From positions 1-35,362 of the forward strand of contig JAFGXP010000011.1 in assembly GCA_016936535.1 (NCBI GenBank): DNA of 35,362 nt. The letters run 5' to 3'. Position numbers and translations under genes: made by a program. Source of the DNA: Thiotrichales bacterium (GTDB lineage: Bacteria; Pseudomonadota; Gammaproteobacteria; Thiomicrospirales; Thiomicrospiraceae). Below, piece by piece: positions 1-35,362 of the stretch. The first letter of the stretch is position 1, and every line of letters starts with the position of its first letter. Under the pieces are notes generated by a model. That model saw only the letters and a program-made list of their open reading frames with translations, had not been told where the DNA came from and ran no database searches.

Positions 1-28
1 TAACATTTAGTATAAGGCACTATTGCCT

Positions 29-77
29 TGATACCGGCTATTGAATATCAGTTCAGGCTATTTTGCAATAGGTATCA
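29..77. repeat. Imperfect inverted repeat upstream of the integron integrase
   Basis: TGATACC (29-35) pairs with GGTATCA (71-77). After a three-base bulge (GGC, 36-38), TATTG (39-43) pairs with CAATA (66-70). This leaves a loop of about 22 bases. The motif GGCTATT also occurs twice directly (36-42 and 56-62), and TATTTTGCA occurs at 59-67 and 89-97. A bulged, folded arrangement next to intI is reminiscent of an integron recombination site, but I see no GTTRRRY core in it. It could equally be an operator or the edge of attI. The base pairing is seen; the function is inference. Confidence 0.4.
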
Positions 78-149
78 CTAAAACCTGTTATTTTGCACTG
101 TTACGCTATATTATCTTTAAATCCCTGTTGTATCTAGAGGTTTTTTAGT

Positions 150-1130
150 ATGCAGAGTACACCAAAAAAATCGTCGATTTTGGATGAGATGCGCATGCAA
201 TTACGACGCGAAGGGTATGCGTATTCGACCGAGAACAGTTATTGTGATTGGGTTAAGCGGTTTGTGAGGTTTCATCATTTTGAAGACCGTGAAGCGATGT
301 TGCAAGATTCGGCGGGTAAAGTAGAGCAATTTTTGACGCATTTAGCGGTTGAGCAGAATGTCGCGCCTTCTACGCAAAATCAGGCGTTGAATGCGTTAGT
401 GTATTGTTACAGCAAAGTATTGCAAGCCCCTTTTTCTGAGGTAAAAGCGAGTCGTTCTCGTAAAGAGCCGCGCATTCCGGTGGTGTTAACCAAAGAAGAA
501 GTGGCGCAGGTGTTGTCGATCATGGAGGGCACGGCTGGATTGACGGCCAAGTTACTTTATGCCGGTGGCTTGCGTATTACCGAGGCGGTTCGTTTACGGG
601 TACAGGATATTGATTTTGGTTTTAAACAGATTACGATTCGTGACGGCAAGGGTAAAAAGGATCGGGTTACGCCTTTAGCAAACAATTTAATTCCTCTTTT
701 AGAAACTCAATTGCAGAAAGTGAAGACCTTGCATCAACAGGATTTAAGCCAAGGCTTGGGCTCGGTTTATTTGCCTTATGCATTGGCGAAAAAGTATCCA
801 AACGCGGATCGTGAATGGGGTTGGCAGTATGTTTTTCCTAGCCGAAATTTGGCGATTGATCCGCGTTCAAACCAGATGCGTCGTCATCATATTGACCAGT
901 CGGTCATCAATAAGGCCATTAAACGCGCCCTTCAGCAATGCGGTATTAGCAAAAAAGTCAGCGCCCATACCTTTCGGCATTCGTTTGCCACGCACTTATT
1001 GCAAACAGGTACGGACATCCGCACGATTCAGGCACTGCTTGGCCATACCAATGTACAAACGACCATGATTTATACCCATGTGCTAAAACAGGGTGGGCAA
1101 GGGGTAGCGAGTCCGTTCGACTCGCTGTAA
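150..1130 (+). CDS. intI: Integron integrase (tyrosine recombinase, IntI family)
   Basis: This is a site-specific tyrosine recombinase of 326 residues, close to the usual IntI length. The N-terminal SAM-like/core-binding domain covers about residues 10-100. The catalytic domain shows R142 (GGLRITEAVRL), H273 and R276 in HTFRH, H299 in LLGHT and the nucleophile Y308 in MIYTHVL. The insertion around residues 194-230, ending in KYPNADREWGWQYVFPS, is the extra patch that separates integron integrases from XerC/XerD. AGAGG lies nine bases before the ATG. The gene is intact and converges on nirB, with only 24 bases between the two stop codons. IntI inserts and excises gene cassettes at attI and attC sites; attI and the cassettes normally lie upstream and divergent, so they would be to the left of this window. 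I see no clear LexA box in the short upstream stretch. Confidence 0.95.
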   Translation: MQSTPKKSSILDEMRMQLRREGYAYSTENSYCDWVKRFVRFHHFEDREAMLQDSAGKVEQFLTHLAVEQNVAPSTQNQALNALVYCYSKVLQAPFSEVKASRSRKEPRIPVVLTKEEVAQVLSIMEGTAGLTAKLLYAGGLRITEAVRLRVQDIDFGFKQITIRDGKGKKDRVTPLANNLIPLLETQLQKVKTLHQQDLSQGLGSVYLPYALAKKYPNADREWGWQYVFPSRNLAIDPRSNQMRRHHIDQSVINKAIKRALQQCGISKKVSAHTFRHSFATHLLQTGTDIRTIQALLGHTNVQTTMIYTHVLKQGGQGVASPFDSL

Positions 1131-1146
1131 ATTTTGATGTTTTTTT
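1106..1146 (+). terminator. Possible terminator hairpin at the end of intI
   Basis: AGCGAGTC (1106-1113) and GACTCGCT (1119-1126) form a perfect 8-bp stem with a five-base loop, inside the last codons of intI. The T-run (1140-1146) begins about 13 bases after the stem, further away than in a classical intrinsic terminator. The inverted repeat could also act on transcripts arriving from nirB on the other strand, but no T-run follows it there. The stem is seen; terminator function is uncertain. Confidence 0.3.
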
Positions 1147-1154
1147 AAGGGATA

Positions 1155-3722
1155 TTAGATTCCAACCACCCTAGGTAAATCGGTGTATGCCTTAATCTCA
1201 ACAGCAATGCCGTCGAGTTTTTCTTGGGTTGTGGATGGTCTGACCTGTCCGCGCTCGATAGTGAACAGTTGTTTTGCCGGCTCTTCGGTGTTTACAAACG
1301 ATTTAAAGCGTTTGGTGAATTCCGGATTGTTAATCGCTTTTTGCCAGTCGCATTCGTAGGTGTCGATCAGCCCTGCCATTTGCGCTTCGAGTTGTTCGCC
1401 AATGCCAAGCGAGTCGTTAATCACCACGTCTTGCAGGTATTCCAATCCGCCTTCCATATTGTCCATCCAAGTGGCTGTACGTTGCAGGCGGTCGGCGGTT
1501 TTGACATAGAACATCAATAGACGGTCAACGTATTTAAAGACCTCTTCTTTGGTCAGTTTGGTGGCGAATAGATCGGCATGACGAGGTTTCATCCCGCCGT
1601 TACCGCACACAAACAGGTTCCAACCCTCTTCGGTAGAGATCAGACCGATGTCTTTTGCCTGCGCTTCGGCACATTCGCGGGTACAGCCGGAAACGCCCAT
1701 TTTAAGTTTATGCGGTGAACGCAAGCCTTTGTAGCGGTTTTCCATCTCAATCGCCATGGTCACGGAATCATCCAAACCGTAACGACACCAAGTAGACCCG
1801 ACGCAGGATTTTACGGTACGCAAGGCTTTGGCATAGGCTTGTCCCGATTCAAAACCGGCGGCGATTAAATCTGTCCAGATGGCTGGCAGGTCATTCATTT
1901 GCGCACCGAACAGCACAATACGCTGCCCGCCGTTGATTTTGGTGTAGAGATTGAATTTCTTGGCAACCGCACCCAAGGTAATCAGTTTATCCGGCGTGAT
2001 CTCTCCGCCCGGCACACGCGGAATCACCGAATAGGTTCCGTCTTTTTGCATATTGCCAAGGTAGTTGTCGTTGGTGTCTTGCAGCGGAATCTTGTCTTTT
2101 TCCAGCGCGTAGCTGTTCCAAAGCGAGCCGAAAATACTGCCTGCCGCCTGTTTACACACCGGACAGCCGTGTCCTTTACCGTGCTTGTGCAATAGGGTAT
2201 CGAAGGTTTTAATCTCTTCTACCTGACAAAGGTGGTACAGCTCTTGACGCGAATACGAGAAGTGTTCGCAAATGTCTTTACTGACTTCGACACCGCGTTT
2301 TTCCAGTTCGTTATTCAAAACATTGGTGACCAGTTGCGTACAACCGCCGCAGCCGGTACACGCCTGAGTGGTGGATTTAATATCCGCCAGGCACATGGCC
2401 CCGCCTTCCACCGCAGAAATCACATCGCCTTTGGAAACGTCGTAACAAGAGCAGAGTTGCGCGGTTACCGGCAAAGCATCCGGTCCGAAAAGCGCGCCAG
2501 CCGAACCGTCGCGATTCGGCAAAATCAGCCTATCCGGATGTTCCGGCAGTTCCATATCGTTGAGCTTTAACTGCAATAGATTGCCGTAATCATCAGAATC
2601 ACCGACCAGCACCGCGCCAAGTAGTTTTTTGCCGTCCTTGCTGACGACAATTTTTTTATAAATCTCTTCTGGCCCGTTTTCATACACATAACTCAGTGCA
2701 TCTTCGTCATTGCCGTGCGGATCGCCAATCGAGGCGACATCCACGCCCATTAATTTAAGCTTGGTGCTCATATCGGCACCGTCAAAACGGTTTTCGTTGA
2801 GATTCAATTGATCGACCACCACCTGCGCCATCGCATAACCCGGTGCAACCAGACCGTAGATCATGCCTTCATGCAACGCACATTCGCCAATCGCAAAAAT
2901 GCTTGGATCGGAAGTCAAACAGTGCGAGTTAATCACAATCCCGCCGCGCGGCCCCATTTCCAGTTCCGCCTGTTTCGCCAGTTCATCACGCGGACGAATC
3001 CCTGCCGAGAAGAGCACAATATCGGTTTCCAGCGTTTGACCGTCGGCAAATTCCATTTTGTTAAGGCAAGTTTCGCCATCGCTAATAAGTTGTGTCGCTT
3101 TATTAGTGTGAACCTTTACGCCCAGTTTTTCGATTTTGCGTTTTAGCAATGCAGCCCCGCCTTCGTCCAACTGCACCGGCATTAAACGCGGTGCGAATTC
3201 AACCACATGGGTTTCCAGATTCAGGTCTTTTAGGGCTTTCGCCGCTTCCAGTCCAAGCAGACCGCCACCGACGACAGTACCGATTTTGCCTTTGTCCGCC
3301 GCCGCTTGAATCGCATCCAAATCTTCAATCGTGCGATACACCAAACACCCTTCGCGGTCATTGCCGTTAATCGGCGGTACAAACGGATAGGAGCCTGTTG
3401 CCAGCACCAAACGGTCGTAAGCCTGTACCGAGCCGTCATCGGCAGTCACGGTTTTTGCCTCGCGGTCAATCGACACCACTTTTGAGTTCAGACGAATGTC
3501 GATCTGATTTTCTTCGTAGAAGCCGGGCTTAACCAGACTTAAATCGTCCGCGGTTTTGCCGGAAAAATACGACGACAAATAAACGCGATCGTACGCCTTA
3601 TGCGGCTCTTCACCGAAAACAATAATTTCGTAATTTTGGCGCGCTTCGCTTTTGACCAATTTCTCAATAAAACTGTGCCCGACCATGCCGTTACCGATCA
3701 CGACGATTTTTTGCTGTTGCAT
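1155..3722 (-). CDS. nirB: Assimilatory NAD(P)H nitrite reductase, large subunit
   Basis: It reduces nitrite to ammonium in the cytoplasm using NAD(P)H, FAD, iron-sulfur clusters and siroheme. The 855 residues match the usual NirB/NasB length. An N-terminal FAD-binding region (GNGMVG near residue 10) is followed by an NAD-binding motif (VGGGLLGLEA, 151-160). Next comes a BFD-like [2Fe-2S] domain with C424-x-C426 and C458-x2-C461, then a sulfite/nitrite reductase ferredoxin-like domain at about 560-630. The siroheme/[4Fe-4S] site has C640-x5-C646 and C680-x3-C684. GAGGAG precedes the ATG. It is the last gene of the minus-strand nas operon, 28 bases after the nasC-like gene. No nirD (small subunit) follows; the next gene is the convergent integrase. 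Klebsiella NasB works in a nas operon without a separate nirD, so function is still plausible. Confidence 0.95.
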   Translation of the reverse strand: MQQQKIVVIGNGMVGHSFIEKLVKSEARQNYEIIVFGEEPHKAYDRVYLSSYFSGKTADDLSLVKPGFYEENQIDIRLNSKVVSIDREAKTVTADDGSVQAYDRLVLATGSYPFVPPINGNDREGCLVYRTIEDLDAIQAAADKGKIGTVVGGGLLGLEAAKALKDLNLETHVVEFAPRLMPVQLDEGGAALLKRKIEKLGVKVHTNKATQLISDGETCLNKMEFADGQTLETDIVLFSAGIRPRDELAKQAELEMGPRGGIVINSHCLTSDPSIFAIGECALHEGMIYGLVAPGYAMAQVVVDQLNLNENRFDGADMSTKLKLMGVDVASIGDPHGNDEDALSYVYENGPEEIYKKIVVSKDGKKLLGAVLVGDSDDYGNLLQLKLNDMELPEHPDRLILPNRDGSAGALFGPDALPVTAQLCSCYDVSKGDVISAVEGGAMCLADIKSTTQACTGCGGCTQLVTNVLNNELEKRGVEVSKDICEHFSYSRQELYHLCQVEEIKTFDTLLHKHGKGHGCPVCKQAAGSIFGSLWNSYALEKDKIPLQDTNDNYLGNMQKDGTYSVIPRVPGGEITPDKLITLGAVAKKFNLYTKINGGQRIVLFGAQMNDLPAIWTDLIAAGFESGQAYAKALRTVKSCVGSTWCRYGLDDSVTMAIEMENRYKGLRSPHKLKMGVSGCTRECAEAQAKDIGLISTEEGWNLFVCGNGGMKPRHADLFATKLTKEEVFKYVDRLLMFYVKTADRLQRTATWMDNMEGGLEYLQDVVINDSLGIGEQLEAQMAGLIDTYECDWQKAINNPEFTKRFKSFVNTEEPAKQLFTIERGQVRPSTTQEKLDGIAVEIKAYTDLPRVVGI

Positions 3723-3750
3723 CTTTTACTCCTCACAGCCGCAATCGCTT

Positions 3751-4980
3751 TCAAGCGGCTGAATTAAAACCTTGTCCAAACAAAACGGTATCTCTCATCT
3801 CAGTTATGTCCGTACCGTTTTGTAATAATTCAAAAAACCAATTGGCATCGTAGGTATCGCCGTACAGCAATGCGCCAACGACCTTGTTATCTTGCAAAAC
3901 CAACTTGCGGTAGATGTTTGCTTGCGGATCTCGAAAGATCAGCTCTTGGCAGCCCTCTCCGCCGTTAAAATTGCCTGCCGAAAATAGATTGATGCCGGTG
4001 ACCTTTAATTTGGTTGAGGTGAGCGAACCTTGGTAAGCCGCTTGCGTTTGCCCCCTTAAAACCTGCGCCAATACCTTGGCTTGTTCATACAGTGGCGCGA
4101 CCAAACCGTAGGTCTGCCCGCGATGTTCAACACACTCGCCTAAGGCATAGATATTGGCGTCTTCGGTCAGCAGTTGATCGTTGACGACAATGCCGCGATT
4201 AACTTCTAAGGTCGCCTGAATACCGAGTTCGACATTCGGACGAATACCGATTGCCATGACCAGCAGATCGCAAGGCAGCTGGCGACTGTCTTTTAGACGC
4301 ACCGCTTGAATATGATTTGCATCGGCATTAGCAACAATCTCGGCGACCTCATTGCCCATATAAAAACGCAAGGCTTTGGCTTCTAACTCGGTCTGCAACA
4401 TCGCCCCGGCTTCAACATCTAACTGGGCATTCATCAACACCTCACTGCGATGCACGACTGAGACTTGCATTCCCTGTTTTTGCAGACCATAAGCCGCTTC
4501 CAATCCCAACAGACCGCCACCGATGACCACCGCGTGTTTACCTCCGTCCGCCACCTGTTGCATCTTTTGCACATCGGCAATATCACGAAAACTGACCACG
4601 CCCGGCAGATGGGTATTGTCGATCGGCAAAATAAACGGCTTAGAACCGGTCGCGATAATCAATTTGTCGTAGCTAAACACCTCACCGCTATCGGTGATGA
4701 CTTGTTGCTGGCTACGCTTAATCGCAATAACCGATTTATCGGTATGCAAATCTATGCCGTTTGCCGCAAACCAGTGCGCATCATGGGTCATAATCTCGGC
4801 AATCGCTTTCTCTTTTGCCAACACCGGCGAGAGCATAATGCGGTTATAGCCGCCAAACGGCTCGCTATTAAAAACCGTTATTTGATAATCACTTCCCAAT
4901 GCCAACAACTCATCCAGAAAACGCGTCCCCGCCATACCTGCGCCAATCAGCAGCAAACATGGCTTAGATGGAAGCAACAT
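3751..4980 (-). CDS. nasC: NasC-like FAD/NAD(P)-dependent oxidoreductase of nitrate assimilation
   Basis: This 409-residue flavoprotein belongs to the pyridine nucleotide-disulfide oxidoreductase class I fold. It has an N-terminal FAD motif (LIGAGMAGTRFLDE), an NAD motif (VVIGGGLLGLEAAYGL, about 150-165) and the C-terminal FAD-contact motif IYALGECVEH. In the Klebsiella nas operon the gene at this position, NasC, passes electrons from NADH to nitrate reductase NasA. This copy ends soon after the FAD/NAD fold (…FGQGFNSAA) and lacks the C-terminal BFD-type [2Fe-2S] domain that longer NasC proteins carry. Its ATG directly follows the nrtD stop codon (TAAATG), so translation is probably coupled. 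The N-terminal half is clearly similar to that of the neighbouring nirB product, suggesting an old duplication. The electron acceptor cannot be told from sequence; NasA itself is not in the window. The symbol is given by position and domain type. Confidence 0.75.
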   Translation of the reverse strand: MLLPSKPCLLLIGAGMAGTRFLDELLALGSDYQITVFNSEPFGGYNRIMLSPVLAKEKAIAEIMTHDAHWFAANGIDLHTDKSVIAIKRSQQQVITDSGEVFSYDKLIIATGSKPFILPIDNTHLPGVVSFRDIADVQKMQQVADGGKHAVVIGGGLLGLEAAYGLQKQGMQVSVVHRSEVLMNAQLDVEAGAMLQTELEAKALRFYMGNEVAEIVANADANHIQAVRLKDSRQLPCDLLVMAIGIRPNVELGIQATLEVNRGIVVNDQLLTEDANIYALGECVEHRGQTYGLVAPLYEQAKVLAQVLRGQTQAAYQGSLTSTKLKVTGINLFSAGNFNGGEGCQELIFRDPQANIYRKLVLQDNKVVGALLYGDTYDANWFFELLQNGTDITEMRDTVLFGQGFNSAA

Positions 4981-5775
4981 TTACAACTCAACCTTGGCTT
5001 GTTTTTCGTATAGAAAACTTAATACGGCTTGGCGACAACGGTTGTACTCTGGGTTATCGGCCATCTCAATTCGGTTACGTGGCTTGGGCAGATTGACCGA
5101 TAAAATCTCACCAATCGTTGCTTTAGGGCCATTTGTCATCATTACAATCCGGTCTGACAACAAAACCGCCTCGTCCACATCGTGGGTAATCATCATCACC
5201 GTGCTGTTGAGTTCACCCTGTATGCGCATCACTTCATCTTGTAGATGGGCACGGGTTAAGGCGTCCAAAGCGCCAAAGGGCTCATCCAACAGCAATACCT
5301 TGGGTTCAAGAGAAAGCGCCCGCGCAATACCCACGCGCTGCTTCATGCCACCGGAAATCTGCGACGGTAGGCGATCCAAGGCGTGCGACATATGCACCAT
5401 ATCCAAACTTCTTAAGATCCAATCGTGCCGTTGCTGGGCGCTCATTTTGCCTTTAAAGGCCTTATTGACTGCCAAAGCCACATTTTCGTACACGGTCAAC
5501 CAAGGCAGTAAGGAGTGATTCTGAAACACCACACTGCGCTCAGGGCCGGGCCCTTTGATCTCTTTATCGTCTAGTAAAACAAAACCGCTACTGGCATCGA
5601 GCAATCCGGCCACCACATTAAGAATGGTCGATTTCCCGCAGCCAGAGTGGCCGATAATCGAGATAAACTCACCCTGGTTAACCGTTAAATTAATCTGATC
5701 TAAAACATGGGCCGCTTTAGCGCCTTGGCCAAAAATCATATCGACCTGTTCAATCTGCAAAAATTTCTCTTTCAT
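4981..5775 (-). CDS. nrtD: Nitrate/nitrite ABC transporter, ATP-binding protein (NrtD/NasD)
   Basis: ATPase subunit of the nitrate importer, 264 residues. It shows Walker A (GHSGCGKST), the Q-loop region (VVFQNHSLLPWLTV), the ABC signature (ISGGMKQRVGIARAL), Walker B with the D-loop (LLLDEPFGALD) and the switch histidine in MITHDVDEA. I chose the ATG at 5775 because AAGGAGC lies seven bases before it and the family similarity starts at KFLQIEQ. An upstream in-frame ATG at 5868 would add 31 residues overlapping the end of nrtB. It sits ten bases after nrtB and abuts the nasC-like gene. The related taurine/sulfonate and bicarbonate ATPases look alike, but the Tat-type nitrate-binding protein and nirB in the same operon support nitrate or nitrite as substrate. 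Confidence 0.92.
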   Translation of the reverse strand: MKEKFLQIEQVDMIFGQGAKAAHVLDQINLTVNQGEFISIIGHSGCGKSTILNVVAGLLDASSGFVLLDDKEIKGPGPERSVVFQNHSLLPWLTVYENVALAVNKAFKGKMSAQQRHDWILRSLDMVHMSHALDRLPSQISGGMKQRVGIARALSLEPKVLLLDEPFGALDALTRAHLQDEVMRIQGELNSTVMMITHDVDEAVLLSDRIVMMTNGPKATIGEILSVNLPKPRNRIEMADNPEYNRCRQAVLSFLYEKQAKVEL

Positions 5776-5785
5776 TTTCTGCTCC

Positions 5786-6592
5786 TTAGCTGGCCGAAGT
5801 GCCACGGGTAATCCGATTGCCAACCCACGCAACCGAGCGATCCAAAATAAATCCAATGACGCCGACATAAACCAACGCTAGAACAATTTCACTGATTTTG
5901 GATGAGTTCCACGCGTCCCAAATAAAGAAACCGATGCCAACGCCGCCAATCAACATTTCTGCGGCCACAATCGCCAACCAAGAAAGTCCAACGCCAATCC
6001 GCAGACCGGAAAAAATATAAGGCGCTGCAGCGGGCAGCATGATTTTGCTGAAATACTCAACCCCCCTTAGGTTCAATACCCGCGCCACATTGCGATAGTC
6101 TTCAGGAATATTGCGGATACCAACGGAGGTGTTAATGATGATTGGCCAGATTGCGGTAATAAAAATTACAAACAACGCAGAAGGCTGACTGTCTTGAAAC
6201 CCCGCCAATGAGAGCGGAAGCCACGCTAAGGGCGGCACGGTTCTGAGTACCTGAAAAATGGGATCTAAGGCACGCATTGCTAAGGTCGATTGACCAATCA
6301 ACACCCCCAAACTCACCCCAAAAATCACGGCCAAAGCAAAGCCATAGGCGACGCGCTCCAAACTGGCAAGGATTTGCCAACCCATGCCGACATCGGTTCC
6401 CCCATTGTCATAAAAAGGATCGATAATCAGCTCCCACGTCTCCGATAAGACTTGTGAAGGCGCAGGCAAGGTTGCTGAGGCGCCGGCCGTTAACCCCTCC
6501 CATAACAATAAGAAAAACAGCAGCATCAATAGGGGCGGTAACGCATGGTATTTGCTGTAGTTGAGCGCGCGGCTCATCAGGGATTCATTCAT
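5786..6592 (-). CDS. nrtB: Nitrate ABC transporter, permease protein (NrtB/NasE)
   Basis: Membrane channel of the nitrate/nitrite ABC importer, 268 residues from the chosen start. Hydrophobic spans begin near residue 20 (LPPLLMLLFFLLLWEGL) and continue through the binding-protein-dependent transport permease domain. The EAA-type cytoplasmic loop that contacts the ATPase lies around NLRGVEYFSKIMLPAAAPYI. The ATG at 6592 follows AAGGAG by six bases; an in-frame ATG ten codons upstream would place that ribosome site inside the gene, so it was not used. It lies between the substrate-binding protein gene (74-base gap) and nrtD (ten-base gap). Assignment to nitrate rather than taurine or cyanate rests on the operon context. 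Confidence 0.9.
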   Translation of the reverse strand: MNESLMSRALNYSKYHALPPLLMLLFFLLLWEGLTAGASATLPAPSQVLSETWELIIDPFYDNGGTDVGMGWQILASLERVAYGFALAVIFGVSLGVLIGQSTLAMRALDPIFQVLRTVPPLAWLPLSLAGFQDSQPSALFVIFITAIWPIIINTSVGIRNIPEDYRNVARVLNLRGVEYFSKIMLPAAAPYIFSGLRIGVGLSWLAIVAAEMLIGGVGIGFFIWDAWNSSKISEIVLALVYVGVIGFILDRSVAWVGNRITRGTSAS

Positions 6593-6666
6593 TCTTCTCT
6601 CCTTAAAGGTTTTTGCGCTCAAGAGCCTGATGGCTCAATGCACAGGCTCCAAGCGCAACCCGATTT

Positions 6667-7968
6667 TTAAACCGCTTTGACATTTTTAATGGTCAGACTG
6701 TCGAGATAGGCCTTCGGATTCGCTGGGTCAAAGACCTTGCCATCAAACAGGGTTTCGATGCCGCGCGAGGTGCCTTCTGGGATGGCACTGGCCTCCACCC
6801 CCAAGGCAATCGCCGCTTTACGCCACAAATCCTCACGATTCACTTGATCAATCACAGCCTGAGTATCCAAGTTGAGCGGCAGATAACCCCAGCGCTGATT
6901 CTCGGTTAAAAACCAAAGATCGTGGCTTTTAAAAGGGTAAGAAGCTTGGTCTTTCCAATAACGCATCTGCTCAGGATGGTTTTCAACAATTCGGCCGGTG
7001 CCATAATCAAAATTGCCCTGCATCCGATCCACAATGTCTTTGAAAGGCGCATTAATCCAGCGGCGTTTGGCACAGATTTTTGCGACCTCTTCGCGGTGTT
7101 CCGGCGCTTCGCAATAAATTTGCGCTTCCATAATCGCCATTAAGAGCGCTTGAGTCGCATTCGGATTCGCCGCAACGTAGTCGGCGCGCAACGCAAAGGC
7201 TTTTTCGGGATGTTGACTCCACAATTCACCGCTGGTCAGCGCGGTGTAGCCAATTTTTTGGTTAATTAACTGCTGATTCCACGGCTCGCAAACGCAAAAG
7301 GTATCCATACTGCCAACGCGCATATTAGCCACCATCTGCGCCGGCGGCACGACAATGGTATTGATTTGCTGGTTCGGGTCGATGCCGCCAGCAGCCAACC
7401 AATAACGCATCCACAAATCATGGGTTCCACCCGGGAAGGTCATGGCCGCATTGACCGCCAACCCCTTGGCTTGCTTGGCTTGTAATGCCGCTTTAAAGGG
7501 CGCACTATCGGTGCCAATCTTAAGGTCTTCATACTCCTTACCCACCGAAATACACTGCCCACCCAAATTCAAACGCGCCAAAATATGCATCGGGACCGGA
7601 ATATTGTTTGGTGTCATCGCACCGGTACTGATCAAATAAGGCATGGGGGTCAGGATATGACCGCCGTCAATCCCGCCCTTAGCGGATCCCAGTACAAGGT
7701 TGTCGCGCGTTGTTCCCCAAGAAGATTGCTTTAACACTTCAACGTCAGTCATGCCATGTTTGGCAAAAAAGCCTTTTTCTAAGGCCACAAATAAAGGCGC
7801 CGCATCGGTCAGCGCAATAAACCCGAGTTTGGCGGTTTTGGTTTCTAATTTACCAGGTATCGCGGCCAGCGCCTGCGAACTCAAGCCAGGAAACAGGCCG
7901 GCAGCGAGCCCTAAGCCTGCGGTTTTTAAAAAGCCTCTACGAGAGGATTTCAGGGTTGACTCAGACAT
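6667..7968 (-). CDS. nrtA: Nitrate-binding periplasmic protein with Tat signal (NrtA/NasF)
   Basis: Substrate-binding protein of the nitrate/nitrite ABC importer, 433 residues. The N-terminus has a twin-arginine signal (SSRRGFLK at residues 8-15) followed by a hydrophobic stretch and an Ala-x-Ala-like cleavage region (SSQALAA, about 30-36), so it is probably folded before export to the periplasm. No lipobox cysteine is present, so it is predicted to be soluble. The body matches the NrtA/CmpA type (LGFIALTDAAPLFVALEKGFF, then the region around GGTHDLWMRYWLAAGGIDP). AGGAGA stands upstream of the ATG. It is the first structural gene of the operon, directly downstream of the sigma-54-type promoter and the ANTAR-controlled leader. 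CmpA-type bicarbonate binders are close relatives, but nirB and nasR in the cluster argue for nitrate or nitrite. Confidence 0.92.
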   Translation of the reverse strand: MSESTLKSSRRGFLKTAGLGLAAGLFPGLSSQALAAIPGKLETKTAKLGFIALTDAAPLFVALEKGFFAKHGMTDVEVLKQSSWGTTRDNLVLGSAKGGIDGGHILTPMPYLISTGAMTPNNIPVPMHILARLNLGGQCISVGKEYEDLKIGTDSAPFKAALQAKQAKGLAVNAAMTFPGGTHDLWMRYWLAAGGIDPNQQINTIVVPPAQMVANMRVGSMDTFCVCEPWNQQLINQKIGYTALTSGELWSQHPEKAFALRADYVAANPNATQALLMAIMEAQIYCEAPEHREEVAKICAKRRWINAPFKDIVDRMQGNFDYGTGRIVENHPEQMRYWKDQASYPFKSHDLWFLTENQRWGYLPLNLDTQAVIDQVNREDLWRKAAIALGVEASAIPEGTSRGIETLFDGKVFDPANPKAYLDSLTIKNVKAV

Positions 7969-7992
7969 GGCATTTCTCCTTGGAATACAAAT

Positions 7993-8045
7993 AAAAAAAG
8001 GCGCCCATCAATCCCCGCACGCTGCAGAAACTGATGGACGCCTTT
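7993..8045 (-). terminator. Regulated intrinsic terminator in the nas operon leader
   Basis: Read on the minus strand, AAAGGCGTCCATCA (8045-8032) pairs with TGATGGGCGCCTTT (8010-7997), with one mismatch or G-U position in 14. Seven T (7999-7993) follow. This is a textbook Rho-independent terminator placed 24 bases before the nrtA start codon, where termination would silence the whole operon. Its 5' arm overlaps the second hexaloop hairpin at 8034-8051, so the two structures exclude each other. Confidence 0.88.
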
Positions 8046-8081
8046 GTCCATAAACGAATAATGAAACAGTCAACATTGACT
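8034..8081 (-). promoter_or_regulatory. ANTAR-binding tandem hexaloop RNA (NasR antiterminator target)
   Basis: The leader RNA (minus strand) forms two small hairpins with six-base loops. Hairpin P1 at 8081-8068 has stem AGTC/GACT and loop AAUGUU. Hairpin P2 at 8051-8034 has stem AUGGAC/GUCCAU and loop AAAGGC. Both loops have A at position 1 and G at position 4, the published signature of ANTAR-protein RNA targets. The 3' arm of P2 is also the 5' arm of the terminator, so NasR binding that stabilises P1-P2 would prevent termination. The nasR gene, encoding the NIT-ANTAR protein, lies just upstream. Sequence and pairing are seen; the mechanism follows from the Klebsiella nasF leader. Confidence 0.87.
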
Positions 8082-8094
8082 TTAAAATCCATAA

Positions 8095-8110
8095 GCACTT
8101 TAAATGCCAA
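8095..8110 (-). promoter_or_regulatory. Sigma-54-type promoter of the nas operon
   Basis: On the minus strand TTGGCATTTAAAGTGCTT gives the GG-N10-GC spacing of sigma-54 (RpoN) promoters, with GG at 8108-8107 and GC at 8096-8095. Transcription would begin near 8083, right at the first hexaloop hairpin, which leaves a leader of about 115 bases. Sigma-54/NtrC control of nas operons is established in Klebsiella. The motif and its fit to the leader are seen; use of the promoter is inferred. Confidence 0.7.
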
Positions 8111-8171
8111 CATGGATAAACACTTAATAAATAGGATTTATTGAAATTTTAAAAAATTTAAAAAATAAATT

Positions 8172-8200
8172 TGCACCAAAACAAATCAGAAATCGCACTA
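8172..8200. promoter_or_regulatory. Possible NtrC half-sites upstream of the nas promoter
   Basis: Plus-strand TGCACCA (8172-8178) and GCACTA (8195-8200) resemble half-sites of the NtrC consensus (TGCACC-N5-GGTGCA). They lie about 90-117 bases upstream of the predicted start, a usual enhancer distance. The two halves are in the same orientation rather than inverted, so this is a weak call. Confidence 0.3.
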
Positions 8201-8205
8201 TAAAC

Positions 8206-9417
8206 TTACATTTGCAACACCGCTTTTGCGACCTCAATCATCTTTTTACCTTGGTTCATCGCTTGATTACGCAGCCAAGCGTGGGCCGCTTCTTCACTGA
8301 GCCCACGCTGTGCTTGCAGTAGCATTTTGGCCTTTTGAATCACTTTCCGATCGAGCAAACTTTGTTGCGCCAAAACCAATTGCGCCTCCATTTCACTGAG
8401 CTGGCGAGTTTGCTGTTGAATTTGAGTGTGCAGCACACTGGATACACTGCCGGCTTGCGTCAATGAATCGGTGATTTCTGGGGCTTGACGCTGTAGCATT
8501 TTTTCAATTTCCACCACATCCTTGGCCATCAATTGTTCGGATTCGGCTAAACGCTTTGCGCTGATGATTTGCAACTGGTCCACCAATGTATTTTCTAAAC
8601 GCTGAAAGCCATCAATTCGCAAGGTCATCAACGCAAACCAGTCTTGAGCCGCTGGCGCATCGGCCTGATGATGAGAAGGGATACGCGCGCGCCAAGCGTC
8701 TAAATTCTGCCGATAGGGCTTGGCTTTAAGCTGGGCGAGCGTTGCTTTTTCGGTGTCACTGGCAAACAAACGAAAGGTTTCAAAAGCGTTAGCCTGCTGC
8801 TCAATCCGTAACTGCCAAGCCTCCAATAAGGTAGCGTTCGGCCCATAGGAAGCGAAAATGGCGGCCCCTAAAGCACGCTCCTGTCCAGCAAACTCTTTGG
8901 CTTGCATAAAATTAAACAGCGCCAACATGGCTCGGGTGACATCGCGATCCAGCGTATGTTCGGCCATTTCGAACACGGCCAACAAAACACGGTCAATCAC
9001 TTCACTAAAAGCCTGAATCGCCTGAAGGGGAGCAATCTGCTGCCGATCAATCTGCTGGCGTAACGCCGGCAAACTTAAGAGTATTTGCAAGCATCCAGCC
9101 AAGCGCAAATAAACTCCGGCGCTAATGGATTGCGATTGTGCTCCGAGGTTCCAATCGGAAATTAGAGGCGGCAAGCGTGCTAAATTCAACGCTAAATCGG
9201 AACGAAAAGTGGCAATTTTTTCTGCTTCAGGCTTTAGACCATGAGTGGTCAAATAGAGCACACTGGCACCGCGTTCGAGTTGCAAATCGTGGACGATTTT
9301 TTGCAGCAGGCGGACGCGCTCAGCCGCTGAAAACAGAAAACTGAGCGAGCGGGTTTGCGCTTGCTTGCTTAACAAAACCAGTTGAGCAATTTGCGCGTGA
9401 AAACGAGGCGTGGGCAT
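8206..9417 (-). CDS. nasR: NIT-ANTAR nitrate/nitrite-responsive antitermination protein (NasR)
   Basis: Cytoplasmic RNA-binding antiterminator of 403 residues, close to Klebsiella NasR. The N-terminal two thirds form a NIT sensor domain, recognisable near residues 45-80 by LQLERGASVLYLTTHG followed by the conserved arginine region ATFRSDLAL. NIT domains bind nitrate or nitrite. The C-terminal ANTAR domain (about residues 340-400) contains RKVIQKAKMLLQAQRGLSEE and ends in a helical segment with the conserved alanines. A helical linker (residues about 290-350, rich in Q, L and E) probably forms a coiled coil. AGGGAA lies upstream of the ATG. It is transcribed in the same direction as the operon it controls; its own 3' end abuts the nas promoter region. 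Its RNA target is visible at 8034-8081. Confidence 0.92.
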   Translation of the reverse strand: MPTPRFHAQIAQLVLLSKQAQTRSLSFLFSAAERVRLLQKIVHDLQLERGASVLYLTTHGLKPEAEKIATFRSDLALNLARLPPLISDWNLGAQSQSISAGVYLRLAGCLQILLSLPALRQQIDRQQIAPLQAIQAFSEVIDRVLLAVFEMAEHTLDRDVTRAMLALFNFMQAKEFAGQERALGAAIFASYGPNATLLEAWQLRIEQQANAFETFRLFASDTEKATLAQLKAKPYRQNLDAWRARIPSHHQADAPAAQDWFALMTLRIDGFQRLENTLVDQLQIISAKRLAESEQLMAKDVVEIEKMLQRQAPEITDSLTQAGSVSSVLHTQIQQQTRQLSEMEAQLVLAQQSLLDRKVIQKAKMLLQAQRGLSEEAAHAWLRNQAMNQGKKMIEVAKAVLQM

Positions 9418-9527
9418 GGACGAAATTCCCTAATGGAAAAGCGCCACTTAAGCAAAAAGCGTGCTCATTATGAAAGACAAGAAGAGAGTCCATTGAAATC
9501 AAATGAAAGAGTGGACAGCCGCTCTGT

Positions 9528-10478
9528 TCACGCCTGCTCTAATTGCAGCGTGACATGATGAACGCGGTGGGTGTGATTAAGGTACTGTTTAATCTCCAGA
9601 ATAATTTGATCGTTAATTTTGGCCAAATCCGTTTTGGCGTGAAGCGTCATCATGACTTGGTCTTCGGCAATCGCCCAAAGATGAATGTGATAAACCTCAG
9701 ACAAAAAGTCAAAACGATTTTGCAAATCGTGCTTGATGGCGGCAATGTCGTAACCCGCCGGCACACCTTCAAGCAGAATATTGGCCGATTCTTTGGTTAA
9801 GCGGTAAGCCCCAAAACCAATAATCAGCGCCATCATAATCGACAAAATTGGGTCGATTGGCATCCACCCGGTAAAGTAAATAATAATCGCCCCAATAATC
9901 ACGGCGACTGAGCCGAGCGCATCGCCCATAAAATGCAAAGTCGCCCCGCGCATATTCAAATTATTTTGATCACCGGAATGCAAAATCCAGAACACCACTA
10001 AGTTATTCAGCAAGCCAATCAGCGCAATGATAAACATCTCTTTGCCCATAACTTCTTGTGGTTCAAATAAACGATGAATCGCCATGCCGATAACGCCTGC
10101 CACAATCAGCAACAGGGTAAAACCGTTTACAAAGGCAGTGAGAATTTGAAAACGCTGATAGCCAAAAGTCATCCGTTCATTGGCTGACTTTTTAGCAATT
10201 TGAAAGCCCCACCAAGCCAAGGCCAATGCAACGGCATCGGTCAGCATATGCACACCATCGGCAACCAGAGCAATTGAATTAACCCATAGACCCCCGATAA
10301 TTTCCACCAGCATATAACTGGCCGTAATGATGGCAGCAATCATCACCTTACGCTGACTGTGGTGATGGGAATGGCCAATGTGCGGATGATGCGCGCCGTC
10401 ACAAGCCGTATCTTGAGCGGATACCGTGGCGGCGTCAGAACCTAAAGGTCGGGTTTCGGCAGGATGGGAATGGTACAT
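9528..10478 (-). CDS. Cation diffusion facilitator, CzcD/ZitB-like metal efflux protein
   Basis: Inner-membrane zinc/cobalt/cadmium:proton antiporter of the CDF family, 316 residues. The N-terminus is rich in histidine (AHHPHIGHSHHHSQ, about 29-42), a probable metal-collecting segment. About six transmembrane helices follow. The metal-site motifs are HMLTD in ADGVHMLTDAVALALAW and HFMGD in LHFMGDALGSVAVI, typical of zinc-transporting CDFs. The C-terminal cytoplasmic domain (about residues 225-316) includes VYHIHLWAIAEDQVMMTLH and HRVHHVTLQLEQ. It lies 110 bases downstream of the nasR start region boundary and 68 bases after comF on the same strand, with a 14-bp tandem repeat between. The metal cannot be fixed from sequence; zinc is the best guess. 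Confidence 0.88.
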   Translation of the reverse strand: MYHSHPAETRPLGSDAATVSAQDTACDGAHHPHIGHSHHHSQRKVMIAAIITASYMLVEIIGGLWVNSIALVADGVHMLTDAVALALAWWGFQIAKKSANERMTFGYQRFQILTAFVNGFTLLLIVAGVIGMAIHRLFEPQEVMGKEMFIIALIGLLNNLVVFWILHSGDQNNLNMRGATLHFMGDALGSVAVIIGAIIIYFTGWMPIDPILSIMMALIIGFGAYRLTKESANILLEGVPAGYDIAAIKHDLQNRFDFLSEVYHIHLWAIAEDQVMMTLHAKTDLAKINDQIILEIKQYLNHTHRVHHVTLQLEQA

Positions 10479-10510
10479 AATTTTCTCTCTTGGTTCATCA
10501 GTTACCCCTT

Positions 10511-10552
10511 TCTTACCTTTAAGATCTTACTTTTAAGGTCTTACTTTCAAGG
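10511..10552. repeat. Three tandem 14-bp repeats
   Basis: TCTTACCTTTAAGA (10511-10524), TCTTACTTTTAAGG (10525-10538) and TCTTACTTTCAAGG (10539-10552) follow one another without gaps. The third unit covers the comF stop codon (10547-10549). The array fills most of the comF-CDF gap. It may have arisen by slippage, or be a binding site affecting the CDF gene; no function is visible. Confidence 0.8.
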
Positions 10553-11236
10553 GGTTTTGGCAAGTGCCCAAGCCGCAACAAACTCGACCGCCGTCTGCTG
10601 CTTAATCAAGCTGGCTAGGGCTTGCATCGTAGCGCCAGTGGTAATGACATCGTCCACCAAGGCAATCCGTTGCAATTCTGCAAACGGAGTTGGCATCAGA
10701 GCAAACGCATTACGCAAATTTTGCTGACGTTGTGGCGCACTTAATCGAGTTTGCGAGGCGGTAGCGCGCTGACGAACCACTGCGGCCGACAATAACGGAA
10801 CACGCAAGCGCTTTGCCAGTTGCTGCGCCAATAAATCGGCTTGGTTGTACCCCCGCTCGCGGCGCCGCAACGGATGAGTGGGGACCGCCACCAGCGCTTG
10901 CACATCGGCCGCTTGCAAAGCCGCCGCGCACTGCTGCCAATAAAGTTCGCTCAGCAGCCGAGCATTCGACAATTGCCTTTGGTATTTCAGGGCTAAAATC
11001 AGTTGATCCACTGGCGCTTGATAATAAAACGCCACTTGCGTTTGGTCATAACTGGGTGGTTGAGTCAGGCATCTTCCGCAAAGATGTCCCCCTGCAGAAA
11101 ACTCCGCACACTGCGGGCAGACGTCTTGCACCACAGGCAAACTCGCCAGCTCTTCGGCGTTAAGATCCAGCCCCGCACCCGGGGTTTGACTGAGCACCGA
11201 TCGCGGGGGAATCCACCAGGTTTCAAGCCAATGCAT
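10547..11236 (-). CDS. comF: ComF family phosphoribosyltransferase-like protein
   Basis: A 229-residue ComF/GntX protein. An N-terminal zinc-ribbon region carries Cys pairs in VCPQCAEF and LCGRCL. The C-terminal half is a type I phosphoribosyltransferase fold with the PRPP loop RIALVDDVITTGATM (about 189-203) and an upstream basic segment HPLRRRERGYNQADLLA. In naturally competent bacteria ComF is needed for uptake or processing of transforming DNA; GntX in E. coli allows use of DNA as a nutrient. It is placed directly opposite bioB, a neighbourhood (comF divergent to bioB) seen in many gammaproteobacteria. Its stop codon lies within the 14-bp tandem repeats. Confidence 0.9.
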   Translation of the reverse strand: MHWLETWWIPPRSVLSQTPGAGLDLNAEELASLPVVQDVCPQCAEFSAGGHLCGRCLTQPPSYDQTQVAFYYQAPVDQLILALKYQRQLSNARLLSELYWQQCAAALQAADVQALVAVPTHPLRRRERGYNQADLLAQQLAKRLRVPLLSAAVVRQRATASQTRLSAPQRQQNLRNAFALMPTPFAELQRIALVDDVITTGATMQALASLIKQQTAVEFVAAWALAKTP

Positions 11237-11352
11237 TTATGACCACCACCGCTAACCTCCAGCGCTGTTGAGCGCATTTTGAGTGGATTTAACTGTCAGC
11301 AAGCCGGTATTTTCGGTAGGAAACTTCCCGCTTACCGCGTCCAGCACTCAGT

Positions 11353-11358
11353 TATAAT
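11353..11358 (+). promoter_or_regulatory. bioB: Candidate -10 element for bioB
   Basis: A perfect TATAAT stands at 11353-11358, 50 bases before the bioB start codon, in the divergent comF-bioB gap. The matching -35 region is poor (GCTTAC at 17-bp spacing). I see no clear BirA operator (TTGTAAACC-type palindrome) here. Confidence 0.4.
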
Positions 11359-11407
11359 ACGCCCACTTTTTGACAGAAAATTGACAATTACCAAGGAACT
11401 CTCAACT

Positions 11408-12439
11408 ATGTTGAACGCGGCTTCAGGATCGAATTTAGAATCGAAAGTGGGTGAAATTCGCCACGATTGGACGCTGGATGAAATCCGCGCACTGATGAAC
11501 CAACCATTCAACGATTTGATCTTCCAAGCGCAAACGGTGCATCGGCAACATTTTAATCCCAACGAAGTGCAAACCAGTACTCTCGTCAATATCAAATCTG
11601 GCGGTTGTGCCGAAGATTGTGCCTACTGCTCGCAAAGTGCGCGCTACGACACCGGTCTTGAAAAAGAGAAAATGATGGCGCTGCAAGACGTGGTCGATCA
11701 AGCCCTCGCTGCCAGAGAAAAGGGGGCAACCCGCTTGTGCATGGGCGCGGCTTGGCGCAATCCGAATAAAAAAGATTTTCCGTTGGTTTTGGATATGGTC
11801 AAGATGGTCAAAAGCTTGGGAATGGAAACCTGTCTGACTCTAGGCATGCTCGATACCGATCAGGTTCAACAACTCAAAGCAGCCGGTCTAGATTATTACA
11901 ATCACAATCTAGACACCTCAGAAGCTTTCTATCCAAAAGTCATTACCACTCGCAGCTTTCAAGACCGATTAGACACGATTGATAAGGTTCAAAAGGCCGG
12001 CATTCATGTCTGTTCCGGCGGCATCATCGGTATGGGTGAAGCGCATAGTGATCGCGCCGAACTCTTAAAAACCTTTGCCAATATGCAGCAGCATCCCAGC
12101 TCGGTGCCAATCAATCTATTGGTGCCGGTCGAAGGTACGCCCTTGGCGCATATGCGCGGCAAAACCGACAGTTTTGAATTTATTCGTGTCATTGCTACGG
12201 CACGCATTTTAATGCCAAAATCTTACGTTCGCCTGTCGGCCGGGCGGATGGAACTGAGCGATGAAGCACAAGCGTTATGCTTCTTAGCCGGCGCTAACTC
12301 CATTTTTTATGGCGACAAACTGCTAACCACAGACAACCCAGAATCCGACCACGACCAAACTTTGTTTGCCAAACTGGGCATCAATATGCAAGCTCTGGCC
12401 AAGGTACACGGCGACGACCGCTCGGATTCGGTTGCTTAA
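11408..12439 (+). CDS. bioB: Biotin synthase
   Basis: Radical-SAM enzyme that inserts sulfur into dethiobiotin, the last step of biotin synthesis; 343 residues from the chosen start. The SAM cluster motif C67-x3-C71-x2-C74 appears in GCAEDCAYC. Cysteines in [12 protein letters not shown] and METCLTLG plus the arginine in [11 protein letters not shown] fit the [2Fe-2S] cluster ligands of BioB. The ATG at 11408 is preceded by AAGGAA at nine bases, and the family similarity begins at [10 protein letters not shown]. An in-frame ATG at 11279 would put the -10 box inside the gene and was not used. bioF follows after 77 bases on the same strand. Confidence 0.96.
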
Positions 12440-12516
12440 CTTGATGCAAAAACCATTTCAATGAACTGAAGCGTCGCTTTGAGTCTTGATTTGGTTTGTC
12501 CATAGGGTGAGATTCA

Positions 12517-13707
12517 ATGTGTCCCGTCTCCATCGAACAACGCTTTGCCCCTCAACTGACGCAGAGGCGCGCGCAGCATCTTTATCGGCAGCGCCCTTTG
12601 GCTTTTACCCCGCAGCAGCCGTTAATGAACCTCAACGGTGTCGCCTGTTTAAATTTCTGCTCCAACGACTATCTTGGCCTCGCCAATCATCCACAGATTA
12701 AACAGCGACTGATTGAAGCTTTGCAAACCGAGGCCATCAGCTATGGTGCCGGTGCCGCGCATCTCGTCACTGGCCATCATTTGCAACATCATCTACTGGA
12801 AGACGAGCTGGCCGACTGGCTAGGCGTTGAGCGCGTTCTGCTGTTTTCGACTGGGTTTATGGCGAATTTAGCGGTATTGCAGACCCTAGCCCAAAAAGGC
12901 GATGTGATTTTGGGCGACAAACTCAACCATGCCTCTCTGGTGGATGGCGCACGACACAGTTCAGCCGAATTCAAGCGCTACCCGCATTTGGCTATGCCTG
13001 CCCTAGAAAAACGCCTACAGCAGGCTCAGGCTCTGCAGCAGCAAGCCCTGGTGGTGACCGATGGGGTTTTCAGCATGGATGGCGACCTAGCTCCCTTAAC
13101 AGAAATTCAGGCGTTGACTCAGCGTTATCAAGCCTGGCTGATTGTGGATGATGCGCATGGTTTTGGGGTCTTAGGCGCACAAGGTCGCGGCAGTTTGAGC
13201 CATTTCGGATTAAACGCCGATGCTAACACCGTGCAAATTGGCACACTAGGCAAAGCCTTTGGCTGCAGTGGTGCCTTTGTTGCCGGCTCCAACACCCTGA
13301 TTGAAACTTTGATTCAATTTGCTCGTCCGTACATTTACACGACGGCCAGTAGTCACCTGAATGCCGTTGCCGTTCGCCAAGCACTGCACCTTTTGCAACA
13401 AGCCGAAGCACCACGTGCTCATTTACGCGCGCTCATTTTGCAATTTCGTCAAGGGGCAAACGACATCGGTTTGCAATTACTTGATTCTCTCAGTCCGATT
13501 CAACCAGTGATGCTTGGCGGTCCAGAACGAGCGCTCGCCTGGTCGGAACGGCTGCAACAGTTAGGCTTTTGGGTAGCCGCAATTCGCCCGCCGACCGTTG
13601 CGCAAGGGCAAGCGCGTTTACGGATTACCCTAAGCGCGGCTCATCAACCGCAACAGGTCGCCCAATTGCTCAGCGCCCTCGCCGATTGCCAAGCCACTCT
13701 AGGTTAA
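12517..13707 (+). CDS. bioF: 8-amino-7-oxononanoate synthase
   Basis: PLP enzyme that condenses pimeloyl-ACP with L-alanine to give KAPA, the first step of biotin ring assembly; 396 residues, full length for the family. The N-terminal part has the substrate-site motif FCSNDYLGLANHP (47-59). The PLP-binding aspartate and histidine are in VDDAHGFGVLG, and the Schiff-base lysine is K246 in TLGKAFGCSGAFVAG. It follows bioB and is probably co-transcribed. After it the biotin genes are interrupted by six unrelated genes before bioH-bioC. Confidence 0.95.
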   Translation: MCPVSIEQRFAPQLTQRRAQHLYRQRPLAFTPQQPLMNLNGVACLNFCSNDYLGLANHPQIKQRLIEALQTEAISYGAGAAHLVTGHHLQHHLLEDELADWLGVERVLLFSTGFMANLAVLQTLAQKGDVILGDKLNHASLVDGARHSSAEFKRYPHLAMPALEKRLQQAQALQQQALVVTDGVFSMDGDLAPLTEIQALTQRYQAWLIVDDAHGFGVLGAQGRGSLSHFGLNADANTVQIGTLGKAFGCSGAFVAGSNTLIETLIQFARPYIYTTASSHLNAVAVRQALHLLQQAEAPRAHLRALILQFRQGANDIGLQLLDSLSPIQPVMLGGPERALAWSERLQQLGFWVAAIRPPTVAQGQARLRITLSAAHQPQQVAQLLSALADCQATLG

Positions 13708-13864
13708 ACCCCTCTCTGCACCTTTTTTGTCAAGTGGCTGCACCAATAGCGTTCTTTTCTTATCCCACTGTGCGAATAACCCTACGCTAAAAACCTAAAA
13801 TAATTGATAACATATTGTTTTATAAACTTTTTTAATCCTGTGCACACTTAATGATATGCGTTAA

Positions 13865-13899
13865 ACAGAGCGCGCCACTTCACCGCACAGAGCGCGCTC
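13865..13899. repeat. Inverted/direct GC-rich repeat upstream of the ATP-grasp gene
   Basis: ACAGAGCGCGC occurs twice (13865-13875 and 13887-13897, 22-base period). Because its core is self-complementary, GAGCGCGC (13868-13875) also pairs with GCGCGCTC (13892-13899). The element ends 22 bases before the next start codon, so it sits in the 5' leader or operator position of the ATP-grasp operon. A two-turn spaced direct repeat suggests a protein site; a hairpin that hides the ribosome site is the alternative. Confidence 0.55.
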
Positions 13900-13921
13900 A
13901 TCTGACCTAATCGAGTGCATT

Positions 13922-15375
<1,454 letters not shown>

Positions 15376-15376
<1 letters not shown>

Positions 15377-16320
15377 TGTTATCAAGAGTCGCCGAACGCG
15401 TTTACTGGCTCGCACGTTATGTAGAACGCGTTGAAAATACCGCACGCTTAGCCAAGGTGCACACTCAGCTGATGCTCGATTTGCCTAAATCGGTGCAAAT
15501 GAGTTGGTTTGGGCTGGTGCAAATTACCGGCAACGAAGATCAATTCAGCCAACATTACGGTCAAGTGCGCAGTGAACAAAACTGTATGCATTTCTTACTG
15601 GCCGACCGCAGTAACTCCGCGTCCTTAATTTCATCGCTGTGGTGGGCGCGAGAAAATATTCGCACCACCCGCGATATTCTTCCGCGTGAAGCCTGGAGTC
15701 ATATCAATGAGCTGTATTTATTGGTCAAAGCACAACAGAGCGACTTTGCAGAACGCAAAACCCGTAATGCTTTACTGTCACAAATCATTCAAGCCTGCCA
15801 AGCCTTTTCGGGGATGCTTTCGGGAACCATGAGCAACAACGATACCTACCGTTTTCTCAAATTAGGGATGCTGATTGAGCGAGCCGACATGACTACTCGC
15901 TTGATTGACGAAGGCGGTTTATTTGTGGCGCAACAACAGTTCAATAATGAAGACGAGGCGCATTTCAGTTCAGTACTCTGGGCCCACTTATTGCGCTCAA
16001 TCAGTGCTTACTTTATGTACCGCTTGGCCTACCAGACCGAAATCAGTGGCGAAGATGTACTGACCTTCTTAACTCAAGACCGGCATTTTGCTCGCTCCAT
16101 CAGCTTTTGTCTGGATGAAATCCTGCGCCTGAGCCCCGCGTTACCTAACTCATTGGCTCTGCAAAAAGCCGTGCAACAGCTGGGATGGCAGATTGCCCAG
16201 CAGCAAGGCAAAATCGGCAGCAGTGAACTGCACCTGCATTTGGACTGGATTCAACGGGAGCTGTGCGCAATCAATGGCCTGCTTTATCAGCTCTGGTTTG
16301 CCCCCAAGCAGGTTGCTTAA
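15376..16320 (+). CDS. Alpha-E domain protein (DUF403)
   Basis: A 314-residue, mostly helical protein of the alpha-E/DUF403 (COG2307-like) family. The N-terminus MLSRVAERVYWLARYVERVENTAR is split by the family's highly conserved arginines and glutamates, and ENIRTTRDILPREAWSHIN and LIERADMTTRL are further hallmarks. Its start overlaps the ATP-grasp stop (TAATG) and GAGGAG lies upstream, so it is translationally coupled. It is thought to work together with the ATP-grasp partner; its biochemical activity is not established. The zinc-ribbon peptidase gene begins three bases after its stop codon. Confidence 0.9.
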
Positions 16321-16323
16321 GGC

Positions 16324-17361
16324 ATGCGGCGTTTTTATTGCCATTGTGGCCAAGAAGTTGGATTTCACGAGGTCTCTTGTCGGCACTGCGGTCGAGATTT
16401 GGCTTTTGATCCGCAAGCCGGTACTTTGTGGAGCGGTGAGCTGAATCGACAGAATCAATTTATTGCCCATGCCCCTGATGGCAGCAAAACCTTGAACTTT
16501 CTTATCTGCGAACAGCGCTTCCAAACCCCGGCCTGTAACTGGCTGCGCTCGCCTTCCGATCCGAATTGTCAATGCATTGCTTGCCGCAGCACACGCATCA
16601 TTCCTGAGCAAAGCAGTGCCCGCAATCAATTACGCTGGCAACGTTTGGAAGGCGCTAAACGCCAACTCTTTCATACCTTGCTGGATTTAGATTTACTCAA
16701 TGCCCGCGATGCGGCCCACTATCAAGATTTAAAATTCGACTTTCTGGAAGATCGACGCAGTAATCCGCAACTTGCGCTGGAACACGTTCTTACAGGCCAT
16801 TTGAATGGGTTGATTACCCTGAATGCCGCCGAAGCAGATGAGGTGTTTTTGCACACCATGAAAGAGCAGATGCAGGAACGCTATCGAACCTTACTTGGCC
16901 ATTTTCGGCATGAAATCGGCCACTATTTTTGGATGAAATTTTTTAAAACACCAAGTCAATTGGCGGCTTTTCGCCAAGTATTTGGCGACGAACAGCAAGA
17001 CTATGCGCAAGCCTTGGCGCGCTACTATCAACGCGGCAAACAAAATCACTGGCGCGCACGCTTTATCACCCCCTATGCCAGTTCCCATCCGCATGAAGAT
17101 TGGGCCGAAACCTGGGCACACTATCTGCACATTGTCGATACCCTGCAAACGGCGCAAAGCTTTGGGCTCAGTGTCTTTGAACCCCGCGCACATGCATTTG
17201 ACCACTGGTTTGCTGAATGGGCGCGGGTAACCCAAGTGATGAATGCTCTCAATCGCAGCATGGGCTTAGCCGACCCTTATCCGTTCCAAGTTTCGGAAAT
17301 CGTTCAAGGTAAGCTGCGTTTTATTGACGAGGTCATTGCTGACTATGCGCAAAAGCGCTGA
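16324..17361 (+). CDS. Zinc-ribbon putative zinc-binding metallopeptidase
   Basis: 345 residues with an N-terminal zinc ribbon (YCHCGQEVGFHEVSCRHCG, about 5-23) and further cysteines in CQCIACRS. A zincin-like core carries HEIGH at about residues 197-201 (FRHEIGHYFWMKFF). A downstream HEDWAETWAHYLH, about residues 257-269, probably supplies the third zinc ligand. It matches the 'putative zinc-binding metallopeptidase' (COG4307-like) type. No signal peptide or membrane segment is visible, so it should act in the cytoplasm. It is three bases downstream of the alpha-E gene, so it should be part of the same operon, perhaps trimming the product or target of the ATP-grasp ligase. Substrate unknown. 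Confidence 0.82.
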   Translation: MRRFYCHCGQEVGFHEVSCRHCGRDLAFDPQAGTLWSGELNRQNQFIAHAPDGSKTLNFLICEQRFQTPACNWLRSPSDPNCQCIACRSTRIIPEQSSARNQLRWQRLEGAKRQLFHTLLDLDLLNARDAAHYQDLKFDFLEDRRSNPQLALEHVLTGHLNGLITLNAAEADEVFLHTMKEQMQERYRTLLGHFRHEIGHYFWMKFFKTPSQLAAFRQVFGDEQQDYAQALARYYQRGKQNHWRARFITPYASSHPHEDWAETWAHYLHIVDTLQTAQSFGLSVFEPRAHAFDHWFAEWARVTQVMNALNRSMGLADPYPFQVSEIVQGKLRFIDEVIADYAQKR

Positions 17362-17436
17362 TTTCCTCTACCGAACCTGAGGTTTTCCGTTAAAATCAGA
17401 CCAATTTTGCTTTTATCCTCGCCTTTGAGGTGCTCC

Positions 17437-18111
17437 ATGCCCGTTACCATATTTTTTGCGTTACCACGCTTTTCACGCCTTGGACTGTGGTTACTGATAC
17501 CGGTCTTGAGTGGCTGCAGTAGTCTGCCAGAACCGACAAACCGGGCAGAACAGTTGGATCATTTTTTAAAGAATGCTAAACAAGCACCCATTTTCTATTA
17601 CGCCCACCCGTTAAAGCTTGACACACAACTGTCTAGCCTAAAGATGGATGATACCACCCTCACCCTGCGCTCCGTTTACTCTGGTGAACCAGAAACGCTT
17701 GCTGCCATTGACGCACTTAAGCAAGCGCAACCGCGCTTAAACCAAGCGCCAATTGTCAGCAAAAAACGTTGGCAAGTTCCGCAATCTGCTTCAAAAGGCC
17801 AAGAACTGGTTTGGTTTATTGACTTGCAAGCGCAAGCCAAACATTCGCGCTTCCCACGCAGCCTAGATCATTTTCAATTGCACTATCGAATGGTCATGAA
17901 TATTGTTCCTTTACAACAGGTTCTTGCTGGAAAAGCCACGCAAACTCTCAGTTCTACCTTGTGGCAACAGCAGTGTGAGTATACCGTCGAAGACGGAAAA
18001 TTTTATTCCGTCGATGAATGGGCGGCCAATCAAGGACAACGAATTCAGCAGAGTTTGCAACAGCTTTATGCGCACTGCGCGCCAAACCTTGCTCAAAAAC
18101 TCTCGTTTTAA
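17437..18111 (+). CDS. Unknown lipoprotein
   Basis: I do not recognise this family. The 224-residue product has a lipoprotein signal: a hydrophobic stretch (LGLWLLIPVLSGCSSL) with LSGC as lipobox, so the mature protein starts at the cysteine near residue 25. The residue after the Cys is Ser, which would send it to the outer membrane by the E. coli +2 rule. The chosen ATG at 17437 follows GAGGTG by six bases; an in-frame ATG ten codons upstream has no such site. The rest is soluble, with a mixed alpha/beta look. It lies 75 bases after the metallopeptidase and 20 bases before the symporter gene, so it may link the two. Confidence 0.7.
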   Translation: MPVTIFFALPRFSRLGLWLLIPVLSGCSSLPEPTNRAEQLDHFLKNAKQAPIFYYAHPLKLDTQLSSLKMDDTTLTLRSVYSGEPETLAAIDALKQAQPRLNQAPIVSKKRWQVPQSASKGQELVWFIDLQAQAKHSRFPRSLDHFQLHYRMVMNIVPLQQVLAGKATQTLSSTLWQQQCEYTVEDGKFYSVDEWAANQGQRIQQSLQQLYAHCAPNLAQKLSF

Positions 18112-18131
18112 TTAAAGTAGAACCATTGCCT

Positions 18132-19487
18132 ATGGAAACAGTAAATCAATTTCTTAGTACGGCCAGCAGTTGGGCTTGGGGCCCCGTGATGTTGAGCTTA
18201 CTGCTCGGTACGGGAATTTATCTGAGCATTCGTCTTGGATTCTTGCCTTTGCGCCACCTTGGCTACGCTTTTAAATTACTGTGGCAGGGACGGCGCTCAC
18301 AACAAGAGGGAGATATCCCGCCAATGCGCGCCCTCTTTACAGCCATGGCGGCCACGGTCGGTACCGGTAATATTGCCGGGGTGGCTGCAGCCTTGTTTAT
18401 TGGCGGCCCAGGCGCAATTTTTTGGATGTGGATGACAGCCTTAATCGGCATGGCCACCAAATATTCCGAAGCGGTGTTGGCCGTTCACTATCGCGAAGTC
18501 GATGCCGATGGTCGCCACGTTGGCGGTCCGATGTACTACATTAAAAATGGCATGGGCCGCAAGTGGCAGCCGCTCGCGTTTGCTTTTGCCCTGTTTGGAA
18601 CCATTGCCGCTTTCGGAATAGGCAATATGGTACAAGCCAATGCGGTGGCCGGCGCGATGGAAAACGCTTTTGCAATCGACAATCAGTGGACCGGCCTCGT
18701 AATGGTCGGTTTAATTGGTTTGGTGATTTTTGGCGGCATTAAACGCATTGCCAGTGTCGCCACCGCACTGGTTCCCTTGATGGCATTGCTTTACATTGGC
18801 GTCTCGCTGTGGATTTTAGCGCTCCACCTTGAGGCTCTTCCCAATGTCTTTGCCACTATCATAAGCAGTGCGTTTACAGGACACGCGGCGGTGGGAGGTT
18901 TTGCCGGCGCAAGTTTGATTTTGGCGATTCAATTTGGCGTAGCGCGCGGTGTTTTCTCGAATGAGGCCGGTCTTGGCTCTGCACCGATTGCTCATGCTGC
19001 AGCACAAACCAACAGCCCAGTGCGCCAAGGGCACATTGCCATGCTCGGCACTTTTATCGACACCATCATCATTTGTACCATGACCGCCCTAGTGATTCTG
19101 GTGACCGGCACTTGGACCAGCGGTGAAACGGGTGCCGTCTTAACCGCGAATGCCTTTAGCCAAGGTCTAGATTCCGACTGGGGCGCGGTAATTGTTGCAC
19201 TGAGCCTAGCCATTTTTGCGTTCACCACCCTGCTAGGCTGGAGCTATTATGGCGAGCGCTGTGCGGAATACTTAACCAACACCTGGATTATCACACCCTA
19301 TCGCCTACTGTGGTTGGTTGCCATTTTTGCCGGTGCCGCACTATCGGATTATTTCAATACTGTGCTGATTCTGGCCGATTTACTCAACGCCTTGATGGCG
19401 GTTCCTAATTTGATTGCGCTTTTAGTGCTCTCACCCGTCATCCTTCGATTAACTCGAGACTACTTGGCACAAAAAGAAAAAAACTGA
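18132..19487 (+). CDS. Sodium:alanine/glycine symporter (AGCS family)
   Basis: Inner-membrane amino-acid carrier of 451 residues with about ten or eleven transmembrane spans. The AGCS hallmarks are visible: GTGNIAGVAAALFIGGPGAIFWMW split around residues 75-98, and NEAGLGSAPIAHAAAQTNSP. Members import alanine or glycine, and some D-amino acids, with sodium. The chosen ATG at 18132 begins just before the first membrane segment; its ribosome site is weak, and an upstream in-frame start would overlap the lipoprotein gene by about 90 bases. Placed after the ATP-grasp/alpha-E/peptidase/lipoprotein genes, it could bring in an amino acid for, or recover one from, that pathway, which is speculative. 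Confidence 0.9.
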   Translation: METVNQFLSTASSWAWGPVMLSLLLGTGIYLSIRLGFLPLRHLGYAFKLLWQGRRSQQEGDIPPMRALFTAMAATVGTGNIAGVAAALFIGGPGAIFWMWMTALIGMATKYSEAVLAVHYREVDADGRHVGGPMYYIKNGMGRKWQPLAFAFALFGTIAAFGIGNMVQANAVAGAMENAFAIDNQWTGLVMVGLIGLVIFGGIKRIASVATALVPLMALLYIGVSLWILALHLEALPNVFATIISSAFTGHAAVGGFAGASLILAIQFGVARGVFSNEAGLGSAPIAHAAAQTNSPVRQGHIAMLGTFIDTIIICTMTALVILVTGTWTSGETGAVLTANAFSQGLDSDWGAVIVALSLAIFAFTTLLGWSYYGERCAEYLTNTWIITPYRLLWLVAIFAGAALSDYFNTVLILADLLNALMAVPNLIALLVLSPVILRLTRDYLAQKEKN

Positions 19488-19499
19488 GCCAAACCGCAA

Positions 19500-19528
19500 T
19501 CTGCGGCAAACTTGACCTTTGCCGCAGA
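19500..19528. repeat. Perfect 11-bp inverted repeat between symporter and DUF748 genes
   Basis: TCTGCGGCAAA (19500-19510) and TTTGCCGCAGA (19518-19528) are exact reverse complements with a seven-base spacer. It lies 12 bases after the symporter stop codon, where a terminator is expected, but no T-run follows on either strand. It could be an mRNA-end stabilising hairpin or a protein-binding palindrome. Confidence 0.75.
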
Positions 19529-19570
19529 AAGCCAGAAGATAGAAGCCCATTTATCCGGCTTTTCTTTACT

Positions 19571-22500
19571 ATGCCTTATTTGCCCAAACTCGTTAAAGCC
19601 CACCCTTGGCTTAGCACCCTACTCTTGTTGATAGTGATGGTGCTCAGTCTATTACCACTCGCAATCAAATACGCGGCCATCGCCCTACTGGAAGCGCGTA
19701 CTGACCAATCGGTACACATCGACAATGTCGATCTGAATCTGTTCAGCGGGCATTTTATGGTGCAGGGGCTACAGATCGAGGGCAAAGAACCTGCAAAGAT
19801 TGCGCATCTTAGTGCACAAGTAAAGATGCGCGAACTGCTACAGAAACGCTTGCATTTCAGCCAAATTCAACTCGAAGGCGTCCGTTTACCCATTCAACTT
19901 GGCCATGCAACCGCCGAACAGACCGGTCTAACGATTGCCGGCATTCCCATTCCTTCATCCAGTCCATCTGAAAACACGACCTCGCCTGCCCTACCGTTTG
20001 GGATAGGAATCGACCAGCTCCAGCTGGCGGACATCGCCCTTCCGATTCAACAGGGTGAGGAACAACACACTTACCAAATACGCAACCTTTCGTTACAACG
20101 GCTGTACTCTTGGAACAGCGATTTTGCTCGATTAAAACTGACCAGTGCACTCAACCAAGACAAAATCAACGCCAACCTTCAGCTCCACCTGTTTAGTGAA
20201 GTCCCCAAGTTAGTTGGCACCCTAAACTTTAAACAGCTCGAACTGGCCGATTTAGCCGGTTTTCTGCCCGTTCAGGGGCAAGGACAGCTTAACGGCGATC
20301 TGACGTTTACGCTTGAACAACGTCCAAATGGATTGGCCCTCTTTCAATACAGTGAAATCAAACTGCAAGCAGCGCAACTCACGCTCAACAACCAGCAAAT
20401 AGCGGCCAAACAACTCGATTGGAAAGGCTATGTACACTATTTTCATGGTGATATCCAAGGGCTCAAGGTCGATGGCCAACTGAATGGACAACAGCTCAAC
20501 TGGGCACAACAAACCGCTCAAACGCAACTGGCGCTGCGCACCTCGCTGGCTGCAGAGATTCAACTCACCGGCCAACTCAACCAAGCCGATGCCAAAATTC
20601 AGCAAAACGGTCGTCTAGAGTTAACCGAACTGCAGTGGCGGCAAAGTGCTACGCAAGGGCTAGAAAGCCTCCACCTAGACTCACAAAAGCTGACTTATCA
20701 AGGCGGGCTTACATGGCGTTTTGATCCAAAACGTTTGGATTTACAGGGGCAACTTGCCGGCGATGGTTTGGCTTTAACGCAACAAGGCGCACACGTCAAA
20801 CAGCGTTTAAACCTTGCTAACCGCGAACTGCGTTACGAGGGGAAAATGCAATGGCAAGCCGAGCCTTCAACGCTTGCGGTCGATGGTACCGTCAACGTGA
20901 CCAAACTGACCCTCGAGCAGCAATTATTAGATGAGAAACAAAAAACCACCGCGCAGCAGACACAATTAGCGGAACTGAGCTACCAAGGCAAAGTTCAACA
21001 GAATGCGGCCGGCGATTGGCACTTACAAGGCGTTCTTAATAGCCAAAACGCGCAATTTTCACAACAAACTTCCGCACAACAGACCCTTAAACTCGATTCT
21101 GGCCAGTTGCGTTACCAAGGTGCGCTGGCCTGGCTTCCCCAAACCCAACAACTCAAAATCGATGGGGACATCAAAAGCAAACAACTCCAATTACAGCAAA
21201 ACTCGCCCGACCAAGCACAACCGGACACGCCCACCAAAATCCAACAAACGCTAAAGTGGGCACAAGCTGATTTCAAAGGCGCACATCAGCTGCAATTAGG
21301 CGAAACAATGAGCGTACAAAGTCGCAGCAATCTGCAATTGAACCAATTGACGTTTGAACAACAAGGTGCCACCCAGCGCAACCTAGCTGCCGCTCTTAAC
21401 GCCAACCTAAACCTGAAAGGGCGCTTTGGCAAAACACAAATTGAGCTGCAACAAAAAGGGGATTTATCGCTGACGCAACTGCAATTTCAACAGGCTGACC
21501 AAGAAGCGTCCAGCAAAGGACTACGCTGGGAAGGCGAGTTAAAACTTCAGTCAGACCCTGCGAAGCAAGCCCTACAATTATTGGGCAAACTGCAAGCACA
21601 AAACCTAGCAGTGCAGACAGCCGATCTCAATCTTAATCAGAGTCTTAAGGCTGAATTGAATCTTGCGCTAGAGCAAACACCGCAACGTCTAAGCATGCAA
21701 CAAGAAGGCGCCTTGCAACTTTCTAATCTGAATTTGCAACACAAAACCGTGCGCCAGGACCTTGCCATCGGACGCTATGAGGGCAAGTTGAGCTTTACCC
21801 AACAAACATCTACCAACGCCGAATCGTCCGGGCCAATCCAGTTCAATGCCGATGGTCGCCTAAGCCTAGAGCAAGCGAAAACCGAATTGCCGCAGCAGGC
21901 GTTGCGTCTGGCGCACAACCTGCAAGGCCCATTGCGTTTAGAATTCAAACAAGACAAGCAAACTCGGAGCCTAAACTATGAAGGCAGCGGCCGTTTGAGC
22001 CAACTCAACCTGTTGACCGAACAACAACGCGGCTCGCTAAAACAGCTCACTTGGCAAGGCGAAAGTAACTGGCAACAATCCCTGAACACCAAAGAAGCTG
22101 GCCAATTGCGAGGCGATCTGGCCCTAACGCTGGAGCAATTGCGCTTAGGCAACCGCCAAGCAGACGTTAAGCAAAGCGGACTCTTGGTCGAAAAAATGCA
22201 ACTTCAACAACTCAAATTGCTTTCAACCGAACGCTTTACCCTACAGGGCTTGGATTTAACTGAACTCAAGCTGCAAGGACTTGATCAGGATAAAAATTTG
22301 CCGCTGATAGACATTGAACGACTCACGCTGGATCAAGCGCAACTATCGCTCGCCGACGCTCAAACCTTTGCATTCGGCAGTTTAACGGTGCGCGACAGCC
22401 AAACGCACCTCACCTTGGATGAAAACAACCAACCGTTGCAACTCAAAGCCTTGCTCAATGCCCTTGGATTACCAAGCGAAACTGAAACACCGGAAAATGC

Positions 22501-23578
22501 TGCGGTCTCTGCGGCCAATAAAGCCTCAAAACCCCATCTTCAATTGGCCGCCTTCACCCTGTCTGGCGAGAATCGCTTACGCTTTGAATGGCAAAACCCG
22601 CAACAGCCCTTGCAGAAAAAAATCCGTTTTACCCGTTTGGAAATCCGCGATTTTGATAACAAAGCGCCCGACAAACCCAGTCAGTACGAGGTTGAAGCCA
22701 GCATTGATGAATTCAGTCAACTGCAGTCTCGTGGCCGCTTTAGCTTGGCAGGTGACACGATTTTTGTCGATGCGCAAACCCAGATTGACGGCTTATCACT
22801 CAACGACTTTTCGCCATTTGTCGAACAAGCCGTTGGCTACCGCATCAACAGCGGCCAACTTTCGGCCACCATTAACAGTCAAATTGAGCAAGAGCGTTTA
22901 AAAATTGATAACCGCTTAAAGCTTTTTAAATTCACGCTCAGCAGTGCCGACCAAAGCAAAACCGATAGCTTTAATAAAAACTTTAGCGTGCCTTTAGAGG
23001 TAGGGGTTAACTTGCTGCAAGACAAAAATGGCAATATCGCTCTCGAAATTCCGATTGATGGCGACCTTAACAATCCAAACTTCAGCATTGAAGACGTGGT
23101 GGCCGAGGCCCTCAACGGTGCCTTAGGCAAAGCCACCCGCACCTATCTGTTGTTGGCGCTGCAACCCTATGGTGCCATTGCTCTAGCCGGGGAATTTGCG
23201 CTAAACCAACTCAACGCAGTACGTTTACAGCCTGTGACCTTTGAACCGACCATTGCCAGTCTTTCTCCCGCCATGCAGGATTACATGCAGAAGGTGGCCG
23301 AACTTCTGCAAGGGCGCAGTAATGTACAGATTAAATTGTGCGGCGGCAGTTCAGAACAAGACCGAGCTGCTCTGCTTGAAAACGCTAAAAAGCGGCAAGG
23401 CTCATCGAGCACACTACCGGTGATCGAAGATGAACAGCTGCTGGCAATGGCCGCCTTGCGCCAATCGGTAATCAAACGCCATCTGCTCAAACTGGGGGTC
23501 AATACTAACCAGCTAATTCTCTGCCAGCCCAGCATTCATGCTGAATCGGTTCCGCCAACGGTGGATTTAGGAATCTAA
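19571..23578 (+). CDS. Giant DUF748/AsmA-like envelope protein with internal repeats
   Basis: A 1335-residue protein. One N-terminal membrane helix (about residues 14-40, TLLLLIVMVLSLLPLAIKY) is followed by a very long, glutamine- and leucine-rich, probably all-beta region facing the periplasm. Repeated units of about 44-53 residues share the pattern L-x-Y-x-G-x-L-x-W…L-x-hydrophobic-x-G. They start near Y376, Y422, Y471, Y515 and F568 and continue more weakly towards 900. The C-terminal part (about 1080-1220) resembles DUF748 (FSPFVEQAVGYRINSGQLSA split, and GNIALEIPIDGDLNNPNF), and ends in an OmpA-like, charged tail with QIKLCGGSSEQD. AsmA/TamB/YhdP-like relatives form long grooves that carry lipids between membranes, so a bridge role is a reasonable guess. 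No ribosome site is obvious before the ATG. bioH follows after 24 bases. Confidence 0.8.
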   Translation: MPYLPKLVKAHPWLSTLLLLIVMVLSLLPLAIKYAAIALLEARTDQSVHIDNVDLNLFSGHFMVQGLQIEGKEPAKIAHLSAQVKMRELLQKRLHFSQIQLEGVRLPIQLGHATAEQTGLTIAGIPIPSSSPSENTTSPALPFGIGIDQLQLADIALPIQQGEEQHTYQIRNLSLQRLYSWNSDFARLKLTSALNQDKINANLQLHLFSEVPKLVGTLNFKQLELADLAGFLPVQGQGQLNGDLTFTLEQRPNGLALFQYSEIKLQAAQLTLNNQQIAAKQLDWKGYVHYFHGDIQGLKVDGQLNGQQLNWAQQTAQTQLALRTSLAAEIQLTGQLNQADAKIQQNGRLELTELQWRQSATQGLESLHLDSQKLTYQGGLTWRFDPKRLDLQGQLAGDGLALTQQGAHVKQRLNLANRELRYEGKMQWQAEPSTLAVDGTVNVTKLTLEQQLLDEKQKTTAQQTQLAELSYQGKVQQNAAGDWHLQGVLNSQNAQFSQQTSAQQTLKLDSGQLRYQGALAWLPQTQQLKIDGDIKSKQLQLQQNSPDQAQPDTPTKIQQTLKWAQADFKGAHQLQLGETMSVQSRSNLQLNQLTFEQQGATQRNLAAALNANLNLKGRFGKTQIELQQKGDLSLTQLQFQQADQEASSKGLRWEGELKLQSDPAKQALQLLGKLQAQNLAVQTADLNLNQSLKAELNLALEQTPQRLSMQQEGALQLSNLNLQHKTVRQDLAIGRYEGKLSFTQQTSTNAESSGPIQFNADGRLSLEQAKTELPQQALRLAHNLQGPLRLEFKQDKQTRSLNYEGSGRLSQLNLLTEQQRGSLKQLTWQGESNWQQSLNTKEAGQLRGDLALTLEQLRLGNRQADVKQSGLLVEKMQLQQLKLLSTERFTLQGLDLTELKLQGLDQDKNLPLIDIERLTLDQAQLSLADAQTFAFGSLTVRDSQTHLTLDENNQPLQLKALLNALGLPSETETPENAAVSAANKASKPHLQLAAFTLSGENRLRFEWQNPQQPLQKKIRFTRLEIRDFDNKAPDKPSQYEVEASIDEFSQLQSRGRFSLAGDTIFVDAQTQIDGLSLNDFSPFVEQAVGYRINSGQLSATINSQIEQERLKIDNRLKLFKFTLSSADQSKTDSFNKNFSVPLEVGVNLLQDKNGNIALEIPIDGDLNNPNFSIEDVVAEALNGALGKATRTYLLLALQPYGAIALAGEFALNQLNAVRLQPVTFEPTIASLSPAMQDYMQKVAELLQGRSNVQIKLCGGSSEQDRAALLENAKKRQGSSSTLPVIEDEQLLAMAALRQSVIKRHLLKLGVNTNQLILCQPSIHAESVPPTVDLGI

Positions 23579-23602
23579 GCCAATTTTTTAGGGAAGTCAG
23601 CC

Positions 23603-24391
23603 ATGTCACTCTCCACTGTTTTTGGTCAAGGCCCAAACCTCTGTTTAATTCATGGTTGGGGCGCACAAAATGCGGTTTGGCACGAATGGGCTCAGACCTA
23701 TTTAGCCAGCCACTTTCAGGTTCATCTGATTGAGTTACCCGGTTTTGGCCAGACCGCCAAAATCGGCGATTACCAAGACGACACCGAACTCACCCAAGCT
23801 TGGATTGAAACCTTACTGGCGCAAATGCCGGCCCAAAGCCATGTGCTAGGCTGGTCCTTGGGTGGCCTGTTGGCGCAATATCTAGCCTTAGAAAGACCGC
23901 AGCGCGTGCAATCCCTAATTTGCCTGGCTTCCAGCCCGCGCTTTACCCAAACGGATCATTGGCCTTGGGCGGTATCTCCCAAACTTATTGGCGATTTTAT
24001 GCTCTCATTACAGGCGGACAGCACAGCAACCCTTAAGCATTTTTGGGCTTTGCAAATGCAAGGAAGTGAGCTGCCACGCCAGCAATTTAGACACTTTTTA
24101 AAACAGATGGGTAACCATCGCCTGCCAACGCTGAGTGGTTTAACACAAGGCTTGCGATTACTCAAATCACTGGATTTTCGTGAGCGCTTATCGGCATTGG
24201 ATACGCCGACTCTGTGGCTGCTGGGAGAAAACGATCCGCTGATTCCCCACGCATGGGTTAGTCAATTCAGTACAATACAGCCGCAAGCAAAAGCGCAGAT
24301 TTTACCGGGCGCTGCACACACGCCCTTTGTTTCGCACCCAGAAGAGTGCGCTCAAGCCATTATTCAATTTATAACTAGCCAGAACCCATGA
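23603..24391 (+). CDS. bioH: Pimeloyl-[ACP] methyl ester carboxylesterase
   Basis: Alpha/beta hydrolase of 262 residues that removes the methyl ester from pimeloyl-ACP methyl ester, ending the fatty-acid phase of biotin synthesis. The oxyanion region is LIHGWGAQNAVW; the nucleophile serine is in LGWSLGGLLAQYLA (BioH has GWSLGG); the acid is in LLGENDPLIP and the histidine in GAAHTPFVSHPEE. AGGGAA lies upstream of the ATG. Its stop overlaps the bioC start (ATGA), so the two are translationally coupled, as is usual for bioHC. Confidence 0.93.
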   Translation: MSLSTVFGQGPNLCLIHGWGAQNAVWHEWAQTYLASHFQVHLIELPGFGQTAKIGDYQDDTELTQAWIETLLAQMPAQSHVLGWSLGGLLAQYLALERPQRVQSLICLASSPRFTQTDHWPWAVSPKLIGDFMLSLQADSTATLKHFWALQMQGSELPRQQFRHFLKQMGNHRLPTLSGLTQGLRLLKSLDFRERLSALDTPTLWLLGENDPLIPHAWVSQFSTIQPQAKAQILPGAAHTPFVSHPEECAQAIIQFITSQNP

Positions 24392-25356
24392 AACCAACCG
24401 ATTTCACTCCTCTAGAAGGTGTCAATCGCAAACACCTTCAACAGCATTTCAGTCAAGCGGCTCCCAGTTATGATGAGGCGGCAATTCTGCAAAAAACCGT
24501 TGCCGAACGCGTCGAGGAACGCTTGCAGCTCACCAAACTCGACATTAAGCACCTCGCCGACATTGGTGCCGGTACCGGCCTGCTCACCGAAAAGCTCCAA
24601 CGACTTTATCCGCAAGCCCATCTTTATGCCGTTGATTTTTCGCTGCCCATGCTGCAAACCGCACGACAACGCTTGGAACCCAAAGGCATGGCGCGAAGTG
24701 TTTTAAAAAACTGGCTTCCTCACACCTTATTACCGCAGACAAGGCTGCATTTGGTGAATGCCGATGCGTATCAGCTGCCTTTTGCTGACGGCAGTTTAGA
24801 TTTACTGACCAGTAATCTGATGCTGCAATGGTGTGATGATTTGGATAGTGTTTTTCGTGAATTTCGCCGTGTTTTAAGGCCCAATGGCATGCTGATGTTC
24901 ACCAGCTTTGGGCCAGACACCCTTAAAGAATTGCGCCGGGCTTGGCACCAAGCCGATCCTGAGCAAACGCACGTCAACCATTTTATTGATATGCACGACC
25001 TAGGGGATGCCTTGATTCGTGCGGGATTTGGCCAGCCGGTAATGGATGTCGAGCATTTCACCCTAACCTATGATCAACCAATGGGCGTTTTGCGCGATTT
25101 AAAAGCGATTGGGGCGACCCATGCGGCCGCCAATCGCAGCCGTGGACTGATGGGAAAGGCACGCTTTCAAGCGATGCTCAACGCCTATGAACAGGCACGC
25201 CATGACAGCAAAATACCGGCCACCTATGAAGTGGTGCATGGGCACGCTTGGGCCAGTCGTGAAATACTCAAAGGCCCCAACCGCGACCGCAGCGGGCTGG
25301 TCGAAATATCACTGGAAACCTTTGCCAAACAAACGCAACAAAAACACCGGCCTTAA
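24388..25356 (+). CDS. bioC: Malonyl-[ACP] O-methyltransferase
   Basis: SAM-dependent methyltransferase that caps malonyl-ACP so that the fatty-acid pathway can build the pimelate chain; 322 residues. The N-terminal RKHLQQHFSQAAPSYDEAAI is the BioC signature. Motif I for SAM is LADIGAGTGLLTEKL (about 56-70), the acidic residue follows in LYAVDFSLPML, and DLLTSNLMLQWCDD covers motif IV. The C-terminal helical part is full length. It overlaps bioH by four bases. bioD and bioA, needed for a full pathway, are not in the window; priA converges from 21 bases away. Confidence 0.93.
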   Translation: MKPTDFTPLEGVNRKHLQQHFSQAAPSYDEAAILQKTVAERVEERLQLTKLDIKHLADIGAGTGLLTEKLQRLYPQAHLYAVDFSLPMLQTARQRLEPKGMARSVLKNWLPHTLLPQTRLHLVNADAYQLPFADGSLDLLTSNLMLQWCDDLDSVFREFRRVLRPNGMLMFTSFGPDTLKELRRAWHQADPEQTHVNHFIDMHDLGDALIRAGFGQPVMDVEHFTLTYDQPMGVLRDLKAIGATHAAANRSRGLMGKARFQAMLNAYEQARHDSKIPATYEVVHGHAWASREILKGPNRDRSGLVEISLETFAKQTQQKHRP

Positions 25357-25377
25357 CCCCTGCTGCGTAAACTCGGT

Positions 25378-27687
25378 TTAAAACATCTCTTGCGGATCAA
25401 CGTCTAGACTCCAGCGGACTTTGCGCGCCAGCGGGCTTTGATAGATATGCGGTAACATTTGCTGAAGATGTTTGTGCAGCTGTGCCCGATTGGAACTGCT
25501 CAGCATAAGTTGATATCGGTAGCGGCCTTGGCGACGAAGCATCGGCGCGCTGACCGGCCCCCAAAAGCTAAGATCGTTTGCCATTCCTGCTTGCGCCTGC
25601 TGCACCAAACCTGCCTTTAATGCGTGTAAAAAAACCTTGGCATCCTCAGCATCGTAGGCTTCACAACGCACCAAACATTGATAATGCATCGGCGGCAATT
25701 GCGCTTTCTGGCGCTCGATGACCGCTTCTTGTGCAAAGGCTTCATAACCCTGTTCAACCAAACGAACCAATAACGGATGATGCGGATGATGCGTCTGCAG
25801 CAAGACTTCCCCTTGCTCGGCTTCGCGCCCAGCTCGGCCAGCCACCTGTAGAATCAACTGCGCCATACGCTCTGTGGCGCGGTAATCGCAGCTAAACAGA
25901 CCTTGATCAATCTCCAAAATACCCACCAGAGTGACTTTCGGAAAATGATGCCCTTTGGCCAACATCTGGGTGCCAATTAAAATCTGCGCTTCGCCCTCTT
26001 GGGCTTGTCGAGTCAACTCCGCCATTTGCCCTTTTAAACGGGTACTGTCTCGGTCAATCCGCAACACTTGATAAGCGGGAAAGGCTTGCTGCATCGCCTC
26101 TTCTAATCGTTCGGTGCCCTGACCTAAGGTGTGCAGTTCATGACTGCCGCATTGAGGACAGATTTTTGGCACGGCCATTTGCTCTGCACAATGATGACAC
26201 AATAAATAGTGATGCTTTGGCCCTTGATGCAGAGTCATATTGGCCTCACAACTCGGACATTGCGCTTGCCAACCACAACCATGACACATGAGCACAGGCG
26301 CAAAACCGCGGCGGTTTAGAAACAGTAAAACCTGATTGCCCGCTTGCAAATGCTGCTGCATCGCCTGTTTGAGTTTAACCCCAACACCTTGTTGAATTTT
26401 CTCACCGCGAATATCAATGAGTCGCAATTTAGGCAGTTGGGCCCCTCCCGCGCGTACGGCAAGCCTTAACAAACGATAACGTTGTTGCTGCACATTCCAT
26501 AAACTTTCCAACGAGGGTGTGGCCGAGCCTAATATCACCGGAACCTGCCATTGCTTAGCACGTCGTACCAAAAGATCGCGCGCTGAATAACGCACACCAT
26601 CTTGTTGTTTGTAAGAGGTGTCATGCTCTTCATCAATAATGCACAGACCCAAGTTTGCAAAAGGGGTGAAAATTGCCGAACGAGTTCCCAACAGCACCGA
26701 AATTTGCCCACTGCGCACGGCTTGCCAGGCACAATGACGTTCACGATCATTCATACCACTGTGCAGCACGGCAATCGGTCTCTGTAAGTAACCCGAGAAA
26801 CGGTCAATCATTTGCGGCGTTAAGCCAATCTCGGGCACCAAAATCAACACCTGCTTATGTTGCTGCAAGGCCAATTCCGTCATCGCCAAATACACTTCTG
26901 TTTTCCCACTGCCGGTAATACCTTGCAGCAAAAACGCCACAAAACCTGCCTCAGCTTTGACATGTTCGTCCAGCGCATTCACCGCTGCACTTTGTTGCGA
27001 ATTGAGCCGATGGGCAGGTCGCGGTGAACATGGCACTTGCTGCCAACAAGGTCCTGCTTCGGCCAAAACCCAACCCGATGCTTGCCACTGCGTCAGCCAC
27101 TTACGCCAACTGCCGGTAATGGCCTGACACTCCATCCGACCTAGGGCGGAAGCTGCCTGCAAAAAGGCTTGGGCCAAGGCGTGTTGTGCCGGCGTTTTGC
27201 GTGAAATTTGCGCCAATGCAAGTTTCCCCTCTGAGCTTAGCGTCCATTGCAACTCGCCTTCCAATAACACCGGTTCGCCCGCGCGCAAGCGTTTGGGCAA
27301 AGCGGCTTGAATAACCTCCCCCAACGGCGATTGATAATAGTCACTGACCCACTGCCACAGCGCCAAGTCCGCAACACTGACAATGGGTTCTGAATCAATT
27401 TTGCGTACAATCGGTTTGATTTTATGCGTGTCATATTCCGATTGCGCCACCCCCACCACCAGGGCAACTTGGGTTTTCTGCCGAAAGGGGACTTCGACCC
27501 GACAACCTACCCAGGCTTTATCCGGTTGCTTGAGCTCAACATCTTCGGGGAAAGCATAATCCAACGGCTCAAGAAAAGGCCCTTTCACCGCGACTTTTAA
27601 AACCCAAGGTAAGGACGCATCGGCGACAGATGGCATCGGTAAAGACGGATGGGATTCAGCGTTGGTCACAGGGTATTCCTTAGACAT
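25378..27687 (-). CDS. priA: Primosomal protein N' (replication restart helicase)
   Basis: 3'-5' DNA helicase that recognises stalled forks and reloads the replisome; 769 residues from the ATG, slightly longer than the usual 730. The N-terminal DNA-binding domain begins near VLKVAVKGPFLEPLDYAFPED. Helicase motifs are Walker A GITGSGKTEVYLA, the DEEHD box (CIIDEEHDTSYKQQDG) and GSATPSLESLW. Zinc-binding cysteines follow in CHGCGWQAQCPSCEA and LLCHHCAEQ…ICPQCGS, and GRAGREAEQG is motif VI. A TTG four codons upstream could also start the protein. No strong ribosome site is visible for either start. The extra N-terminal 25 residues are not conserved, so a later ATG is possible. Confidence 0.95.
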   Translation of the reverse strand: MSKEYPVTNAESHPSLPMPSVADASLPWVLKVAVKGPFLEPLDYAFPEDVELKQPDKAWVGCRVEVPFRQKTQVALVVGVAQSEYDTHKIKPIVRKIDSEPIVSVADLALWQWVSDYYQSPLGEVIQAALPKRLRAGEPVLLEGELQWTLSSEGKLALAQISRKTPAQHALAQAFLQAASALGRMECQAITGSWRKWLTQWQASGWVLAEAGPCWQQVPCSPRPAHRLNSQQSAAVNALDEHVKAEAGFVAFLLQGITGSGKTEVYLAMTELALQQHKQVLILVPEIGLTPQMIDRFSGYLQRPIAVLHSGMNDRERHCAWQAVRSGQISVLLGTRSAIFTPFANLGLCIIDEEHDTSYKQQDGVRYSARDLLVRRAKQWQVPVILGSATPSLESLWNVQQQRYRLLRLAVRAGGAQLPKLRLIDIRGEKIQQGVGVKLKQAMQQHLQAGNQVLLFLNRRGFAPVLMCHGCGWQAQCPSCEANMTLHQGPKHHYLLCHHCAEQMAVPKICPQCGSHELHTLGQGTERLEEAMQQAFPAYQVLRIDRDSTRLKGQMAELTRQAQEGEAQILIGTQMLAKGHHFPKVTLVGILEIDQGLFSCDYRATERMAQLILQVAGRAGREAEQGEVLLQTHHPHHPLLVRLVEQGYEAFAQEAVIERQKAQLPPMHYQCLVRCEAYDAEDAKVFLHALKAGLVQQAQAGMANDLSFWGPVSAPMLRRQGRYRYQLMLSSSNRAQLHKHLQQMLPHIYQSPLARKVRWSLDVDPQEMF

Positions 27688-27700
27688 TGAATTATTCAAT
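27686..27700. repeat. 15-bp palindrome over the priA start codon
   Basis: ATTGAAT-T-ATTCAAT (27686-27700) is a perfect palindrome with 7-bp arms that covers the first codons of priA. A second small inverted repeat, CAAGCG/CGCTTG (27701-27706/27715-27720), follows directly. Either may be an operator or translational control element in this divergent promoter region; function unknown. Confidence 0.45.
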
Positions 27701-27877
27701 CAAGCGATACAGACCGCTTGGTTTGGTATTGTAACGGGTTTATTAGCAAGAAACGCGAAGGGACGAATCGCCTGCTGGTTTAACGATGGTTGTTTAATCT
27801 ATGCACATTCTTTTCACATTCCCGCGCCAGGCACTGTGCTGTAATAAGACCGTTGTTTGTGCGCGAGGAGGTGCATC

Positions 27878-28441
27878 ATGTCACAATTCAATCTACCCTT
27901 AGTCCATTCGGCCAGTTCGCCTGCCACGGCGATAATCGGTCGTTTGGTGCTGATGTTGTTCAGCCTAAGTTTTTTGAGCGGCTGCGTGGTGCAGCACCGA
28001 ACTGTGGTGCAATCGCCGCCGCAAACCTATCCCGCGCACAATCCTTATTACGATCGACAAGCCCCGCATCACCGTGCCGATAGACGGGACGACGACCGTG
28101 AATACGATCGGCGCAATGCTTACGAACAACGCGATGGTCGCTACCCACACCGTGACAAGGACTACCGCTTTGGCGACAACGAACGAAAATCCATCTATCA
28201 ATATTATCACCCTAAAAAGCCATACAAAGCGGGCAAGCCCTTCCCGCCTGGGCATGATAAACGGCCTTACCATCTTCATAAACCGCTGCCGAAACACGTA
28301 AAATACAGCCGCCTACCAACCCATTTGGAACAGCGCTTAGGCCCACCACCTCGTGATTTATTACGGGTGCGTGTTGGCGGCGATATTCTGCTGATTCATC
28401 ACAGTACCCGTGTGATTTACGATATTTTGTTTGATTTTTAA
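27878..28441 (+). CDS. RcnB/CigR-like lipoprotein
   Basis: A 187-residue predicted lipoprotein: a hydrophobic signal (LVLMLFSLSFLSGCVV) with lipobox LSGC near residue 33, then a low-complexity stretch rich in Arg, Asp, His and Tyr (about 45-110). The C-terminal segment RLGPPPRDLLRVRVGGDILL resembles the end of RcnB/CigR-type proteins (a short beta-rich module ending in a hydrophobic strand). The ATG at 27878 has a near-perfect ribosome site, AGGAGGTG. RcnB relatives are periplasmic and linked to metal or stress handling; I infer only envelope location. It is the first gene to the right of priA and diverges from it. Confidence 0.65.
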   Translation: MSQFNLPLVHSASSPATAIIGRLVLMLFSLSFLSGCVVQHRTVVQSPPQTYPAHNPYYDRQAPHHRADRRDDDREYDRRNAYEQRDGRYPHRDKDYRFGDNERKSIYQYYHPKKPYKAGKPFPPGHDKRPYHLHKPLPKHVKYSRLPTHLEQRLGPPPRDLLRVRVGGDILLIHHSTRVIYDILFDF

Positions 28442-28534
28442 GTCAATTCGCTTGTTGAAGCGCAACGCAGGTCCTAAAAATCGCTAAAATAGGCAGCAAT
28501 TTTGATTGAAAATTGCGCCAAATTACGGATTTTT

Positions 28535-29083
28535 ATGGAAAAACAGCTACTTGTTCTACTTCGCTATCATGACGGCCTGCAAAATACGCTTGGCCGTTTC
28601 TTTGCCTGGGGTGTTCTCAGTCTGGTTCTCATTACCGCGCTGGTTGTGGTATTACGCTATGGTTTTGATACGGGTTCAATCGCCTTGCAAGAGGCGATTA
28701 CCTACAACCATGCCATTCTTTTCATGCTTGGTATCAGTTACACCTATTTACACGATGAGCATGTTCGGGTTGATGTGTTTTATACAAATTACAGTGCCAA
28801 GAAAAAATACTGGGTCAACCTATTAGGCTCGGTGCTCTTTACGCTGCCGGTGGCCATTTTTTTACTCTGGGGAAGTTTTGATTATGTGGCCAATAGTTGG
28901 GCAATTCGCGAGGGTTCTGCCGAAGCCGGTGGACTAGGCTACACCTATCTGCTCAAAAGCCTGATTTTGATAATGGCTGGCCTGCTGCTACTGCAAGCCT
29001 TGGCGATTATTGGCAAAAATGCCTTAGCGCTTAAAGCGCTCTCCTTCCCTGAATTCTCGCCAATTCAAGGAGGGCCACGTTAA
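28535..29083 (+). CDS. TRAP transporter small permease (DctQ type)
   Basis: 182 residues with four predicted membrane helices, the small membrane subunit of a sodium-driven tripartite (TRAP) carrier. The family core is visible in ALQEAITYNHAILFMLGISY followed by HVRVDVFYTNYSAKKKYWVN. The ATG at 28535 was chosen; an upstream in-frame TTG has no ribosome site. Its stop overlaps the large-subunit start by one base (TAATG), so both are made together. The sequence resembles the group linked to mannitol, chloroaromatic or carboxylate substrates, but substrate cannot be deduced. No binding-protein gene (DctP/TAXI) lies on either side. Confidence 0.88.
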   Translation: MEKQLLVLLRYHDGLQNTLGRFFAWGVLSLVLITALVVVLRYGFDTGSIALQEAITYNHAILFMLGISYTYLHDEHVRVDVFYTNYSAKKKYWVNLLGSVLFTLPVAIFLLWGSFDYVANSWAIREGSAEAGGLGYTYLLKSLILIMAGLLLLQALAIIGKNALALKALSFPEFSPIQGGPR

Positions 29084-30453
29084 TGGAATGGCTCTCTTTA
29101 CTGTTGTTTGCACTCATTTTTATCGCGCTCTTAATCGGCTTTCCGGTCGCCATCACCCTAGCGGGCGTTTCGCTGTTATTTGCCTTGTTTGCGAATGCTA
29201 TCGGTGCCTTTGATATTGCCTTTTTACAAAGCATTCCCAGCCGCATTTTCTCAATTATGAGCAACCAAACGCTCATTGCTGTTCCGCTGTTCGTCTTTAT
29301 GGGAATTATGCTAGAGAAATCCAAAATTGCCGAAAACCTACTTCAGACAATGGATGAGTCGATGCGTGGCATTAAAGGCGGCTTAGGGATTGCCGTCATT
29401 ATTGTGGGCGCTCTGCTTGCCGCCAGTACCGGGATTGTTGGTGCCACTGTGGTCACCATGGGCTTGCTCGCTTTACCCACTATGCTAAAACAAGGCTATT
29501 GCCCCAAACTCGCCAGTGGCACTATTTGCGCGGCCGGTACCTTAGGTCAAATCATTCCCCCTTCTATTATTTTGATTTTATTAGGCGATGTTCTGTCTTC
29601 TTCTTACCAGCAAGCACAACTCAATCAAGGAATTTTTTCACCGGAAACGCTGTCTGTCGGCGATTTGTTTGTAGCCGCGCTCTTACCGGGTATGCTGCTG
29701 GTGGTGCTTTATATGCTGTATTTGTTTTATCAAGCCATGCGACATCCAGAAAAAGTCCCCAACCACTTGGGAACACCGGTTGCACCTGGCTTGAGCAAGC
29801 GTATTTTAAAAAGCTTGGTGCCACCTTTATCGCTCATCTTACTGGTACTTGGCTCGATTTTGGGTGGGTTTGCCACCCCGACTGAAGCCGCATCACTTGG
29901 TGCCTTAGGTGCCATGATCTTAGCCCTCATCAATCGCCAGTTGACCCTGAGCATTCTGCAAGAAGTACTGCAAAACACACTCAAAGTCACCAGTATGATT
30001 TTCTTGATTTTCATCGGGGCAGCTTTTTTCTCATTGGTTTTCCGTGGGCTAGGCGGCGACGATTTAATGCACGATCTGCTGTCTGATTTGCCGGGTGGAC
30101 TCTTTACCGCCATGCTGATTGTGATGATTCTTTTGTTTATTTTGGGCTTTTTCCTCGATTTTATTGAAATCACTTACATTGTTATCCCGGTAGTTGCCCC
30201 CATCCTTTTAATGATGGGCGTCGATCCAATTTGGCTTGGGATTATGATTGCGATCAACTTGCAAACGTCCTTCCTTACGCCACCCTTTGGTTTTGCGTTG
30301 TTCTACCTGCGCGGTGTGGCTCCACCAGATCTCAAAACGGCTGATCTTTATCGCGGCGTCGTACCGTTTATTGGCATCCAACTTTTTGTATTGGCGCTGC
30401 TCGCTTTCTGGCCTGAACTGGCCACTTGGCTGCCGAACGTCATTTATGGATAG
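29083..30453 (+). CDS. TRAP transporter large permease (DctM type)
   Basis: 456 residues with about 12 membrane helices, the transport subunit of the TRAP carrier. It has DctM hallmarks: the first re-entrant region ASTGIVGATVVTMGLLALPT, then GTICAAGTLGQIIPPSIILI, GGFATPTEAASLGALGAMIL, and DFIEITYIVIPVVAPIL in the C-terminal half. It starts at the last base of the small permease stop codon. A GC-rich hairpin (30490-30514) follows in the gap before the convergent mtnN. The missing binding protein must be coded elsewhere, or the pair is a remnant. Confidence 0.92.
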   Translation: MEWLSLLLFALIFIALLIGFPVAITLAGVSLLFALFANAIGAFDIAFLQSIPSRIFSIMSNQTLIAVPLFVFMGIMLEKSKIAENLLQTMDESMRGIKGGLGIAVIIVGALLAASTGIVGATVVTMGLLALPTMLKQGYCPKLASGTICAAGTLGQIIPPSIILILLGDVLSSSYQQAQLNQGIFSPETLSVGDLFVAALLPGMLLVVLYMLYLFYQAMRHPEKVPNHLGTPVAPGLSKRILKSLVPPLSLILLVLGSILGGFATPTEAASLGALGAMILALINRQLTLSILQEVLQNTLKVTSMIFLIFIGAAFFSLVFRGLGGDDLMHDLLSDLPGGLFTAMLIVMILLFILGFFLDFIEITYIVIPVVAPILLMMGVDPIWLGIMIAINLQTSFLTPPFGFALFYLRGVAPPDLKTADLYRGVVPFIGIQLFVLALLAFWPELATWLPNVIYG

Positions 30454-30489
30454 CGTGGAATTGCTAGGCAGATAGGTGTTGAATAGAAG

Positions 30490-30514
30490 CCCCCAGGAAA
30501 CTTTCCGTGGGGGG
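30490..30514. terminator. GC-rich hairpin between convergent dctM and mtnN
   Basis: CCCCC-A-GGAAA-C-TTTCC-GT-GGGGG (30490-30514) folds into a tight stem with one internal mismatch. It lies between the dctM stop (30453) and the mtnN stop (30542), where both transcripts should end. No T-run is present on either side, so a role in mRNA ending is plausible rather than proven. Confidence 0.4.
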
Positions 30515-30541
30515 AGATAAACCAAAGAGAAGTGAATGCGT

Positions 30542-31234
30542 TTAGAGATGCTTGAGCATGCGCAGAATGACTCTGGCAGAATGGGTTGCCGCTTGTTCGA
30601 GATAGGTTTCAAACGCGACCTTATTTTCTTTACCGGCAATATCAGACAGGGAACGAATAATCACAAACGGTTTGTTAAAGGTGTGACAGACCTGAGCGAC
30701 TGCCGCCGCTTCCATTTCGCAAGCAATCATGTCAGGAAAAGCCTCGCGGGTGTTCGCAACATCTTCGGCCTGGTGCATAAAGCGGTCGCCGGTGGCAATC
30801 AGGCCGTGCATATGCACCACTTCGCCTAAGTCTTCAATCGCGTGTTGCGCCGCTTGAATCAACTTAGAATCCGGTAAAAAACAAGCCGGCATCCCTGGCA
30901 CCTGACCAAGATCATAGCCGAATGGTGTGACATCGACGTCGTGATGACACACCCCACTGCTAATCACAATATCGCCCACATTTAAATCTACGTGAAAGCC
31001 ACCTGCCGACCCCGTATTGATAACGTAATCGGGCTGGTAAATTTGCAGCAACAAACTGGTACTTATCGCCGCATTGACCTTGCCGATTCCAGAACGCAGT
31101 AACACCAAATCTTGGTGATCAATCTGGCCACAGTAAAACTCAAAACCGGCATGAACCTCGGTGGTCATGCCCTTCATTTGACTTCTTAAGAGCGCAACTT
31201 CTTGATCCATCGCACCAATAATGGCAATTTTCAT
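30542..31234 (-). CDS. mtnN: 5'-methylthioadenosine/S-adenosylhomocysteine nucleosidase
   Basis: Hydrolyses MTA and SAH (and 5'-deoxyadenosine) to adenine plus the ribosyl moiety; 230 residues, full length. MKIAIIGAMDQEVALLRSQM includes the catalytic Glu12; NTGSAGGFHVDLNVGDIVIS is the ribose/phosphate region; CEMEAAAVAQVC and RSLSDIAG carry the substrate-binding Glu and catalytic Asp. It lies six bases downstream of luxS on the same strand, with AAGGTG spanning the luxS stop. Together they turn S-adenosylhomocysteine into homocysteine and DPD, the AI-2 precursor. BioB and BioC release 5'-deoxyadenosine and SAH, both substrates of this enzyme. Confidence 0.95.
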   Translation of the reverse strand: MKIAIIGAMDQEVALLRSQMKGMTTEVHAGFEFYCGQIDHQDLVLLRSGIGKVNAAISTSLLLQIYQPDYVINTGSAGGFHVDLNVGDIVISSGVCHHDVDVTPFGYDLGQVPGMPACFLPDSKLIQAAQHAIEDLGEVVHMHGLIATGDRFMHQAEDVANTREAFPDMIACEMEAAAVAQVCHTFNKPFVIIRSLSDIAGKENKVAFETYLEQAATHSARVILRMLKHL

Positions 31235-31240
31235 CGGTTT

Positions 31241-31762
31241 TTACACCTTATTGCCTAATTGACGCAACAAATCATCACTCATTTTGAGCGCTTCATTTTT
31301 GTTTACGCCAATGCCTTTGTCCAAAATTTCTTGTGCAATGGCTTGAGCCTCTTCCAACGAATGCATACTGCAGGTACCGCATTGGTATTCGTTAAGCTCA
31401 GGAATGTCTTCCATTCGCTCAACTTTGAGAACATCTTGCATGGCTGCACGCCAAGCATCCGCGACACGCAACTCATCAGGCGCGCCAATCAGGCTCATGT
31501 AAAATCCGGTACGGCAACCCATTGGCGAGATGTCGATAATCTCAACGCCACCACCATTGAGGTGATCGCGCATAAAACCGGCAAACAGATGCTCCAGCGT
31601 GTGAATACCGCGCTCTCCCATAATCGCTTTGTTTGGTTTATTAAAACGCAAATCAAACACCGTGATGGTGTCACCGGATGGAGAGGTCATGGTTTTGGCA
31701 ACGCGCACCGCTGGTGCATTCATAATCGTATGGTCAACGCGAAAACTGTCTAACAATGGCAT
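31241..31762 (-). CDS. luxS: S-ribosylhomocysteine lyase (AI-2 synthesis)
   Basis: Metal-dependent enzyme that splits S-ribosylhomocysteine into homocysteine and DPD; 173 residues, full length. Metal ligands are H54 and H58 in [12 protein letters not shown] and C128 in [10 protein letters not shown]; the catalytic cysteine is C83 in [16 protein letters not shown] precedes the ATG. It is directly upstream of mtnN, so detoxification and recycling of SAH are in one operon. A lipoprotein gene lies 81 bases upstream on the same strand; the gap holds a weak promoter-like pair (TTGCGC and TAATTT, 16 bases apart), so luxS may start its own transcript. AI-2 can be a signal or just a by-product. Confidence 0.96.
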
Positions 31763-31843
31763 AGTTTTTCCTTGTGGCTGGGTAGGGGTAAATTAGGATT
31801 GATTGTGCTCAGCGCAATAAACTGAACGTCTCCGAGCAAACCA

Positions 31844-32287
31844 TTAAATCGAGCTTTTCGCCTCATTGGGTAAGGTCTCTTTAAGCATCCATCCATTATC
31901 GGTTTTGATAAATAAATAGTTGCGGGTAAAGTCGAGGCGGTCGCCTTGCACAAATTCTGGAAGGCTCATTTTTAAGACCCCAACGCCAAAAGTGCGCTTC
32001 ATTTTTTCCATTGGCGAAAGCGTTGAATCTTGCATGATTTCTTGAGCAAAATCGTCGAGTGAACGCTGAGCAACGCCTGTGATAGTCAGTTCGGCAACAT
32101 AGTGGGTATCATTCTTTTTGTAACCATTGTCTTTTAGTACCGTATCCGCTAAAAACAAGCCATGAAACTCTTGATTAAATTGGTTTTTTGCCATCTGCTC
32201 AATGTCAGACTCTTTTGGCTGAGTGATGCCAAGGCACGCACTTAAACTGAAAGCCAAGAGCAAGATTATCCAAATTTTGAATTTCAT
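31844..32287 (-). CDS. Small lipoprotein of unknown function
   Basis: A 147-residue product with a clear lipoprotein signal, MKFKIWIILLLAFSLSAC (lipobox LSAC, Cys18). I chose the ATG at 32287 because GGAG lies seven bases upstream. An upstream in-frame ATG at 32317 would put charged residues before the signal. The mature part is alpha/beta, somewhat like the DUF1439-type lipoproteins, but I cannot assign it. It lies upstream of luxS-mtnN on the same strand and may share transcription. Confidence 0.65.
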   Translation of the reverse strand: MKFKIWIILLLAFSLSACLGITQPKESDIEQMAKNQFNQEFHGLFLADTVLKDNGYKKNDTHYVAELTITGVAQRSLDDFAQEIMQDSTLSPMEKMKRTFGVGVLKMSLPEFVQGDRLDFTRNYLFIKTDNGWMLKETLPNEAKSSI

Positions 32288-32780
32288 TTTTTCTCCAAAA
32301 TTACGCCACAGAGTCAAATATCGCTCAGTACGAATGTTGACATCCTTGATTTCATGGGCTCTTACAGCACTTTTTTAGTGTAAAAAGTATGTTTTATGCG
32401 CCAGTGAGGTCTTTCCACGGACAATTAAACGATGGTTCTCAAGCTTAAAGCGCGGGAACAAGAAGAATTATGCCAAAAAGTTGCACAAGTTTTGGCTTTT
32501 AACAGGGCTTTTTAGCCAAAGGCTTGAGAAATTATTGTACAAAGTAAAAATAATTCATCTAATAGTTTGACACAACTTATACAAGTAATCATAATCGAAG
32601 CCGTGGAGCACTGTAAAACTCATCCACGGTCTTCCCCAAGTGCAGATCATTCAGAAAGAGCCATCACCATTTCTGTTGCGTTGAAAAACGCGTGATCTTT
32701 TGTCTGCTAACCGTCATCCTTTACCGCACTTGGGGCTTTCTACGGTTTCAACCCTTTTCACAAATTCATACGAGTCTTCC
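32288..32780. other. 493-base intergenic region between divergent genes
   Basis: This gene-free stretch separates the minus-strand lipoprotein from the plus-strand secreted hydrolase. It holds the promoter at 32567-32595, a 7-bp hairpin at 32601-32629, a short hairpin GCGTT/AACGC near 32678-32691, and three alternating copies of one motif. The motif copies are GCCAAAA (32472-32478), TTTTGGC (32490-32496) and AGCCAAA (32514-32520), any adjacent pair of which can fold. A 27-codon open frame (32432-32515) has no ribosome site. No protein gene or known RNA family is recognised. Confidence 0.5.
32567..32595 (+). promoter_or_regulatory. Strong sigma-70 promoter ahead of the hydrolase gene
   Basis: TTGACA (32567-32572) is followed 17 bases later by CATAAT (32590-32595), a perfect -35 with a five-of-six -10. 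Transcription would start near 32602, at the 5' side of a 7-bp hairpin (CCGTGGA 32601-32607, TCCACGG 32623-32629). The next plus-strand gene starts at 32781, so the leader would be about 180 bases, or a short RNA could end near the hairpin at about 32691 followed by TTTT. Confidence 0.7.
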
Positions 32781-33743
32781 ATGCACCAAATTTTATTTTT
32801 TCATTGGCGCTTGGCGCTGTTGTCTTTTTTTGCTTTCTTATCGCTGCATTCTGTTGCCTTTGCAAACTATTCCAGTCCTACGCAGGTGCTGAGCTCTTCA
32901 CCGGTTAAATACCATGTTTTAGCTGGAACGGATTCGGCTAAACCGGCCGTTTTTATCCTAGGTGGCGGCCCAGCATTTAGTAGCTGGAATCTAGAGCCGA
33001 TTCAACAGCAAATTCACCAGTTAGGGCATACCGTGTACCTAATGGATATGTTGGGCATTGGCGAAAACCGTGCTCTGCTGCAACCGGAAACACCACTCTT
33101 GTCACAATGGGTAGAGCAACTCGAAACCTTACGGCGAAACACCCACCCAAATCAATCGGTAACCCTGGTGGCCCACTCTTGGGGTGCGCTAATGGCGATG
33201 CTCTATCAAAGAACCTATCCGGATGCCGTGAACAAGGTAATTCTGCTCAATCCGGTGGATCCTGAAAAACGTGCGATGTCGCAACTGACTGAAACGATAG
33301 ATAAACGCAATCGCAGCCTTCAAGAAACCGCTTGGGATGATGAGTCGGCATGGGAACAAAAAACACAAATCGATGTCGAAGACATTCCGCGCATTACCTT
33401 GCGCCAAATTCAGCAGGTACTGCCGACCTACTTTTTAGATTATGAAAAAGGCAAGGCTTATGCCGAACAATTCGGCACCGACGACTTCAATATCGATTTA
33501 AATGTTCAAGCATGGGCAGAATACGATGCGAATCCCATTGGTTTTGATGAAATTCGTCAGTGGCCAGCATCCTACTATTTTTTAGAATGCAATCAGGATT
33601 ACCTCATGCCTTTTAACTTAAACGCCATGCGCCCACAGATGTCATTTAAAAAAGTGGCCTTGATTGACCAGTGCGGACATTTTCCATGGATTGAGCAACC
33701 CCAAGCCTTTAATCAATATTTAAGCGAATTTTTGCGAGATTAA
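32781..33743 (+). CDS. Secreted alpha/beta hydrolase
   Basis: 320 residues with a Sec signal peptide (hydrophobic RLALLSFFAFLSLHSVAFA, probable cleavage after AFA near residue 29). An alpha/beta hydrolase fold follows. The oxyanion region VFILGGGPAFSSWN resembles proline iminopeptidases; the nucleophile serine is in LVAHSWGALMAMLY; the catalytic histidine is in IDQCGHFPWIEQP, with an acid likely in NQDYLMP. The ATG at 32781 lies just before the signal; an in-frame TTG at 32700 would put 27 extra residues in front of it. It should act in the periplasm or outside; substrate unknown, peptide or ester bonds both possible. The small CPXCG gene starts one base after its stop codon. Confidence 0.8.
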   Translation: MHQILFFHWRLALLSFFAFLSLHSVAFANYSSPTQVLSSSPVKYHVLAGTDSAKPAVFILGGGPAFSSWNLEPIQQQIHQLGHTVYLMDMLGIGENRALLQPETPLLSQWVEQLETLRRNTHPNQSVTLVAHSWGALMAMLYQRTYPDAVNKVILLNPVDPEKRAMSQLTETIDKRNRSLQETAWDDESAWEQKTQIDVEDIPRITLRQIQQVLPTYFLDYEKGKAYAEQFGTDDFNIDLNVQAWAEYDANPIGFDEIRQWPASYYFLECNQDYLMPFNLNAMRPQMSFKKVALIDQCGHFPWIEQPQAFNQYLSEFLRD

Positions 33744-33744
33744 G

Positions 33745-33942
33745 ATGCACTTAGAAACCGAAATCGTACAATGCCCCTATTGCTGGAGCCAAATTGAAAT
33801 CGTACTGGATCCCAGTGATCAATCCGATGAATTTATTGAAGACTGTTTTGTCTGCTGCCGACCGATTCATTTTTACCGACAAAGGCAATTCGATGGCAGT
33901 GTACAACTGATTGCGCAACATGAGGACGAAGCTTATGACTGA
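33745..33942 (+). CDS. CPXCG-motif cysteine-rich protein
   Basis: A 65-residue protein of the small CPXCG family. It shows a Cys pair in [12 protein letters not shown] (here CPYC, with W after the second Cys) and a second in [11 protein letters not shown], likely forming one zinc site. Acidic residues follow ([12 protein letters not shown]). The gene begins one base after the hydrolase stop and overlaps pdxH by eight bases (ATGACTGA). Function is unknown; the tight coupling to pdxH suggests shared translation. Confidence 0.85.
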
Positions 33943-34591
33943 GAACATTCAACGTGATTTGAGCGCTTATCGTCAGCGCTATCTGCAGGGCGGCTTGGAT
34001 GAAAAGCAGGTACCAACCGACCCTTTTGAACTCTTTGCCCTTTGGTTTGCACAAAGCGAAGAAGCCGGCATGGTTGAACCGAATGCCATGGTTATCTCAA
34101 CCGTTGATGCGCAAGGCCAGCCCTCAAGCCGCACCGTTTTACTGAAATATTTTGACCCGAATGGCTTTGTGTTTTACACCAACTACAACAGTGAAAAAGC
34201 CCAAAATATTGCCCACAATCCAAAAGTAAGTCTGCTTTTTTTGTGGTTAGGCCTAGAAAGACAAGTCAAAATTCAAGGGGTCGCCGAGAAGGTACCCACG
34301 GCTGAATCACTCAAATACTTTAGCAGCCGCCCAAAAGGAAGTCAGATTGGTGCTTGGGTCAGTCAGCAGAGCCAAGTGATTTCCTCCAAACAACTGTTAC
34401 TAACGCAGTATCAGAAGATGCTGGATAAATTCAAAAATGGCGAGGTACCCTTACCGGATTTTTGGGGCGGCTATCGGGTTAAGCCGCAGAAAATCGAGTT
34501 TTGGCAAGGCGGGGATAACCGTTTGCATGACCGGATTGTGTATCAGTTAAATTTGGATAAAAACTGGACCATCGGGCGCTTATCTCCCTAA
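33935..34591 (+). CDS. pdxH: Pyridoxamine/pyridoxine 5'-phosphate oxidase
   Basis: FMN enzyme that oxidises PNP or PMP to pyridoxal 5'-phosphate; 218 residues, full length. Key parts are [78 protein letters not shown] and the C-terminal [16 protein letters not shown] with the conserved FMN/PLP residues. The ATG at 33935 was chosen because family similarity begins here and GAGGA lies upstream; an earlier in-frame start would overlap the CPXCG gene more. The PLP it makes is the cofactor of BioF in this window. Confidence 0.96.
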
Positions 34592-34636
34592 TAAAAGCCG
34601 CCAGGAGCGTTTCAATGTGACGAATTCAGCGCCATT

Positions 34637-34945
34637 TTAAGCGCTGCGATGGATATCAAACATCGCGTCAAATTTAACGCTCTGCAAAATGGCTAACACA
34701 TCATCACTCACATTAATTAACTTCAGACGACTGGCTTGTAATCCTACCGCCTGATAAGCCCCGATAATGTAACCCAGCAAATGACTACCAAAAAACTCTA
34801 CCTTGGCAAAATCCAACATCAGCAAGGTTTTTGAGCTAACCTTCTCGCGCAATGTATGACTAAGCTGCAGATTAAAATCCACGCCAACGCTATCTTGTAC
34901 CTGAATGTATAAAAGGTTGATGTTCTGTTGATACGAAATCGCCAT
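34637..34945 (-). CDS. STAS-domain protein
   Basis: A 102-residue single STAS domain, as in anti-sigma factor antagonists. The pattern LLMLDFAKVEFFGSHLLGYI corresponds to the core strand and the loop where such proteins carry the phosphorylated Ser; here FGSHLL keeps a serine in that loop. RLKLINVSDDVLAILQSVKF is the usual second half. The ATG at 34945 was chosen because GGAGG lies just upstream; an in-frame ATG 13 codons earlier lacks one. No serine kinase, phosphatase or sigma factor gene is next to it, so its partner is unknown. Confidence 0.75.
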   Translation of the reverse strand: MAISYQQNINLLYIQVQDSVGVDFNLQLSHTLREKVSSKTLLMLDFAKVEFFGSHLLGYIIGAYQAVGLQASRLKLINVSDDVLAILQSVKFDAMFDIHRSA

Positions 34946-35238
34946 TTTGCCTCCGCTATCAAAATATTGCGGTTTAAAAGTCAATCAAAGCTTGGGAGGC
35001 CCAGCATTTATAGATTAGATGCTTTTTGTCTGCTTTTAAACTAGATACACGCAAAAATCATAGGTTCTAAACCAAACTACTATCTTACAAGCAAAACTTA
35101 ATGCAGTGGATAAAAATGTTATTTCATTACATTTAATTTTTTATGACAAGCCTTTAGCAAACCGCATTGACTATGACGCAGTCTGTTTGTATGGGAAATG
35201 ATAGAGGGAAAAGAGAGAAAAGAGAAAATAAGGGGAAT
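34946..35238. other. Intergenic region with no recognised feature
   Basis: About 290 AT-rich bases between the STAS gene and the tRNA terminator. The last 40 bases are purine-rich (repeats of GAGAAAAGAG type). I see no convincing promoter pair, repeat or open frame; the promoter of the STAS gene probably lies here. Confidence 0.5.
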
Positions 35239-35270
35239 AAAAAAGCCCAAGTGAATATTCACTTGGGCTT
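35239..35270 (-). terminator. Terminator of the tRNA-Leu gene
   Basis: Read on the minus strand, AAGCCCAAGTGAAT and ATTCACTTGGGCTT (35270-35243) form a perfect 28-base palindrome. A run of six T (35244-35239) follows. It begins eight bases after the tRNA 3' end. Its full symmetry leaves only a tiny loop near AATATT. Confidence 0.93.
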
Positions 35271-35277
35271 AAGAATA

Positions 35278-35361
35278 TGGTGCGAGCGGAGAGACTCGAA
35301 CTCTCACACCAAAGGCGCCAGAACCTAAATCTGGTGCGTCTACCAATTCCGCCACGCTCGC
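35278..35361 (-). tRNA. tRNA-Leu (anticodon UAG)
   Basis: Acceptor stem GCGAGCG pairs with CGCTCGC and ends in encoded ACCA. The anticodon arm is CCAGA-TTTAGGT-TCTGG, giving anticodon TAG for leucine CUN codons. A long variable arm, typical of leucine tRNAs, follows. The T arm GTTCGAGTC is normal. The sequence is complete, one base from the right edge of the window, with a strong terminator downstream. Confidence 0.97.
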
Positions 35362-35362
35362 A

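Follow-up and report, generated by a model that had tools for sequence, protein, structure and literature searches.

Does the 237-base gap between nasR and nasF, on the minus strand of the 35,362-nucleotide stretch of DNA analysed here (the window), control the nas genes behind it, or does it simply end the nasR transcript? On the evidence of its sequence, the gap very probably holds a nitrate-responsive NasR/ANTAR attenuator placed behind an NtrC/sigma-54 promoter. The kind of switch is already known, and the window adds a well-supported NasR/sigma-54 example from the Thiomicrospira lineage, from a family that includes genome G237. It is a clean independent example, but its greater value lies in the material it offers, together with a simpler, probable second leader in the same genome, on the question of whether two hairpins are needed.

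Anatomy of the leader

The features of the locus are collected in Table 1. The leader had been described in the initial annotation as carrying two hairpins with six-base loops that keep A1 and G4, the second sharing its 3' arm with a terminator, and both descriptions hold. P1 and P2 are present on the minus strand, with A1 and G4 in both loops, and a C-G pair closes each of them. Together they show the stem of at least 3 bp, the hexaloop and the A1/G4 residues of the ANTAR-target dual-hexaloop class, and both loops have the C:G closing pair known from NasR SELEX. A linker of 16 bases runs from the end of P1 (8068) to the start of P2 (8051). The terminator overlaps P2 at 8045-8034, i.e. over the P2 loop and 3' arm, and the two structures are mutually exclusive, as in ANTAR-target antiterminators. 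The seven U ascribed to the terminator were found at 7999-7993; its stem, given earlier as 14 bases, consists of 23 consecutive pairs.

Table 1. Features of the nasR-nasF locus in the window (positions on the forward strand)
Feature	Position	Strand	Basis or remark
nasR, NIT-ANTAR nitrate-responsive antiterminator, 403 aa	8206..9417	-	Pfam NIT + ANTAR; PDB 4akk match
Two same-strand GTGC half-sites 22 bp apart (AGTGCG ... TTGGTGCA), at 8198-8195 and 8176-8173	8173..8198	-	possibly NtrC-type enhancer half-sites
Sigma-54-type promoter TTGGCATTTAAAGTGCT (GG-N10-GC)	8094..8110	-	comparable element precedes P2 in relatives
Predicted transcript start, 12 bases downstream of the C in the -12 GC	8083	-	predicted from promoter position
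P1 hexaloop hairpin AGUC[AAUGUU]GACU	8068..8081	-	4 bp stem; similar stems in relatives
P2 hexaloop hairpin AUGGAC[AAAGGC]GUCCAU, antiterminator	8034..8051	-	6 bp stem; covariation
Intrinsic terminator, 23 pairs, 3-base loop, seven U	7993..8045	-	fold and covariation
nasF, NMT1-type substrate-binding protein, Tat-type signal match, predicted first gene controlled	6667..7968	-	Pfam NMT1_2 2e-103
nasE, ABC transporter permease	5786..6622	-	domain matches
nasD, ABC transporter ATPase	4981..5868	-	domain matches
nasC-like FAD reductase	3751..4980	-	domain matches
nasB/nirB nitrite reductase large subunit, last nas gene of window	1155..3722	-	TIGR02374, 1071.6 bits

Folding of the leader, proposed earlier as a check, bore the architecture out: the folding energy is -43.3 kcal/mol, where shuffled sequences average -21.1 (z -8.2), and the terminator forms with its 23 pairs. 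When the leader is cut after P2, it folds as P1 + P2. In both the full and the P2-truncated folds the P1 loop gains an A1-U6 pair in the energy model, turning it into a tetraloop; such a pair would hide A1 and is a point against. When the 237-base intergenic region was dinucleotide-shuffled 5000 times, A1/G4 hexaloop hairpins with a C-G closing pair arose at least once in 157 shuffles and at least twice in 2, and a hexaloop with an overlapping terminator arose in 6. As P1, P2 and the terminator never occurred together (0/5000), the architecture is not due to chance. For P1, the chance of arising in the window stretch is 0.019.

Promoter and upstream sites

The sigma-54-type promoter had been said to set the predicted start right at the first hairpin, and indeed the predicted +1 (about 8083) lies two bases 5' of P1, which starts at 8081. 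The promoter element alone is weak evidence, because an equally good sigma-54 match was obtained in 324 of 5000 shuffles; the claim is made because the element recurs at the same place in relatives. A TGG-N10-G(C/T) element stands upstream of P2 in all 32 leaders compared, with a pattern that is permissive, was placed by hand in three leaders and, for the P11 matches, is contained in the model itself (see below). The -12 position reads GT instead of GC in nine of the 12 nasR-linked family leaders (L093-L098, L100-L102), while the window keeps GG-N10-GC. The genome encodes rpoN (430 bits, above cut-off) and ntrC (659 bits, above the curated cut-off), and all three marks of sigma-54/NtrC control, the GG-N10-GC element and the two genes, are thereby present. 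No sigma-70-like site was found on the minus strand within 7900-8300.

Further upstream, GTGC pairs may represent half-sites for NtrC, separated by two or three turns of the helix. Their spacing is 21-22 bp in seven of eight leaders and 32 bp in the eighth. A same-strand pair, spaced by 19-22 bp or, in G243, by 32 bp, lies upstream of the sigma-54 element in 11/11 nasR-linked family leaders, a count that leaves out G236. The best NtrC-consensus score at the window leader is 10/13, a weak match that was equalled in 40 of 1000 shuffles.

Relatives of the leader

The initial annotation had suggested a search with an Rfam-type ANTAR-target covariance model. This check failed in its original form, in that no Rfam family reaches its gathering cut-off in the window leader, and for this reason the test was replaced by models of our own. 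Model R2, built in this analysis from 24 leaders without those of the window and contig C11, and covering P2 and the terminator but not P1, matches the window leader with 50.2 bits (E 4e-10 in 47 kb), which places it in the ANTAR-target class by our own, not a published, model.

The search for NasR relatives covered named genomes (28 loci) and 62 genomes of the family, two sets that partly overlap. A NasR-type protein, called at a score of at least 145 bits (the next match has 63.5 bits), is encoded in 12 of the 62 family genomes. In all 12, a P2 hairpin overlapping a terminator lies just 3' of nasR, with the terminator of G220 read by eye; departures from the P2 pattern are a U at loop position 1 in G018 and a U-G closing pair in G018 and G220. 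A leader was recognised in 16 of the 28 named loci. Seven of these, from Microbulbifer and Alteromonas (L036, L041, L042, L043, L044, L046, L050), have the leader 5' of, and divergent from, nasR; they were missed by the hairpin patterns and found by R2, and they stand outside the alignments and the P1 count. In the four of these divergent leaders that were read, P2 is GGAU[AAAGGC]GUCC or GGAU[AAAGAC]GUCC. The other nine are L031, L032, L033, L035, L037, L039, L040, L047 and L058. In the remaining 12 loci, mostly from Alteromonas (L034, L038, L045, L048, L049, L051-L057), no leader was recognised within the stretch examined. The Halothiobacillus MAG locus L058 contains, in a 9-kb stretch, two AGAC[AAAGGC]GTCT hairpins with sigma-54-like boxes on the minus strand near 3644 and 280, which suggests several leaders per regulon.

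Model R1, which includes the window leader, was used at a threshold of E 0.01 and matched in 15 of the 62 family genomes, i.e. the 12 with NasR together with G010, G209 and G212, whose ANTAR proteins are shorter and NasT-sized. The match in G010, which is without a sigma-54 element, is doubtful. Model matches occurred in 15/40 genomes with an ANTAR-region match vs 0/22 without one (split by eye; Fisher 5e-4). Tandem NasT-sized ANTAR ORFs, about 600-700 bp apart, were observed in several genomes of the same genus (G007, G008, G009, G010, G021).

In the 26-leader alignment, the P2 stem is paired in 104/104 cells with 12 double changes, and its variants are GGAC/GUCC, GAGC/GCUC, AGAC/GUCU and CGAC/GUCG; this paired percentage is biased upward because many of the 26 leaders came from the hairpin search. 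For the terminator, 92% of 312 cells are paired, and both sides vary in seven of its 12 pairs, among them pairs that join the P2 loop to the 3' arm of the terminator (AAAGGC with GCC, AAAGAC with GUU). Sliding by 1-3 columns lowers pairing to 28-49% for P2 and 39-66% for the terminator. Column shuffles did not reach the P2 values for paired cells, for cells with double changes or for the covariation score (each 0/500); P2 is not above the shuffles in both-side-changed pairs (50/500 as high) or further pair types (428/500). The terminator exceeds them in all five measures (0, 1, 0, 9 and 0 of 500). The first alignment (A1) was made without G220 and G060; the second (A2) restored G220 and left out G060, and is also without L047, the second L058 leader, G243, G209, both G212 leaders and G012b. 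Collectively, comparison of the sequences supports both of the exclusive structures through covariation in relatives.

The nearest sensible Rfam relative is RF00625, the Pseudomonas sRNA P11, with 21.5 bits (E 0.0036); the window leader thus stays below the family's gathering score of 70. P11 was kept as a relative because sigma-54 box, P2 and terminator align: the common features, at 8000-8121 of the window, are a TTGGCA...TGC sigma-54-like element, the GGACAAAGGCGUCC hairpin and the overlapping terminator. Other relaxed matches were set aside, namely mir-934 (E 1.3e-4, the best of them), mir-95, MIR950 and the like, which match the long hairpin, and BTnc201, trpB and narK, whose E-values (0.012, 0.075 and 0.13) are weak. 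In 185 genomes of the window's class, P11 had one match above cut-off, before nirB (G186, L084:1500-1644), and eight others. The anatomy of RF00625 P11, judged by its sequence, suggests a sigma-54/ANTAR attenuator leader, P11 being the terminated leader of such attenuators. A limited literature search found no paper that treats nalA, P11 and Pseudomonas aeruginosa together, and we do not claim that the identity of P11 with the NalA leader is unpublished. If the P11 of Rfam and that of work on C. elegans are one RNA, this is the sRNA that has been reported to affect C. elegans behaviour (PMC12080996).

The NasR protein

The reader gene adjacent to the leader was correctly recognised from the outset as a NIT-ANTAR gene. 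Both domains occur in one protein (NIT 5e-42 at residues 41-283, ANTAR 4e-16 at 351-401), as in NasR-type proteins; the best PDB match is NasR 4akk (2e-27; 99 bits with phmmer), and no other ANTAR protein was found in the genome. At the positions of K. oxytoca R50, R176, R236 and R340 the protein has the same residues; R50 and R236 presumably belong to the nitrate-pocket/RNA-binding residue set. N373 of K. oxytoca is replaced by Gly in the window NasR, and W362 by His both here and in all 12 family NasRs. An Ala change at W362 severely cut RNA binding in K. oxytoca NasR, as reported (PMC7496416). The published autoinhibition pairs are kept only on some sides, and most NIT-side partners differ in the window NasR. 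In view of these differences and of the His at W362, the coupling of NIT and ANTAR may differ.

R340 of K. oxytoca NasR is reported as essential for RNA binding (PMC7496416). The NasRs of G012, G024 and G220 have Gln at this position, followed by Arg, and the Alteromonas NasR of L045, a locus without a recognised leader, also has Gln there. In the NasR tree, G012, G024 and G220 form one clade (100/99), and the window groups with G237, G238, G077, G236 and G243 (100/100).

A probable second leader in the same genome

The switch had been called complete. This is right for the locus, where all elements are present, but it overlooked contig C11 (L127:1200-1408), where the regulon probably has a second leader, before nirD-nasA-cysG. 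Its P2, GAGC[AATGAG]GCTC, overlaps a terminator; an NtrC-like site TGCACTTTTATGGTGCT scores 12/13 (0/1000 shuffles as good), and a sigma-54-like element TTGGCGCGTTGTTTGCA is present. In the 120 bases 5' of this P2 there is no A1/G4 hexaloop with a stem of at least 3 bp. From its sequence the C11 leader is probably of the same type as that of the window. Its membership is less sure than the window's because R2 gives 21.6 bits (E 6e-4 in 9 kb) only with filters off and misses it with default filters. A single-target regulon was considered and rejected: the C11 leader has another P2 sequence.

Within the genome, the pattern ACAANGGCGT occurs at 21 sites; checked on both strands, three of them have stems of at least 4: the window (6), L075 (6) and L072 (4). 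The L075 and L072 sites lie in long open frames, have no sigma-54-like box or T run, and were dismissed as chance. A search with the C11 hairpin yielded no other exact site in the genome and 35 sites with one or two mismatches; the one that was looked at, the single-mismatch site L158, is coding. The model search of the genome missed C11 even though C11 was in its seed (150/576 candidates scored), so no leader count for the genome can be taken as complete.

At the contig's left end, at 150-1130 of the window, lies an integron integrase (TIGR02249, 440 bits), convergent with nasB and about 25 bp from it. Contig C11 starts with a partial OXA-type class D beta-lactamase ORF, below family cut-offs, and also carries a GFA-family ORF before nirD-nasA, both within L127:60-1143. 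The two nas units may be separated by an integron, although the adjoining of the contigs is supposition. We considered that an integron split the nas operon and thereby created the second leader. However, G012 (L151) has a very similar leader before nirD-nasA, about 18 kb from its nasF leader, so no integron is needed to explain it. In G237, a Rieske-type ORF as large as nirD and a molybdopterin enzyme of the nasA type come directly after nirB; the ORFs of G238 match these in size and order, and one leader was found in the nas stretch of each genome. A plasmid search with the window leader gave no match.

Needed or optional: the first hairpin

A canonical P1 was defined by A1, G4, a stem of at least 4 bp and a position 3' of the predicted start and 5' of P2. 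Of 32 leaders (counted without G010), 16 have one, against 1.06 expected by chance, and P1 is therefore real as a class feature. The AGUC-type stem is common to the window, G237, G238, G209 and two G212 leaders; across this set, loop positions 2, 3, 5 and 6 vary and A1 and G4 are constant. Its distribution is uneven. Among leaders of family NasR genomes, three of 16 have a canonical P1 (window, G237, G238) and 13 are without; in the NasT genomes G209 and G212 it is present in 3/3, and elsewhere in 10/13. The P1 label is not more clustered on the NasR tree than in shuffles (82/500 as low). From predicted start to P2 there are 12 nt in G012, 9 nt in G024 and 13 nt in G220, distances that depend on the promoter call (with GT at -12 in G012 and G024). 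As 9-13 nt are fewer than the 14 nt of the hairpin, these leaders have no room for P1.

What is reported for known systems bears on this in several ways. P1 was found to be essential in the EutV work, and structural work on EutV asks why both hairpins are needed if the dimer binds one (PMC8934654). K. oxytoca NasR binds P2 alone, if more weakly, at about 12 uM (PMC7496416). In the eut leaders of E. faecalis P1 and P2 are separated by 5-12 nt, and induction suffered when the eutP linker was 14 nt long (PMC3369931); a 20-nt linker extension abolished antitermination in vitro (PMC8934654). The 16-base linker of the window leader exceeds the eut range, and its P1 stem has no more than four pairs; both are points against the switch. 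For NasR, no linker limit was found stated in the literature. We tentatively propose that P1 is optional for NasR-type antitermination, an idea that we find possible while leaning slightly against it: one NasR would read the two-hairpin leader of the window and the one-hairpin leader of C11, and G012, G024 and G220, which lack room for P1, have Gln at R340. Naturally occurring leaders, some that have P1 and some that lack it, to all appearances read by a single NasR, would offer a direct test of the need for two hairpins.

Proposed mechanism and alternative explanations

The start site, NtrC binding, NasR binding and nitrate response of the scheme below are predictions; the elements, their conservation and covariation, and the genes are read from the sequence. 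When nitrogen is limiting, NtrC~P would activate RpoN polymerase at 8110-8094, probably from a site near 8173-8198. The transcript would start at about 8083, with P1 and P2 folding as they emerge. Without nitrate, NasR would not hold P2; the 5' arm of the terminator, which includes the P2 loop and 3' arm, would pair with the terminator's 3' arm, and transcription would stop in the U run, giving a transcript about 91 nt long. In the presence of nitrate or nitrite, the NIT domain would release the ANTAR domain, NasR would bind the hexaloops and P2 would persist, blocking the terminator and allowing nasFED-nasC-nasB to be transcribed. If either signal, nitrogen limitation or nitrate, were absent, nas expression would stay low.

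Could the stem-loop instead be the nasR terminator, or a processing or stability element, with nasF transcribed from elsewhere? A strong intrinsic terminator does stand 3' of nasR and could serve nasR transcripts too. However, a plain terminator needs no conserved hexaloop, no A1/G4, no sigma-54-like element upstream and no covariation of P2. The module also occurs at sites other than the 3' end of nasR: it precedes a nasC-like gene in G236 and G077 and nirD-nasA in G012, and it is present at the seven divergent Microbulbifer/Alteromonas loci. We regard this alternative as highly improbable. Equally slight is the likelihood that the product is a small trans-acting P11-type RNA, with attenuation secondary. 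Terminated RNAs of about 91 nt would accumulate without nitrate, and RF00625, the nearest sensible relative, is filed as an sRNA and has the same sigma-54-like element and GGACAAAGGCGUCC hairpin in its consensus; against this, the P11 score is far from gathering (21.5 vs 70 bits), and the sole match above cut-off in the 185 class genomes precedes nirB, as expected of a leader.

Doubt about the promoter carries a little more weight, although it too is unlikely to be justified: the promoter may not be sigma-54, and another one further upstream may read through the leader. The frequency of equally good matches in shuffles and the GT at the expected -12 GC in most nasR-linked family leaders are in keeping with this, whereas the recurrence of the element in all leaders compared (by a permissive pattern), the intact GG-N10-GC of the window and the lack of a sigma-70-like site around it argue for sigma-54. 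The NasR/ANTAR attenuator behind an NtrC/sigma-54 promoter thus remains our preferred reading.

Comparison with known systems

Klebsiella oxytoca has the nasR-nasF gene order and the promoter type seen in the window. The initial annotation had seen the elements of the Klebsiella system here with different sequence, and this is what the analysis found in the NIT-ANTAR gene, the dual hexaloop with terminator, the sigma-54-type promoter, and rpoN with ntrC. The K. oxytoca nasF leader and its NasR share with the window a NIT-ANTAR reader, two hexaloop hairpins of which the second overlaps the terminator, and nitrate as the signal, predicted in the case of the window (PMC3369931, PMC7496416). Unlike in K. 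oxytoca, however, the sequences are others, NasR reaches 99 bits to 4akk and has His for W362, and nirD-nasA stands on another contig with a probable leader of its own.

The E. faecalis eutP leader, read by EutV, is alike in its dual hexaloop, A1/G4 and a P2 overlapping the terminator, but belongs to a two-component ethanolamine system and to leaders with linkers of 5-12 nt vs 16 in the window (PMC3369931). RF00625 P11 shares the TTGGCA...TGC element, GGACAAAGGCGUCC and the overlapping terminator, and its G186 member precedes nirB; it differs in that the window scores below gathering and in being filed as an sRNA gene. In the Pseudomonas NalA leader of nirBD, as is predicted for the window, a sigma-54/NtrC start and ANTAR antitermination act in series on assimilatory nitrite reductase, but the reader is NasT, released by NasS, whereas the window's reader is a one-piece NIT-ANTAR sensor (PMC12830290). 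The joint requirement for nitrogen limitation and nitrate, deduced here from sequence, would be the logic of Klebsiella (PMC7496416, PMC3369931) and of Pseudomonas NalA (PMC12830290).
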